Assembly: GCF_012272825.1 (NCBI RefSeq)
Contig: NZ_JAAWWS010000167.1
Location: forward strand, 1-53,868
From: Wenzhouxiangella sp. XN79A
Lineage (GTDB): Bacteria > Pseudomonadota > Gammaproteobacteria > Xanthomonadales > Wenzhouxiangellaceae
Direction: 5' to 3'
Length of the DNA stretch: 53,868 nt
Shown here: in pieces, positions 1 to 53,868 of the stretch
Layout of the letters: each line of letters opens with the position of its first letter
Position numbering within the stretch: position 1 is the first letter of the stretch
The notes under the pieces: model-generated
Seen by the model: the letters and a program-made list of their open reading frames with translations, nothing else
The model's database searches: none
What the model was told of the DNA's origin: nothing
Program-made: the position numbers and the translations under genes

Positions 1-7
1 CCCGGCC

Positions 8-240
8 GGTTCGCGCGCAAGCGCCCTCCAACAGTCGAATCGCGCGCAACGCCCGACCGAAGGCCTGTTGGAGGCCGCTTGCGGGCGAAGGGTGGTCAGG
101 GCGGTTCGCGAGCAAGCGCCCTCCAACAGTCGAATCGCGCGCAACGCCCGACCGAAGGCCTGTTGGAGACCGCTTGCGGGCGAAGGGCGGCCCGGCCGGT
201 TCGCGAGCAAGCGCCCTCCGACAGGCGAACCCCGGCTGAC
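8..240. repeat. REP-type palindromic repeat, about 2.4 tandem copies
   Basis: A unit of about 95 bp starts near positions 8, 103 and 198. Each full unit contains the inverted pair GCAAGCGCCCTCCAACAG and CTGTTGGAGGCCGCTTGC, so it can fold into a long hairpin with a ~29-nt loop. The third copy is partial. This resembles the REP elements common in pseudomonads and xanthomonads. No coding function is seen. Confidence 0.8.
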
Positions 241-261
241 GATCGACCGTTCCCCGGGAAC

Positions 262-293
262 GAAAAGAGCCGGGGCCCCGAAGGCGCCCCGGC
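262..293 (-). terminator. Rho-independent terminator of the 315-800 gene
   Basis: On the minus strand the stem GCCGGGGC (293-286) pairs perfectly with GCCCCGGC (276-269) and is followed by TCTTTTC. It lies about 20 bp beyond the stop codon of the minus-strand gene ending at 315. Confidence 0.75.
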
Positions 294-314
294 CCGGACC
301 TTCGAGATCGTCGC

Positions 315-800
315 TCAGGCGTACTTGAAGAACCGCAGCGCCCGGCGCAGCACGTACCGGGCGCGCGGCGGCAGTTCGGCCGCATCGAGGGTCTCGCCGT
401 TCCAGCTCACCTGGCCGCTGAACTCCGGTCCTTCGCCGGCGCGGCGGACGGTCAGGTTCTCGATCAGCAGCGTGTTGATCACCGCATTGCCAGCCGCGTC
501 AGTGGTCTCGGATTCGATCAGGCCGTCGTAGGTGGTGATCACGGCATCGCCGTCGCCGTAGCGGTTACGGACCATCTCGCCGTTGACCCTGCGGCCGTCG
601 GCGTCGGGCTGGAAGTCGGTGAAGCGGGCGACGGTCTCGGTCTCGCTGCCGCCGATCTCCAGTGTGCCGGACGTGGCGATGACCAGCGTCCCGCCTGCCG
701 GATCGGTCAGCGTCACGTCACGCTGGAGATCCACCGCGGCCACGGTCGGAACAGCGAACAGGGAAAGGGCGAGCAGCATCAGGGGGGAAAAACGGTTCAT
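315..800 (-). CDS. Secreted/periplasmic protein of unknown function
   Basis: The 161-residue product starts with a typical Sec signal peptide (residues 1 to about 21: Asn-Arg, a Leu-rich core, then a Val-Ala-Ala cleavage region). The rest is rich in Thr, Gly and acidic residues and reads like a beta-strand-rich domain, ending in a short basic segment around RRALRFFKYA. I do not recognise a family. The ATG at 800 is preceded on the minus strand by AAGGAG at 7-nt spacing, which supports this start. It stands alone, with its own terminator just downstream. Confidence 0.7.
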   Translation of the reverse strand: MNRFSPLMLLALSLFAVPTVAAVDLQRDVTLTDPAGGTLVIATSGTLEIGGSETETVARFTDFQPDADGRRVNGEMVRNRYGDGDAVITTYDGLIESETTDAAGNAVINTLLIENLTVRRAGEGPEFSGQVSWNGETLDAAELPPRARYVLRRALRFFKYA

Positions 801-1062
801 CGAAAAGCTCCTTCGGTGGGGGAAAAGGACGCGCTGTCGGCGTCGAAGACAACAACGGGTCCGGCGCCGGAACGGTTGACGGCTGCGACCTGCCGGCCGC
901 CCCCGGCGAACCGCCCGACCGAAGCCCCGTGGGTGGCCGCAGGCTCCGATCGACAGAAGATGGACGAGAAGCCGGGAAACTGCGAAGAGCGTGGAAAAGG
1001 ACAGTGAACGGTGACCAACAACCGAGAACGAAAACCTCGCTCACCGTTCACCATTCATCGAG

Positions 1063-1136
1063 AACCGAGAACCGAGAACCGAGAACCGAGAAGCTGAACC
1101 CTGAACCCTGAACCCTGAACCCTGAACCCTGAAACC
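1063..1136. repeat. Heptanucleotide repeats GAGAACC and CCCTGAA
   Basis: About four copies of GAGAACC run straight into about five copies of CCCTGAA. This is the first of many 7-bp repeat tracts in the window. The rest of the gene-free stretch 801-1151 holds only the upstream region of the gene at 315-800 and less regular sequence made of the same words; I see no gene in it. Confidence 0.9.
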
Positions 1137-1151
1137 TGCCCTCCCCCCGGT

Positions 1152-1799
1152 TCACTCCCCCCGCCGAACGATCGCGGCCCGGGCCGCCGGCTCGGCCTCG
1201 ATCAGCTGGCGAGCCAGCGCGGCGCGCTCCTCGTCGCCGAGGTCGCGCATCGTGCGCATCAGCCGGCGCCGGTCGGCGCGGTCCAGCGATTCCCAGACGC
1301 CGGGCAGGGCGGCGCGTTCGCCTTCGCTGAGCAGCGTCCGCCATTCGCGCTCGCCGGCGCTGCGCTCGGCCTGCATGCCCTGCAGGAAGGCGCGGCGTTC
1401 GCCGCCGTTCATGCGCTCCCAACGCTGGCGAAGCGCCTGGCGCTGTTCCGGGGGCAGGTTGCGCAGGCGGTCCTGGGCCTGCTTGAGCCGCGCGCGCTGC
1501 TCGGGGCTGAGGTCGCGCAGCCGCTCCATCCGTCCTCGGATCCGCTCGCGCTCTTCGGGCGTCATCGCGTCCCAGGCCTCGAGCCGGCGGCGTACGTCGT
1601 CGCGCTGCTCGGGGGTCATGTCGCGCCATTCCTCGGCATGGGTCAGCAGCCGTTCCTTCTGCGCGTCGTCGAGCGAGTCCCAGCGCTCCGACCACGGCGC
1701 CAGCAGCGCCTGCTGGCCCTCGTCGAGGTCCTTCCAGTCCTGCGCACCGGCCGTGACCGAAGCGAGGATCAGCGTTGCGGCCAGCACCAGGCGCTTCAT
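1152..1799 (-). CDS. DUF3106-family exported protein
   Basis: A signal peptide (MKRLVLAATLILASVTAGA) precedes about 195 residues of Glu/Arg-rich helical repeats built on LSPEQRARLKQ-like and MTPEERERI-like motifs, the signature of DUF3106 (PF11304) proteins. Function in the family is not established; it is usually found next to ECF sigma factors. Its ATG overlaps the stop of the upstream gene by 4 bp (ATGA, 1796-1799), so it is the last gene of a translationally coupled three-gene operon with the small membrane protein and the sigma factor. Family assignment is from motif recognition. Confidence 0.8.
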   Translation of the reverse strand: MKRLVLAATLILASVTAGAQDWKDLDEGQQALLAPWSERWDSLDDAQKERLLTHAEEWRDMTPEQRDDVRRRLEAWDAMTPEERERIRGRMERLRDLSPEQRARLKQAQDRLRNLPPEQRQALRQRWERMNGGERRAFLQGMQAERSAGEREWRTLLSEGERAALPGVWESLDRADRRRLMRTMRDLGDEERAALARQLIEAEPAARAAIVRRGE

Positions 1800-2164
1800 C
1801 CGGACCGCTCCGGGGCCTCGTCGAGGTCCTGTTCGGCCAGCCAGGCATAGAACGCCGGTTCGTCGGCGGCCAGGTCGAAGCTCTCCGAGGCCAGCAGGTC
1901 GAGATCGTCGGTCATCGGCATCGGCTCCGGCATTTCTCCACCGGGCATCAGCAGCGCGGCGGTCAGCGCCACCACCGCCACCGATGCAGCGATCGGCAGC
2001 ATCACGGTCCAGCGCGACGGCGCCGCCGAGGCCGTTCGCTCGGCCAGCGCCGCGCGCCGGGCCTCGGCCAGGCGGTCGCCGTGCCGCCGGGCGACATCGT
2101 CGGCCTCGGCGTCCAGCGCGCCGCGGACCCGGTCGTTCCAGTCGCGATCTCGATGCTCGTTCAT
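1796..2164 (-). CDS. Small single-pass membrane protein, candidate anti-sigma factor (DUF3619-like)
   Basis: A 122-residue protein with a charged N-terminal half (about residues 1-50), one transmembrane segment starting near WTVMLPIAASVAVVALT, and an acidic C-terminal tail containing FYAWLAEQD. It lies between an ECF sigma factor and a DUF3106 gene with 4-bp ATGA overlaps at both ends. Position and topology suggest that it holds the sigma factor at the membrane, but no zinc-binding anti-sigma motif is visible, so that role is inference. The ATG at 2164 is preferred over a much longer upstream reading because it overlaps the sigma stop. Confidence 0.7.
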   Translation of the reverse strand: MNEHRDRDWNDRVRGALDAEADDVARRHGDRLAEARRAALAERTASAAPSRWTVMLPIAASVAVVALTAALLMPGGEMPEPMPMTDDLDLLASESFDLAADEPAFYAWLAEQDLDEAPERSG

Positions 2165-2724
2165 CGTTCGTGCTCCAGCAGTTCGCGCAGGCGGGCCTGC
2201 GCTCGAAAGTAATGCGTCTTCACCGAGCCGGTCGACACGCCCAGCGCTTCGGCCGTCTCGCGAACGTCCAGCTGTTCCCAGGCCCGCAGCAGGAACACCT
2301 GTCGCTGGCGGTCGGGCAGCGCGGCCAGCGCGGTCTGCAGTCGGCCCGCGAACTGCTCGTGTTCGGCGTGGCCTTCGGGCCCGGGCAGCACCGCCGGCTC
2401 GGCGGTGGCCTGTTCGACCGGGTCCGGCGCCTCGACGTTCCGGCCCGGCGTCCACCACCACTTGCCGCGCCGCGTGCGGCTGCGGTGCAGGTCCGTGATG
2501 CGATTGTCGAGGATGCGGTGGAACAGTGGCCGCCGCTCAGCGGCCGGGCGATCGCCGTAGCGTCGAACGAACGCCACCATCGCATCCTGCACCGCGTCCA
2601 GCGCGTCGTCCTCCGAGCCCAGCGACAGCCGGGCCATGACCACCGCACGCGGCTGCACCGCGGCCAGAAAGGCCTCGAGCGTCTCATCGTCGGCCGGGTC
2701 GTTGGCCGCGGGCGCGTTGTCCAT
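2161..2724 (-). CDS. ECF-family RNA polymerase sigma factor
   Basis: Region 2 is visible at about residues 20-85 (DALDAVQDAMVAFVRRYGD, then FHRILDNRITDLHR), and region 4 with its helix-turn-helix at about residues 130-185 (LPDRQRQVFLLRAWEQLD, then ALGVSTGSVKTHYFRA). The length of about 187 residues is normal for the class. It heads an operon with the coupled small membrane protein and DUF3106 protein, so it probably controls an envelope-type response and its own operon. The start is uncertain: ATG at 2724 is chosen, while an in-frame TTG at 2748 would add 8 residues; neither has a convincing ribosome-binding site. Confidence 0.85.
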   Translation of the reverse strand: MDNAPAANDPADDETLEAFLAAVQPRAVVMARLSLGSEDDALDAVQDAMVAFVRRYGDRPAAERRPLFHRILDNRITDLHRSRTRRGKWWWTPGRNVEAPDPVEQATAEPAVLPGPEGHAEHEQFAGRLQTALAALPDRQRQVFLLRAWEQLDVRETAEALGVSTGSVKTHYFRAQARLRELLEHER

Positions 2725-2872
2725 CGTCAGTGTGGGCTCCGAGGTCAAGAGGCAGTCGTCCGGACGATCCTGGGAGCTACAACGCGCAGCCCGGCCCGGG
2801 GTTGACAGGCCTGCGCCAGTATCCGCCGCCGGCCGTCGCCGTGATGCTGCGCCGGGGCCGCCGCGCAGCGCC

Positions 2873-3856
2873 TCATCGGGCCGGGCGGGTTCGCTCCAGC
2901 CCGGCCCGCTCGACCGCGCGCGCGCCCAGCTCGCGCTCCAGCACAGCGGCCAGCATGGCGTCGAGCGCCGGAAGCTGGTCGGCCAGGTGGCGGCGAAAGG
3001 CCTCGGCGGCCGGCGGGGTCAGGATGTCACGGCGCTGCACCCAGTGCCAGTTCACCGGTGCCGGGAAATGCGGTACCGGCGGCAGGGCCAGCCGCCCGGC
3101 TTCCAGCTCCAGGCCGACCGCGTGCAGCGAGATGACCGCCAGTCCGTGCCCGCCCTGCACCGCCTGCTTGATCGCCTCGTTGCTGCCCAGCTCCAGCGCC
3201 GGTGCCAGGTCCACGCCGAAGCGCTCCAGCCACTCGGTCATCCACAACCGCGTGCCCGAGCCTTCCTCGCGCACCACGAACCGCGCCCGCGCCACGTCGC
3301 GCACGTCGATTCGCCGGCGGCTCATCCACGGGTGGTCGGGCGCGGCGATCATGACCAGCGGGTTGGCGCCGATGCGCTCGGCGGTCACGTCGCGGTCGCT
3401 CGGCGGACGGGTCATCAGGTAGACGTCGTCCAGGCCCTGGTCCAGCCGCTCCAGCAGCCGGTCTCGCGGCAGAATGCGCAGGCTGGCCTCGATGCCGGGA
3501 TGGGCTTCGCGGAACCGGCCAAGCAGCCGCGGCACCAGGTATTCCCCGGTCGACACCGCCGCGATCCGCAGCCGCCCGCGCTCGATGCCGCCGCGCGCGG
3601 CCAGGCGCTGCTCCAGCCGCTTCAGTTCGTCGTCGATCCGGCGCGAGGCTTCCAGCGCGTCGCGCCCCGCGCCGGTCAGCTGCAGCCGGCGTCCGATCAC
3701 CTGGTACAGCGGAAGGCCCAGCTGCTCGGTCAGCTGTTTGAGCTGGATCGACAGCGTCGGCGCGGTCAGGTGCAGCCGCTGCGCGGCTCGGGCGATCGAG
3801 CCTTCCTCGGCCACCACGCGAAGGATCCGGAGCTGGTGCAGTGTGGCGCGGATCAT
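2873..3856 (-). CDS. LysR-type transcriptional regulator (CbbR-like)
   Basis: A full-length LTTR: winged helix-turn-helix at about residues 5-65 (LHQLRILRVVAEEGSIARAA, followed by APTLSIQLKQLTEQLG), then a periplasmic-binding-like effector domain to the end (327 residues). The HTH resembles the CbbR/CysB-like branch. It is transcribed away from the isocitrate dehydrogenase gene at 3997 across a 140-bp gap that carries a large inverted repeat, the standard arrangement for an LTTR controlling its divergent neighbour. The effector is unknown; a tricarboxylic-acid intermediate would be a natural guess (inference). Confidence 0.85.
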   Translation of the reverse strand: MIRATLHQLRILRVVAEEGSIARAAQRLHLTAPTLSIQLKQLTEQLGLPLYQVIGRRLQLTGAGRDALEASRRIDDELKRLEQRLAARGGIERGRLRIAAVSTGEYLVPRLLGRFREAHPGIEASLRILPRDRLLERLDQGLDDVYLMTRPPSDRDVTAERIGANPLVMIAAPDHPWMSRRRIDVRDVARARFVVREEGSGTRLWMTEWLERFGVDLAPALELGSNEAIKQAVQGGHGLAVISLHAVGLELEAGRLALPPVPHFPAPVNWHWVQRRDILTPPAAEAFRRHLADQLPALDAMLAAVLERELGARAVERAGLERTRPAR

Positions 3857-3896
3857 CGGCCGGGCCCCGGGGTCGAACGGCAGGTGGAATGAGTTG

Positions 3897-3936
3897 ATGA
3901 AAGTCTATTCATCATGTCATTCATATTAACTTTCAT
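3897..3936. promoter_or_regulatory. Inverted repeat in the divergent regulator/dehydrogenase promoter region
   Basis: ATGAAAGT (3897-3904) and ACTTTCAT (3929-3936) form a perfect 8-bp inverted repeat with 24 bp between them. The spacer contains further TTCAT/TCAT half-sites. The region is AT-rich against a GC-rich background and lies between a LysR gene and the gene it faces, so it is a likely LysR operator. Confidence 0.55.
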
Positions 3937-3996
3937 ACACCCGACCGGTCCACTAGACTCCGCCCGCCAATCAGAACCACAACAACGGGGTCGACC

Positions 3997-5499
3997 ATGT
4001 CCGCACAACTCGACGAACTCAACGCACGGCTTTCGCGCGCCGCCCATCCCGAGCGCGTCACTGTCGCGCTGGCCGAAGGCGACGGCATCGGGCCGGAAAT
4101 CTCCGGCGCCGTCTGCGCCATTCTCGAAGCCGCCGGCGCGCGCGTGCGCTTCGACCCCATCACCGTCGGCGAGCAGTGCTATCTCGACGGCGTCACCTCC
4201 GGCATCCCGCAGTCGGCCTGGGACGCCATCCGCGAGCATCGCGTGCTGCTCAAGGGCCCGATCACGACCCCGCAGGGCGGTGGCTACAAGAGCCTGAACG
4301 TGACCATGCGCAAGGCGCTGGGCCTGTTCGCCAACGTCCGTCCGTGCCGCGCCTGGCATCCGTGGGTCGACACCCGCCATCCGGACATGGACCTGGTCAT
4401 CGTCCGTGAGAACGAGGAAGACACCTACGCCGGCATCGAACATCGCCAGACCCCCGAAGTCACCCAGTGCCTGAAGCTGATTTCCGAGCCGGGCAGCGAG
4501 CGGCTGATCCGCTACGCCTTCGAACTGGCCCGCGCGCAGGGCCGCGACCGGGTTCACTGTCTGTCGAAGGACAACATCATGAAGGTCACCGATGGCCTGT
4601 TCCATCGCACCTTCGACCGCATCGCCGCGGAGTACCCGGAGATCGAGGCGAAGCACCTGATCATCGACATCGGCACCGCGCTGCTGGCCGATCGGCCCGA
4701 GATGTTCGATGTCGTCGTCGCCCCGAACCTCTACGGCGACATCGTCTCCGACGTGGCCGCGCAGATCACCGGCTCGGTCGGCCTGGGCGGCTCGGCCAAC
4801 ATCGGCGAGGGCTTCGCCATGTTCGAAGCCGTCCATGGCTCGGCCCCCGACATCGCCGGCCAGGACATCGCCAACCCCTCCGGACTGCTGCTGGCTGCCA
4901 TCGAGATGCTTCGCTACATCGACGACACCGCCACGGCCGAAACCATCCACAACGCCTGGCTGGCCACCCTGGCCGACGGCCTGCACACCGCCGACCTCTA
5001 CCGCGAAGGCCGTAGCGCGAAGAAACTGGGCACCCGGGCCTTCGGCGAAGCCGTCATCGAGCGCCTCGGACGCCGCCCCGAAGGCGAGATCCGCGCCAGC
5101 GAAGGCGCCCTGCCGCGGGCCGAGAACAGCTGGCCGCGCGCCGAACGCCGGCCCGACAAGGCCCTGCACGGCATCGACGTGTTCCTCGACTGGGATACCC
5201 ACGACCGCAATCCCGACGTCCTGGGCCGCCGCGTCCAGCGTCTGGCCGACGGCACCGCGTTCGAGCTGGTCATCATCACCAACCGCGGCGTGAAGGTCTT
5301 CCCCGAAGGACTCCCAGAAACGCGCTGCACCGACCACTGGCGCTGCCGCTTCCGCACCCCCCACGGCACCCCGGCCACCCACGCCGACGTCCTCGCGTTG
5401 CTCGACAACTTCGTCGCCGACGGCCTGGACTTCATCAAGACCGAACACCTCTACACCTTCGACGGCGAACGCGGCTATTCGCTGGGGCAGGGGGAGTAG
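3997..5499 (+). CDS. icd: NADP-type isocitrate dehydrogenase, long Thermus-like form
   Basis: The enzyme oxidatively decarboxylates isocitrate to 2-oxoglutarate in the TCA cycle. The isocitrate/isopropylmalate dehydrogenase fold is clear: GDGIGPEI at residues 28-35, the substrate loop around GGGYKSLNV (about 93-101) followed by RKALGLFANVRP, the NLYGDIVSDVAAQ metal-site segment (about 244-256) and GSAPDIAGQDIANPSG (about 282-297). A C-terminal extension of about 150 residues beyond the catalytic domain gives 500 residues, as in the Thermus-type enzymes rather than the ~416-residue E. coli type. A tartrate or isopropylmalate substrate is less likely given the extension. It is divergent from a LysR gene. 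ATG at 3997 fits the domain start. Confidence 0.85.
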   Translation: MSAQLDELNARLSRAAHPERVTVALAEGDGIGPEISGAVCAILEAAGARVRFDPITVGEQCYLDGVTSGIPQSAWDAIREHRVLLKGPITTPQGGGYKSLNVTMRKALGLFANVRPCRAWHPWVDTRHPDMDLVIVRENEEDTYAGIEHRQTPEVTQCLKLISEPGSERLIRYAFELARAQGRDRVHCLSKDNIMKVTDGLFHRTFDRIAAEYPEIEAKHLIIDIGTALLADRPEMFDVVVAPNLYGDIVSDVAAQITGSVGLGGSANIGEGFAMFEAVHGSAPDIAGQDIANPSGLLLAAIEMLRYIDDTATAETIHNAWLATLADGLHTADLYREGRSAKKLGTRAFGEAVIERLGRRPEGEIRASEGALPRAENSWPRAERRPDKALHGIDVFLDWDTHDRNPDVLGRRVQRLADGTAFELVIITNRGVKVFPEGLPETRCTDHWRCRFRTPHGTPATHADVLALLDNFVADGLDFIKTEHLYTFDGERGYSLGQGE

Positions 5500-5507
5500 G
5501 CACGATC

Positions 5508-5562
5508 GGGTTCCGGGTTCCGGGTTCCGGGATTCGGGATTCGGGATTCGGGATTCGGGATT
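5508..5562. repeat. Heptanucleotide repeats GGGTTCC and GGGATTC
   Basis: About three copies of GGGTTCC followed by about four copies of GGGATTC, directly after the isocitrate dehydrogenase stop codon. Same repeat family as at 1063, 12294 and 16750. Confidence 0.9.
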
Positions 5563-5689
5563 GCCGTTTCGAGGCCGCTGGCCGCCGCGTCTCCATCGTC
5601 GCGGCCGCCGCTTTCCCTGTTCCCGTCGTTCCGTCGCGCCGCTTCCTCCTTCTCCGTCGTCTCGGGGCGCCGTTTTCAATGCCTCTGTC

Positions 5690-7440
5690 GTTCCGGGGTG
5701 CCCCTTCCAATACCTCCGTCGTTCCGGGGCGCCGAACAGGCGAACCCGGAACCTCGTGACGCGGGCGGCAGGGCTCTACGGGCGATTTCGTCACGAGATC
5801 CCGGGTTCCGGCTGCGCCGGCCCCGGGATGACCAGGAGTAGAGGGCGCCGGCCACGGGATGACCAGGAAGTAGAGGGCACCGGCCCCGGGATGACCAGGA
5901 AGTAGAGGGCGCCGCTCGCAATACCTCCGTCGTTCCGGGGCGCCGAACAGGCGAACCCGGAACCTCGTGACGCGGGCGGCAGGGTTCTACGGGCGATCAC
6001 GTCACGAGATCCCGGGTTCCGGCTGCACCGGCCCCGGGATGACCAGGAAGTAGAGGGCGCCGCTTCCTCCTTCTCCGTCGTTCCGGGGCGCCGAACAGGC
6101 GAACCCGGAACCTCGTGACGCGGGCGGCAGGGTTCTACGGGCGATTTCGTCACGAGATCCCGGGTTCCGGCTGCGCCGGCCCCGGGATGACCAGGAAGTA
6201 GAGGGCGCCGGCCCCGGAATGACCAGGAGTAGAGGGCACCGCTTCCAATACCTCCGTCGTTCCGGGGCGCCGGCCTCAATTTCCCCGTCGTTCCGGGGCG
6301 CCGAACAGGCGAACCCGGAACCTCGTGACGTGGGCGGCAGGGTTCTACGAGCGATCGCATCACGAGATCCCGGGTTCCGGCTGCACCGGCCCCGGGATGA
6401 CCAGGAAGTAGAGGGCGCCGCTTCCTCCTTCTCCGTCGTTCCGGGGCGCCGAACAGGCGAACCCGGAACCTCGTGACGCGGGCGGCAGGGTTTGATGGGC
6501 GATTGCGTCACGAGATCCCGGGTTCCGGCTACGCCGGCCCCGGGATGACCAGAAGTAGAGGGCGCCGGCCCCGGAATGACCAGGAGTAAAGGGCACCGGC
6601 CCCGGGATGACCAGGAGTAGAGGGCGCCGCTCGCAATACCTCCGTCGTTCCGGGATGCCGCTTCCTCCCTTCTCCGTCGTTCCGGGGCGCCGAACAGGCG
6701 AACCCGGAACCTCGTGACGTGGGCGGCTGGGTTCTACGGGCGATCACGTCACGAGATCCCGGGTTCCGGCTGCGCCGGCCCCGGGATGACCAGGAGAAGA
6801 GGGGGCCGGCCCCGGGATGACCAGGAAGTAGAGGGCGCCGGCCCCGGGATGACCAGGAGTAGAGGGCGCCGCTCGCAATACCTCCGTTGTTCCGGGGCGC
6901 CGCTCCCTCCTTCTCCGTCGTTCCGGGGCGCCGAACAGGCGAACCCGGAACCTCGTGACGCGGGCGCCACGGTTCTACGGGCGATTTCGTCACGAGATCC
7001 CGGGTTCCGGCTGCGCCGGCCCCGGGATGACCAGGAAGTGGAGGGCGCCGGCCCCGGGATGACCAGAAGTAGAGGGCGCCGGCCCCGGGATGACCAGGAG
7101 TAGAGGGCGCCGCTCGCAATACGTCCGTCGTTCCGGGATGCCGCTTCCTCCTTCTCCGTCGTTCCGGGGCGCCGAACAGGCGAACCCGGAACCTCGTGAC
7201 GTGGGCGGCAGGGTTCGATGGGCGATCGCATCACGAGATCCCGGGTTCCGGCTGCGCCGGCCCCGGGATGACCAGAAGTAGAGGGCGCCGACCCCGGGAT
7301 GACCAGGAAGTAGAGGGGCCGGCCCCGGGATGACCAGGAGGTAGAGGGCGCCGGCCCCGGGATGACCAGGAGGTAGAGGGCGCCGGCCCCGGGATGACGA
7401 GGTGTAGTAGGCACCACTTCCAATACCTCCGCCGTTCCGC
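5690..7440. repeat. Palindromic repeat array A, about 8 copies
   Basis: Each complete unit is a ~125-bp imperfect palindrome. Outer arms are GTCGTTCCGGGGCGCCG and CCGGCCCCGGGATGAC; inner arms are GAACCCGGAACCTCGTGACG and CGTCACGAGATCCCGGGTTC (18 of 20 positions pair); the centre is ~27 nt around GGCGGCAGGGTTCTACGGGC. Units are separated by tandem runs of single outer arms (period ~32 bp, with AGGAAGTAGAGGGCGCCG linkers). Complete left inner arms lie near 5745, 5950, 6100, 6310, 6460, 6700, 6940 and 7180. Apparent long minus-strand reading frames here only translate the repeat. 7441-7554 holds a decayed partial arm and then unique AT-richer sequence. Confidence 0.92.
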
Positions 7441-7554
7441 AGCGCCGGACTGGCGAACCTGGTCATCGGGAACCCCCGTTCATCCGCTGAACACAACCTT
7501 CTCCCAACCCTCGGTATTTTCAGCTTTTTCCTCGTATTTCCGATCGTTCGCATG

Positions 7555-7584
7555 TTGACGTGCCGGCTCGCGTGTCGGTACACT
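7555..7584 (+). promoter_or_regulatory. Sigma-70-type promoter of the fecR-like/wza/wzc operon
   Basis: TTGACG (7555-7560), an 18-bp spacer, and TACACT (7579-7584), in unique sequence right after repeat array A. Transcription would begin near 7591 and leave a leader of about 140 nt before the GTG at 7731. Confidence 0.6.
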
Positions 7585-7711
7585 GAACCCCAATGTCTGG
7601 AATGGGCGTTCGTCGATCGCGACGGGTTCCGGCAGATTGGCAGTCTGTCATCGGTTGCCTCGACGCGAACCGAATCGGTCCACCGGACGCAAATCCGAGA
7701 CGCGGCGATCA

Positions 7712-7723
7712 GCCGGTAGGGTG
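7712..7723 (+). promoter_or_regulatory. Possible degenerate ops element
   Basis: GCCGGTAGGGTG matches the ops sequence GGCGGTAGCGTG at 10 of 12 positions and lies in the leader of the first EPS operon, 8 bp before the likely start codon. The GGTGGAG part may simply be the ribosome-binding site. Perfect ops copies occur at 24180 and 25761. Confidence 0.3.
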
Positions 7724-7730
7724 GAGCAAC

Positions 7731-8744
7731 GTGAACAATCGAATCTCGAAATTCTTCCTCGCAACCTCGGCGCTGGCCTGTGCCTCCGCCTGGGCCGGTC
7801 CGGTCGGTACGCTCGACGCCGATGCCGCCTACGATGTGCGCGCCGCCGGTGAGACCGAGTTCGTCCGCTTCACGCAGAACGGCGCCACGTTCTATACCGG
7901 CGATACGCTGCGCACCCACCGCGGCGCGGCCGTGCTGAACCTGAACGCCGGCGGCGGGCTGGGCTTCCACGAAGGCAGCGAGGCCACGGTCGGGACTGCC
8001 GACGACGGCGCGGTCCGGGTCGATCTCCAGGCCGGCCGCGTGCTGTACGCGCTGCCCGAAGCCGCCCAGTCGCTGGTGCTCACGGCCGGCAACTTCACCC
8101 TGACCACCGCCTCGCCGGACACCGTCCGCGTGGACGTTGCCCGCAGCGGCGAATTCGTCGGCACGGTCCATCGCCTCGAAGGCGGCAACGTCAAGGTCGA
8201 AGTCCAGTCCGGCGCGCTGCACGTGCGCAACGGTGCTGCGATGCAGCTCCAGGTCGATGCCGGCGAAACCGTGGGCCTGCTCGACCTGCCGGCCACCGCC
8301 GCGGTCGACGTCCAGGCCGAATCGGCCATTCGGATCGTCGCCCCGGAAACCGTCGGCCCGAACGAAAGCTTCGACGTCGTCATCGACGCGCCCGGAGCGC
8401 TCGACGGCAACTACCTCGCCGTCGCGCCGCAAGGGGCCGCGCCGAGTCGCTTCGATTCCGTAGCCAGCATCCGCGGCGAGAACAGCGTAGCCAAGACCGC
8501 GCCGGGGACCGAGGGCGATTACGAAATCCGGCTGATCGACGAAGACACCGGCGAAATCCTCGCCTTCGTGCCGCTTTCGGTCACGCGCCCGGAAGCCGTG
8601 GTGGCCGCAGCCTCCAGCGTCGGCGCCGGGGGCGGCGGCGGGTTCGCGGGGCCGATCATGGCCGTCGGTGCCGGTGCGCTCGCGGTCTACATCGTCTCCG
8701 AAGCCAGCGACGACGACGACGATCCGCAGCCGGTCTCGCCCTGA
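7731..8744 (+). CDS. FecR-domain-like exported protein of the EPS locus
   Basis: The product begins with a signal peptide (MNNRISKFFLATSALACASA). A FecR-like beta domain follows at about residues 25-200 (FYTGDTLRTHRGAAVLNLN and VRVDLQAGRVLYALPE are typical), then a second beta-rich region. Near the C-terminus come a Gly-rich stretch, one hydrophobic segment (GPIMAVGAGALAVYIV) and an acidic tail with five consecutive Asp. The reading frame is open upstream to 7593, but GTG at 7731 has a GGTGGAG ribosome-binding site and gives a proper signal peptide. It precedes wza and wzc; proteins like this often accompany EPS secretion genes, but the exact role is not known. Confidence 0.7.
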   Translation: MNNRISKFFLATSALACASAWAGPVGTLDADAAYDVRAAGETEFVRFTQNGATFYTGDTLRTHRGAAVLNLNAGGGLGFHEGSEATVGTADDGAVRVDLQAGRVLYALPEAAQSLVLTAGNFTLTTASPDTVRVDVARSGEFVGTVHRLEGGNVKVEVQSGALHVRNGAAMQLQVDAGETVGLLDLPATAAVDVQAESAIRIVAPETVGPNESFDVVIDAPGALDGNYLAVAPQGAAPSRFDSVASIRGENSVAKTAPGTEGDYEIRLIDEDTGEILAFVPLSVTRPEAVVAAASSVGAGGGGGFAGPIMAVGAGALAVYIVSEASDDDDDPQPVSP

Positions 8745-8880
8745 TCCGATCGGAGCCGGGCCGCATCGGCCCCGGCCGCGCGCCGACGATCGGTGCGCTT
8801 CGTCGAATCATCCGCAGGGCCGGCCGCTACGCCGGGCACGGCCGCAAGGGCTTTCTCCAGTGGGGTGCGTACGTCGTTTC

Positions 8881-9900
8881 ATGAACAGAATGCTTCTTCT
8901 TCTCCTTGCCCTTCCGCTGCTGGCGGCCCTCACCGGTTGTGCCTCGAACAACAACGGCGCCGACACGATGTCGCTGGCCGAATTCCAGAGCCAGTACACC
9001 AGCGCCAACCCGGACATCGATACCGTCAACCAGCAGCTGCTGTCGCTGTCGGTCGGCAACGAGGGTGACGTCATCTACCGGCTGGGTGCCGGTGACGAAA
9101 TCCGCATGAACGTGTTCGGCGTCGAAGAGCTCAGTGGCGAATACCGCATCGACGGCAACGGTCGGATCAGCCTGCCGCTGATCGGCCAGATCGACATCTC
9201 CGGCTACACCCTGGCCGATGCCGAAGACGTGCTCGAGCGTCGCTACGGCGAGCGCTACCTCAGGAACCCGCAGATCACCGTCTCGGTCGTCGAGTTCCGC
9301 AGCCAGCAGTTCACCGCCGTCGGGGCCGTCGGCCAACCGCGGGTCTACAACGTGGAACGCAAGATCACCCTGATCGAGGCGCTGGCCATGGCCGGCGGCC
9401 TGGGCCAGCACGCCGGCGGTTATGTCTACCTCACCGACAAGGTTCGCGATCCGGAGTCCGGCGAACTCGGCATGCGCAACGTCGCCGTGGCCGTCGAAGA
9501 CCTCACCAGCGGTCGGACCGACGTCAACCTGGTGCTCGGCGAAGACGCGCTGATCAACGTGCCCGAGGCCGGTTCGATCTTCGTCGAGGGCGCCGTCGAG
9601 CGCCCCGGCGTGTTCCGCGCGCCCGGCGAGATCACCGTGCTCAAGGCCATCGCAATGGCCGGCGGCCTGAAGTTCGAGGCCAACCGCAACACCCTGCACG
9701 TGCTGCGTCGCGACCAGGTCACCGGCGAGTGGCAGCAGAATACGGTCGCGATGGAAGACATCCGCCTGTCGCCGAACAACGACCTGCCGCTGAGCGACGG
9801 CGACATCGTCGTGGTCCAGAACGGCCCCATCCGCACCGCGTGGATCGGCCTGTGGAACGGCCTGGCCCGCATCGCCATGCTCGGCTTCCGACCACTGTGA
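8881..9900 (+). CDS. wza: Wza-type outer-membrane polysaccharide export lipoprotein
   Basis: A 339-residue lipoprotein: lipobox LTGC with the lipidated Cys at residue 20 and Ala at +2, consistent with outer-membrane sorting. The Poly_export domain is at about residues 65-145 (YRLGAGDEIRMNVFGVEEL and GRISLPLIGQIDISGYT), followed by SLBB-type domains (TLIEALAMAGGLGQHAGG and PGVFRAPGEITVLKAIAMAG). It forms the channel through which the polymer leaves the cell. It lies 31 bp upstream of the wzc-like gene, its partner in the trans-envelope complex. The 8745-8880 gap holds no gene. Confidence 0.9.
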   Translation: MNRMLLLLLALPLLAALTGCASNNNGADTMSLAEFQSQYTSANPDIDTVNQQLLSLSVGNEGDVIYRLGAGDEIRMNVFGVEELSGEYRIDGNGRISLPLIGQIDISGYTLADAEDVLERRYGERYLRNPQITVSVVEFRSQQFTAVGAVGQPRVYNVERKITLIEALAMAGGLGQHAGGYVYLTDKVRDPESGELGMRNVAVAVEDLTSGRTDVNLVLGEDALINVPEAGSIFVEGAVERPGVFRAPGEITVLKAIAMAGGLKFEANRNTLHVLRRDQVTGEWQQNTVAMEDIRLSPNNDLPLSDGDIVVVQNGPIRTAWIGLWNGLARIAMLGFRPL

Positions 9901-9931
9901 TGATTCGTCGAGGCATTCAGGGGGAACGACG

Positions 9932-12283
9932 ATGACCGACCATCGAGACGACGACCCGAACGGCCGTCACCTGCGCCCGGTCGGCCAGGGCGGCGGTCAG
10001 CAGCTGGCGCCCTACGACCCGTTCACCCAGCCGCCGGACGACGACGACACCATCGACCTGCGCGAGTACTGGCGCATCCTGGTCAAGCGCAAGTGGGTCG
10101 TCATCAGCGTGCTGGCCATCATCACCGTCGCCACCTTGTTGTCGACGACGCTGATGATCCCGGTCTATCGCTCCGCGGCCACCATCCAGATCACGCCGCC
10201 GAACAGCCGCATCCTGGATTACGCCGACTTCTCCGGCGAAGGGCAGGGCTACCTGGCCCAGCAGCAGTTCTACACCACCCAGTACGAAATCCTGCGCTCG
10301 CGCTCGCTGGCCGAGGCCGTGGTCCGCGCCGAGAATGTCGAGAACCACCCCGAGCTCACCGGCGAAATCCGCCAGCGCAGCCTCATCGGCGAACTGCGCT
10401 CGTTGCCGGGCGCCATCAAGCGCGCGCTCGGCTCGCAGCCGACCGCGCGCATCGAAGGGCTCAGCGCCGAGCAGCGCCGCGAGCGCGAGGTCAAGCGCGC
10501 CGCCGGCACCCTGATGGGCCGGCTGTCGATCGAACCGGTGCGCAACTCCAACCTGGTCAACGTCAGCGTCCAGGCCTTCGATCCGCAGTTCGCCGCGCGC
10601 ATGGCCAATGCCGTCGTCGACGAGTACACCCGGGCCTCGATGCAGCGCCGCATGGATGCCGGCGCCCAGGCCCGCGACTTCCTCGAAGGCGAACTGGCCG
10701 ACATGCGCATCGAGCTCGAGCGCGCCGACCAGGCCCTGCTGGACTTCGCCCAGGCCAACCAGGTGGCCGACCTCGAGCAGCGCATCGCCATGGCCAACAC
10801 CACCCTGGAGGACCTGAACGCCCGCCTGAGCACCGTCGAGACCGAACTGGTCCAGCTCGAGTCGTACCGCACCATGATCCAGCGCGGCCAGGCCGCCGAC
10901 ATCAACCAGGTCAGCGACAGCGAAGCCATCCGTGAACTCAGGGCGCAGCGCGCCGCGCTGGCCACCGAATACGCCAGCCTGTCGCAGCGCTTCCAGGACG
11001 ACTACCCCACGCTGGTCGAGTTGCGCAACCGGATGGACACCATCTCCGAACAGATCGCCGACGAACGCGCGCTGGCGGTCCGCGAAATCCTTGCCCGCTA
11101 CAACAGCCGCACCGCCGAAGCCGAATCGCTGCGCGACGCGATCGAGCGGCGCGAACAGGCCATCCTGGCGCTGAACCAGCAGGGCGTGCAGTACAACATC
11201 CTGCGGCGCGAGTTCGAGACCAACCGCGAGCTCTACGACGGTCTGCTCCAGCGCATGAAGGAAATCGGCGTCGCCGCAGGCGTGCAGGAAAACAACATCG
11301 CCATCATCGACGGCGCGCTGCCGGCCGGCGCACCGTTCAGCCCCAACCTCAGCCGCAACCTGGCCCTGGCCATCGTGCTGGGCCTGATGGCCGGCGTCGG
11401 CCTGGCGCTGGTGCTGGAGTTCTTCGACTCCACCGTCCACCGCACCGAAGACCTCGAAGCGCTCACCGGCCGCCCGGTGCTGGGCCTGGTGCCCATGGTC
11501 AAGACACGAGACCAGCGCAAGGACCACGCCGACATCGCGCTGCCCGAACGCGCCGTCGGCCACTACTCGGCCCGCTTCCCCAAGTCGTCGGTCTCCGAGG
11601 CCTTCCGCTCGCTGCGCACCAGCCTCATGTTCTCCACCCCGGAGGGCATGCCGAAGACCCTGCTGATCACCTCGCCGGGCCCGGGCGACGGCAAGACCAC
11701 CACCGCCATCAACCTGGCCACCGTCATGGCCCAGAACGGCGCCCGGGTCCTGCTGATCGACGCCGACCTGCGCAAACCGCGTCTGCACCGCGACTTCGGC
11801 AAGCCGCAGTCGCCGGGCCTGACCAACCGCATCGCCGGCAGCCAGGGCGAAGCCGCCGACGAAGCCTCCATCTTCAAGACCGACGTCGAGGGCCTGTTCA
11901 TCATGCCCAGCGGCAACTCCGCGCCCAACCCCGCCGAACTGCTCAGTTCCGAGCGCATGGGCAAGATCATCGGCATGAGCACGCGGGCCTTCGACCACGT
12001 CATCATCGACACCGCGCCGATCCTCGGCCTGGCCGACTCCATGGTCCTCTCGCGCCAGGTCGACGGCCTCGTTCTCGTCGCCTCGGCCGGCAAGACCAAC
12101 AAGGACAACATCAAGTCCAGCATGCGCCGCCTGGCCCAGGTCCGCGCTCCCGTCCTCGGCGTCGTCCTCAACGCCGTCGACCTCGAAAGCCCCGACTATG
12201 CCTATTACAGCGCGTACTACTACAACTACGAGTCGGACGAAGACGACAGCAAAGACACCAAGGCGCTGGGCAAGACCGCCTGA
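9932..12283 (+). CDS. wzc: Wzc-like polysaccharide co-polymerase with C-terminal tyrosine autokinase
   Basis: 783 residues. An inner-membrane helix (about 50-72, KWVVISVLAIITVATLLS), the Wzz periplasmic domain with long coiled coils (about 230-420), a GNVR-type motif before a second membrane helix (about 475-500), then the BY-kinase domain. The latter has Walker A in SPGPGDGKTTTAINLA (about 581-596), Walker A' in LLIDADLRKPR (about 607) and Walker B in HVIIDTAP (about 689). A tyrosine cluster DYAYYSAYYYNY near residue 757 is the autophosphorylation tail. It regulates chain length and export with Wza. ATG at 9932 follows GGGGGAA. Confidence 0.92.
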   Translation: MTDHRDDDPNGRHLRPVGQGGGQQLAPYDPFTQPPDDDDTIDLREYWRILVKRKWVVISVLAIITVATLLSTTLMIPVYRSAATIQITPPNSRILDYADFSGEGQGYLAQQQFYTTQYEILRSRSLAEAVVRAENVENHPELTGEIRQRSLIGELRSLPGAIKRALGSQPTARIEGLSAEQRREREVKRAAGTLMGRLSIEPVRNSNLVNVSVQAFDPQFAARMANAVVDEYTRASMQRRMDAGAQARDFLEGELADMRIELERADQALLDFAQANQVADLEQRIAMANTTLEDLNARLSTVETELVQLESYRTMIQRGQAADINQVSDSEAIRELRAQRAALATEYASLSQRFQDDYPTLVELRNRMDTISEQIADERALAVREILARYNSRTAEAESLRDAIERREQAILALNQQGVQYNILRREFETNRELYDGLLQRMKEIGVAAGVQENNIAIIDGALPAGAPFSPNLSRNLALAIVLGLMAGVGLALVLEFFDSTVHRTEDLEALTGRPVLGLVPMVKTRDQRKDHADIALPERAVGHYSARFPKSSVSEAFRSLRTSLMFSTPEGMPKTLLITSPGPGDGKTTTAINLATVMAQNGARVLLIDADLRKPRLHRDFGKPQSPGLTNRIAGSQGEAADEASIFKTDVEGLFIMPSGNSAPNPAELLSSERMGKIIGMSTRAFDHVIIDTAPILGLADSMVLSRQVDGLVLVASAGKTNKDNIKSSMRRLAQVRAPVLGVVLNAVDLESPDYAYYSAYYYNYESDEDDSKDTKALGKTA

Positions 12284-12293
12284 AACGGCGCGT

Positions 12294-12375
12294 TCCGGGT
12301 TCCGGGTTCCGGGTTTCGGGTTTCGGGTTTCGGGTTTCGGGGTTCGGAGTTCGGGGTTCGGGGTTCAGGAGTCAG
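12294..12375. repeat. Heptanucleotide repeats GGGTTCC, GGGTTTC
   Basis: About three GGGTTCC copies followed by about four GGGTTTC copies and diverging GGGTTCG words, right after the wzc-like stop codon. Confidence 0.88.
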
Positions 12376-12424
12376 GGGCAGGGCGCCGCCTGCCCTGTCT
12401 CCGCCGCTCTCGTCGCACCGCGTC

Positions 12425-13105
12425 CAATACCTCCGTCGTCCCGGGGCGCCGCGTCCTCCTTCTCCGTCGTTCCGGGGCGCCGAACAGGCGAACCCGGAAC
12501 CTCGTGACGCGGGCGCCACGGTTCTACGGGCGATTGCGTCACGAGATCCCGGGTTCCGGCTGCGCCGGCCCCGGGATGACCAGAAGTAGAGGGCGCCGGC
12601 CCCGGGATGACGGGAAGGTAGAGGGTGCCGGCCCCGGAATGACCAGGAGTAGAGGGCACCGCTTCCAATACCTCCGTCGTTCCGGGGCGCCGAACAGGCG
12701 AACCCGGAACCTCGTGACGCGGGCGGCAGGGTTCTACGGGCGATCGCGTCACGAGATCCCGGGTTCCGGCTGCGCCGGCCCCGGGATGACGAGGAAGTAG
12801 AGGGCGCCGGCCCCGGGATGACGGGAAGGTAGAGGGTGCCGGCTCCGGGATGACCAGGAGATAGAGGGCGCCGCTCGCAATGCCTCCGTCGTTCCGGGGC
12901 GCCGAATAGGCGAACCCGGAACCTCGTGACGCGGGCGGCAGGGTTCTACGGGCGATTGCGTCACGAGATCCCGGGTTCCGGCTGCGCCAGCCCCCCCCGG
13001 AATGACCAGGAAGTAGAGGGCGCCGGCCCCGGGATGACGAGGAGAAGAGGGGGCCGGCCCCGGGATGACGAGGAGTAGAGGGCGCCGGCCCCGGATGACG
13101 AAGAC
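12425..13105. repeat. Palindromic repeat array B, about 3 copies
   Basis: Same ~125-bp palindrome as array A, with inner arms near 12490, 12695 and 12905. The third copy has GAATAGG instead of GAACAGG. Single right arms (CCGGCCCCGGGATGAC with variable linkers) repeat on its right side up to the end of the GIY-YIG gene. Confidence 0.92.
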
Positions 13106-13118
13106 CGATAGGCGCTAC

Positions 13119-13409
13119 CTACCACCCCAGAGTTGCAGCAAGGTCCCGCCAGTCAGGATTCTCCCGTTCGATCATTTCGACCTTCCACGAGCGTCTCCAT
13201 TTCTTCAACTCCTTTTCGCGCTCGATCGCCGCGCTGATGCATTCATGCAGCTCGAACCAGACAAGTCGATGAAGGTTGTAGCGTTTGCAGAACCCGTCCA
13301 CGAATCCACCCCGGTGCTCTTCGATCCGTTTAGGCAGGTTGGATGTCACGCCGATATAGAGCACGCCGTTCTTTCGATTCGTTAGCAGGTACACGCATGG
13401 CTGTTTCAC
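13119..13409 (-). CDS. Small GIY-YIG nuclease-family protein
   Basis: A complete 96-residue GIY-YIG domain: VYLLTNRKNGVLYIGVTS carries the two-part VYLL/LYIG signature, NLPKRIEEHRGG the catalytic Arg, and AIEREKELKKWRRSWKVEMI the conserved Glu in the REKELK segment. This is the short UvrC-N-like/YhbQ-type family. It is transcribed against the EPS genes and is enclosed on both sides by palindromic repeat arrays, with no other gene between. It starts with GTG at 13409 and has only a weak ribosome-binding site. Action on the flanking palindromes is a speculation raised by position alone. Confidence 0.85.
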   Translation of the reverse strand: MKQPCVYLLTNRKNGVLYIGVTSNLPKRIEEHRGGFVDGFCKRYNLHRLVWFELHECISAAIEREKELKKWRRSWKVEMIERENPDWRDLAATLGW

Positions 13410-13484
13410 GAGTTCAGCCTAGACGAGTCATCGATTGGGCGCATCGGACAATCTCCTACAACGACTGCTGCTGGCCACTTTCCC

Positions 13485-14910
13485 GCCGTTCCGGGGCACC
13501 GCTTCCACCTTCTCCGTCGTTACGGTGCACCGCTTCCTCCTTCTCCGTCGTTACTGGGCACCGCTTCCTCCTTCTCCGTCGTTCCGGGGCACCGAAGAGG
13601 CGAACCCGGAACCTCGGGACGCGGGCGGCAGGGTTCTACGGGCGATCACGTCACGAGATCCCGGGTTCCGGCTCCGCCGGCCCCGGGATGACCAGGAGTA
13701 GAGGGTGCCGGCTCCGGGATGACCAGGAGGTAGAGGGTGCCGGCTCCGGGATGACCAGGAGGTAGAGGGCACCGCTCGCAATACCTCCGTCGTTCCGGGG
13801 CGCCGAACAGGCGAACCCGGAACCTCGTGACGCGGGCGCCACGGTTCGACGGGCGATCACGTCCCGAGATCCCGGGTTCCGGCTCCGCCGGCCCCGGGAT
13901 GACGAGGAAGTAGAGGGCGCCGGCCCCCATTTCCCTGTCGTTTCGCGGCACCGCGTCCAATACCTCCGTCGTCTCGGGGCGCCGTTTTCAATGCCTCTGT
14001 CGTTCCGGGATGCCGCTTCCAATACCTCCGTCGTTCCGGGGCGCCGAACAGGCGAACCCGGAACCTCGTGACGCGGGCGGCAGGGTTTGATGGGCGATTG
14101 CGTCACGAGATCCCGGGTTCCGGCTGCGCCGGCCCCGGGATGACCAGGAAGTAGAGGGCGCCGGCCCCGGGATGACCAGGAAGTAGAGGGCGTCGGCCCC
14201 GGGATGACGATGGTGGTGGGCACCGCGTCCAATACCTCCGTCGTTCCGGGGGCGCCGAATAGGCGAACCCGGAACCTCGTGACGCGGGCGCCACGGTTCG
14301 ACGGGCGATCACGTCACGAGATCCCGGGTTCCGGCTCCGCCGGCCACGGGATGACCAGGAAGTAGAGGGCGCCGGCCCCGGATGAGGAGGGGTAGAGGGC
14401 ACCGCTCGCAATACCTCCTTCGTTCCGGGGCGCCGAACAGGCGAACCCGGAACCTCGTGAAGCGGGCGCCACGGTTCGATGGGCGATTTCGTCACGAGAT
14501 CCCGGGTTCCGGCTGCGCCGGCCCCGGGATGACCAAGGAGTAGAGGGCGCCGGCCCCGGGATGACCAGGAGTAGAGGGCGCCGGCCCCGGGATGACCAAG
14601 GAGTAGAGGGCGCCGGCCCCGGGATGACGAGGAATGCTGGGCGTCGCTCCCTTCTTCTCCGTCGTTCCGGGGCGCCGAACAGGCGAACCCGGAACCTCGT
14701 GACGTGGGCGGCAGGGCTCTACGGGCGATTGCGTCACGAGATCCCGGGTTCCGGCTGCGCCGGCCCCGGGTTGACCAGGAGAAGAGGGGGCCGCTCGCAA
14801 TACGTCCGTCGTTCCGGGATGCCGCTTCCTCCTTCTCCGTCGTTCCGGGGCGCCGAACAGGCGAACCCGGAACCTCGTGACGCTCGCGGCCGGGTTCGAT
14901 GGGCGATTGC
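13485..14910. repeat. Palindromic repeat array C, about 7 copies
   Basis: Same unit as array A. Left inner arms lie near 13590, 13805, 14050, 14270, 14440, 14690 and 14860; several are variant (GAAGAGG at 13580, GAATAGG at 14260) and the last is cut within its loop at about 14910. Tandem single arms separate the units, for example three consecutive right arms at 14515-14640. Confidence 0.92.
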
Positions 14911-14990
14911 CCCGAACCCCCACCCCCTGCAACCTCCCGCCCTTTCCGGCAGAATGCTTCCATCCCCGCCGGCCCGGGACCACGCCGTCC

Positions 14991-16748
14991 ATGTCCGACC
15001 TCGCTACCTTGCTCGAAGCCATCCGCGAAGGGCGGGCCGAACGGCTCGACCGCGAGCAGGTGCATGAGCTGCTGGCCTGGCTGGCCGGCACTCGCGAGGA
15101 CGTCGGCGCCCCCCACCACGATCCGGTGCTCAACCAGATGGTCCTGTTCCGGCTCGATGCCGCGCTGTTCCGCGACGGCTCGCTTGACCTGCACGCCGCC
15201 GGGGTCGATGCCGAGGTGCCGCTGGACCAGCGCAAGGCCCGCTTCCGTCGCCTGGCCAGCGTGTTCCATCCCGACCGCTTCCCGGCCCTGTCCGATTGGC
15301 TGACGCTCCGCTCCCAGGCCGTGCACACCGCCTACGGCGCGTTCAAGAAGAATCCGCACGCCGCCCCCGCGCGCCCGGCCCCGCCGTCTCCGCAGGCCGA
15401 AGCCGGCACGTCGCCGGCCAGCCGACCGCCGCGTCGCCCCGGCGTCATCAAGCGCAACCTGCTGCACCTGCGCCGCCGCTTCGGTCACGACCGCTACCTG
15501 GCCCACAAGCTCATCGGCGGCCTGACCCTGATCGCCCTGCTGCCGGTCATCAACCTGCTGCTGGCCCCCGGCCCGTCGAACGAGTCCGCTCGGGAGGCGA
15601 GCGGAGGGCGTAGTGAAACCGCCTCCGAATCCGGCGCAGAGAGCAGTGAACGGTTTTCAGTGAACAGCCGACCCCGGGCCACCGACCGAACCCCGAACCC
15701 GGAAACCGGCATCGCCACAGCGCCTGCCGAAGAGCTCCCGGCAGCTGAAAACCGACGACCGAAAACGGCCGTTTCCTCCGGCTCGCAACCCGCCACCGAC
15801 TCCGCCGCCGAACCACCCCCGAGCCTCTCCCTTGCGGCTCGAGAAGCCCTGCGCCCGAGCCGCACCGAAAGCGCCACGCTGCCCAGCGTCGACGCGCAGC
15901 TTGCCGCTCTCGGCCTGCCCACCGACGACGAACGCCTCAACCGCCGCTTCGAAGCCGGCATCCGCCTCACCAGCGAACCCACGGCCGCCCGCGCGACCAT
16001 CGAACGCAGCGAAGCGAGCAGGGCGCCCGCTCGCGGCGCGACCGGAGTGAACAGTGAACCCCGTTCGTCCACCCCGGCCGAACCACCCATCGCCGCCGCT
16101 GCTGAACCGGTCACTCGCCAAGCGATCGCCGAACCGACAACCGACAACCGACAACAAGAAATTGCCCGGCCGTCCGCCCGCAACGAGGACGCCGCAGCCT
16201 TGTCATTCGAAACCGAAAACCGAAAACCGGAAACTCCGGCCGCAGCCGTGGCCGCTTCTACCCGACCCCGATCCCTGAATGCCGAAACGTCCGTCGCCGC
16301 CGTTCCCGAGGCCGCGCCGGACAACGAACCGACTGCGCCAGCCGCAACCACCATCGCCGATCCGGCGCCGAACACCGAACACCGACAACCGGAAACCCGC
16401 GAAGCGCTCGTCCCGGTACCCGGCCGGCTGACCCTCGGCCCCCTGCGCTTCCACCCGGCCGGCGAACTGCTCAGCGCCTTCCAGACCGCGCTGGAAGCCG
16501 GCGACATCCTGGCCCTGCGCGGCCTGTTCGGCACCCAGCCCCCGGCCGACCGCTACGTGGCCCTCATCCAGGCCACCGAAACCCGCAGCGTCGACCTGCG
16601 CGTCGACCGCATGCAGCGCAACGGCAACGAATGGCAGGTCGACTTCGAACTCACCCTCCGAAGCCCCGGCCAGAACCACCTCTACCCCCGCACCACCTTC
16701 CGCCTGGCCGAGACCGGCAACGCCCTGCGGATCGTGGCGGTGGAATGA
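14991..16748 (+). CDS. J-domain-like membrane protein with repeat-derived linker
   Basis: 585 residues, not a recognised named family. The N-terminal ~115 residues look like a J domain, with FHPDRFP near residue 92. A membrane helix follows at about 174-192 (IGGLTLIALLPVINLLLA). Residues ~200-480 are low-complexity Pro/Glu/Thr/Arg linker whose DNA consists of the same 7-bp words that fill the intergenic gaps (AAAACCG, CAGTGAAC, ACCGACA). The last ~110 residues form an ordered alpha/beta domain (LTLGPLRFHPAGELLSAFQ to LRIVAVE) that could be NTF2-like. ATG at 14991 is chosen because upstream codons lie in repeat sequence. A scaffold role in EPS assembly is inference from location. Confidence 0.65.
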   Translation: MSDLATLLEAIREGRAERLDREQVHELLAWLAGTREDVGAPHHDPVLNQMVLFRLDAALFRDGSLDLHAAGVDAEVPLDQRKARFRRLASVFHPDRFPALSDWLTLRSQAVHTAYGAFKKNPHAAPARPAPPSPQAEAGTSPASRPPRRPGVIKRNLLHLRRRFGHDRYLAHKLIGGLTLIALLPVINLLLAPGPSNESAREASGGRSETASESGAESSERFSVNSRPRATDRTPNPETGIATAPAEELPAAENRRPKTAVSSGSQPATDSAAEPPPSLSLAAREALRPSRTESATLPSVDAQLAALGLPTDDERLNRRFEAGIRLTSEPTAARATIERSEASRAPARGATGVNSEPRSSTPAEPPIAAAAEPVTRQAIAEPTTDNRQQEIARPSARNEDAAALSFETENRKPETPAAAVAASTRPRSLNAETSVAAVPEAAPDNEPTAPAATTIADPAPNTEHRQPETREALVPVPGRLTLGPLRFHPAGELLSAFQTALEAGDILALRGLFGTQPPADRYVALIQATETRSVDLRVDRMQRNGNEWQVDFELTLRSPGQNHLYPRTTFRLAETGNALRIVAVE

Positions 16749-16749
16749 A

Positions 16750-17100
16750 CGGGGCGGTGAGCGGTGAACGATGAGCAGTGAACTGTGAGCAGTTTTCAGT
16801 GAACAGTGGAAGGCCTGGGGGTTCGAGGTTTCAGGGTTCAGGTTTCAGGAAAACCAACAACCAACAACCAATCCATTCGCCCCAAGACCGGACCCGATGA
16901 ATTTCTGAAAACTGAAAACTGCTCACTGAAAACTCGTCACCCCCGAACCCTTAACCCTTAACCCTTAACCCTTAACCCTTAACCCTTAACCCTTAACCCT
17001 TAACCCTTAACCCTGAAAACTGAAAACTGAAAACTGAAAACTGAAAACTGAAAACTGAAAACTGAAAACTGAAAACTGAAAACTGAATCCCGAATCCCGC
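16750..17100. repeat. Long heptanucleotide repeat tracts
   Basis: The whole 356-bp gap is made of 7-bp words: GTGAACA/CAGTTTT words, GGTTCAG, about ten copies of CCCTTAA (about 16945-17015) and about ten copies of TGAAAAC (about 17013-17087). No gene is visible. Confidence 0.95.
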
Positions 17101-17104
17101 GCCC

Positions 17105-18388
17105 ATGCCCCCAACCGCCATCCTCGCCACCCTCGTCCTCGTACTCCCGTTGATGATGGGCAACCGCACCCCGGACACCCTCACGCTGTCCGGCCTGGTG
17201 CTGGTGCTCGGCGCGCTGGTCGCGGCAATGGCGGCGTGGCTGGGCAAGGGCAGGGCGCTGCCGGGACCGCCGAAGAGCTGGTGGATCTTCGGCGGCGTGC
17301 TCACCGGGTGGGTGGTGCTGCAGGTGCTGCCCGTCGAATTCCTGGCCCGCAGCTTCGGCCCGTATCCCGACGCCCTGTGGCAATCCGACGCTCCGCCGGG
17401 CCAGTGGTCGCCCAACCCGGCCTGGACCCTGCGCGCCTGGGCCACCTTCGTCGCGCTGGCCACGCTGGCCTGGCTGTTCGGCCGGCTCGACCACCGCCGC
17501 CGCAACCTGGTCTGGCTGGTCGTCGCCGTCGGCGCCGTGCTGCAGGCGCTCTACGGCCTGGCCGCGCACGCCGCCGGCTCCGACACCGTGCTCGGCATCT
17601 GGCCGCGCAACAACCCCGACTACGTCCACGGCACCTTCTCCAACCGCAACCTGTTCGCCGCCTACCTGGCGCTGACCTGGCCGCTGGTCATCGCCATCTG
17701 GTGGAAGCCCGACGTGCCGGGCCTCAAGCGACTGCCGTTCGAGCTGCGCGTGGCCGGCAGCGTGATCGCCGGGGCCATCATCGGCGCGGCCCTGCTGGCT
17801 TCGGCCTCCCGGCTGGGCAGCGCCGCCGGCCTGGCCGGCCTGCTGGTCGGCCTGGTGCTCTGGACCCGTTACCGCCGCAAGCTTGCCCGCGTCGCCGTCT
17901 GGCCGATGTACGCCACCGCCTTCGCCGCGCTCATCGCCGCCACCTGGTACGGCCTTACCCCGCTGGCCGAGCGCCTGGCCGTCACCTCGATCGAAGAGGG
18001 CAGGTTCGAGGTCTATTCGCGGATGATCGGCGAAGTTCCGGCCGGTTGGTGGCTGTGGGGAGTCGGCCTGGGCGGCTTCGAGGCGGTGTTCAAACAGGTC
18101 CAGCCCGCCGACATGCGCGGCTGGTACGACTACGCCCACAACGACCTGCTGCAGTGGCTGCTGGAAATGGGCCTGGTCGGCGCCGGCCTGCTCCTCGCCG
18201 CCGCCGTCGCCCTGGTCAAACACGCCCGCCTCACCCGCGAAACCCTGCCGCTGTACAGCGGACTTGCCGCCTTGGGCCTGGTCGGCCTCGGCGACTTCAG
18301 CTGGCACATCCCCGCCACCCAGGTCGTCCTGGCCCTCTACCTCGGAACCCTCCTCACCCCCGCCCACAAACGAAAACCCACCCCCTGA
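17105..18388 (+). CDS. O-antigen-ligase/Wzy-type membrane protein (polymerase candidate 1)
   Basis: 427 residues with about ten hydrophobic helices and the Wzy_C/O-antigen ligase signature GTFSNRNLFAAYLAL (about 177-191), followed by a large periplasmic loop containing EGRFEVYSRMIGEVPAGW and WGVGLGGFEAVF (about 298-325), and YDYAHNDLLQWLLEMG (about 342-357), the conserved H-N-x-x-L/E segment. Members polymerise or ligate undecaprenol-linked glycans at the periplasmic face of the inner membrane. A second, unrelated-looking member lies at 40215, so which one polymerises the EPS is open. The ATG follows 7-bp repeats with no clear ribosome-binding site. Confidence 0.82.
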   Translation: MPPTAILATLVLVLPLMMGNRTPDTLTLSGLVLVLGALVAAMAAWLGKGRALPGPPKSWWIFGGVLTGWVVLQVLPVEFLARSFGPYPDALWQSDAPPGQWSPNPAWTLRAWATFVALATLAWLFGRLDHRRRNLVWLVVAVGAVLQALYGLAAHAAGSDTVLGIWPRNNPDYVHGTFSNRNLFAAYLALTWPLVIAIWWKPDVPGLKRLPFELRVAGSVIAGAIIGAALLASASRLGSAAGLAGLLVGLVLWTRYRRKLARVAVWPMYATAFAALIAATWYGLTPLAERLAVTSIEEGRFEVYSRMIGEVPAGWWLWGVGLGGFEAVFKQVQPADMRGWYDYAHNDLLQWLLEMGLVGAGLLLAAAVALVKHARLTRETLPLYSGLAALGLVGLGDFSWHIPATQVVLALYLGTLLTPAHKRKPTP

Positions 18389-18439
18389 ACCCGCCCCGCC
18401 CGAACACCTGTCGGCGGCCGCCTGCCAGGCTCCCCGTCG

Positions 18440-19665
18440 ATCCGGGGCGCCGCTTCCAATACCTCCGTCGTTCCGTAGCCCCTGGCCATGTTTCCGTCGT
18501 TCCGGGGCGCCGAACAGGCGAACCCGGAACCTCGTGACGTGGGCGGCAGGGTTCGATGGGCGATTTCGTCACGAGATCCCGGGTTCCGGCTGCGCCGGCC
18601 CCGGGATGACCAGGAGTAGAGGGCGCCGGCTCCGGGATGACCAGGAGGTAGAGGGTGCCGGCTCCGGGATGGCCAGGAGGTAGAGGGCGCCGCTCGCAAT
18701 ACCTCCGTCGTTCCGGGGCGCCGAACAGGCGAACCCGGAACCTCGTGACGCGGGCGGCAGGGTTCTACGGGCGATTTCGTCACGAGATCCCGGGTTCCGG
18801 CTCCGCCGGCCCCGGGATGACGAAGGATAGTGTGGGCCGGTTCGACCATACCTCCGTCGTTCCGGGGCGCCGAACAGGCGAACCCGGAACCTCGTGACGC
18901 GGGCGGCCGGGTTCGATGGGCGATTTCGTCACGAGATCCCGGGTTCCGGCTGCGCCGGCCCCGGGATGACCAGAAGTAGAGGGCCCCGGCCCCGATTTCC
19001 CCGTCGTTACGCGGCACCGCGTCCTCCTTCTCCGTCGTTCCGGGGCGCCGAACAGGCGAACCCGGAACCTCGTGACGCGGGCGGCAGGGTTCGATGGGCG
19101 ATTTCGTCACGAGATCCCGGGTTCCGGCTGCGCCGGCCCCGGGATGACCAGAAGTAGAGGGCGCCGGCCCCCATTTCCCCGTCGTTTCGCGGCACCGCGT
19201 CCTCCTTCTCCGTCGTTCCGGGGCGCCGAACAGGCGAACCCGGAACCTCGTGACGCGGGCGGCAGGGTTCGATGGGCGATTGCGTCACGAGATCCCGGGT
19301 TCCGGCTCCGCCGGCCCCGGGATGACCAGAAGTAGAGGGCGCCGGCCCCGGGATGACCAGAAGTAGAGGGCGCCGGCCCCCATTTCCCCGTCGTTTCGCG
19401 GCACCGCGTCCAATACCTCCGTCGTCCCGGGGCGCCGCTTCCTCCTTCTCCGTCGTTCCGGGGCGCCGAACAGGCGAACCCGGAACCTCGTGGCGCGGGC
19501 GGCAGGGTTCTACGGGCGATCACGTCACGAGATCCCGGGTTCCGGCTCCGCCGGCCCCGGGATGACGAGGAATGTTGGGCGTCGCTTCCTCCTTCTCCGT
19601 CGTTCCGGGGCGCCGAACAGGCGAACCCGGAACCTCGTGACGCAATCGCCCCTCGAACCCTGGCA
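18440..19665. repeat. Palindromic repeat array D, about 7 copies
   Basis: Same ~125-bp unit as arrays A-C, with left inner arms near 18520, 18730, 18875, 19055, 19235, 19475 and 19620. The last copy is cut after its left inner arm and continues into CGCAATCGCCCCTCGAACCC, a junction repeated at the end of array E. Between 18,980 and 19,430 a ~180-bp segment (palindrome plus a linker with CCCATTTCCCCGTCGTTTCG) is repeated nearly unchanged three times. Confidence 0.92.
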
Positions 19666-19751
19666 CCACCTCACCCCGCCCCCGCCCACGGTTCGCTGAA
19701 CCCGAACCCCGGTCCCTTTCCCCCACTCCCATTCCCTGCTACCGTTTTCCC

Positions 19752-20987
19752 ATGTCACGCCTACCCGCCCTCATCGTCCTGGCCGCCCTGGTCCTGGCCA
19801 CGTACATCATGCTGGCCGACTACCTCAACCTGCGCGCCGTGCCCGAGGATCCGGTGCCGTCCGCAACCGACGTCCTGCCCTTGCCGCAACCCTGGGGTGG
19901 CTATGCCTGGCGCGGGCTGGCCCGTCAGGCCGGCGATACCTGGCGCCAGGATCCGACGGCGGCCACCGAAACCCTGCGCGCCGCGGCCGTTCGTTACCCC
20001 GTCGATGCCGTCCAGTGGCTGGACCGCGCCCGCATCGAGGCCGTCACCGGCACCCCCGAAGCGGTCGATACCCTTCTGGCCGTTGCCGGCGCCGTGCAGC
20101 CGTTCGAACGCCGCTCGCTGTGGTCGGCCACCCAGGTCGCGCTGCAGTCCGGCAACCCCCAACTGGCCGAGCGCCAGCTGCGCCGCTGGTTGCGCGACCA
20201 TCCCCAGGACACCGAGCGCGCGCTGTTCGTCGGCCGCCGCTGGATCGACGCCCCCGGCGCGCTGCTCGACCGCGTCCTGCCCGAAGGCCGCGACTACCTC
20301 GACCAGGCCCTGCGCATTGCCCGCCGCCAGCGCGATCCCGACCTGGCCGACGCCGCCTGGGCCCGGATCCAACCCACGCCTGGCCACGACGCCCCGGCCT
20401 TCCTCGACTACATCGAAACCCTGCTCGACGCCGGCCGCGTCGGCGAGGCGCAACAGAAGTGGTTGGCCGTCGATCCGGCTGCAGGGCAGGGCGGCATCGT
20501 CAACGGTCGCTTCGATCGCGAGTTCGGTGAAGGTCTCGGGTTGAACTGGCGCACCGAACGCGCCCCGGCCGGCGTGCGCATCCAGCGCGACACCGCCGAG
20601 TACACCAGCGCCCCGGCCAGCCTGCGCATCGACTTCGGCGGCCAGGACAACATCCACCTGGCCGTCCCCTGGACCCGCGTCCCCGTCGAACCCGGCGCCC
20701 GGCTGGTCCTGACCGGAAGCTGGCGCGCCGACGGCCTGACCACCCGAGCGCGGCCCTACCTGCTGGTCACCGCCGAAGGCGCTCGGCTGAACGCCCGCCT
20801 GGAAGTCCCCGGCGCAAACTTCGACTGGCAGCCCTTCGAGCTCGACATCGACGTCCCCGAAGACACCCGGCTGCTCCGTCTCACGGTCCGCCGCGATCGC
20901 ACGAATGCCTTCGACCGCAACATCGCCGGTACCCTCCGACTCGACGACCTCGACCTCCAGCCCCGCCCCGAACCCGCCGAACCCTGA
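19752..20987 (+). CDS. Membrane-anchored helical-repeat protein with C-terminal beta domain, unknown function
   Basis: 411 residues. One N-terminal hydrophobic helix (residues 6-24, ALIVLAALVLATYIMLADY), then about 220 residues of TPR-like helical pairs (SGNPQLAERQLRRWLRDHPQ is a typical repeat), then a C-terminal region of about 160 residues starting at GGIVNGRFDREFGEGLGLNW that reads like a jelly-roll carbohydrate-binding module. The combination suggests a periplasmic protein touching the polymer or its machinery. It lies between repeat arrays D and E, in the same direction as the other EPS genes. Domain calls are by eye. Confidence 0.65.
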   Translation: MSRLPALIVLAALVLATYIMLADYLNLRAVPEDPVPSATDVLPLPQPWGGYAWRGLARQAGDTWRQDPTAATETLRAAAVRYPVDAVQWLDRARIEAVTGTPEAVDTLLAVAGAVQPFERRSLWSATQVALQSGNPQLAERQLRRWLRDHPQDTERALFVGRRWIDAPGALLDRVLPEGRDYLDQALRIARRQRDPDLADAAWARIQPTPGHDAPAFLDYIETLLDAGRVGEAQQKWLAVDPAAGQGGIVNGRFDREFGEGLGLNWRTERAPAGVRIQRDTAEYTSAPASLRIDFGGQDNIHLAVPWTRVPVEPGARLVLTGSWRADGLTTRARPYLLVTAEGARLNARLEVPGANFDWQPFELDIDVPEDTRLLRLTVRRDRTNAFDRNIAGTLRLDDLDLQPRPEPAEP

Positions 20988-21027
20988 GCCGAAGCCACCC
21001 GGCCCCGAATCACCTCCTCCCGTTGGA

Positions 21028-21870
21028 CGCCGCTTCCTCCTTCTCCGTCGTTTCGCGGCACCGCGTCCAATACGTCCGTCGTCCCGGGGCGCCGCTTCCT
21101 CCTTCTCCGTCGTTCCGGGGCGCCGAACAGGCGAACCCGGAACCTCGTGACGCGGGCGCCACGGTTCGACGGGCGATTTCGTCACGAGATCCCGGGTTCC
21201 GGCTCCGCCGGCCCCGGGATGACCAGAAGTAGAGGGCGCCGGCCCCCGGGATGACGATGGTGGTGGGCACCGCGTCCAATACCTCCGTCGTTCCGGGGCA
21301 CTGCTTCCTCCTTCTCCGTCGTTCCGGGGCGCCGAACAGGCGAACCCGGAACCTCGTGACGCAGGCGGCAGGGTTCGATGGGCGATTTCGTCACGAGATC
21401 CCGGGTTCCGGCTGCGCCGGCCCCGGGATGACGAGGAAGTAGAGGGCGCCGGCCCCCATTTCCCCGTCGTTTCGCGGCACCGCGTCCAATACCTCCGTCG
21501 TCTCGGGGCGCCGTTTTCAATGCCTCTGTCGTTCCGGGATGCCGCTTCCAATACCTCCGTCGTTCCGGGGCGCCGAACAGGCGAACCCGGAACCTCGTGA
21601 CGCGGGCGGCAGGGCTCTACGGGCGATTGCGTCACGAGATCCCGGGTTCCGGCTCCGCCGGCCCCGGGATGACCAGGAAGTAGAGGGCGCCGGCCCCGGG
21701 ATGACCAGGAAGTAGAGGGTGCCGGCCCCCCATTTCCCGTCGTTTCGCGGCACCGCGTCCAATACCTCCGTCGTTCCGGGATGCCGCTTCCTCCTTCTCC
21801 GTCGTTCCGGGGCGCCGAAGAGGCGAACCCGGAACCTCGTGACGCAATCGCCCCTCGAACCCTGGCACCA
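21028..21870. repeat. Palindromic repeat array E, about 4 copies
   Basis: Left inner arms near 21125, 21335, 21575 and 21825. The last is truncated at the same base and followed by the same ~45-bp sequence as the end of array D. Confidence 0.92.
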
Positions 21871-21879
21871 CCTCACCCC

Positions 21880-21985
21880 GCCCACGGTTCGCTGAACCCC
21901 GAACCCCGCCACCCGCCCACGGTTCGCTGAACCCCGAACCCCCGCCACCCGCCCACGGTTCGCTGAACCCCGAACCCCGCCCCTC
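21880..21985. repeat. Three tandem copies of a 35-36-bp repeat
   Basis: Copies begin at 21880, 21915 and 21951 with GCCCACGGTTCGCTGAACCC, each continuing with GAACCCCGCCACCC-type sequence. The start of one related copy is also seen at 19680-19715 after array D. The following AT-richer stretch 21990-22250 is the upstream region of the next gene. Confidence 0.85.
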
Positions 21986-22052
21986 ACGGAACCCCACCCA
22001 TCCATAGCTTCCCCCTATCCCAACCGTCACCAAATATTCACACCCTCTTCCC

Positions 22053-22081
22053 TTGATTTAATTAGAAAATCCGGATACCGT
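22053..22081 (+). promoter_or_regulatory. Weak candidate promoter upstream of the wecA-like gene
   Basis: TTGATT (22053-22058), 17-bp spacer, TACCGT (22076-22081), in an unusually AT-rich patch after array E. The -10 match is poor. Confidence 0.3.
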
Positions 22082-22250
22082 GAAATAACGATCACGTCCT
22101 GGCGTACTGGATCGAAGTAGTTCGAAGAACCATCACTCGCAGTAGGGGAATCCATGGGAGCCTGGATCACCAAACGAATCAGCGGTCCATCGGTCCATCG
22201 ACGGCCGAACACCGCAGTGCGCGCCGTGGGTGGCGGCGTTGGGGGGCACA

Positions 22251-23456
22251 GTGGCTGGATTCCCTGAGCTCGACACCGCCCACATCCTGCTGGCGCTGGC
22301 CGTGGCCTTCGGCGCGGCCGCGGCGCTGGTTCCGTTGCTGAACAAACCCGCCGCCCGCCTCGGCCTGGTCGACCACCCCAACCACCGTAAGCAGCACGAA
22401 GCGCCCACACCGCTGACCGGCGGCCTGGCCCTGGCCCTGGGCGCGGTGGCCGCCTTCCTGGTCGCCTTCGGCGGGCAGTGGCAGCCGTTCTGGACGCTGG
22501 CCCTGGGCGCGGCCGTGCTGCTGGTCGTCGGCCTGCTCGACGACATCCGCGAGCTTTCCGCCAGCCTCCGCTTCCTGGTCCAGATCTTCGTCGCTGCCGT
22601 CATGGTCTACGGCGGCGGGCTGGAAGTGCAGAGCCTGGGCCCGGTCTTCGGCGCCGGCCTGGGCAACATCGGCCTGGGCCCGTTTTCCGGCCTGTTCACC
22701 ATCGCCTGCGTGGTGTTCATGATCAACGCCGTCAACATGATGGACGGGCTCGACGGCCTGGCCGGCGGTGCGGCCTTCGTGGCCTTCCTGCTGCTGTATG
22801 CCGTGGCCCTGCTCGACGGTGCCCCCGCCGGGCTGCGGGCCCTGCCGCTGCTGATGGCCGGCGCCACGCTGGGCTTCCTGGTCTACAACCTGCGCCGGCC
22901 GATCCGCCCGCGCGCCCGGGCGTTCCTGGGCGACAACGGCAGCATGGTGCTGGGCTATGCCATGGCCTGGCTGGCCATTGCCATCGCCACTCGCGAAGGC
23001 GCCGGCGTGTACCCCGTCACCATCGCCTGGCTGCTGATCATCCCGGCCATGGACACGCTGGCCCTGTTCGTGCGCCGCATCCGGCTGGGCCGCAGCCCGT
23101 TCTCGGCCGACCGCGCCCACCTGCACCACCTGCTGCAGCGCGCCGGCTACCGCGTGTCGACTTCGGTGTACATGATCCACGCCCTGGTATTGCTGGCCGG
23201 CCTGTTCGGCGTGCTCGGCTGGCAGCAGGGCTGGCCGCCGGCGCTGCTGTTCGTGCTGGCCGCCGCCGTGCTGATCGGCTACCAGCTGCTGCTGGCCCGC
23301 GCCGCCCGCCTGCTGCGCTGGCGCCACCGCCGTCGCCGCCGCCGCAACGGCGAAGCCGCCGACGGCGGTCCGAACGGTCGGCGCCGCCCGGTAACCATCC
23401 AGCACAGCAGCGGCCACATCGGCCCGCGCAGCAGCAGGCGGGGAGGGCAGCCATGA
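22251..23456 (+). CDS. WecA/MraY-family undecaprenyl-phosphate sugar-1-phosphate transferase
   Basis: Polytopic enzyme (about 401 residues, ten or so helices) that starts the glycan by moving a sugar-1-phosphate, probably GlcNAc-1-P, from UDP-sugar to undecaprenyl phosphate. Family motifs: DHPNHRKQH near residue 40, LLDDIRELS (about 87), MINAVNMMDGLDGLAGG (about 157-173), the GDNGSM loop (about 227), and HLHHLL (about 289), the conserved His motif. The C-terminus is a basic tail. GTG at 22251 is preferred because GGGGGG lies 4 bp upstream; an in-frame GTG at 22230 would add 7 residues. Its stop overlaps the next gene by 4 bp. Confidence 0.88.
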   Translation: MAGFPELDTAHILLALAVAFGAAAALVPLLNKPAARLGLVDHPNHRKQHEAPTPLTGGLALALGAVAAFLVAFGGQWQPFWTLALGAAVLLVVGLLDDIRELSASLRFLVQIFVAAVMVYGGGLEVQSLGPVFGAGLGNIGLGPFSGLFTIACVVFMINAVNMMDGLDGLAGGAAFVAFLLLYAVALLDGAPAGLRALPLLMAGATLGFLVYNLRRPIRPRARAFLGDNGSMVLGYAMAWLAIAIATREGAGVYPVTIAWLLIIPAMDTLALFVRRIRLGRSPFSADRAHLHHLLQRAGYRVSTSVYMIHALVLLAGLFGVLGWQQGWPPALLFVLAAAVLIGYQLLLARAARLLRWRHRRRRRRNGEAADGGPNGRRRPVTIQHSSGHIGPRSSRRGGQP

Positions 23457-24019
23457 CCGACCACGACCGCCGCCCCGGCCCCGGCATCGGCCCGGGCCCC
23501 GAACCGCGCCCGCGCGGCCAGTGGCGCGCCGTGTACTGCAAGCCGCGCGAAGAACAACGCGCCCACCTGCACCTGCTCAACCAGGACTACCGCGCCTTCC
23601 TGCCGCTGGCCCGCGTGCGCAAGCGAAACCGCGGCCGCGACCGCAGCCTGCTCGAGCCCATGTTCCCGCGCTACCTGTTCGTCCGGCTGGCCGACTACCG
23701 CGAAGACTTCGGCCCCATCCGCTCCACCCGCGGCGTCGTCGGCCTGGTCCGCATGGGCGACGACGTGCCCTGCGTGCCCGACGAACTCATCGACCTGCTG
23801 CAGGCCCGCTGTGAGGCCGGCGGCGCCATCGACCTGACCGAGTTCGAACGCCTGGCCGAAGGCGACGAAGTCGAAATCACCGCCGGCCCCTTCGCCGGCC
23901 TGAAAGGCCTGTTCCACGCCCGAACCGGCGAACAACGCGCCCTGGTCCTGCTCGAACTCCTCGGCAAACCCCAGAAACTGACCCTCCCCACCACCGACCT
24001 CAGAAAAGCCAAGGGGTAA
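23453..24019 (+). CDS. rfaH: RfaH-like specialised NusG paralogue (antiterminator)
   Basis: 188 residues. After a ~22-residue Gly/Pro/Arg-rich extension the NGN domain runs from about 23 to 122 (WRAVYCKPREEQRAHLHLLN, then SLLEPMFPRYLFVRLADY, GPIRSTRGVVGLVRMGD), followed by a KOW domain (EGDEVEITAGPFAGLKGLF, then LLELLGKPQKLTLP). These are RfaH/NusG-paralogue features. RfaH binds elongating RNA polymerase paused at ops sites and prevents Rho termination in long envelope operons. Perfect ops sequences occur 160 bp and 1.7 kb downstream of this gene, strong contextual support. ATG at 23453 overlaps the upstream stop (ATGA). Other NusG paralogues (LoaP, UpxY) are less likely given the ops sites. 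Confidence 0.85.
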   Translation: MTDHDRRPGPGIGPGPEPRPRGQWRAVYCKPREEQRAHLHLLNQDYRAFLPLARVRKRNRGRDRSLLEPMFPRYLFVRLADYREDFGPIRSTRGVVGLVRMGDDVPCVPDELIDLLQARCEAGGAIDLTEFERLAEGDEVEITAGPFAGLKGLFHARTGEQRALVLLELLGKPQKLTLPTTDLRKAKG

Positions 24020-24071
24020 CCGGTTTCCACTGAAAACTGCCCACTGAAAACTGAAAACTTTCTTTCGTCCC

Positions 24072-24100
24072 TTGCCATCCCGCCCGTCCCGGGCTACGAT
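24072..24100 (+). promoter_or_regulatory. Promoter of ops leader 1
   Basis: TTGCCA (24072-24077), 17-bp spacer, TACGAT (24095-24100), predicting a start near 24107, exactly where the leader's first hairpin begins. The same TTGCCA at the same distance from the hairpin is found in leader 2 (25662). Confidence 0.55.
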
Positions 24101-24106
24101 TACCAC

Positions 24107-24191
24107 GCGTTCAATGACTGAACGCATGGTTTCGATGGTTTCCAAAGCAACCAAGCGGCCGGTGGGGCCCACACCCATCGGCGGTAGCGTG
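24107..24191 (+). promoter_or_regulatory. JUMPstart-like leader 1 with perfect ops element
   Basis: The ops sequence GGCGGTAGCGTG is at 24180-24191. Upstream are a perfect hairpin GCGTTCA/TGAACGC (24107-24125) with a 5-nt loop and a second possible stem CCGGTGGG/CCCATCGG (one G-U pair). A diverged copy at 25697-25772 keeps the first stem and the ops exactly while its loop changes. Known role of ops: RNA polymerase pausing and RfaH recruitment. Confidence 0.8.
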
Positions 24192-24240
24192 CCGTGATAG
24201 CCTTGCCGGCAATAAAAGCAACAACCCTGCGGGCGACACG

Positions 24241-24693
24241 ATGGCGAAAACCGCCTTCGACAAGCTGGATGTCTGGAACCATGCCGTCGAACTGGCGGTG
24301 CTGGTCCACGACGCCACCGAAGACTGCGAGCACCACTACCTGTCCGACCGCATGCTCCAGTCCGCCGTCAGCATCGCCGCGCTGATCGCCGAAGGCGCCG
24401 AGCGCGCCTCGCTGAAGCACTTTCTGCACCACGTACACCGCGCCCGCGGCGCCGCCGCCGAGTTACGCACCCACCTGCACCTGGCCGAACGCATCGGCGC
24501 CCTGCAGGCCGGCCTGGCCCGCGCGTTGCACGACGAAACCATGGTCGTGACCGAAAAACTGCACCGCCTGGCCAGATCCCTGGGGCACAGCGAAGAACGC
24601 CGGTACATCCTGCCTCCCGTGCTCGACAAGGACACCGAAGCCCCACCACGCCGCGGCCGCCCCGCAGGCAGCACAAAGAAAAAGAAGCCCTGA
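24241..24693 (+). CDS. Four-helix-bundle (S23/23S rRNA intervening-sequence type) protein 1
   Basis: 150 residues. The family pattern is present: KLDVWNHAVELAVLVHDA at the N-terminus, LSDRMLQSAVSIAALIAEGA (about 40-59) and HHVHRARGAAAELRTHLHLA (about 63-82). A C-terminal basic tail contains PPRRGRPAGSTKKKKP, whose RGRP core resembles an AT-hook. Molecular function of the family is unsettled; many copies sit near envelope genes and the fold is shared with the Avd protein of diversity-generating retroelements. It is the first gene after ops leader 1. Confidence 0.8.
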   Translation: MAKTAFDKLDVWNHAVELAVLVHDATEDCEHHYLSDRMLQSAVSIAALIAEGAERASLKHFLHHVHRARGAAAELRTHLHLAERIGALQAGLARALHDETMVVTEKLHRLARSLGHSEERRYILPPVLDKDTEAPPRRGRPAGSTKKKKP

Positions 24694-24704
24694 CCCTTGA
24701 CGGT

Positions 24705-24770
24705 TTCCGGTTTCCGGCCCCCGAGCCCTGAACCCTGAACCCTGAACCCTGAACCCCGAAACCCTGGTTG
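24705..24770. repeat. Heptanucleotide repeats GGTTTCC and CCCTGAA
   Basis: Two GGTTTCC words, then about four CCCTGAA copies, between the S23 gene and the antitoxin promoter. A shorter TGAAAAC tract lies at 24030-24058 after the rfaH-like gene. Confidence 0.88.
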
Positions 24771-24807
24771 TCGCCTCCCCGGCCCGGCCCGCGCACACCG
24801 CCCGGCA

Positions 24808-24836
24808 TTGAAAGTGACCATCAAAGTAACTACTCT
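24808..24836 (+). promoter_or_regulatory. Promoter of the first toxin-antitoxin pair
   Basis: TTGAAA (24808-24813), 17-bp spacer, TACTCT (24831-24836). The perfect palindrome CTCTAGAG (24833-24840) overlaps the -10, a plausible operator. Only 6 bp separate the -10 from the antitoxin ATG, so the transcript may begin at the A of the start codon. Confidence 0.5.
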
Positions 24837-24842
24837 AGAGCC

Positions 24843-25091
24843 ATGCCCGAGCCAACCACCAACCTGAAGGACGCGAAAGCCAGGCTGAGCGAGCTGGTCG
24901 ATCGGGCCTGTGCCGGCGAAACGGTGACGATTTCCAGGCGCGGAAAAATCGTTGCTCGCCTGACCGCCAGCACACTTCCGCGCGAGCCCATCGATCTCGA
25001 AGACCTGCGCGCGCTCACGGCTCGACTGCCTGCGCAACAGACGTCTGCCGACGCGTTGATGCGCGATCTGCGTGAAGACGCTCGCTATTGA
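24843..25091 (+). CDS. Phd/YefM-family antitoxin
   Basis: 82 residues with the Phd N-terminal DNA-binding fold: NLKDAKARLSELVDRACAGE, then TVTISRRGKIVARLTA, followed by a toxin-binding tail ending DALMRDLREDARY. It neutralises the PIN toxin encoded next and should repress the operon. Its stop overlaps the toxin start (TTGA, 25088-25091). No Shine-Dalgarno sequence precedes the ATG. Confidence 0.88.
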   Translation: MPEPTTNLKDAKARLSELVDRACAGETVTISRRGKIVARLTASTLPREPIDLEDLRALTARLPAQQTSADALMRDLREDARY

Positions 25092-25531
25092 GCGCAGCGC
25101 CGTCCTATCTGGATACCAGCGTTCTGGTCGCCGCCCTGGGCAACGAGCCGTCCACGGAGCGAGCCCAACGGTGGCTCGTCGCCCAGTCGCCGGCTGATCT
25201 TTTCATCAGCGATTGGGTCATCACCGAATTTTCCAGCGCTCTGGCCCTGAAATTGCGCATCGGCCACCTTCAACTCGAACATCGCGCCGAGTGCCTGGCC
25301 GCCTTCGCAACGCTGAAAGAGCGCAACCTGAATGCGCTGCCGGTCAAGAGCGCGCACTTCCGCGCCGCAGCGCAAATGACCGATCAGTACCAAACCGGCC
25401 TTCGTGCTGGAGATGCCCTGCACCTGGCCGTCTGCGCCGATCACGGAGCACGCATGATCACCCTGGATCGAACCCTGGCTACGGCCGCGACCCGGTTCGG
25501 AATCCCGTCATCAGCACCCGAGCCGGATTGA
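25088..25531 (+). CDS. VapC-type PIN-domain ribonuclease toxin
   Basis: 147 residues; the PIN acidic residues are visible in YLDTSVLVAAL (Asp near 9), DWVITEFSSAL (Glu near 47), GDALHLAVC (Asp near 109) and the ITLDRTLA segment (Asp near 127). VapC toxins cleave specific RNAs when the antitoxin is lost. Starts with TTG at 25088, coupled to the antitoxin stop. The very C-terminus (PSSAPEPD) runs into 7-bp repeat-like DNA. Confidence 0.88.
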   Translation: MSAAPSYLDTSVLVAALGNEPSTERAQRWLVAQSPADLFISDWVITEFSSALALKLRIGHLQLEHRAECLAAFATLKERNLNALPVKSAHFRAAAQMTDQYQTGLRAGDALHLAVCADHGARMITLDRTLATAATRFGIPSSAPEPD

Positions 25532-25587
25532 CCCGGAACGACGGAGAAGTGGCAAACCGCGCCCACCACACCTCGTCATCCCGGCCG

Positions 25588-25652
25588 ACACGCCAGAACC
25601 CGAAACCCGAAACCCGAAACCTGAAACCCGAAACCTGAAACCCGAAACCCGA
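25588..25652. repeat. Heptanucleotide repeats CCCGAAA/CCTGAAA
   Basis: About eight copies of CCCGAAA or CCTGAAA directly before ops leader 2. Confidence 0.9.
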
Positions 25653-25661
25653 CTTTCCCCC

Positions 25662-25772
25662 TTGCCATCCCGCCTAAACCCGGCGAGTCTACCCTCGCGT
25701 TCAACCACTGAACGCATAGTTAAAACCGCAACCAAGCGGCCGGTTGGGCCCACACCCATCGGCGGTAGCGTG
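25662..25772 (+). promoter_or_regulatory. JUMPstart-like leader 2 with perfect ops element
   Basis: Diverged second copy of leader 1: TTGCCA at 25662-25667 at the same spacing but with a poor -10 (GAGTCT, 25685-25690), hairpin GCGTTCA/TGAACGC (25697-25715) with loop ACCAC instead of ATGAC, the conserved AACCAAGCGGCCGGT block, and ops GGCGGTAGCGTG at 25761-25772 followed by TGCTTGAGCCTTTTT. It is 9 bp shorter than leader 1 between hairpin and ops. It stands in front of the ~25-kb run of same-strand genes that ends at 50.9 kb. Confidence 0.8.
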
Positions 25773-25848
25773 CTTGAGCCTTTTTCGTAAGTCGGTTTTC
25801 GGTTGTTTGTTGTTGGTTGCCGCGCGCCGCAGCTTGAACATCCCCTCG

Positions 25849-26280
25849 ATGGCAGCAATCACCAGATTCGAAGACATCGAAGCGTGGCAGTGTGCTCGAG
25901 CACTGGCCGGCGATGTGTATTCCATCTGCCGGAGAGGTGAGCTAGCACATGATTTCGGTTTGCGCGACCAGATGCAGCGCGCCGCGGTCTCTATCATGGC
26001 GAATATCGCTGAAGGCTATGTCCGACAAGGGCGCAGGGAGTTGATCCAGTTCCTGAAGATTGCACGAGGCTCCCGCACCGAACTGCAATCCCACTTGTAC
26101 CTGGCGCTGGACGCTGACTTCGTAACAAACGCCGAGTTCTCCGCGCTCCAAAGCAGCGCCGAGGTAACCGGGCGATAGATTTCCGGGTTCATCCACTACC
26201 TCTCTTCGAAGCAGGCCGCCGAAAACACCGGCAAGGTCAACGAAGAATTGGATTTTCAACCAACAACGAACAACCAATAA
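25849..26280 (+). pseudogene. Four-helix-bundle (S23) protein 2, interrupted by an in-frame TAG
   Basis: From ATG 25849 the frame gives 109 residues of a normal S23 protein (TRFEDIEAWQCARALAGDV, then DQMQRAAVSIMANIAEGYVR, then ARGSRTELQSHLYLALD), then TAG at 26176-26178. Beyond it the same frame continues for 33 codons with ISGFIHYLSSKQAAENTGK, the expected fourth helix, to TAA at 26278. Without the stop the protein would be 143 residues, matching its two paralogues (150 and 141). Most likely a recent nonsense mutation; amber readthrough or a functional truncated product cannot be excluded. The last codons fall in repeat-like DNA. Confidence 0.75.
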
Positions 26281-26289
26281 CCAACAACG

Positions 26290-26811
26290 GTGTTCAAACG
26301 CTTCTCCGCCCTTCCGCCCGACGACCGCCGCGCCCTGTACGCCGCCGCGCCCCGATTGCTGTTCGTCTGGGCCCTGCTTCCGTTTTTGGGCATCAAGCGC
26401 CTCCAGCCCGGCCCCCCGAAGGCCGCGACACCGAGCGAACGCGAAGTCGAGCAGACCACTGCGCCCGGCGCGCGGACGAGCAGCCGCGAAGTCGAGCCCT
26501 GGGAAACCCGCGCCAGGGCCATCCACCGAATCGCCACGCGCCTGCCCAACTGCCGCTGCCTACCCAGGTCCCTGACCCTCGCTCGCTGGATGGCCAGCGA
26601 GGGCCTCGACCCCGAACTGAAAATGGGCTACCGGCCAGCGTCTACCCGCGACGGCGCATCCGAGCCCCTGGCCCACGCCTGGATCGAACTCGATGGCGTA
26701 CCCATCGGCGAAACCGAAGAGTCCCTGGCCGGCCTGTTGCCCCTGTCCTGGCCAACCGCAGCCCGCGCATCACGACGCTGGTCCCGTGGCCCACTGAAAA
26801 CTGACAACTGA
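26290..26811 (+). CDS. Transglutaminase-like cysteine protease (lasso-peptide B2-like)
   Basis: 173 residues. The catalytic Cys is in CRCLPRSLTLARWMASEG (about residue 97), followed by LKMGYRPA, and His with its partner in LAHAWIELDGVPIGE (about 139), matching the Transglut_core3 pattern of lasso-peptide B2 proteins. No lasso precursor, PqqD-like leader-binding protein or asparagine-synthase-like cyclase lies nearby, so the job here is unknown; such proteins also occur singly in EPS loci. GTG at 26290 is the likely start. The last residues (GPLKTDN) are encoded by a TGAAAAC repeat. Confidence 0.72.
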   Translation: MFKRFSALPPDDRRALYAAAPRLLFVWALLPFLGIKRLQPGPPKAATPSEREVEQTTAPGARTSSREVEPWETRARAIHRIATRLPNCRCLPRSLTLARWMASEGLDPELKMGYRPASTRDGASEPLAHAWIELDGVPIGETEESLAGLLPLSWPTAARASRRWSRGPLKTDN

Positions 26812-26830
26812 AAACTGAAAACAAGCCCCT

Positions 26831-27256
26831 ATGCCCTACCGAGGTTTCGAAGATCTGGACGTCTGGAAGCGCTCAAAGAAACTGGCCGTCGACATCTACG
26901 CAGCCTTCCGATCCAGTAACGATTGGGGCTTGAAGAACCAGATCACCCGCTCGGCTGTCTCCGTTCTCTCGAACATCGCAGAAGGCCACGAGCGCGGAAC
27001 AACGAAGGAATTCATTCGCTTCCTCTACATCGCCAAGGGCTCAACGGCAGAGCTCCGCACCCAACTGAGCATCGCCAGCGAAGTAGGGGAGATCAACGCA
27101 GAAACTGTGACTCGACTGATCGACGAGGCCAGACAAATCAACGCAATGCTCCAGTCCCTGATCCGCAGCACCGAAACCAGGGCTGGCGAAGAAGCCGCCG
27201 GCTATGAGCTCCTCGACTTCGTTTCCGAAGCCCGAAAACTGGCGACTGAAAACTGA
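26831..27256 (+). CDS. Four-helix-bundle (S23) protein 3
   Basis: 141 residues with canonical family motifs: FEDLDVWKRSKKLAVDIYAA at the start, NQITRSAVSVLSNIAEGHER (about 36-55), EFIRFLYIAKGSTAELRTQL (about 60-79), and a final helix INAMLQSLIRS. More conventional in sequence than copy 1. The tail SEARKLATEN is encoded by the start of a TGAAAAC repeat tract. No ops leader precedes this copy; it is probably transcribed from leader 2. Confidence 0.85.
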   Translation: MPYRGFEDLDVWKRSKKLAVDIYAAFRSSNDWGLKNQITRSAVSVLSNIAEGHERGTTKEFIRFLYIAKGSTAELRTQLSIASEVGEINAETVTRLIDEARQINAMLQSLIRSTETRAGEEAAGYELLDFVSEARKLATEN

Positions 27257-27331
27257 AAACCGACAACTGAAGACTCACCACTGACAACTGAAAACTGTTA
27301 ACCGGAAACTGAAAACTGCTCACTGAAAACT
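27238..27331. repeat. Heptanucleotide repeats of the TGAAAAC family
   Basis: About ten partly degenerate copies of ACTGAAA/CTGACAA words between S23 gene 3 and the MarR-type gene. A shorter tract lies at 26796-26822. Confidence 0.85.
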
Positions 27332-27706
27332 TTGTTGTCTGACGACCTCAAATACCAGATCCTGACCGCCCTCGAAGCCAACCCGAAGGCTTCGCAGCGA
27401 GAACTCGCCGCCGAAGTCGGCATCAGCCTCGGACGCACGAACTACTGCCTCCGCGCCCTGATCGACAAAGGCTGGGTGAAAGCCAGGAACTTCAAGAACA
27501 GCAAGAACAAAGCGGCCTACATGTACAACCTGACCCCCAGCGGCATTGCCGCCAAGGCGCAGGTCGCCCGAGCGTTTCTCGCAAAAAAGCAGGCCGAATA
27601 CGAAGCGCTGGAGCAGGAAATCGAGCAATTGCGCCAGGAAGTCGAGGAAAGCCCGGACTCGCAGTTCCGGAACCCGGAAACCGTAAACCCGAAACCGAAT
27701 TCATGA
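27332..27706 (+). CDS. MarR-type EPS-associated transcriptional regulator
   Basis: 124 residues with a winged helix-turn-helix (LKYQILTALEANPKASQREL, then GISLGRTNYCLRALIDKGWV, then YNLTPSGIAAKAQVARAFL) and a short coiled coil (YEALEQEIEQLRQEVEE). This is the small MarR-family protein described as EPS-associated (TIGR04176), often found at the head of EPS biosynthesis operons. Starts with TTG at 27332 without a clear ribosome-binding site. The last ~14 residues (FRNPETVNPKPNS) are encoded by CCCGAAA-type repeats. Its stop overlaps the next start codon (ATGA, 27703-27706). Confidence 0.82.
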   Translation: MLSDDLKYQILTALEANPKASQRELAAEVGISLGRTNYCLRALIDKGWVKARNFKNSKNKAAYMYNLTPSGIAAKAQVARAFLAKKQAEYEALEQEIEQLRQEVEESPDSQFRNPETVNPKPNS

Positions 27707-29388
27707 ATCATTCGACGCCAAACAGCCGCCCTTGGCCCGCCGAATCTCAGGAGATCGCCTTAGATCTCCCCCTGACAGCACGCCACCTATGCGACTTGGA
27801 GCTACTGACCAACGGCGGGTTTGCGCCGCTGACCGGCTTCCTCGGCCAGGCCGACTACGCGTCGGTGCTTGAGCGCATGCGCCTGGCTGACGGAACGCTG
27901 TGGTCGATGCCGATCATGCTGGACGTATCCGAGGATATGGCCGAACGGCTGTCGGCAGGCGATGTCCTCGGCCTCCGCGACCCCGAAGGCGTCCTGCTGG
28001 CCACCATGACCATCGAGGATCTTTGGGAACCCGACCGCGAACTCGAAGCCGAGGCCGTGTTCGGCACGCTGGATCGCAACCACCCGGGCGTGGCGCACCT
28101 GCTGGAGCGCACGCAGCCGGTCTACGTCGGCGGCCCGGTCGAGCAGGTCGAAGCGCCGATCCACTACGACTTCCCGCACCTGCGCTATACCCCGGCGCAG
28201 CTGAAGGAACTGTTTGCCAAGCGCGGCTGGGAAAAGGTCATCGCGTTCCAGACGCGCAACCCGATGCACCGCGTGCACCAGGAGCTCACCTTCCGCGCCG
28301 CGCGCGAGATCGAAGCCAACCTGCTGATCCACCCGGTGGTGGGCCTGACCCAGCCCAACGACGTCAACCACTACACCCGCGTGCGCTGTTACGAGCACAT
28401 CATCAAGCGGTACCCGGAGCAGACCACCCAACTGGCGCTGTTGAACCTGGCCATGCGCATGGCCGGCCCGCGCGAGGCACTGTGGCACGCGCTGGTCCGA
28501 AAGAACCACGGCTGCACGCACATCATCATCGGCCGCGACCATGCAGGGCCCCGCAATGCAGCCACCGGCGATGGATACTACGGCCCGTACGAGGCCCAGG
28601 AGCTCATCAGCAACCACGCAGATGAAACCGGTATCCAGATGGTGTCGTTCCACGAGATGAAATACTCCGAGGGCCGCGCTCAGTACGTCACGGTCGACGA
28701 GCTGAAGCCCGACGAACCGGTGCGAGAAATCTCCGGCACCGAAGTCCGCCGCCGCCTGGCCGAAGGCCTGGAAATACCGGACTGGTTCAGCTACCCGGAA
28801 GTCGTCGCCGAACTCAGAAAGACGCACCCGCCCAGGGCGAAGCAGGGCATCACCATCTTCTTAACCGGCCTGTCCGGCTCAGGCAAGTCCACGCTGGCCA
28901 ACGCGCTGCAGGTCAAGCTGATGGAGCTGGGCGGAAGGCAGATCACGCTGCTCGACGGCGACATCGTTCGAAAGAACCTGTCCAGCGAACTCGGCTTCTC
29001 GAAAGAACACAGAAATCTGAACATCCAGCGCATCGGTTTCGTCGCCAGCGAAATTACCAAGAACGGCGGCATCGCCATCTGCGCCCCCATCGCGCCGTAC
29101 ACCGCAACAAGACGCGAAGTGCGCGACCTGATCGAACCCCACGGCGGCTTCATCGAAATCCACGTCAGCACGCCGCTGGAAGTCTGCGAACAGAGAGACC
29201 GAAAAGGTCTCTACAAAAAAGCCAGGGCAGGGGAAATAAAAGAATTCACCGGCATCTCCGACCCCTACGAAGAACCTGAGCATCCAGAACTGACAATCGA
29301 CACCAGCCTGGTGCAGCCGGATCATGCCGTGCAGCAGATACTGCTCAAGCTCGAGAACTTTGGGTATTTGACCGGGGAAAGCGGGTAA
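27703..29388 (+). CDS. Bifunctional ATP sulfurylase/APS kinase (PAPS synthesis)
   Basis: Makes the sulfate donor PAPS in two steps from sulfate and ATP. Residues 1 to about 380 are a Sat/Met3-type ATP sulfurylase with QTRNPMHRVHQEL (about 185-197, the HxxH site), GRDHAGPRN (about 280) and EISGTEVRR (about 344). Residues ~385-561 are the APS kinase, with P-loop GLSGSGKSTLAN (about 388-399), LDGDIVRKNLSSELGFSKEH (about 417) and KGLYKKARAGEI near the end. Length 561 is usual for this sulfurylase-first fusion. Its position immediately before several sulfotransferases argues that it feeds polymer sulfation rather than cysteine synthesis (inference). Confidence 0.93.
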   Translation: MNHSTPNSRPWPAESQEIALDLPLTARHLCDLELLTNGGFAPLTGFLGQADYASVLERMRLADGTLWSMPIMLDVSEDMAERLSAGDVLGLRDPEGVLLATMTIEDLWEPDRELEAEAVFGTLDRNHPGVAHLLERTQPVYVGGPVEQVEAPIHYDFPHLRYTPAQLKELFAKRGWEKVIAFQTRNPMHRVHQELTFRAAREIEANLLIHPVVGLTQPNDVNHYTRVRCYEHIIKRYPEQTTQLALLNLAMRMAGPREALWHALVRKNHGCTHIIIGRDHAGPRNAATGDGYYGPYEAQELISNHADETGIQMVSFHEMKYSEGRAQYVTVDELKPDEPVREISGTEVRRRLAEGLEIPDWFSYPEVVAELRKTHPPRAKQGITIFLTGLSGSGKSTLANALQVKLMELGGRQITLLDGDIVRKNLSSELGFSKEHRNLNIQRIGFVASEITKNGGIAICAPIAPYTATRREVRDLIEPHGGFIEIHVSTPLEVCEQRDRKGLYKKARAGEIKEFTGISDPYEEPEHPELTIDTSLVQPDHAVQQILLKLENFGYLTGESG

Positions 29389-29498
29389 GGCCGGTAATCG
29401 GTGGTCGGAACTCAGAAGTCAGAAGCCGGAAGGGGCGGACATTCTTGCCGACCGTGAATAACAACCAAACACACGAGTAAATTAGCGAACAAGCCGAC

Positions 29499-31301
29499 TT
29501 GTTTTCTTCAGAAAAATCCTATACCCGACTCTTGCGAGAGCTCGCGGGCCATTTGCCAGCGCGCCGCAAAAAGCAACTGGCAATGCTCTTGGGGCTCATG
29601 TTTCTCGGCTCGATGTCGGAGATCATCACCATCGGCGCAGTCGTGCCCTTCATTTCGCTCATGGCAAATCCGGGGATGGCAATGGAATACCCATTGCTAC
29701 AAGACCTTTTCGGCGCTCTAGGCTGGCACCGTCCCGACTCGCTTGTCCTTCCAATGAGTATCGTATTCGTAGCAATCGTGGCTTTTGCCACCAGCATTCG
29801 TCTGCTTCTTGCCTACGTTAGCAATAAGCTGGTGTTCGCAATCGGACATGATCTCGGTATTCGCCTCTATTCAGTAATGCTCCACCAGCATTATGCATAC
29901 CATATTTCGCGAAATACCAGCGAGGTGGTTGGCGACATAAATAAGGTCCAGATCGTGCTAGGCACGGTGCTGCGTCCTTTTATGGACGGTGTAATCGCGA
30001 TCATCCTGGGTGTAGCCATTCTGGTGGCTCTGCTGCTCGTCGATGCTGTTACTGCACTTTCTGCGGGCCTGCTCTTCGTGATCATCTATTTAGTGGTTAT
30101 CCGCCTTTTCCGCACTCGACTGCGACGGAACAGTGCCGTCATCGCCACCGCGCAGGGCAGCCGCGTTCGTGCCGTGCAGGAAGGGCTTGGTGGAATTCGC
30201 GATGTAATCCTCGATGGCAACCAGGCCCACTACACACACACCTTCTCCGAATTGGACCGCGGATTTCGCAATGCCCAGGCTGCTAATGCTTTTCTCGGCC
30301 AGGCGCCACGATTTGTTGTCGAGGCCATCGGCATCGCGCTTATCGTGGCGCTGGCTTACACCTTGTCGCTTCAGTCAGGTGGCCTGGTTGCAGCCCTACC
30401 GGTTCTGGCAGCGCTGGCACTGGCGGCCCAGCGACTCTTGCCGCTCGTGCAGCAAATTTATCAGGCCTGGGCGCAATTCACCGGTAACGTGAAGGTCCTG
30501 GAGGATGTGCTGGAAAGCCTGGCGTTGCCCGTCGATGAGTCATTGGTCGAGAAAAGCACTCACCTTGCGTTCTCAGAGTCGATTGAACTTGACGATGTCG
30601 GCTTCCGCTATGCGCCAGATCAGCCCGAGATTTTGCAGAATATCTCCTTGAAGATACCAAAGGGTAGCCGCGTGGGTATAGTCGGCCAGACCGGAGGAGG
30701 AAAGTCGACGTTGATGGATGTGGTTATGGGGCTCCTTGAACCTACGGCCGGTCAGATTCGAGTTGATCGGGTCAGCGTACATCGAGGTAACCGACGCGAC
30801 TGGCAGCGCCGTATCGCGCATGTACCACAGCACATTTATCTCTCCGATGCGACGATTGCTGAAAACATCGCCCTCGGAGTCCACCCGGATGACATCGACC
30901 AAGACCGGGTCCGTAGTGCTGCGCGACAGGCGCAGATCGCCGATTTCATCGAGTCTGGACGCAACGGCTATGAGACCCGCGTCGGCGAGCGCGGCGTCCA
31001 ACTCTCGGGCGGTCAGCGTCAGCGCATCGCGATAGCTCGGGCCCTGTACAAATCGGCGGATGTGCTGGTGTTCGACGAGGCCAGCAGTGCGCTGGATGCA
31101 GATACGGAGACCGCGGTAATGGAGGCCGTCGATAACCTGGATCCGGATCTCACGCTGTTCATCATCGCCCACAGGGTTCAGACGCTGCGGAAGTGCAACC
31201 TCATTATCCGACTAGAGGAGGGTCGATTGGCGTCGGTTGGCACCTACGAGGACGTAATCGGGGCTGAAGCCGCTGGCGCGGTGGCAGATGTGCAGACCTG
31301 A
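29499..31301 (+). CDS. ABC exporter, fused permease-ATPase (PglK/MsbA-type flippase candidate)
   Basis: 600 residues: six-helix transmembrane domain (about 20-310), then the ATPase with Walker A GQTGGGKST (about 395-403), Q-loop region, signature LSGGQRQRIAIARALY (about 502) and Walker B VLVFDEASSALD (about 520). The N-terminal part resembles PglK-like flippases for lipid-linked oligosaccharides. No MATE-type Wzx gene is seen in the window, so this is the best candidate for moving the undecaprenol-linked repeat unit. Starts with TTG at 29499. The 110-bp gap upstream, with 7-bp-like words, marks the left edge of the lower-GC section. Confidence 0.85.
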   Translation: MFSSEKSYTRLLRELAGHLPARRKKQLAMLLGLMFLGSMSEIITIGAVVPFISLMANPGMAMEYPLLQDLFGALGWHRPDSLVLPMSIVFVAIVAFATSIRLLLAYVSNKLVFAIGHDLGIRLYSVMLHQHYAYHISRNTSEVVGDINKVQIVLGTVLRPFMDGVIAIILGVAILVALLLVDAVTALSAGLLFVIIYLVVIRLFRTRLRRNSAVIATAQGSRVRAVQEGLGGIRDVILDGNQAHYTHTFSELDRGFRNAQAANAFLGQAPRFVVEAIGIALIVALAYTLSLQSGGLVAALPVLAALALAAQRLLPLVQQIYQAWAQFTGNVKVLEDVLESLALPVDESLVEKSTHLAFSESIELDDVGFRYAPDQPEILQNISLKIPKGSRVGIVGQTGGGKSTLMDVVMGLLEPTAGQIRVDRVSVHRGNRRDWQRRIAHVPQHIYLSDATIAENIALGVHPDDIDQDRVRSAARQAQIADFIESGRNGYETRVGERGVQLSGGQRQRIAIARALYKSADVLVFDEASSALDADTETAVMEAVDNLDPDLTLFIIAHRVQTLRKCNLIIRLEEGRLASVGTYEDVIGAEAAGAVADVQT

Positions 31302-31619
31302 GTGCTCCGTTATGCTCGAAATCAATTTCGTATTGATTATCGGCGCAGCTGAGTCCTCTTGAATGGTGTTAATGCGCACCGTCATTGCCCAGATGCCGAG
31401 CGCGCGATCTGATTATCTCGAAGTGCTTTGCGAGATTTACAAATCTCTCGGTAGTTCGGTCCATCCGATCAAATGACCTCGGTATCGCTGGCTTGCCGCA
31501 TAATTTCCGGAGCAGAAAAGTGATGGTGCCGTCGGTAATAAGAATTGCAAATGCGAAATCAATCATTTGTATTTTTTTAGTTTTGCGATGGGTTCCCAAG
31601 CTTGCGGCGGAAGGCTGAG
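31302..31619. other. AT-rich gap without a convincing gene
   Basis: About 320 bp between the ABC exporter and the first sulfotransferase, noticeably AT-richer than any other part of the window. Short frames exist on both strands (for example minus 31369-31599, 76 codons) but show no family motif and have no good ribosome-binding site. It may be decayed coding DNA or an internal promoter region; TTTTTTTAG at 31572 is not preceded by a clear stem. Confidence 0.5.
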
Positions 31620-32552
31620 GTGCCTTTGGTCAATCTTTTTATCGTGGGCGCAGCGAAGGCTGGCACGTCGAGTCTGTGGGCCGCACTCAGAGGACATCCC
31701 GATATCTTCGCCCCGGCGGACGAGTTGCAAAAGGAGCCATCTTTCTTTACGCCCATCGCGTCTGGGCGTGGGACGTACTGGTACGAAAGTCTGTTTCGGG
31801 AGGGCCGCGACCGGGCCTATCGAATGGACAGTTCTACCGCATATCTGGCTACGCCGGAGTCGGCGGCTGCGATCCACGACTACAACCCTCATGCACGGAT
31901 AATCATCGTCTTGCGCAATCCCGGCTCACGCGCCTATTCGCTCTATCTCTGGATGGTGGCGGAGGGTTACGAATGGGCCCCGAGTTTCGAGGCAGCGCTC
32001 GATCTTGAGGACACCCGCGCTGCAAATCCTCAAGATCGCAAGTCCATGCCGCAGTACTTCTGGAATTACATGTACCGCAGATCGGGGCTGTATGCCGATC
32101 AGGTGCAGCGTTTCACAAAGCTATTTGCACAAAACGTTTTACTGGTGAATTTCCACGAATTAGTAGCCCGGCCTGCCGTGGAATTGGCGCGGATACAGGA
32201 ATTTCTGCGGGTCGAGCGGGCGGCCCTGACGCTGGAGCGCGAGAACCCATCGATGCAGGTCATCAGCCCACGGCTGAGCTTTGCCGCGCGCCAAGTACAG
32301 CAGAAGCTATCGTCCCGGTTGCCGGCGCGTTTCGGCCAGACCAAAAGGGCGAGGGACATTCTACTATCGCTGTGCGCGACGAATCGCAGGCCGCCGCCGA
32401 TGCAGCCGGCGACACGTGTCGCGCTGGATGCGTACTTTGCGGAGGATCTGGCGCAGCTGTATGAGCGGTACGATGTCGACCTGCGGCAGACGAAGAGCCT
32501 GCAGGATGGCCCCGGTGCGTCGCGAGACAAGGCACGAGGACATATGAAATGA
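31620..32552 (+). CDS. PAPS-dependent sulfotransferase 1
   Basis: 310 residues of the Sulfotransfer_1/3 type. The 5'-phosphosulfate loop is FIVGAAKAGTSSLWAAL (Lys near residue 13), and the 3'-phosphate site is ARIIIVLRNPGSRAYSLYLW (about 95-114), with the conserved Arg and Ser. It transfers sulfate from PAPS to a hydroxyl, here probably on the EPS repeat unit. The GTG at 31620 has GGAAGG 7 bp upstream and puts the loop at the usual distance from the N-terminus; a TTG at 31602 would add six residues. Its stop overlaps the next start by 4 bp. Confidence 0.88.
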   Translation: MPLVNLFIVGAAKAGTSSLWAALRGHPDIFAPADELQKEPSFFTPIASGRGTYWYESLFREGRDRAYRMDSSTAYLATPESAAAIHDYNPHARIIIVLRNPGSRAYSLYLWMVAEGYEWAPSFEAALDLEDTRAANPQDRKSMPQYFWNYMYRRSGLYADQVQRFTKLFAQNVLLVNFHELVARPAVELARIQEFLRVERAALTLERENPSMQVISPRLSFAARQVQQKLSSRLPARFGQTKRARDILLSLCATNRRPPPMQPATRVALDAYFAEDLAQLYERYDVDLRQTKSLQDGPGASRDKARGHMK

Positions 32553-33367
32553 AGCTGAACCTTGCTTGCGGTTCTACCTACGTTGACGGCGACGGGTGGG
32601 TGAACTTTGATTTTGCGCCGCTATCCCCCAATGTGCGGCAGGCCGATCTCCTGCAGTCCCTGCCGATCCATGACGACAGTGCCGACATCGTTTACACGTC
32701 CCACTTCCTGGAACATGTGCCGCGCAACAGTGTCGCTGGATTCCTGGAGGAGTGCCGCCGCGTACTGAAGCCCGGCGGCTCCCTGCGCATAGTGGTGCCC
32801 GATCTCGAGGACATCTGCCGGACGTATCTCGCCGAGCGAGATGCCGGGCGGGATGACCGCGCTGATTTTGTAGCACTGGAGCTTATCGACCAGTGCGTCC
32901 GCAAGGAGAGTGGCGGAAAGCTAGGCCAGTATTATGATGACCTGACCAAGCGTATGGCAGACCAACCGGCCATGGTTTCGTTTGTGGCCGAGCGCACCGG
33001 CCACAACCTAGTTGAGTTCGGGGTCGCTGAGGAATGCGGCTCCAAAAAAAAGCCCGGTCTCGCGGCTCGCGTTTCTCGAAAGCTTTCCGCCCTCAGGCTG
33101 CGGGTCGGGCTCGCTCTGCTTCCCGCGGGCTTTCGGTCGCAGAATGTCAGTCTGGCAGAAATTGGTGAGACGCATCAATGGGTGTGGGACTTCCATATGT
33201 TGCGGGCTGTGCTCTTGGACTGCGATTTCGTGGATATAGCACGGTGCGATTGCCGGAGTTCGAGAATCCCTGCATTCCCTGTCGAAGCGCTGGATCTGGA
33301 CCAAAACAATCAGCCGCGAAAGGGCACAGGCTCGATGTATGTCGAAGCACGAAAACCGACGAGATAA
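32549..33367 (+). CDS. SAM-dependent methyltransferase 1
   Basis: 272 residues, class I methyltransferase: the SAM-binding start is LNLACGSTYVDGDGWVNFDF (residues 3-22), with DIVYTSHFLEHVP (about 46-58) and CRRVLKPGGSLRIVVPDLED (about 69-88), the typical motif sequence. A C-terminal ~150 residues are less typical. Probably O-methylates a sugar, as common in EPS loci, but the substrate is unknown. Starts in a 4-bp overlap with the sulfotransferase stop. Confidence 0.82.
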   Translation: MKLNLACGSTYVDGDGWVNFDFAPLSPNVRQADLLQSLPIHDDSADIVYTSHFLEHVPRNSVAGFLEECRRVLKPGGSLRIVVPDLEDICRTYLAERDAGRDDRADFVALELIDQCVRKESGGKLGQYYDDLTKRMADQPAMVSFVAERTGHNLVEFGVAEECGSKKKPGLAARVSRKLSALRLRVGLALLPAGFRSQNVSLAEIGETHQWVWDFHMLRAVLLDCDFVDIARCDCRSSRIPAFPVEALDLDQNNQPRKGTGSMYVEARKPTR

Positions 33368-33373
33368 GATTCG

Positions 33374-34660
33374 TTGCAAGTCATTCATGTCAATCAGTCG
33401 GATGCACTTGGCGGGGCTGCCAAGGCGGCAGCAAGAATCCACGACGCGGTGCGAGAGAACGGCGTAGACAGCTGCTTGCTTGTCGCGCAGTCGCTCCAAG
33501 GTGATCCGGCGACAGAAACAACGTCCAATCGGAGCGAACGGCTGTCCGGACCGGTGCGGCGGTGGATGACGCGGGGAGTCACCGGCCTGCTCAAGACGGG
33601 CAATGTTGTGGCGCACGAGCCTGCTCTGTTCTCTAACGCCTGTGCCCGCCAGCTGCGAAATTCCGGTGCGGATATCGCGCACCTGCACTGGGTTTCGGAC
33701 AACATGCTCTCTATAAGAGCTATCGCTCAACTTCCGATGCCTGTAATCTGGACACTGCATGACATGTGGGCGTTCTGCGGCGCGGAACACTATGCCGACG
33801 ACACGCGCTGGCGGGCAGGGTACGCTCGGCACAATCGCCCGCCGCACGAAGGTGGCCTTGATCTTAATCGATGGGTCTGGGCCCGTAAACGCCGCCTCTG
33901 GAAGCGTCCTATGCACATCGTTGCGCCAAGCTGCTGGTTGGCTGATTTGGCGCAGCGTAGTGCGCTGATGGCAGATTGGCCCATCGAGGTCATCCCTAAC
34001 GCTATCGACACGAACGATTGGGCGCCGGTTGACAAGCGTGTGGCCCGGCAGGCGCTGGGTCTGCCGGACGATGTACCGCTGGTACTATTCGGTGCGATGG
34101 GCGGCGGCGCAGATCCACGTAAGGGATTTGATCTTCTTGAAGATGCCCTCGGCGGGCTCTCTGCGGAGACCGACCTCGATATCATGCTGCTCGTATTTGG
34201 AGGTGGGCCGAATAAAGAGGCTGCCAAACTTGAGTTCCCAGCGCGGTATCTTGGGCACTTGGGGGACGACTTGTCTTTGCGTTTGGTCTATAGCGCCGCA
34301 GACATGTTAGTGATTCCCTCGAGGCTGGACAATCTGCCGAATACCGGGGTCGAAGCTTTGGCCTGCGGTACACCGCTTGTCGGATTCGACGTTGGCGGCA
34401 TGTCCGATCTGATTCTGCATAAAGGAACTGGGTACCTCGCGCGCGCGCAAGACGGCGCCGACCTGGCTCGCGGCATAAGGTGGGTTTTGGCGCAAAGGCG
34501 GCGCGACCTTTCAACGCCCCTCGGGTCAGCTGCGCGACTGCATGCGGAAACAAAATTTGCCGCGCCAGTCGTGGCCGAGCAATACCGGCGGCTTTACGCA
34601 TCTGTGTTGGAAACCAACGCCGCCGTGCCGTCTGCCCTTAGACAAAAAACCTCGAGTTAA
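33374..34660 (+). CDS. Glycosyltransferase, GT4 family (WcaC-like)
   Basis: 428 residues, GT-B fold. N-terminal Rossmann half has NQSDALGGAAKAAARIHDAV and IWTLHDMWAFCGAEHYADD, a segment characteristic of WcaC-like colanic-acid enzymes. The C-terminal half has APSCWLADLAQRS, VIPNAIDTNDWAP, RKGFDLLEDAL and the nucleotide-sugar site PSRLDNLPNTGVEALACGTP (about 315-334, with the E-x7-type motif). Adds one sugar to the lipid-linked unit at the cytoplasmic face. TTG start at 33374, 4 bp after the methyltransferase stop. Confidence 0.86.
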   Translation: MQVIHVNQSDALGGAAKAAARIHDAVRENGVDSCLLVAQSLQGDPATETTSNRSERLSGPVRRWMTRGVTGLLKTGNVVAHEPALFSNACARQLRNSGADIAHLHWVSDNMLSIRAIAQLPMPVIWTLHDMWAFCGAEHYADDTRWRAGYARHNRPPHEGGLDLNRWVWARKRRLWKRPMHIVAPSCWLADLAQRSALMADWPIEVIPNAIDTNDWAPVDKRVARQALGLPDDVPLVLFGAMGGGADPRKGFDLLEDALGGLSAETDLDIMLLVFGGGPNKEAAKLEFPARYLGHLGDDLSLRLVYSAADMLVIPSRLDNLPNTGVEALACGTPLVGFDVGGMSDLILHKGTGYLARAQDGADLARGIRWVLAQRRRDLSTPLGSAARLHAETKFAAPVVAEQYRRLYASVLETNAAVPSALRQKTSS

Positions 34661-34674
34661 AGGACCAGCCCGCC

Positions 34675-35316
34675 ATGCTCCTATCGTGCAGCCACAATTT
34701 CATATTCATACATATTGTGAAGGCGGCTGGTTCAAGCGTTACGGCCAGTCTGACGCCCTATGCCAACAGACCCGAAACCCGCCTGCCCAACCGGATCATT
34801 CGAAAGCTGGGGCTTGATGTACGACTGCCGGGCAGGTACCGCGAATTTCCCGTCCATATCTGGGCGAGCCGCCTACGCGATCGCGTGCCTGCGCAGTTCT
34901 TTGACAACGCTTTCAAGTTCACCTTTGTCCGAAACCCCTGGGACTGGCAGGTATCGTTGTACCATTGGTATCGAGACCACCCAGAGCATATTCTCCACGA
35001 ATTGGTCAGCAAGATGCGATTTGAAGAATACGCTCAGTGGAGAGCCGATACACCCCCACTCTACTACCAGAGAAACTATCTAGTAGACGAAAAAGATGAT
35101 CCGCTGGTCGATTATATTGGCCGGTTTGAGAATCTAGCTGACGACTTCAACGAAATCTGCCAACGAATCGGTGTCCCCTCGCAGCTCCCACAGGTCAATA
35201 TCACACGAAATCGCGGCGGGCGGGACTATCGAACTTATTACACCGACAGATCGGCTGAGCTGATCCGCAAGACCTATGAGCGTGATATTGCCTTTTTCAA
35301 CTACCGCTTTGAATGA
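34675..35316 (+). CDS. PAPS-dependent sulfotransferase 2 (Sulfotransfer_2, carbohydrate type)
   Basis: 213 residues. IFIHIVKAAGSSVTASL (residues 10-26) is the 5'-phosphosulfate loop, with Val where family members have Pro in HIPK; FKFTFVRNPWDWQVSLYHWY (about 82-101) is the 3'-phosphate site. FIGRFENL-like YIGRFENLADDFNEICQRIG and the final YERDIAFFNYRF match the carbohydrate-sulfotransferase pattern (chondroitin/HNK-1-like). Likely sulfates a sugar of the EPS. The stop overlaps the next start by 4 bp. Confidence 0.87.
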   Translation: MLLSCSHNFIFIHIVKAAGSSVTASLTPYANRPETRLPNRIIRKLGLDVRLPGRYREFPVHIWASRLRDRVPAQFFDNAFKFTFVRNPWDWQVSLYHWYRDHPEHILHELVSKMRFEEYAQWRADTPPLYYQRNYLVDEKDDPLVDYIGRFENLADDFNEICQRIGVPSQLPQVNITRNRGGRDYRTYYTDRSAELIRKTYERDIAFFNYRFE

Positions 35317-36194
35317 ACACTGATCTGCCGCGCATATCGGTTGTGACGCCGAATTACAATCAGGCGCCGTTTCTGGAGCAGACACTGGCCTCCGTGCTGG
35401 ACCAGGGCTATCCAAATCTCGATTACATAGTGATGGACGGCGGCTCGAACGACGGCAGCTTGCAGATCGTCGAGCGTTACGCAGATCGCCTCGCGCACTG
35501 GGAAAGTGCCGAAGATAAGGGACAGTACGACGCAGTAACCCGCGGTTTTGCCCATGCCACCGGCGACGTGATGGGCTGGATCAATAGCGACGATATTTAT
35601 CTGCCCTGGACTTTGCGAACCGTGGGCGAGATCTTCCGCGATTGCCCCCAGGTCGCCTGGATCACCAGCCTTACCCAGCCCCAGATCGGAGAAACCGAGA
35701 TGTGGACTGGAGTCTTCACATTGCCCGGTGTGTCGCGCGAAAGTTTTCTTGACGGGCGCCACTTGGGGTTTGGTTATCGGAACACTGGCTATATTCAGCA
35801 AGAATCTACCTTTTGGAGGCGCAGCCTCTGGGAAAAAGCCGGCGCAGCCGTTGGGCAGACCTGCGGGACGGCGGGAGACTTTGAATTATGGTGCGCGTTT
35901 TTCATGCAGTCCGAAGTGTGTTGCGTTGCGCAACCGCTGGCCGCGTTTCGGTCGCGTCTCGGTCAGCGGTCGCAAACCTTGGCAGCCCGTTACGAGGCCG
36001 AAAGCGTGACGGCACTCGCTGGCTGCCGCGCGAGGATGGGGCATCGTTCCAGGCTCGGAGCGCGTACGGCCGACTTAGTAAGTTATTTCCTCCGAAGAAA
36101 ACCGGCATTTCTCGTAGGAGGCCTTGGATACATTTCCTGGAACTGTGTCTCTGAGCAGCGCGGATGGAAATGCTACGAAGCCGCTTTCCTTTAG
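35313..36194 (+). CDS. Glycosyltransferase, GT2 family
   Basis: 293 residues. GT-A fold motifs: SVVTPNYNQAPFLEQTLASV (residues 9-28), YIVMDGGSNDGSLQIVERYA (about 38-57), EDKGQYDAVTRGFAHATGDV (about 67-86) and the metal-binding GWINSDDIYLPW (about 89-100). Resembles WcaA/WcaE-type enzymes. The C-terminal ~60 residues are basic and may lie on the membrane. The gap to the next gene contains a possible internal promoter. Confidence 0.86.
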   Translation: MNTDLPRISVVTPNYNQAPFLEQTLASVLDQGYPNLDYIVMDGGSNDGSLQIVERYADRLAHWESAEDKGQYDAVTRGFAHATGDVMGWINSDDIYLPWTLRTVGEIFRDCPQVAWITSLTQPQIGETEMWTGVFTLPGVSRESFLDGRHLGFGYRNTGYIQQESTFWRRSLWEKAGAAVGQTCGTAGDFELWCAFFMQSEVCCVAQPLAAFRSRLGQRSQTLAARYEAESVTALAGCRARMGHRSRLGARTADLVSYFLRRKPAFLVGGLGYISWNCVSEQRGWKCYEAAFL

Positions 36195-36229
36195 CGCAGC
36201 CACCGCTGCTGAGAGAACGCTCGATTGAG

Positions 36230-36258
36230 TTGACATTGAAAAAAAGAATTACTGAGAT
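36230..36258 (+). promoter_or_regulatory. Possible internal promoter before sulfotransferase 3
   Basis: TTGACA (36230-36235), 17-bp A-rich spacer, TGAGAT (36253-36258). Perfect -35, weak -10. It sits in the second-longest gap (91 bp) inside the sulfotransferase section. Confidence 0.35.
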
Positions 36259-36285
36259 GGTGAAAGGGCTACGGTGGGGTTCGAT

Positions 36286-37173
36286 ATGAACGCGGCTGAA
36301 CCGGAACGCACTTTCGTACTTGGGGTGGGAGCACAGAAGGCTGGAACGACGTGGCTCCACCGGTACCTAAATTCATTTGCCGAAGTCCGTATGGGTGTCG
36401 GGAAGGAGTATCACATCTGGAATGCGCTCCATCACGACTTGTGCGCGAATCAGAAGCTGACGCTTAAGAAGATCTTTCGGACAAAACCAAACCTCGCATT
36501 CCTGCCCTACCCGTCGCAAGAACTCCTCATTCGCTTTTTGATGCAGCGGTTTGAGGGATACTATGAACACTATTTCTCGAACCTCGCCCGTGGCCGCGTC
36601 CGGATTGCCGGAGATATAACCCCATGTTATGCGGGTTTAGACCCGCATACGTTTAGAACCATCAAGACCCGTATGGAAAGCAAGGGGTTCCGAGTTAAGG
36701 TTGTATTTTTGCTTAGCGATCCGGTCGAACGTTGCTGGAGCGCTGTTCGGCATCATCGTCGGGTGCTGAATCTCTCTGGCGGGCATCTTAAGACGGAACG
36801 CGATACAGACCATCTTCGCCGTGCCTTCAGGTCCGACCAGATGCAATTCAGGACGAGATACCAGCAGACGATTACTAACCTGGAGGCGGTGTTTCCCCGT
36901 GAGGATACCTGGATCGGATTGTACGAAACCATGTTCTCCGAACCTGAAGTACGGCAATTGTCGGCGTTTCTTGGCATTCCAGCCAACCTAGACTTTACCA
37001 AGAACAGGGTGAACGCGTCGCCGAAACATCAGAGTTCACTGGACCCCGGAACGGCGGCTATGATCCGGGACTTCTACAGCGATGTCTACGATTACTGCAA
37101 TGAGCGGTTTCCGCAAACGAAAGAGCTGTGGCGGCAGCCTACCGGGCAACTGACGAGCGATATTCTCGCGTGA
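36286..37173 (+). CDS. PAPS-dependent sulfotransferase 3
   Basis: 295 residues. VLGVGAQKAGTTWLHRYL (residues 11-28) holds the 5'-phosphosulfate loop with Lys near 18. The 3'-phosphate site is FRVKVVFLLSDPVERCWSAV (about 128-147), in which the usual Arg-Asp-Pro reads Ser-Asp-Pro; this departure could weaken PAPS binding. ATG at 36286 is chosen because GGTGGGG lies 6 bp upstream; GTG at 36274 would add four residues. Its stop overlaps the GTG start of the following broken sulfotransferase (GTGA, 37170-37173). Confidence 0.82.
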   Translation: MNAAEPERTFVLGVGAQKAGTTWLHRYLNSFAEVRMGVGKEYHIWNALHHDLCANQKLTLKKIFRTKPNLAFLPYPSQELLIRFLMQRFEGYYEHYFSNLARGRVRIAGDITPCYAGLDPHTFRTIKTRMESKGFRVKVVFLLSDPVERCWSAVRHHRRVLNLSGGHLKTERDTDHLRRAFRSDQMQFRTRYQQTITNLEAVFPREDTWIGLYETMFSEPEVRQLSAFLGIPANLDFTKNRVNASPKHQSSLDPGTAAMIRDFYSDVYDYCNERFPQTKELWRQPTGQLTSDILA

Positions 37174-37996
37174 CCAAGAAACCGATCTTCATGCATATCC
37201 CGAAGGCTGCGGGATCAACATTCAAATCGATATTGTGGCGATGCTGTGGGCATGGCTGTGTATACGATTTCCAGGCCCCGGACTATGCGCGCGGATCTTG
37301 ACCGCTTCTTCGAGCTCTCGGAAAATGACCGTAACGCCTATTTTGCAGTGCAGCGCCACGTCCCGTTCTGGCTCCATGAATATCTGGGGGGGGTGGACCT
37401 ACGTGACACTTCTTCGGGATCCAGTCGACAGGTTGGTTTCTAATTACAAATTTGTCCGGACCCGCAAAGACTACCCGGACCACGAGAGAGTCTATTCCGG
37501 AAAATATTCATTTGCTGACTTCGTTGACTTCACCGATGAAACGGGACGCCTTAATCTTCAGGCGCTGTGGCTCAGCGGGCTGATGCCGGTCGAGACGTAT
37601 TCGCGCAAGACATTCGTTGCTGACCGCTCCGACGAGGAAGTGCTTGCGATGGCTCTACAGAATCTTGACGACCATTTTGCTCTTGCGGCACCTGTAGATC
37701 GCTTCGACGACTTTCTGCTGTGCTGCTGCAAGTTATTCGATTGGGGCATTCAATATTATGCGAATGTCAACCGCGGGGTTGGGCGGGACCCTCAGCTCGC
37801 GCCCGAAGTCCTTGCGGCGCTGTAAGAGCGAGTGTTGGCGGATCGGACGATTCTGGATACCGCCACGAAGCAATTTGAAAAGAAACTCGTTGACCTGGAA
37901 ATCGGTGGACGGGACCGCACGGTGCTGGCCGTGAAGAAGCACGGATATCGGGCGGCAAGCTACTTGCGTGACTGGATCCGCGCGCCGACTACTTGA
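37170..37996 (+). pseudogene. Broken sulfotransferase 4 (two frameshifts, one nonsense codon)
   Basis: Reading from GTG 37170 gives IFMHIPKAAGSTFKSILW, a clear 5'-phosphosulfate loop. The frame then shifts by +1 near 37300 (one extra G in GCGCGCGG), continuing with DLDRFFELSENDRNAYFAVQ, and shifts +1 again at a run of eight Gs (37386-37393) before WTYVTLLRDPVDRLVSNYKF, the 3'-phosphate site. An in-frame TAA at 37823-37825 then interrupts, and the same frame continues for 56 codons to TGA at 37994. All three lesions are needed to explain a ~275-residue protein. The G8 run could be a sequencing error or a slippage site, but the nonsense codon argues for true decay. Confidence 0.8.
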
Positions 37997-39030
37997 CGCA
38001 ACCCAAAATGGTATACAAAGTCAAGTTCTCCATCTTCCCGGATTGGCCTATCGAACGCCAGCTGCCGCTTCGCGGCCCGCGTTGGGGAGAGTTCGAGTTT
38101 CATGTGAATGCCCCCGTCGAGAGGGCAGATTTCTGGGTTGTTTCTGCGGGGATGTTCGATGCGGAGCGCTGTATCTGTCCGCCCAATCGAACGCTTTTCG
38201 TTACTTATGAGCCGTCATCGGTTCATGAATACGACCCTCTTTTTCTTGGTCAGTTCGCCGCGATCCTGACGTGCCAGCGAAACATCCAGCACCCGGGCGT
38301 CACCTACGGCCCCCAGGGCCAGCAATGGTTTGCTGGCCTGAGTTGGCCCGACCTGGGCGTCACAGAAGACTACGACAGTTTGGCGGGGATGTCCGCGCCG
38401 AAGAAGACGAAGCTCATTTCGCTGGTCTCGTCGCGCAAGGTGATGACCCGTGAACACGAGCGACGGTTGAAGACTGTCGAGCGTCTTAAAGAGACCTTTG
38501 CAGGCGTTCTCGACGTTTACGGGAACGGTTTCAAAGCTGTTCCGGATAAACTCGACGCCATATTGCCCTACAAGTATCATCTCGTCCTCGAAAATTGCCG
38601 AGAGAAAGATTACTGGAGCGAAAAACTCGCTGACGCCTATCTTGGGTGGGCATATCCGTTGTATTGGGGATGCCCGAATCTGTCAGATTATTTGCCGGGT
38701 GACGCGTTCGAGGCGCTGCCAGTTGACGGATATGACGAAATGGCAGGTGCGATCGAGGATGTTCTGGAGGCTGATGCTTATGAACAAAAGCGGGCCGCTA
38801 TCGGATCGGCCCGGGACCTCGTGCTGAACGAGCAGAATGTCTTCGGCCGTGTGACTAGCATTTTGCGAGAGATGACGGGACAAACTCCAGCAGATGCGCG
38901 TCCTTTATTGATCCGCGATGAGCGGCATTTCATCGCACGGGGTCCACTTGCCCAGTCCGCGCGAAATGGCCGGTCTTTCATCCGTCGCCTTTTCGGGCTC
39001 AATATTCCAAACCGAAAATCTTTGGACTGA
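37993..39030 (+). CDS. GT10-family (alpha-1,3/4-fucosyltransferase-like) glycosyltransferase
   Basis: 345 residues. The diagnostic fucosyltransferase motif is LPYKYHLVLENCREKDYWSE (about 189-208) continuing KLADAYLGWAYPLYWGCPNL, with the Glu-Asn and Glu-Lys pairs that bind GDP-fucose in FucT enzymes. FVTYEPSSVHEY upstream matches the family's acceptor-side region. GDP-fucose synthesis genes (gmd, fcl) lie 8 kb downstream in the same operon, so fucose is the natural donor sugar. The TTG start at 37993 overlaps the upstream stop (TTGA); ATG at 38008 is a possible alternative. Confidence 0.84.
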   Translation: MTQPKMVYKVKFSIFPDWPIERQLPLRGPRWGEFEFHVNAPVERADFWVVSAGMFDAERCICPPNRTLFVTYEPSSVHEYDPLFLGQFAAILTCQRNIQHPGVTYGPQGQQWFAGLSWPDLGVTEDYDSLAGMSAPKKTKLISLVSSRKVMTREHERRLKTVERLKETFAGVLDVYGNGFKAVPDKLDAILPYKYHLVLENCREKDYWSEKLADAYLGWAYPLYWGCPNLSDYLPGDAFEALPVDGYDEMAGAIEDVLEADAYEQKRAAIGSARDLVLNEQNVFGRVTSILREMTGQTPADARPLLIRDERHFIARGPLAQSARNGRSFIRRLFGLNIPNRKSLD

Positions 39031-39039
39031 AAATATAGG

Positions 39040-40215
39040 ATGGCGAATCTTCTTGTAATCAGCGGCTATTGGCCAACTGAGGAGGACCCGATCAGCGGCA
39101 TCTTCATCGTTGAGCAGATTCGCGCCTTTACCGAGTTGGGCCACAATGTTTGGGTCATGGTTGGGCAAGCATTTGGTCGACGGCGGCGGCTACTTTCTTT
39201 GGAGGATCTGGGTCTGGACAGCGCTTCGGTGAAGCTTCTGTCGCCGCTGTTTATTCGGGCACCGGAGCGGTTGAGCCATCTTCCTTTCTTCTTTCGGGCG
39301 AACGTGCGGAATACGGGCCGATTCATCGCGGATGCGATACATAGGATCCGAGATGCGGGTGTCGAGCTTGATGGGGCGCTGGCGCAGGATCTGCGCTATG
39401 CGATCGCCAGTGCGCCGATTTGGAGCCCGGTTCTGAAAGCACCAGCGGTCGGGTTGGTACATGGCGTAGATCCAGTGCTCGACAAGGGGACGCTGGATCA
39501 GTCGATATTGAGCGCGCTCAAAGACGGACTGAAGGAACTGAGCGCGGTGGGGATAGTTGGTATGTTTCTGACGAGACATCTGTCAGGAATCGGGCTGGAT
39601 GCATCTCAATTCCAGCTGGTCTTGAATGGAACGGAAGTGCCTGCGAATTATCGTTCATGTAACTATGCCACGGCAGGACCGAAGCGCATTCTGAGCGTTT
39701 CCCGGCTATGTGCATGGAAGGGGGTTGACGACACTTTGCGGGCGCTGGCTCTCCTCAAGAACGATCTCGGGCTTGCTGACTGGGAGCTTTGCATCGTCGG
39801 GGTCGGGGAGGAACGTACAGCGCTGGAGCTGCTCGCAAAGCAGTTGGGAATCGTGAAAAATGTTCGGTTTGTCGGGCGGCTTGATCGGAGCGGGACGCTG
39901 GCAGCATTCGAGCAATGCGACCTTTTTTGTCTGCCCAGCTGGGCCGAGCCATTCGGAATCGTATATCTGGAGGCGATGGCCCGCGGCCGTCCCGTGATCG
40001 GTTGCGACAATTGCGGTCCCGCGGATTTTGTGGTTTCCGGTAGAGACGGCATACTGGTCCCACCTAAAGATCCGGCCACTTTGTCCAAGGCGCTCAGAAT
40101 GCTCTGGGATAATCCGGAGAGCCTCTCCGAAATCGCGGCCGAGGGGCGGAGGACGGCGGAAAAACTTACTTGGAAGCGTAATGCGCTCCAGATCAGCAAA
40201 CTTTTAGGCTTCTAG
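39040..40215 (+). CDS. Glycosyltransferase, GT4 family
   Basis: 391 residues, GT-B fold. LLVISGYWPTEEDPISGIFI at the N-terminus with FIVEQIRAFTELGHNVWVMV; C-terminal half with KRILSVSRLCAWKGVDDTLR (about 224), NVRFVGRLDRSGTLAAFEQC and SWAEPFGIVYLEAMARGRPV (about 305-324), the conserved EPFGIVYLEAMA donor-site motif. Likely retains anomeric configuration. ATG 10 bp after the GT10 stop. Its TAG stop shares one base with the GTG start of the polymerase. Confidence 0.88.
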   Translation: MANLLVISGYWPTEEDPISGIFIVEQIRAFTELGHNVWVMVGQAFGRRRRLLSLEDLGLDSASVKLLSPLFIRAPERLSHLPFFFRANVRNTGRFIADAIHRIRDAGVELDGALAQDLRYAIASAPIWSPVLKAPAVGLVHGVDPVLDKGTLDQSILSALKDGLKELSAVGIVGMFLTRHLSGIGLDASQFQLVLNGTEVPANYRSCNYATAGPKRILSVSRLCAWKGVDDTLRALALLKNDLGLADWELCIVGVGEERTALELLAKQLGIVKNVRFVGRLDRSGTLAAFEQCDLFCLPSWAEPFGIVYLEAMARGRPVIGCDNCGPADFVVSGRDGILVPPKDPATLSKALRMLWDNPESLSEIAAEGRRTAEKLTWKRNALQISKLLGF

Positions 40216-41576
40216 TGAACACGTTGACCGTTCCAAGGATCTGGATCTGGAATCCAACGTTATATTCATTGAGTGCGCTGGTGGCGCTTCGCCTCGCCTC
40301 GCCGGCAACAGCGACGCTGAGTTTTGCATTGCTCGGCGCCTATGCATTGCTAGGTCGACGTCAGGCAATCCACGCGCTACTGTTTTCCTGGCTGTTTTTG
40401 ATGCTTAATCCTGCAATTGCGCCCACGCCTCCGGCTACAACCGTCATGCGGTATCTTGTGCTGTTATGTGCCGCAGCGTCAGTTCTCCTGCGGTCCCCAT
40501 TTATCCGTAATAGCCTACGTATGAGCCGGCTGTTTGCGATGACCATGGTGCTCGGGATATTCATCGTTCTGCACTCGATCCTGATTAGCCCAGAGCCTAC
40601 AATATCGGTTCTGAAGGGTGTTGCTTGGACGCTCGCGATAATGACGTCGCTTGCTGCGTGGGAAGGGCTGACTCCCGAGAGCCGGAATCGGACAGCGAAT
40701 GAAATATTCCTTGTGCTGTTGCTGATCGCGTTTACAAGCCTGCTATTGCTTCCCGCGCCAGTCTCATATATGCCCGGGAAGTCATTGTTTCGTGGTGTGC
40801 TTGGACATTCACAGGCGCTTGGGCCAACGCTCGCGGTTCTGGCAGCATGGACGTCAGCGTTACTTCTGCAACGTGCAAGTTGGCCGCGAATCGTCATCCT
40901 GACGATCATAGTGCCATTGATTTTTCTCACCGGCGCCCGCACTGCGCTTCTGGCGGCCATTCTCGGCCTCGCTCTCGGCGTCGTCTTTACACCGGCGCTG
41001 TCCCGCCAACGACTGCTTGAGGCGGCGCCGGCCCTCAAGAGTCGTTCGATTTTATTGCTGTCCATTGTCAGCCTGCTTCTCGCCAGCATATGGATGGAGG
41101 CGATTACCTCGAACGTCAGTAGCTTTTTGAATAAGGGCAGACAAGCGGATTCAGTGCTGGAAGCCTATGAGGAGTCGCGAGGCGATTTGATTAACGTTAT
41201 GTTGGCGAATATTCGCGAGCGGCCGATGTTCGGCATTGGGTTCGGGATCGCTTCCGATCCAAACGCAATGGAGGTTGAACGTTTCGCCGGTATCCCGGTG
41301 TCTGCGGCTATTGAGAAGGGCGTCACGCCGATAGCGATTCTCGAAGAGTTGGGAATCGTGGGCTCCTCGTTAATAGCGTTATGGGGCTGGTATCTGGTCG
41401 TGAGTGGTGCGCGCGGTGGACTCGCTCCGCTTGCGTGCTTGAGCACGATCTTGGCGCTGAATCTTGGTGAATCAAGCCTGTTTTCTTCAGGTGGCATGGG
41501 GATGCTCTCGATCGTTATGATCGGCTGGATTGTGTCCAGTGCTCGTTCAGGGCGACACCAGCGAGGGGCGACATGA
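40215..41576 (+). CDS. Wzy/O-antigen-ligase-like membrane protein (polymerase candidate 2)
   Basis: 453 residues with about 11-12 hydrophobic helices. The large periplasmic loop lies at about 300-370, with EESRGDLINVMLANIRERPM and FGIGFGIASDPNAMEVERFA resembling the Wzy_C loop of O-antigen polymerases/ligases, followed by AILEELGIVGSSLIALWGWY. Placed among the glycosyltransferases, it is the better candidate for polymerising the repeat unit built by this operon; the candidate at 17105 lies with the export genes. Start GTG at 40215; ATGA overlap with the next gene. Confidence 0.8.
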   Translation: MNTLTVPRIWIWNPTLYSLSALVALRLASPATATLSFALLGAYALLGRRQAIHALLFSWLFLMLNPAIAPTPPATTVMRYLVLLCAAASVLLRSPFIRNSLRMSRLFAMTMVLGIFIVLHSILISPEPTISVLKGVAWTLAIMTSLAAWEGLTPESRNRTANEIFLVLLLIAFTSLLLLPAPVSYMPGKSLFRGVLGHSQALGPTLAVLAAWTSALLLQRASWPRIVILTIIVPLIFLTGARTALLAAILGLALGVVFTPALSRQRLLEAAPALKSRSILLLSIVSLLLASIWMEAITSNVSSFLNKGRQADSVLEAYEESRGDLINVMLANIRERPMFGIGFGIASDPNAMEVERFAGIPVSAAIEKGVTPIAILEELGIVGSSLIALWGWYLVVSGARGGLAPLACLSTILALNLGESSLFSSGGMGMLSIVMIGWIVSSARSGRHQRGAT

Positions 41577-42787
41577 GGCGAGAGATATGGATCTGGCAGA
41601 ACGTGTTGTCACCACATATGGCGCCGCTTGCGGCAGCCTTGGCGGAGCGCGGACATCGGGTCAGATATATCGCGCAGCAGCTCTCTCTTGCGGAGAGGTC
41701 CGAGCTGGGCTGGACACCGCCGTCCCTTGGTCGGGCGGAGCTGGTCCATTGCCCGACCCCGAGGTCGCTGGAACGCTTGGCGTATACGGCACACGCGGGA
41801 ATCGAGCATCTATTTCAGGGGTTTCGCGGAAACGGCTATCTGGCCCAGGCTTACAAGGCGCTCGGACGTCGCAACCTGTCGTTTTGGGTCTTTCTGGAGA
41901 CGGTGGACGACCGCGGCTGGAAGTGCCTCGCGCGGCGCGCCTACTATCGGCGCATGTTTGCGCGTTGGAATCCTCATTTGCAGGGGGTCCTTGCAACGGG
42001 CTTTTCGATGCCGCGCTGGGTAATAGATCGAGGCATGCCCGAAGCGCGCATTTTCCCCTTCACTTACTTCCTCCCTGATCAACGTCGAAGTCTTCCAGTT
42101 GCGCGAGGCTCCCCAGGGCCCTATCGGATTATGTTTGTCGGCAAGCTGATAGAACGTAAGGCATTGGATGTCCTCTTGACAGCTTTGTCGCGATTGAAGG
42201 CCAACAGCGATGACATCCAGCTTCTCGTCGTCGGGATGGGGCCGGAAGAGAGGGCACTAAAGGGCATGGCCGAGCGTCTCGGCGTATCTGGCTTGGTCAG
42301 TTGGTTGGGAAGCCGAAAGATCGACGAAATCCCGGCATTGATGGCTAATGCCGATCTTTTTGTCCTCCCGAGCCGATTCGACGGGTGGGGGGCGGTCGTG
42401 ACTGAAGCGTTGATGGTTGGGACGCCAGCGATCGCAACGGCGGGGTGCGGTTCGGCTGAGGCCGTTCAGGCCAGCGGTTGCGGTGAGGTAGTGCCCGCTG
42501 GCGATGTCACGGCACTTCAATCTGCCATAGAGAGCGAGTTTGCGCGAGGCCGCGTCTCCGCGGAGTTCCGGTCGCAACTGGCCGGCTGGGCGCATGCTTT
42601 CAGCGCCGATCGCGGTGCAGATTATTTATCGGGATTGTTCGATGCTGCGGCGGCCGGCGCGTCGCCGCCCGCGCCGCCTTGGAAAGCTGCGCGTCCGCCG
42701 GAACGCTCCGTTTTTCAAGACACCGCGCGTAAAGCGTCGCAGATAAAGCAAGGAAATAGCATATTCCGAGGCGCATCGCTTCCATGA
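41573..42787 (+). CDS. Glycosyltransferase, GT4 family
   Basis: 404 residues. N-terminal half is divergent (IWIWQNVLSPHMAPLAAALA); the C-terminal half is clear: RIMFVGKLIERKALDVLLTA (about 183-202), LLVVGMGPEERALKGMAERL, VSWLGSRKIDEIPALMANAD, and LFVLPSRFDGWGAVVTEALM (about 262-281) with the FDGWG...EAL donor motif, close to WbnK/WfgS-like enzymes. Starts in a 4-bp overlap with the polymerase and ends in a 4-bp overlap with the methyltransferase. Confidence 0.87.
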   Translation: MRREIWIWQNVLSPHMAPLAAALAERGHRVRYIAQQLSLAERSELGWTPPSLGRAELVHCPTPRSLERLAYTAHAGIEHLFQGFRGNGYLAQAYKALGRRNLSFWVFLETVDDRGWKCLARRAYYRRMFARWNPHLQGVLATGFSMPRWVIDRGMPEARIFPFTYFLPDQRRSLPVARGSPGPYRIMFVGKLIERKALDVLLTALSRLKANSDDIQLLVVGMGPEERALKGMAERLGVSGLVSWLGSRKIDEIPALMANADLFVLPSRFDGWGAVVTEALMVGTPAIATAGCGSAEAVQASGCGEVVPAGDVTALQSAIESEFARGRVSAEFRSQLAGWAHAFSADRGADYLSGLFDAAAAGASPPAPPWKAARPPERSVFQDTARKASQIKQGNSIFRGASLP

Positions 42788-43551
42788 ATGGCCTGAGGCT
42801 TACTGGCTGGAATCATAAGCAGAGCATCAAGGAGGTAATACGACACGTCCTATATCGCGCGGGCCTCTTTTCTCTCCTTTCTCAGCATCGACAGAGACGG
42901 GGCTTCATAACCGAGCATCTCACCCTTGGTGACCGTGCGAAACGGTTCGACGAAATCTATGAACGTGGTGTCTGGCGGCATTCAGACGGTCAGGTCGCTG
43001 ACTCCGGCCTCGGCTCTGAGCTGGCCGTTACCGAGATGATTAGGAGTGAGCTTCCCGGCATACTGACGGAGCTCAATGTCAAAAGCTTGGTCGATCTGGG
43101 CTGCGGGGACTGGACGTGGATGTCACGAATTCAACTGCCCTGCAGGTATCTTGGGCTGGACATCGTTCAAGCGGTTGTCAACCGTAACGAAGCTAACTAT
43201 GGCACCGATCTCATCAATTTCCAACAGTTGGATGCTGTCACCGAAGAGCTGCCGGATTGCGATGCTGTGTTATGCCGGGAAGTGATGTTCCACTTGAGCT
43301 TTGAGGATGCGCGTTTTGCCTTTGATAACATCAGGCGTCACGCGCGATGGGTCATCGTTACGAGTGATTCGGGTATTTGGTTCAATAGCGACATCCCGTC
43401 GGGCGACTTTCGGATGCTAAACCTTCAGCGTGCGCCGTTTCGGTTTCCCTCGCCCGACCTTCGTATTGTTGACGATGAACTGGTCCCGGGGCGGTTTCTG
43501 GGCATCTGGAACACCGCGCGGCTCGATTCCAAAAGAAACTCCGTGCCTTGA
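42784..43551 (+). CDS. SAM-dependent methyltransferase 2
   Basis: 255 residues. The SAM site is KSLVDLGCGDWTWMSRIQLP (about 98-117) followed by RYLGLDIVQAVVNRNEANYG; CDAVLCREVMFHLSFEDARF (about 158-177) and ARWVIVTSDSG continue the fold. The region before residue 60 (LTLGDRAKRFDEIYERGVWR) resembles small sugar-associated methyltransferases. Substrate unknown. Stop overlaps the next start (TTGA). Confidence 0.82.
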   Translation: MNGLRLTGWNHKQSIKEVIRHVLYRAGLFSLLSQHRQRRGFITEHLTLGDRAKRFDEIYERGVWRHSDGQVADSGLGSELAVTEMIRSELPGILTELNVKSLVDLGCGDWTWMSRIQLPCRYLGLDIVQAVVNRNEANYGTDLINFQQLDAVTEELPDCDAVLCREVMFHLSFEDARFAFDNIRRHARWVIVTSDSGIWFNSDIPSGDFRMLNLQRAPFRFPSPDLRIVDDELVPGRFLGIWNTARLDSKRNSVP

Positions 43552-44681
43552 ATATCGTTCATGTCACTTCCGCATTGTGCACTCAGGGTGCTGGCGTCAA
43601 GGCCGTCGTCGAGGGCCTTTCCGCCGCCCAGGCGGCACAGGGCGCGGATGTCCGCGTGCTTGGGCTCGCGACTGAGGCTTGGTCCGCTGGCGACGCGGGA
43701 CTGTGGTGCGGTGCCTCGCCAGAGGTCTTTAATGTCCGCGGACCGAGTGTCTACGGTCATGCACCGGATTTGTTTCGCCGGCTGAATTCGCTTGCGCCGG
43801 ATCTCGTGCATTTGCATGGTCTCTGGATGTATCCGTCCAAGGCCGTCGCTGACTGGGCTCGAGGCACCGGCCGTCCTTATATGCTATCGCCCCACGGCAT
43901 GCTGTCGCCAGTGGCGCTCTCGTTCAGCCCGACCAAGAAGCGAATTGCGCGGCTCCTTTTCGCTGACAGGGTCCTGCGGACAGCGGCCTGTCTGCAAGGA
44001 ACATCTGAGGAAGAGTGCGCCGACATCCGGTCGCAGGTAAGCGGCATCCCCGTCGTGAACGTCCCAAATGGGATTCATCTACCGCCGGACGACCCACCGG
44101 ACAATCGCCCAGTCTTGGCGACGGGCCCCTTCCGCGAACTGCTACATCTTGGACGCCTACATCCGAAGAAGGCGGTCGATCGTCTTATCGATGCATGGGT
44201 TCGCGTGGAGCGGGACTTCCCGGACTGGATTCTGCGTATCATCGGACCGTCGGAAAAAGGCTACGGCGAGGCGCTGGAACGGCGGGCGACAGCGCTAGGT
44301 GCGACACGGGTCTCCATCGAAGGTCCGATCTACGGTGACGATAAGCAACAAGCTTACCGGAGGGCGGAAGTGTTCGTGCTTCCGACCCTGAACGAGAACT
44401 TTGGACTTGTTGTTGGCGAGGCGCTGGCTGAGGGAACTCCCGTCATTTGTACGCGCGGAGCGCCTTGGCAGCGTCTGGTAGAACACGGCTGTGGATGGTG
44501 GATCGATCCCGAGGTGGCCGACATCGAAGCCGCGCTGCGCCAAGCAATGGCAATGGATGCTACGTCGCTTTCCCGAATGGGACAGGCTGGTCGTGAGTGG
44601 ATGCAACGTGAATATTCCTGGGAGAGAATAGCCCGGATGACGCTGGATATATATCGCTTGCTGCTTGGGCAGGGGGGATAG
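43548..44681 (+). CDS. Glycosyltransferase, GT4 family
   Basis: 377 residues. IVHVTSALCTQGAGVKAVVE (residues 3-22) and LVHLHGLWMYPSKAVADWAR (about 85), MLSPHGMLSPVALSFSPTKK; then LLHLGRLHPKKAVDRLIDAW (about 198-217) and VFVLPTLNENFGLVVGEALA (about 276-295) with the ENFG...EAL donor motif. The HGLW and PHGML motifs are typical of colanic-acid WcaI/WcaL-type or mannosyl/galactosyl GT4 enzymes. TTG start at 43548 coupled to the upstream stop. Confidence 0.88.
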   Translation: MNIVHVTSALCTQGAGVKAVVEGLSAAQAAQGADVRVLGLATEAWSAGDAGLWCGASPEVFNVRGPSVYGHAPDLFRRLNSLAPDLVHLHGLWMYPSKAVADWARGTGRPYMLSPHGMLSPVALSFSPTKKRIARLLFADRVLRTAACLQGTSEEECADIRSQVSGIPVVNVPNGIHLPPDDPPDNRPVLATGPFRELLHLGRLHPKKAVDRLIDAWVRVERDFPDWILRIIGPSEKGYGEALERRATALGATRVSIEGPIYGDDKQQAYRRAEVFVLPTLNENFGLVVGEALAEGTPVICTRGAPWQRLVEHGCGWWIDPEVADIEAALRQAMAMDATSLSRMGQAGREWMQREYSWERIARMTLDIYRLLLGQGG

Positions 44682-44717
44682 GCGGGACTGCGTCTATCTG
44701 GATTGAATCATGAGTTT

Positions 44718-44726
44718 TGCTATAAG
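44718..44726 (+). promoter_or_regulatory. Possible extended -10 promoter before the acetyltransferase
   Basis: TGCTATAAG fits the extended -10 pattern TGnTATAAT at 5 of 6 core bases. It lies in the 58-bp gap between the GT4 gene and the acetyltransferase; no good -35 is seen. Confidence 0.35.
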
Positions 44727-44739
44727 GGTAAGACCTTAA

Positions 44740-45351
44740 ATGACGGAACGCGATGGCAAACAGCTGGATATCGGTGCCTGTCGCAGGTTGCGACCGTATA
44801 GCCGGAAAGAATACTTGCTTAGAATTCTTTGGAGCCTGGCTTTTCCTGTGTTCCGTTTCAGTCCTCGGCCGTTTTTCGGGTGGCGCCGTATGTTGTTACG
44901 ACTATTCGGAGCGCAGATTGGAAAGAACGCACATATCTACCCAAGCGCCAGGATTTATCTGCCCTGGAACCTGAAACTGGGCGCTGAGGCCAGCATCGGA
45001 GAATGGGCATTGATTTACAATCTGGGGCCGGTGACCATAGGCGAAGGAGCGACAATCTCGCACCGCGCGCACCTGTGTGCGGGCACCCACGACTACCGGA
45101 ATCCCACTCTGCCGTTGCTGCGGCTCCCGATTGAAATCGGCCCTCAGGCATGGATTTGCGCAGACGCGTTTGTAGGGCCAGATCGAAAAGTGGGCGAGGG
45201 CGCGATTGTAGGGGCTGGCGCTGTCGTAATGGAGGATGTTGCACCATGGAAGATTGTGGCCGGCAACCCGGCAAGAGTTATCAAAACACGAATCCTCAGG
45301 GATTCACCGACAAATGCACCTCAAGCGGCGAGTGTTGCTAAGCATGAATGA
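44740..45351 (+). CDS. WcaF-like O-acetyltransferase (left-handed beta helix)
   Basis: 203 residues of hexapeptide repeats: GAQIGKNAHIYPSARIYLPW (about 56-75), LKLGAEASIGEWALIYNLGP, VTIGEGATISHRAHLCAGTH (about 97-116) with the catalytic His, IGPQAWICADAFVGPDRKVG, EGAIVGAGAVVMEDVAPWKI. This matches the putative colanic acid acetyltransferase WcaF family, which moves acetyl groups from acetyl-CoA to a sugar of the repeat unit. The 3' end overlaps the next gene's start by 8 bp. Confidence 0.88.
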   Translation: MTERDGKQLDIGACRRLRPYSRKEYLLRILWSLAFPVFRFSPRPFFGWRRMLLRLFGAQIGKNAHIYPSARIYLPWNLKLGAEASIGEWALIYNLGPVTIGEGATISHRAHLCAGTHDYRNPTLPLLRLPIEIGPQAWICADAFVGPDRKVGEGAIVGAGAVVMEDVAPWKIVAGNPARVIKTRILRDSPTNAPQAASVAKHE

Positions 45352-45976
45352 AGCGCCGATCAATGGTTATCGCTATGCCGATTCAAAACACACCCATTCG
45401 CACGGTTACCTCCTACCGAGTGTGACATATATTCTGGAAAGGCTGGCGCTCCGCTCAAGCGAGAGAAGGGTGTTTGAGCTGGGCTGCGGTAATGGCAGTG
45501 TGGCGAATGCGCTGACCCGATTGGGCTGGGATGTGACGGGCGTGGACCCGTCTGTGCAGGGAATTCGTCACGCACGGGAAGCCTACCCTGAGCTGAAACT
45601 TTTCGAAGGCTCTGCATACGACGACCTCGCCGGAAAGTACGGTCAGTTTCCAGTGGTCCTTAGTCTGGAAGTGATCGAGCACGTCTATGCGCCTCGAGAT
45701 TTTGTGCGTACTGTATTCGATCTCCTTTCGGAAGGAGGCACAGCCATCCTCTCGACGCCCTACCATGGCTACTTGAACAACCTGGCGCTTGCGCTGACGG
45801 GCAAGATGGACGCCCACTTCACGGCGCTGTGGGATCACGGGCACATCAAGTTCTGGTCCATGCGGACGTTGAATGTGCTGCTGCGCGAGGCCGGCTTGGT
45901 GGACATCCGGTTCGAACGAGTGGGGCGGGTGCCGGCGCTGGCCAAGTCGATGATTGCCGTTGCTCGCAAGCCCTGA
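45344..45976 (+). CDS. SAM-dependent methyltransferase 3
   Basis: 210 residues. RRVFELGCGNGSVANALTRL (about 42-61) and WDVTGVDPSVQGIRHAREAY are the SAM-binding motifs, followed by FPVVLSLEVIEHVYAPRDFV (about 100-119) and GGTAILSTPYHGYLNNLALA (about 129-148), the UbiG/Methyltransf_23 pattern seen in many glycan clusters. The ATG at 45344 is chosen because the protein begins with the usual YRYADSKHTHSHGYL segment right after it; a longer reading from 45236 would overlap most of the acetyltransferase's end. Confidence 0.84.
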   Translation: MNEAPINGYRYADSKHTHSHGYLLPSVTYILERLALRSSERRVFELGCGNGSVANALTRLGWDVTGVDPSVQGIRHAREAYPELKLFEGSAYDDLAGKYGQFPVVLSLEVIEHVYAPRDFVRTVFDLLSEGGTAILSTPYHGYLNNLALALTGKMDAHFTALWDHGHIKFWSMRTLNVLLREAGLVDIRFERVGRVPALAKSMIAVARKP

Positions 45977-45983
45977 TCGCTTC

Positions 45984-46904
45984 GTGAAGCTCACTGCCGT
46001 CATCCTCACCTTGAACGAAAGCCGGCATCTGCGCCGCTGCTTGGAGGGCTTGCACGGCGTTGTGGACGGGGTTCTGGTGGCCGATAGCTTCTCCACGGAC
46101 GAAACCTTGGCCATCGCCGAGGCCCACGGCGCACGGGTGGTAAAGCAGCCCTGGGTGAATTACGCCACGCAGTTCAACTGGGCACTAACGCAACTCGACC
46201 CGGATACCGACTGGGTGCTGCGCATTGATGCGGACGAGGTCCTCACGCCAGAGTTGGCGGCGGAGATTCGCGAGCGGTTGCCGACCCTGGGGCCCGAGAT
46301 CGATGGGGTGTACGTGGGCCGGCGCATGACCTTCCAAGGCCGGATGATTCGCCACGGCGGGCTGTTCCCGGTACGGGTGTTGCGGCTCTTCCGCCCCGGC
46401 CGGGGTGCGTGCGAAAACCGCTGGATGGACGAGCACATCAAGGTGGCAGGCGCCACAGCGAATTTTCGGGGCGAACTGATCGACGACAACCTGAATTCGT
46501 TGACCTGGTGGACCGAGAAACACAACAAGTATGCGAGTCGAGAAGCCGTCGACCTTCTCAATCTCAGATACGGCTTCATGCCGCATGACTCGGTTGCAAA
46601 CATCCGCGACGGGTCTCAAGCCGGTATAAAGCGATGGCTGAAGGAGCGTATTTATGCTCGTCTCCCAGGTGGATTTCGAGCATTCGCTTATTTTTTCTAC
46701 CGGTACTTTCTGAGGTTTGGGTTCCTCGATGGGCGTGCTGGCTTGGCCTTTCACTTTCTCCAGGGCTTCTGGTACCGGTACCTTGTGGATGCGAAGGTCG
46801 CTGAGGTGGGTCGCTATATGAAGACCAATGATGTTTCCGTAGAGAAAGCGATTCTGGACGTCTTGCAGATTGATGTTCGACCGCAGGTTTCACACGATAT
46901 CTAA
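45984..46904 (+). CDS. Glycosyltransferase, GT2 family (WaaE/KdtX-like)
   Basis: 306 residues. LTAVILTLNESRHLRRCLEG (residues 3-22), VLVADSFSTDETLAIAEAHG, WVLRIDADEVLTPELAAEIR (about 80-99, DAD metal motif), MTFQGRMIRHGGLFPVRVLR (about 115) and a C-terminal amphipathic/hydrophobic part (FRAFAYFFYRYFLRFGFLDG), all typical of WaaE-like inverting glycosyltransferases. GTG at 45984 lies 7 bp after the methyltransferase stop; an in-frame TTG at 45954 is less likely. From here rightwards the DNA returns to high GC. Confidence 0.86.
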   Translation: MKLTAVILTLNESRHLRRCLEGLHGVVDGVLVADSFSTDETLAIAEAHGARVVKQPWVNYATQFNWALTQLDPDTDWVLRIDADEVLTPELAAEIRERLPTLGPEIDGVYVGRRMTFQGRMIRHGGLFPVRVLRLFRPGRGACENRWMDEHIKVAGATANFRGELIDDNLNSLTWWTEKHNKYASREAVDLLNLRYGFMPHDSVANIRDGSQAGIKRWLKERIYARLPGGFRAFAYFFYRYFLRFGFLDGRAGLAFHFLQGFWYRYLVDAKVAEVGRYMKTNDVSVEKAILDVLQIDVRPQVSHDI

Positions 46905-46946
46905 CTGGGCTTTAATGCCTGTTCGGCCATTGGCGAAAGTAGAGAT

Positions 46947-48062
46947 ATGATGAGAAAAAAAGCACTGATCACTGGCATAACAGGGCAGGACGGCGCCTAC
47001 CTGACCGAGTTCCTGCTTGCCAAGGGTTACGAGGTGCATGGCATCAAGCGCAGGGCCTCCCAGTTCAATACCCAGAGGATCGATCATCTGTATCAGGACC
47101 CGCACGTGCCGGCGCCGCAGTTGATTCTGCATTACGGCGATCTGACCGATTCGACCAATCTGATTCGAGTGGTTCAGGACGTGCAGCCCGATGAAATCTA
47201 CAATCTGGGCGCACAGAGCCATGTCGCGGTGTCGTTCGAAAGTCCGGAATACACGGCCAATGCGGACGCGATCGGTACCTTGCGCCTGCTCGAGGCGATC
47301 CGGATCCTCGGGATGGAAGATCGGATTCGCTTCTACCAGGCTTCGACCTCGGAAATGTTCGGCAAGGTGCAGGAGATTCCGCAGCGTGAGAGCACACCGT
47401 TCTATCCGCGCTCGCCCTACGGCGTGGCAAAGCTGTATGCACACTGGATCACGGTCAATTACCGCGAGTCCTACGGCATGTTCGCGTGTAGCGGAATCCT
47501 GTTCAATCATGAATCGCCGATTCGCGGCGAGACCTTCGTCACCCGCAAGATCACCCGTGCCCTGGCGAGAATCTTCGTCGGGCTGGACGATTGCCTCTAT
47601 CTCGGTAACCTGGATGCGCGGCGCGACTGGGGCCATGCGCGCGATTACGTCGAAGCGCAGTGGCTGATGCTGCAGCAGGACCAGCCCGATGATTACGTGA
47701 TTGCGACCGGCGAGCAGCATTCGGTGCGCGATTTCGTCGATGCCGCCGCAGGGCGCCTGGGCATGACGTTGGACTGGTCCGGCAGCGGCGCGGACTCGAT
47801 TGGTGTTGTGGCCGCCGCGCCGGGTGACTGCGCGGCGCAACCGGGGAAGGAGGTCGTCGCGATCGATCCACGTTATTTCCGGCCGGCCGAGGTCGATACC
47901 TTGCTGGGCGACCCGACAAAGGCCAGGACGGAACTCGGCTGGACGCCGAAGATCAGTTTCGATGAACTGGTCGCCGAAATGGTCGAGAAGGACCTGGAGC
48001 GCGCCCGGCGCGATGCCCTGGTCGCCGACCACGGGTACCAGACCTACAGCTTCCGGGAATGA
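46947..48062 (+). CDS. gmd: GDP-mannose 4,6-dehydratase
   Basis: 371 residues, full length. Converts GDP-mannose to GDP-4-keto-6-deoxymannose, the first step to GDP-fucose. NADP site [15 protein letters not shown] (residues 9-23), [15 protein letters not shown] (about 62), [20 protein letters not shown] (about 85), catalytic region [20 protein letters not shown] (about 131-150) and YxxxK in [20 protein letters not shown] (about 155-174), then [17 protein letters not shown]. Functions with the fcl gene next to it, and supplies the GT10 enzyme at 37993. Confidence 0.95.
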
Positions 48063-48063
48063 G

Positions 48064-48105
48064 AAGAACAGTTTTCAGTTTTCAGTTTTCGGTTTTCAGT
48101 AATGA
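48064..48105. repeat. Heptanucleotide repeats GTTTTCA
   Basis: About five copies of the word GTTTTCA or GTTTTCG between gmd and fcl, the reverse complement of the TGAAAAC word that dominates the left half of the window. Confidence 0.88.
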
Positions 48106-48111
48106 GGGTCA

Positions 48112-49071
48112 ATGACAAGTCAGGTCTCCAAACTTATTGACGATCGGATTTTTGTCGCCGGCGGGCGGGGCATGGTCGGCAGTGCGATCTGTCGGGCGCT
48201 TGAGGCAAGCGGGCAGGGCCCGGTGCTGGCGCCGGGTCGGGATGCGCTGGATCTGCTGGATCAGACGGCCGTCGATGCCTGGTTTGCCGAGCATCGACCG
48301 GTGCAGGTTTATCTGGCGGCGGCCAAGGTGGGCGGGATCCATGCCAACGACAGCTACGCGGCGGAATTCATCCACGACAACCTGGTCATTCAGACCAATG
48401 TGATCCATGCGGCGTGGAAGCACGGCGTCGAGAAGCTCTGCTTCCTGGGCTCTTCGTGCATCTACCCCAAGCACGCGCCGCAGCCGATGCAGGAAGAGCA
48501 CCTGCTTACCGGGCCGCTCGAGCCAACCAACGAGTGGTACGCGGTGGCCAAGATTGCCGGTATCAAGCTGTGCCAGGCCTACCGCCGCCAGTACGGCTTC
48601 GACGCGATCAGTCTGATGCCGACCAACCTCTACGGGCCCGGGGACAACTTCCACCCGGAGAACTCGCACGTGTTGCCGGCGCTGATCCGGCGGTTCCACG
48701 AAGCGCGCGAGCGCGATGCCTCCGAAGTGGTGATCTGGGGCACCGGCACGCCGCGACGCGAGTTTCTGCATGTCGACGACCTGGCCGAGGCCTGCCTGTT
48801 CCTGATGGAGCACTACTCCGGCGAGGAGATCGTCAACGTGGGTGTGGGCGAGGATATCTCGATCCTGGAGCTGGCCCGGATGGTGGCCGAAGTGGTCGGG
48901 TTCCAGGGCGAGATCCGTACCGACCCTTCCAAGCCCGACGGCACGCCTCGAAAGCTGCTGGACGTGTCGCGAGTCAATGCGTTGGGATGGCGGGCAAGCA
49001 TCGGGCTCAGGGAAGGGGTCGAAGCGACGTATCGGTGGTACATGGAGAATCAGGATTCCTTCCGAGGCTGA
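48112..49071 (+). CDS. fcl: GDP-L-fucose synthase (epimerase/reductase)
   Basis: 319 residues, full length. Epimerises and reduces GDP-4-keto-6-deoxymannose to GDP-L-fucose. [20 protein letters not shown] (about 13-32, NADP site), [20 protein letters not shown] (about 65-84), [20 protein letters not shown] (about 104-123) and YxxxK in [15 protein letters not shown] (about 138-152) are diagnostic of the Fcl/WcaG family, as is [20 protein letters not shown]. Separated from gmd only by 7-bp repeats. Confidence 0.95.
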
Positions 49072-49075
49072 ACCG

Positions 49076-50056
49076 TTGACTGGGACGATCCTTGTCTGCG
49101 GTGGCGCCGGCTATATCGGCAGCCATATGGTGCGGTTGCTGGCCGATCGCGGCTTCGAAGTGGTGGTATTCGATGATCTGTCGACCGGGCATCGCGAGTC
49201 CATAGCGAATGTCGAACTGGTGGAGGGCGATGTGCGCGATGCCGCGGCATTGGACGCACTGTTCGGTGCGTTCCGATTCGAAGCCGTGATGCACTTCTGC
49301 GCGAAGTCGCTGGTGGGCGAGTCGGTCCTGAAACCGCTTGAGTACTACGAAAACAACGTCGGCGGCAGCATCTCCCTCGTCCAGGCGATGCAGCGCCACG
49401 GTGTCGACAAGCTGGTATTTTCGTCCACGGCGGCGGTTTTCGGCGAGCCCGAGTCGGAGTTGATCGACGAGGACCATCCGAAGAGCCCTTTGAACCCTTA
49501 CGGGCACAGCAAGCTGATGGTCGAGCGCATGCTGGCCGATGTGGCTGCAGCGCATGGCTTGCGGGCGGTGGCGCTTCGATATTTCAACGCTGCTGGTGCT
49601 TCGCTTGCCGGCGGAATCGGTGAGTCGCATGACCCGGAAACGCACCTGATCCCGAATGTGCTGAAGGCCGCAGCCGGAAGCGGCCCTCGTTTGAAGGTGT
49701 TCGGCACCGATTACGACACCCGAGACGGCACCTGTGTAAGGGATTACATCCACGTCGACGACCTGGCGCGCGCGCACCTTGCCGCTCTTGAATTCATGAC
49801 GCGCGAGGAGGGCTTCCACGCGTTCAATCTGGGCAACGGCCAGGGTTTTTCGGTGCTGGAAGTGATCCAGGCGGCCGGAAAGGTTGTCGGGCGTGATGTT
49901 CCCTACGAGGTTGCCGAACGGCGCGCGGGGGATCCGGCGGTACTGGTCGCAAGCAGCGCCCTGGCGGCGAAGAAGCTGGGTTGGCAACCGGAGATCACCG
50001 ATCTCGAGGCGATCATCGAATCGGCGTGGCATTGGCATCGGGAGCAGCGATATTAG
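49076..50056 (+). CDS. galE: UDP-glucose 4-epimerase
   Basis: 326 residues. Interconverts UDP-glucose and UDP-galactose (some relatives act on N-acetylated sugars). ILVCGGAGYIGSHMVRLLAD (residues 5-24), VVFDDLSTGHRESIANVELV, MHFCAKSLVGESVLKPLEYY (about 74-93), FSSTAAVFGEPESELIDEDH (about 115-134) and YxxxK in NPYGHSKLMVERML; RYFNAAGASLAGGIGESHDP (about 168) and RDGTCVRDYIHVDDLARAHL are typical of GalE. The frame is open far upstream into fcl, but TTG at 49076, 4 bp after the fcl stop, begins exactly at the NAD-binding strand. Confidence 0.92.
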   Translation: MTGTILVCGGAGYIGSHMVRLLADRGFEVVVFDDLSTGHRESIANVELVEGDVRDAAALDALFGAFRFEAVMHFCAKSLVGESVLKPLEYYENNVGGSISLVQAMQRHGVDKLVFSSTAAVFGEPESELIDEDHPKSPLNPYGHSKLMVERMLADVAAAHGLRAVALRYFNAAGASLAGGIGESHDPETHLIPNVLKAAAGSGPRLKVFGTDYDTRDGTCVRDYIHVDDLARAHLAALEFMTREEGFHAFNLGNGQGFSVLEVIQAAGKVVGRDVPYEVAERRAGDPAVLVASSALAAKKLGWQPEITDLEAIIESAWHWHREQRY

Positions 50057-50101
50057 CGCTCGGCCCTCAAATAAGCGGCTGGGCCGGAAATCGCTCCGGG
50101 G

Positions 50102-50872
50102 ATGGCTACACCTGTGAAGATCTCGGTCATTACCGCAACCTACAACGTCGCGGGCACGGTCCAGGATTGCCTGGACTCGGTACGCGGGCAGGGCCATGGC
50201 AATGTCGAGCACGTGGTGGTCGACGGGGCCAGTTCGGACGGGACCGTGGAGCTGCTCGAGGGGCATCGCGATCGGATCGACCGCTTCGTCAGCGAGCCGG
50301 ACCGGGGCATCTACGACGCGCTGAACAAGGGCGTTGCGATGGCGTCCGGCGACGTGGTGGGGTTTCTGCACGCCGACGATGTGTTCTCCGGGTCTTCGGT
50401 GCTTTCGCGGGTGGCCGGGGCGTTTGCCGATGACGCCGTGGGGGCCGTGTACGGGGATCTGCAGTACGTGAAGAGCGACGATATTGGTGGGGTGATCCGG
50501 CATTGGCGCTCGGGCGAGTTCGTGCCCGCCCGGCTGCGCTGGGGCTGGATGCCGCCGCATCCGACGTTGTATGTGCGCAGGTCCTGGTACGAGCGACTGG
50601 GCGGGTTCGATCTTGGATATTCGATTGCCGCCGATTACCAGTGGATGCTGAGGCTGTTGTCGCAGGACGACCTTCGGGTGGCCTACATTCCGGAAGTGCT
50701 GGTGAAGATGCGCGTGGGCGGGGCCAGCAATCGGTCGTTGAAGAACATCGTGCGGAAGTCGCGGGAGGATCTTCGGGCCATGCGGGAGACCGGGGTCGGA
50801 GCGTTGGGGGGTGTCGGCGCGCTGGTCTGGAAGAATGTTTCGAAGGTGGGGCAGTTTGTCAAGAGGCGGTGA
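50102..50872 (+). CDS. Glycosyltransferase, GT2 family (WcaE-like)
   Basis: 256 residues. SVITATYNVAGTVQDCLDSV (residues 9-28), HVVVDGASSDGTVELLEGHR (about 37-56), SEPDRGIYDALNKGVAMASG (about 63-82), VVGFLHADDVFSGSSVLSRV (about 84-103, metal motif HADD) and HPTLYVRRSWYERLGGFDL (about 152). Matches the WcaE-type GT2 enzymes of colanic-acid-like pathways. Last gene of the EPS operon; the C-terminal part is basic. Confidence 0.88.
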   Translation: MATPVKISVITATYNVAGTVQDCLDSVRGQGHGNVEHVVVDGASSDGTVELLEGHRDRIDRFVSEPDRGIYDALNKGVAMASGDVVGFLHADDVFSGSSVLSRVAGAFADDAVGAVYGDLQYVKSDDIGGVIRHWRSGEFVPARLRWGWMPPHPTLYVRRSWYERLGGFDLGYSIAADYQWMLRLLSQDDLRVAYIPEVLVKMRVGGASNRSLKNIVRKSREDLRAMRETGVGALGGVGALVWKNVSKVGQFVKRR

Positions 50873-50894
50873 GCGGGGGAAAGGCAGGTAGCAG

Positions 50895-50960
50895 GGTTCA
50901 GGTTTCAGGGGGTAGGAGAAGCGAAGTTTTCAGTGAGCGGTTTTCAGTTGGCAGTTCAAG
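50895..50960. repeat. Heptanucleotide-type repeats after the EPS operon
   Basis: Words GGTTCAG, GTTTCAG and GTTTTCA mixed with less regular sequence fill the 155-bp gap up to the VanZ gene. A short stem CCCCG/CGGGG near 50971-50990 is present but has no T-run. Confidence 0.75.
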
Positions 50961-51027
50961 GAAATTTGGCCCCGGGACCCGTTCGGGGCGACAGTGTTGA
51001 GGGTATGTTGCTGACGATCAATGGTCG

Positions 51028-51546
51028 TTGTGGGGTTGGTTCGATTGCCTCCGGCTGCGGACGATCGTGATGTGGATGGCGACGCTGTTTGGCAGTTTGT
51101 TGGTGGTTGCTGTCTTGATCGGCGTCAGCGCTCGGTGGGCGACGGCTGGGCGTGTGGCCGTATTGGCCGCGGTCGTGGTCTTGATGGGGATCTTGCTGTT
51201 GCCGCAGGAGTGGGTGCTTGGGGTGGCACGACAGGTGCCGGGGGTCGCGGACGCTCTGGGATTCGGGTGGTTCGATCAGGTGGCGCATTTCGTGTTGTTT
51301 CTCGCGATGGGCTGTGTCTTTGGGGTTTTCGTACGGTCGACGGCGGGGCTGGTGCTGGTCTGTGGGCTGGCGATTGCGTTGGAGGTGCTGCAGTGGGGGT
51401 CGGCGGGGCATCAGGTTCGGATGATGGATGGGCTGATGAATCTGGCGGGCGGCGTTGTTGGGTTCGGGATGGGTCGGTGGTTCGGGGTCGGGAGAGCCGG
51501 GGAGAGCGGAAGAAAGCGTGAACGGGGAGCGGGGAAAGGAAGCTAG
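51028..51546 (+). CDS. VanZ-family membrane protein
   Basis: About 172 residues with four hydrophobic helices. The VanZ pattern is seen in WFDQVAHFVLFLAMGCVFGV (about 80-99), ALEVLQWGSAGHQVRMMDGL (about 116-135, E-x-x-Q and D residues) and MNLAGGVVGFGMGRWFG. VanZ proteins often accompany exopolysaccharide loci; the biochemical role is not known. Starts TTG 51028 or ATG 51070, neither with a clear ribosome-binding site; the earlier one keeps the whole first helix. The tail (GESGRKRERGAGKGS) is encoded by DNA drifting into repeat sequence. Confidence 0.75.
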   Translation: MWGWFDCLRLRTIVMWMATLFGSLLVVAVLIGVSARWATAGRVAVLAAVVVLMGILLLPQEWVLGVARQVPGVADALGFGWFDQVAHFVLFLAMGCVFGVFVRSTAGLVLVCGLAIALEVLQWGSAGHQVRMMDGLMNLAGGVVGFGMGRWFGVGRAGESGRKRERGAGKGS

Positions 51547-51549
51547 CAG

Positions 51550-51656
51550 GGTTCAGGGTTCAGGTTTCAGGTTTCAGGTTTCAGGGGGCAGGAGGAGCGA
51601 AGTTTTCAGTGAGCAGGATGAAATCAAGTTTTCAGTGAACAGTTTTCAGTTTTCAG
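51550..51656. repeat. Heptanucleotide repeats; left copy of a 57-bp direct repeat
   Basis: About five GGTTCAG/GGTTTCA copies, then a 57-bp segment (51600-51656) of GTTTTCAGTGAGCAGG-type sequence that recurs almost unchanged at 52587-52642. Confidence 0.88.
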
Positions 51657-51708
51657 GAACGGCTTGAACAACTAGGTCCGGGGTAGAGTCCGGGACGACA
51701 GGAAGCAG

Positions 51709-51731
51709 GGCCGCCGTTGGGTGGCCTTTTT
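51709..51731 (+). terminator. Rho-independent terminator downstream of the VanZ gene
   Basis: Stem GGCCGCC (51709-51715) and GGTGGCC (51720-51726) with loop GTTG and one G-U pair, then TTTTT. A nearly identical terminator lies at 52744. Confidence 0.85.
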
Positions 51732-51787
51732 CGTTTGTGCGGGGCCTGGCGGGCGAAGGGTGGCGATCGAAGATCAGGGCTCAGGGA

Positions 51788-52225
51788 TCAGGGCTCGTTG
51801 AGTGTTGTGCTGAACGGGTCGATGATGGTCAGGTTTTCGATGATCTGGCCGCTCTGGAGGTCTTCGGAGATCAAGAACGTGCAGCCTGTTTGCCGCGCGG
51901 CGGCGACGATGAGGGCGTCCCACCAGGAGATTTTCATCCGATCCTCGATCGACCAGGCCTGTTCGAATGTGGCCGCGGTCAACTCGAGCGGCTTCCAGGT
52001 TTGTAGGTCACGGACGTCGGCACGCGCATCGTCACGGGCCATGCCCGGCTTCAGACGGCGGGTGACGGTCTGATAGTATTCCTTGAGCACCTGTGTGCTG
52101 ATTCGACCGTTCCCTGATGACCACAGTTCGGCAAGCCAGCGCCGCGCGATTCGGTGCTTGGTCGGATCTCGGGTATCCCGGCTGTACACCAGGATGTTGG
52201 TATCAACGAAGTAGCGGTCGGTCAT
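51788..52225 (-). CDS. PIN-domain toxin (VapC-like)
   Basis: 145 residues. RYFVDTNILVYSRDTRDPTK at the N-terminus (Asp near residue 7), STQVLKEYYQTVTRRLKPGM (Glu near 50), KISWWDALIVAAARQTGCTF (Asp near 106) and FLISEDLQSGQII (Asp near 124) give the PIN acidic set. ATG at 52225 lies 23 bp inside the 3' end of the antitoxin gene, giving translational coupling. Belongs to the same superfamily as the toxin at 25088 but to another subgroup, since it pairs with a ribbon-helix-helix antitoxin. Confidence 0.88.
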   Translation of the reverse strand: MTDRYFVDTNILVYSRDTRDPTKHRIARRWLAELWSSGNGRISTQVLKEYYQTVTRRLKPGMARDDARADVRDLQTWKPLELTAATFEQAWSIEDRMKISWWDALIVAAARQTGCTFLISEDLQSGQIIENLTIIDPFSTTLNEP

Positions 52226-52445
52226 ACAGAGATTCGCGGTCGGGATACGGCATGTCGGTTTCCCGCAGGGGGCCCGTTGGCCGTCCGAGGAATCGCTCGG
52301 CGGCGGTCCCGCGCTGCTCTTCCAGATCGCGCATTTCCTGGAGCACCTCTCCAAGCATTCTGGAAACGCTGGTGTTCCGTCTGGCCGCTTGAATGCGGGC
52401 CCAACGGGCGGTTTCCTCGTCGAGGGTGATGGTGACGTTCTTCAT
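52203..52445 (-). CDS. Ribbon-helix-helix antitoxin (CopG/VapB-like)
   Basis: 80 residues. KNVTITLDEETARWARIQAA followed by RRNTSVSRMLGEVLQEMRDL is the ribbon-helix-helix DNA-binding domain (residues 2-45); the rest, ending YPDRESLYDRPLLR, is the toxin-binding arm. It should repress its own promoter, which carries a perfect 15-bp operator between -35 and -10. No Shine-Dalgarno sequence precedes the ATG. Confidence 0.85.
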   Translation of the reverse strand: MKNVTITLDEETARWARIQAARRNTSVSRMLGEVLQEMRDLEEQRGTAAERFLGRPTGPLRETDMPYPDRESLYDRPLLR

Positions 52446-52451
52446 GACACG

Positions 52452-52480
52452 ATCTTAGTGATACACGAGATTCGTGTCAA
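52452..52480 (-). promoter_or_regulatory. Promoter and operator of the RHH/PIN pair
   Basis: On the minus strand: TTGACA (52480-52475), 17-bp spacer, TAAGAT (52457-52452). The spacer contains the perfect 6-3-6 inverted repeat ACACGA-n3-TCGTGT (52463-52477). The -10 ends 6 bp before the ATG at 52445, so transcription would begin at or next to the start codon. Confidence 0.75.
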
Positions 52481-52586
52481 GTTGAAGAGCGGCGTGCGGA
52501 CGCCGGGAGGAATCAGGGCGGTTCGCAGGGTTGGCCGTGCCGCGCAGGTTCTGGGGGTCGGAGTCAACGGTGAGCAGGGAGAAACT

Positions 52587-52642
52587 AAGTTTTCAGTGAG
52601 CAGGGCAAATCAAGTTTTCAGTGAACAGTTTTCAGTTTTCAG
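52587..52642. repeat. Right copy of the 57-bp direct repeat
   Basis: Differs from 51600-51656 only around one short segment (GGGCAAATC versus GGATGAAATC). Like the left copy it is followed by an AACTAGG/GGGATGACAG-type hairpin region and a GCCGCC-GTTG-GGCGGC terminator. Confidence 0.88.
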
Positions 52643-52743
52643 AAAAAAATCCTGAATAACTAGGGCCCGGGTCGGGCCCGGGATGACAGAAAGCCGCTTC
52701 GTCGCTGGGTCCCGGCTCGGGGGCCGGGATGGCAGATCGAGAG

Positions 52744-52765
52744 GCCGCCGTTGGGCGGCATTTTT
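52744..52765 (+). terminator. Rho-independent terminator (duplicate copy)
   Basis: Perfect stem GCCGCC (52744-52749) and GGCGGC (52754-52759), loop GTTG, then ATTTTT. No plus-strand gene ends just upstream, so this looks like the duplicate of the terminator at 51709. Confidence 0.8.
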
Positions 52766-52851
52766 CGTTTGGGCCGAGTGCCCGTTTTCAGGACAGCCAA
52801 TCACCGGACGGCCCGCCGACCCAATTTCCGAAACTCAGCGAAGAAAAGCCG

Positions 52852-52880
52852 TATTATAGACCAACCAATAGACCAGTCTA
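52852..52880 (+). promoter_or_regulatory. Promoter/operator region of the third toxin-antitoxin pair
   Basis: TATTAT (52852-52857) is a good -10 without a clear -35. Downstream are a direct repeat TAGACCA (52857 and 52869) and the inverted repeat TAGAC-CA-GTCTA (52869-52880), a probable operator. GGAGG at 52882-52886 is the ribosome-binding site. Confidence 0.55.
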
Positions 52881-52894
52881 CGGAGGTCGTCACC

Positions 52895-53137
52895 ATGTAC
52901 CCCGAAATCGGCTCCTATGACGCCAAGACCAGACTGCCGGAACTGCTGCGCGAGGTCCGCGAGGGGCGTCGCTACACCATCACGCTTCGCGGCAAGCCCG
53001 TCGCGGACCTCGTGCCGGTGGGACGTCCCGGCGAGGACGATATCAGGCGGGCGGTCGCGGCGATGCGCGCCCTGCCGAGAATCAAGGGCGTGGACGCCGC
53101 CGAGTTGGAACGCTGGATCGACGAAGGCCGCCGATGA
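52895..53137 (+). CDS. Phd-family antitoxin
   Basis: 80 residues: EIGSYDAKTRLPELLREVRE and GRRYTITLRGKPVADLVPVG form the Phd/YefM DNA-binding domain; the C-terminal helix (GVDAAELERWIDEGRR) should bind the toxin. ATG at 52895 has GGAGG with an 8-bp spacer, unlike the other two antitoxins in the window. Stop overlaps the toxin start by 4 bp (ATGA). Confidence 0.88.
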   Translation: MYPEIGSYDAKTRLPELLREVREGRRYTITLRGKPVADLVPVGRPGEDDIRRAVAAMRALPRIKGVDAAELERWIDEGRR

Positions 53138-53562
53138 GCCTGGTGCTCGATGCCTCCGCCGCCCTTGCCTGGGTTTTCGAGCGGTCGGATCCGGTCGAGG
53201 TCGCCCTGGCCGATCACCTGCTTGATTCCATCGCCGTCCAGCCCGTCCTGGTCCCCAGCCTCTGGCACATCGAGGTGGCCAATGCATTGCTGGTTGCCGA
53301 ACGGCGCGGCGTTGCCAAAGAGGCTCAGGTGGTTGACTACCTGCAGCGGCTCTCGAAGCTGCCCATCGTCACGGACGATGCCGAGATCTCGCGTCGCCAG
53401 GAAATCATCATGGCCCTCGGCCGTCAGTTTCAGCTAAGCACCTATGACGCAACCTACCTCGAGTTGGCAATGCGCACGGGTTCGACCCTGGCGACGTTTG
53501 ACGCCCGGCTGGCGCGTGCCATGCAGCGCGCCGGCGGGAAGACCTTCGAATCATCCGAGTAG
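53134..53562 (+). CDS. VapC-type PIN-domain toxin
   Basis: 142 residues: SLVLDASAALAWVFERSDPV (Asp near residue 6), PSLWHIEVANALLVAERRGV (Glu near 48), STYDATYLELAMRTGSTLAT (Asp near 105) and FDARLARAMQRAG (Asp near 124). Complete PIN acidic set. ATG at 53134 coupled to the Phd antitoxin. Third PIN toxin in the window. Confidence 0.9.
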   Translation: MSLVLDASAALAWVFERSDPVEVALADHLLDSIAVQPVLVPSLWHIEVANALLVAERRGVAKEAQVVDYLQRLSKLPIVTDDAEISRRQEIIMALGRQFQLSTYDATYLELAMRTGSTLATFDARLARAMQRAGGKTFESSE

Positions 53563-53599
53563 CCGGACGCATTGCGGTCCGATCAAACGGTTGCTTCAA

Positions 53600-53839
53600 T
53601 GCTCGATCGCTTCGGGGCCTGGGTTCGCAGGGCGGTTTCGTCACGAGATGTCTCGACTCAGGCGAGTCTCGGGGTGGTCAGGACGAGTCGCGAGCGACTC
53701 TGACCGCTCCGGGTTCGCGTTCGGCGCCCCGGGATGACCGAGGCGTAGAGGGGTGCTCCGTCGGTTTCGACTGTGGGAGGGCGGATTCCGCGCGAACCGG
53801 TCGGGCAACCCTTCGCCCGGCACAACCGGCCTCCCACAG
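53600..53839. repeat. Degenerate array-type palindrome and a REP-like hairpin
   Basis: 53636-53752 keeps pieces of the 125-bp element (TTTCGTCACGAGAT, then CGCCCCGGGATGACC and a GTAGAGG linker) with a different centre. 53771-53780 CTGTGGGAGG and 53830-53839 CCTCCCACAG form a perfect 10-bp inverted pair with a 49-nt loop, a REP-like element related in style to the one at the window start. No gene is seen from 53563 to the end. Confidence 0.75.
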
Positions 53840-53868
53840 GCCCTCCGAGCCGGCGCCCATCCCGATCA

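Follow-up and report, generated by a model that had tools for sequence, protein, structure and literature searches.

Stop-free heptanucleotide repeats in disordered protein linkers of the Wenzhouxiangellaceae

The palindromic elements of Rickettsia are small dispersed pieces of intergenic DNA that also occur in frame inside ORFs. In enterobacteria, RU elements with units of 103-168 bp and defined sequence likewise bring intergenic DNA in frame inside genes, according to the passages cited (PMC2759123); the repeats analysed here resemble them in being small dispersed intergenic DNA read in frame, and differ in being variable heptamer arrays. Amino-acid tandem repeats within the ORFs of Borgs are commonly predicted to be disordered and are enriched in Pro, Thr, Glu and Lys, with unit lengths that, in the passages cited, are all divisible by three and with copies that are near perfect (PMC9879509), whereas the present unit is seven and its period of 7 falls outside the Borg type.

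Closer systems are built on heptamers. Heptanucleotide repeats of the GGGAATC type, quadruplex-forming and mostly intergenic, occur in Xanthomonas and Nostoc, and 7-11% of them overlap ORFs in two xanthomonads, with a higher share in Nostoc (PMC4692102). For the TAACTGA repeats of marine Beggiatoaceae, MacGregor described both a stop rule and a heptapeptide: the repeats carry stops in three frames one way and encode an open heptapeptide (LSVISYQ) the other way, and they lie within or overlap the coding sequence of 25 putative proteins (PMC4679880). As far as the passages cited from these two papers go, heptamer arrays, the stop rule and copies within ORFs are thus already known.

Here we describe heptamer repeats in the window (the whole stretch of DNA that was analysed, 53,868 nucleotides of Wenzhouxiangella sp. 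XN79A) and in the proteins of related genomes. These repeats share with those of Xanthomonas the same bacterial order, a mostly intergenic location and a similar polarity rule, but most of their words differ, one GGGATTC-type array being present in the window (5506-5562); the passages cited from PMC4692102 do not place the Xanthomonas and Nostoc repeats in interdomain linkers, a placement found in the present family. Unlike the in-ORF cases of Beggiatoaceae, which in the passages cited lie mostly at the ends of proteins or in short proteins without assigned function (PMC4679880), the present tracts are interdomain ones in conserved enzymes, and both the species that carry them and the words they use are numerous. 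We found no report of heptamers in pyruvate dehydrogenase or in interdomain linkers in the open-licence literature, searched mostly at the level of titles and abstract openings, so that their recurrence in such linkers appears undescribed, which is no proof of novelty. In this case, repeat DNA with a unit length not divisible by three has been retained as protein within multidomain proteins that are conserved, the linkers of pyruvate dehydrogenase among them. It provides a sequence-labelled system for change in disordered linkers, in which the source of an insert is indicated by its word and the arrays open to capture are predicted by the stop and frame rules, and it corrects the idea that repeats made the linkers, since the evidence favours repeats moving into pre-existing ones.

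The reading we prefer, with a probability of roughly 0.7, is that disordered linkers already present in a bacterial family rich in repeats, the Wenzhouxiangellaceae, captured stop-free heptamer repeats. Dispersed, mostly intergenic arrays would have entered the disordered linkers of existing genes, repeatedly or anciently, and would have survived only where the overall frame was kept, the reading frame was free of stops and the insertion left folded structure unbroken. On each strand, a surviving word would encode a single cyclic heptapeptide (PKTENRK, PTTDNRQ, PETGNRK), which on the GAA strand is hydrophilic and therefore usable as generic linker filler; in the protein encoded in the window, such patches would make up about a fifth of a linker of a kind that also exists without them. 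This reading builds on a DNA-level signal, on the confinement of tracts to linkers in the sets examined, on an association with genome repeat load and on the overlapping lengths of repeat-free linkers. Insertion may have proceeded by array movement, recombination or slippage, and most of the captured peptide is probably neutral. The comparisons between species rest on one genome each, and among these genomes no pair of close strains displays a linker before and after capture.

A J-domain-like protein in an exopolysaccharide cluster

The ORF at 14991-16748 (+) is stop-free throughout and encodes a protein of 585 aa, to which a genome search found one match in the window genome. Its layout is J-domain-like, probably transmembrane, linker and NTF2-like, and it sits in an exopolysaccharide cluster ordered as polysaccharide export, Wzz/tyrosine-kinase-like, J-like gene, O-antigen ligase, glycosyltransferase family 4 and NusG-like; the gene order around its orthologues is similar. 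The features are as follows.

14991..15362, + strand: J-domain-like N-terminal domain (residues 1-124; HPD motif at residues 93-95)
15492..15563, + strand: probable transmembrane helix (residues 168-191; hydrophobic AF2 helix, aligned in 13 sequences)
15570..16427, + strand: disordered linker with heptamer patches (residues 194-479; AF2 pLDDT <50, lag-7 excess)
15641..15668, + strand: mixed-word heptamer patch GAGCAGTGAACGGTTTTCAGTGAACAGC (10-mer matches to noncoding heptamer neighbourhoods; under the tandem threshold)
15686..15709, + strand: heptamer tract of CCGAACC / CCGGAAA type, peptide TPNPETG (strict tract)
15745..15759, + strand: heptamer patch CTGAAAACCGACGAC (10-mer matches)
15888..15968, + strand: conserved linker island (VDAQLAALGL...) with a short predicted helix (congener alignment and AF2)
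16046..16059, + strand: heptamer patch (AGTGAAC)2, neither TGA triplet in frame (10-mer matches)
16132..16155, + strand: heptamer tract (CCGACAA)3, peptide EPTTDNRQQ (strict tract)
16208..16235, + strand: heptamer tract of CCGAAAA type, peptide ETENRKPET (strict tract and 10-mer matches)
16366..16399, + strand: heptamer tract (CCGAACA)2 followed by CCGACAA / CCGGAAA words, peptide NTEHRQPET (strict tract and 10-mer matches)
16428..16745, + strand: C-terminal NTF2/cystatin-like domain (best Foldseek match 3gwr, E 8.5e-05; AF2 blocks of 65-87 from residue 481)
16754..17099, + strand: intergenic heptamer arrays, including (AACCCTT)n(CTGAAAA)n, between the J-like gene and the O-antigen ligase gene

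All 13 sequences compared (the window protein and 12 relatives) have the HPD motif, and a 13-sequence profile of the N-terminal part matched 27 PDB sequences at E ≤ 1, 18 of them with DnaJ or dnj in their names (best E 0.0013). Pfam DnaJ is matched at E ≤ 1 by 8 of the 13 sequences (best 0.0027), the window protein not among them; searched by itself, that protein matches no Pfam family at this threshold. The motif together with this detectable similarity points to a J-domain, a sequence-based assignment that does not imply function as a DnaK partner. An AlphaFold2 model built with six sequences (mean pLDDT 58, pTM 0.30) gives a helical N-terminal domain with blocks of pLDDT 80-94 across residues 1-120 and predicts a helix at residues 168-191 that would probably be membrane-spanning. 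The linker stays below a pLDDT of 50 except for single residues and about residues 298-326, where short helices are predicted at 300-306 and 312-326; the island sequence VDAQLAALGL aligns here with VEEQLAALGL, VDEQLAAMGL and VDEQLRQLGL of three congeners. The best 50 Foldseek rows, taken from their lengths as matches to the C-terminal domain, hold no J-domain chain and include several with NTF2-like or cystatin-like titles, NTF2-like folds leading, for a domain of alpha+beta fold.

Homologues of the gene at 19752-20987 sit directly upstream of the J-like gene in the loci of 11 of the 12 relatives, the twelfth locus beginning inside that gene; in the window genome the gene is placed after the O-antigen ligase instead (region 17105-23456). 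GC-rich repeat arrays with periods near 31 and 148-241 bases occur at 12.4-14.9, 18.5-19.4 and 21.0-21.85 kb, on both sides of both gene positions, making a repeat-mediated rearrangement likely.

Heptamer words and their reading in frame

Genome-wide, a three-unit heptamer pattern has 226 matches in the window genome, compared with 3 for the reversed control. A 516-kb sample of this genome (about 14% of it, window included and partly selected for arrays) holds 73 tracts, of which 63 are noncoding, 4 straddle gene ends and 6 lie within called genes; gene calls came from a custom script that leaves 37% of the window uncalled, so that some of the noncoding tracts could fall in missed genes. Four of the six in-gene tracts are those of the J-protein linker, one forms a C-terminal tail (27667-27696) and one is a GC-rich match resembling chance. 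Arrays are frequently found no more than about 150 bases from the end of a contig (e.g. L079, L088, L091, L092, L099, L101); assemblies therefore probably break at arrays, and array counts are lower bounds. The arrays immediately downstream of the J-like gene are the parent kind of repeat for the words of its linker. Where heptamer tracts run over the 3' ends of genes, they give short tails that end, just before the stop, in KTDN, ATEN, NPKPNS or KPET (window 26793-26822, 27245-27267 and 27667-27696; L060:5084-5110).

The preliminary description had proposed that such repeats cycle through the frames and so yield varied peptide. The arithmetic runs the other way: because 7 is coprime to 3, all seven triplets of a tandem 7-mer come up once every 21 bases whichever frame is read, so that a perfect array has a single cyclic heptapeptide common to its three frames. 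For CCGAAAA this is PKTENRK and for CCGACAA it is PTTDNRQ, and ETENRKPET and EPTTDNRQQ in the linker are peptides of the same sort; the variety of peptide in the linker stems from different and imperfect words. By the same token, since each triplet appears in every frame, a unit that contains a stop halts every frame within 21 bases. A stop-containing unit is present on one strand in 39 of the 63 noncoding tracts and on neither strand in the other 24.

That words of the intergenic arrays recur in the linker, on the coding strand and with the ORF open, was borne out. Lag-7 identity in the linker is 0.393 (840 bases, residues 196-475), a value reached by none of 1000 codon shuffles (0.294 +/- 0.014) and by none of 1000 synonymous-only shuffles that kept the protein (0.350 +/- 0.011). 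Strict tracts cover 0.108 of the linker with a best tract score of 17, and neither value was reached in 1000 codon shuffles, while synonymous shuffles reached the coverage in 12 and the score in 3 of 1000, indicating that part of the period-7 signal resides in the protein sequence itself. The N-terminal part is at chance level (lag-7 0.273), the C-terminal domain is slightly above its codon shuffles (0.319, reached by 47/1000), and tandem tracts are absent from both of these parts of the J-protein. All four strict tracts (15686-15709, 16132-16155, 16210-16234 and 16368-16385) are stop-free on the coding strand, which for so small a number is not strong evidence alone. The presence of the words and the period-7 excess are therefore real, but the claim of varied peptide is wrong for perfect arrays, and the claim that the words fill about 280 codons was overstated: strict tracts make up 10.8% of the linker, and the seven recognisable patches, hand-picked from 10-mer matches, about 19% (166 of 858 bases).

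Shared 10-mers tie the linker to the noncoding arrays: those that also occur in noncoding heptamer neighbourhoods cover 28.5% of it, compared with 13.1 +/- 3.6% in codon shuffles (highest of 500, 24.0%), and by this measure the J-like gene ranks first among 202 called genes of at least 840 bases. Such sharing speaks against a purely local origin, in which slippage on Pro, Glu, Thr and Arg codons, under the same mutational bias that makes the intergenic heptamers, would have produced the tracts with nothing copied from elsewhere. The coding tracts are short and often imperfect, as local slippage would predict, but several different words stand in one linker, and slippage by one 7-base unit throws the reading out of frame, save where three units change together or a second change restores it. 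We regard local slippage as unlikely.

Linkers of J-protein orthologues and of pyruvate dehydrogenase

Matches to the J-protein at E ≤ 0.001 were found in 13 of the 61 genomes searched, the window genome included, and the congeners' identity to the whole protein is only 35-37%. As had been predicted, the linker varies while the ends stay constant: it spans 63-385 aa, compared with 193-216 aa for the N-terminal part with its transmembrane segment (one further N-part, of 172 aa, is cut by a contig start) and 106-132 aa for the C-terminal domain, whose border was usable in 11 sequences; of the other two, one is cut short where its contig ends and one shifts frame within a Pro-Glu repeat. The latter orthologue (L024, G022) has a long Pro-Glu repeat linker after which the frame seems to change, perhaps through a frameshift or a sequencing error.

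Among the 13 J-proteins, a heptamer excess is seen only in the window genome (G000, 226 matches) and in G002 (114 matches), where the lag-7 value of the linker was reached by 2 of 500 shuffles and its coverage by none of 500. The words of the two linkers differ. One tract of each (ETENRKPET in the window, DDRNPESRI in G002) occupies the same columns of the alignment, and this patch may possibly descend from a shared origin. J-linkers of 179, 205 and 130 aa in G003, G015 and G027, genomes with 2 or 3 array-pattern matches, show no heptamer excess, nor does the linker of 309 aa in G001 (23 matches), the second longest of 11. The repeat-loaded genomes G021, G023 (partial) and G034 also have no tracts or excess in this linker.

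These orthologues bear on how the linker arose. The preliminary description saw in the repeats a route to the linker itself, a suggestion not supported in view of the heptamer-free orthologue linkers of 130-309 aa; the presence of such linkers in poorly or lightly loaded genomes indicates that repeats most likely colonised disordered linkers that already existed. What stands of that interpretation is that intergenic words occur in frame in linkers, in the window, in G002 and in other proteins of the family; what lacks support is the origin of the linker from repeats. Identical linker sequence in repeat-free genomes, named in the preliminary description as what would refute it, was looked for among the J-protein orthologues and was not seen. 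A further idea, in which genes fused and their former intergenic spacers survive as fossils in the linkers, was dropped, as heptamer-free homologues already share the fused architecture.

To look beyond the J-protein, we classified the tracts in 40 regions around arrays from five relatives, chosen for their arrays, together with one J-protein locus per genome. Coding, straddling and noncoding tracts numbered 5/0/29 in G002, 9/5/30 in G021, 0/0/11 in G034, 2/0/13 in G024 and 5/0/24 in G006. Those in lipoyl-domain proteins lie in E2 and lipoyl-E3 of the pyruvate dehydrogenase type (both in G021 and G006, E3 in G024), with Pfam domains Biotin_lipoyl and Pyr_redox_2 in all three genomes and Biotin_lipoyl, E3_binding and 2-oxoacid_dh in G021 and G006. 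G021 also has coding sequence of this kind close to the N-terminus of an ApbE-family protein, and G002 has coding tracts in the J-protein and in the C-terminal part of its neighbour. A tract in G006 (L117:5212-5242) codes for about ten residues of a UDP-sugar dehydrogenase, between the NAD-binding and central Pfam domains.

Homologues were then collected by E2 similarity, with 53 of 61 genomes matching at E ≤ 1e-60; 30 loci and the array-chosen L107 of G024 yielded 45 readable linkers from 26 of the 37 family genomes (among the 11 remaining, six gave no E2 hit at this threshold and five gave one at loci outside the set). Outside the 45 are the E3 linkers of G011, G013, G015, G019, G022 and G030 and the E2 linker of G024. 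Heptamer tracts are present in 24 of the 45 linkers, 46 tracts in 11.07 kb, compared with none in 46.0 kb of flanking lipoyl and catalytic sequence; codon shuffles give an expectation of 0.0. Leaving out the discovery genomes G006, G021 and G024, tracts remain in 19 of 40 linkers (33 tracts in 9.9 kb versus 0 in 40.4 kb).

Tract presence follows the repeat load of the genome, with species that are not independent of one another: tracts occur in 23 of 30 linkers of loaded genomes and in 1 of 15 of poor ones (Fisher 1.2e-5, phylogeny uncorrected), and in 18 of 25 versus 1 of 15 without the discovery genomes, load being measured as matches to one pattern with a cut-off of 15 set after the data were seen. 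G027 is the exception, with two tracts in its E2 linker and only 3 matches genome-wide. The window genome's own E2 and E3 linkers carry no tract despite its load, its E3 peptide LETGNRGPETG being perhaps a tract remnant, and no tract was found either in the E2 and E3 linkers examined in the congeners G001 and G004. The E2/E3 linkers are a better case of capture than the J-protein. Outside the family, the E3 linkers of G043 and G053 (L140, L142) carry tracts of GTCACCC and ACTCACC type in genomes without a match to the array pattern.

Linker lengths with and without tracts overlap, with medians of 98.5 versus 89 aa for E2 (P 0.16) and 73 versus 62 aa for E3 (P 0.20); a difference of about 10 aa, not significant, leaves room for a small added length of one tract's worth. 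This excess, slight as it is, is in the direction expected if repeats created linkers de novo, with linker length being largely heptamer DNA turned coding. That proposal also gains from gene ends, namely the heptamer-derived tails in the window genome and the G002 homologue of the 411-aa gene at 19752 (L019:6960-8741), which has 593 aa and whose last 160 residues include sequence coded by heptamer tracts and longer repeats. Set against the overlap of E2/E3 lengths and the J-protein linkers of 130-309 aa without heptamers, we consider it very unlikely, and disfavour a de novo origin for internal linkers.

PETGNRKPET or variants of it align near the same place in many E2/E3 linkers across genera. 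This makes it likely that a small number of old captures have been inherited, and the linkers counted do not stand for independent events. Seven E2/E3 tracts have a stop-containing unit. Five of them read GAAACCCGAAACCT..., with CGA in place of what would be an in-frame TGA (PETRNLKPET); one has TTA at the TGA position (PETLNLKPET). G010 has 215 genome-wide matches to GAAACCT x3 and none to GAAACCG x3, and carries GAAACCT tracts in both E2 and E3. The E3 linkers of G006 and G014 use GAAACCT even though GAAACCG is commoner genome-wide (21 vs 3 and 11 vs 3), so that word usage in linker and genome can differ, as local slippage would allow; the words in linkers can change.

The alignable position of the PETGNRKPET-like peptides would also fit selection for the encoded peptide, or for a DNA or RNA structure of the tract, as something functional in the linker. 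Further points in its favour are the two E2 tracts kept by G027 with its 3 matches genome-wide, the location of the sole GAAACCG x3 match of G018 (C20:25014) within its E2 gene, and the low pS of the G021/G036 E3 linker (0.118 vs 0.355 and 0.307 in the flanks). Yet linker pN lies well above that of both flanking domains in 10 of the 11 E2/E3 pairs chosen for pN/pS (in some E3 pairs the locus ended within the catalytic part); the exception is again E3 of G021/G036, with 0.031 in the linker versus 0.043 in the lipoyl and 0.025 in the catalytic part. As the three tract-free congeners also weigh against a required peptide, and the J-protein uses other words, we think such selection hardly probable.

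Array polarity

Tracts within 100 bases of a gene, read on the gene strand, are T-rich after stops in 75 of 99 cases and A-rich before starts in 46 of 56 (75/24 at 3' ends and 10/46 at 5' ends, Fisher 3e-12), following the polarity rule of the Xanthomonas type; the count covers six genomes with overlapping stretches removed, and leaves aside 52 tracts more than 100 bases from a gene and 2 unoriented ones. Within linkers, T-rich tracts lie in the N-terminal half in 9 of 11 cases and A-rich tracts in the C-terminal half in 28 of 41 (Mann-Whitney 0.03, tracts not independent), weakly suggesting the same order as at gene ends.

A wider reading, which we put forward tentatively and hold to be doubtful, would make heptamer arrays a general, frame-indifferent source of linkers that enters with gene-end polarity, the captured copies being able to outlive the intergenic arrays. 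A stop-free array would give a fixed heptapeptide in any frame and hence be pre-adapted filler; the T-rich strand would follow the first domain and the A-rich strand precede the second, a domain border being treated like a gene border, and captured copies would be left behind as coding fossils.

Neighbouring tracts of opposite orientation (L019, L078-L085 and L148-L161 of G002, and other loci) form inverted repeats around cores of 1-217 bases (median 55.5), which look unrelated to one another in a by-eye comparison. Of 114 neighbouring pairs, those of opposite orientation and at most 250 bases apart run T-rich then A-rich in 45 cases and the other way in 13, a preference also seen where both tracts are noncoding (40 vs 10) and in G002 (16 vs 0).
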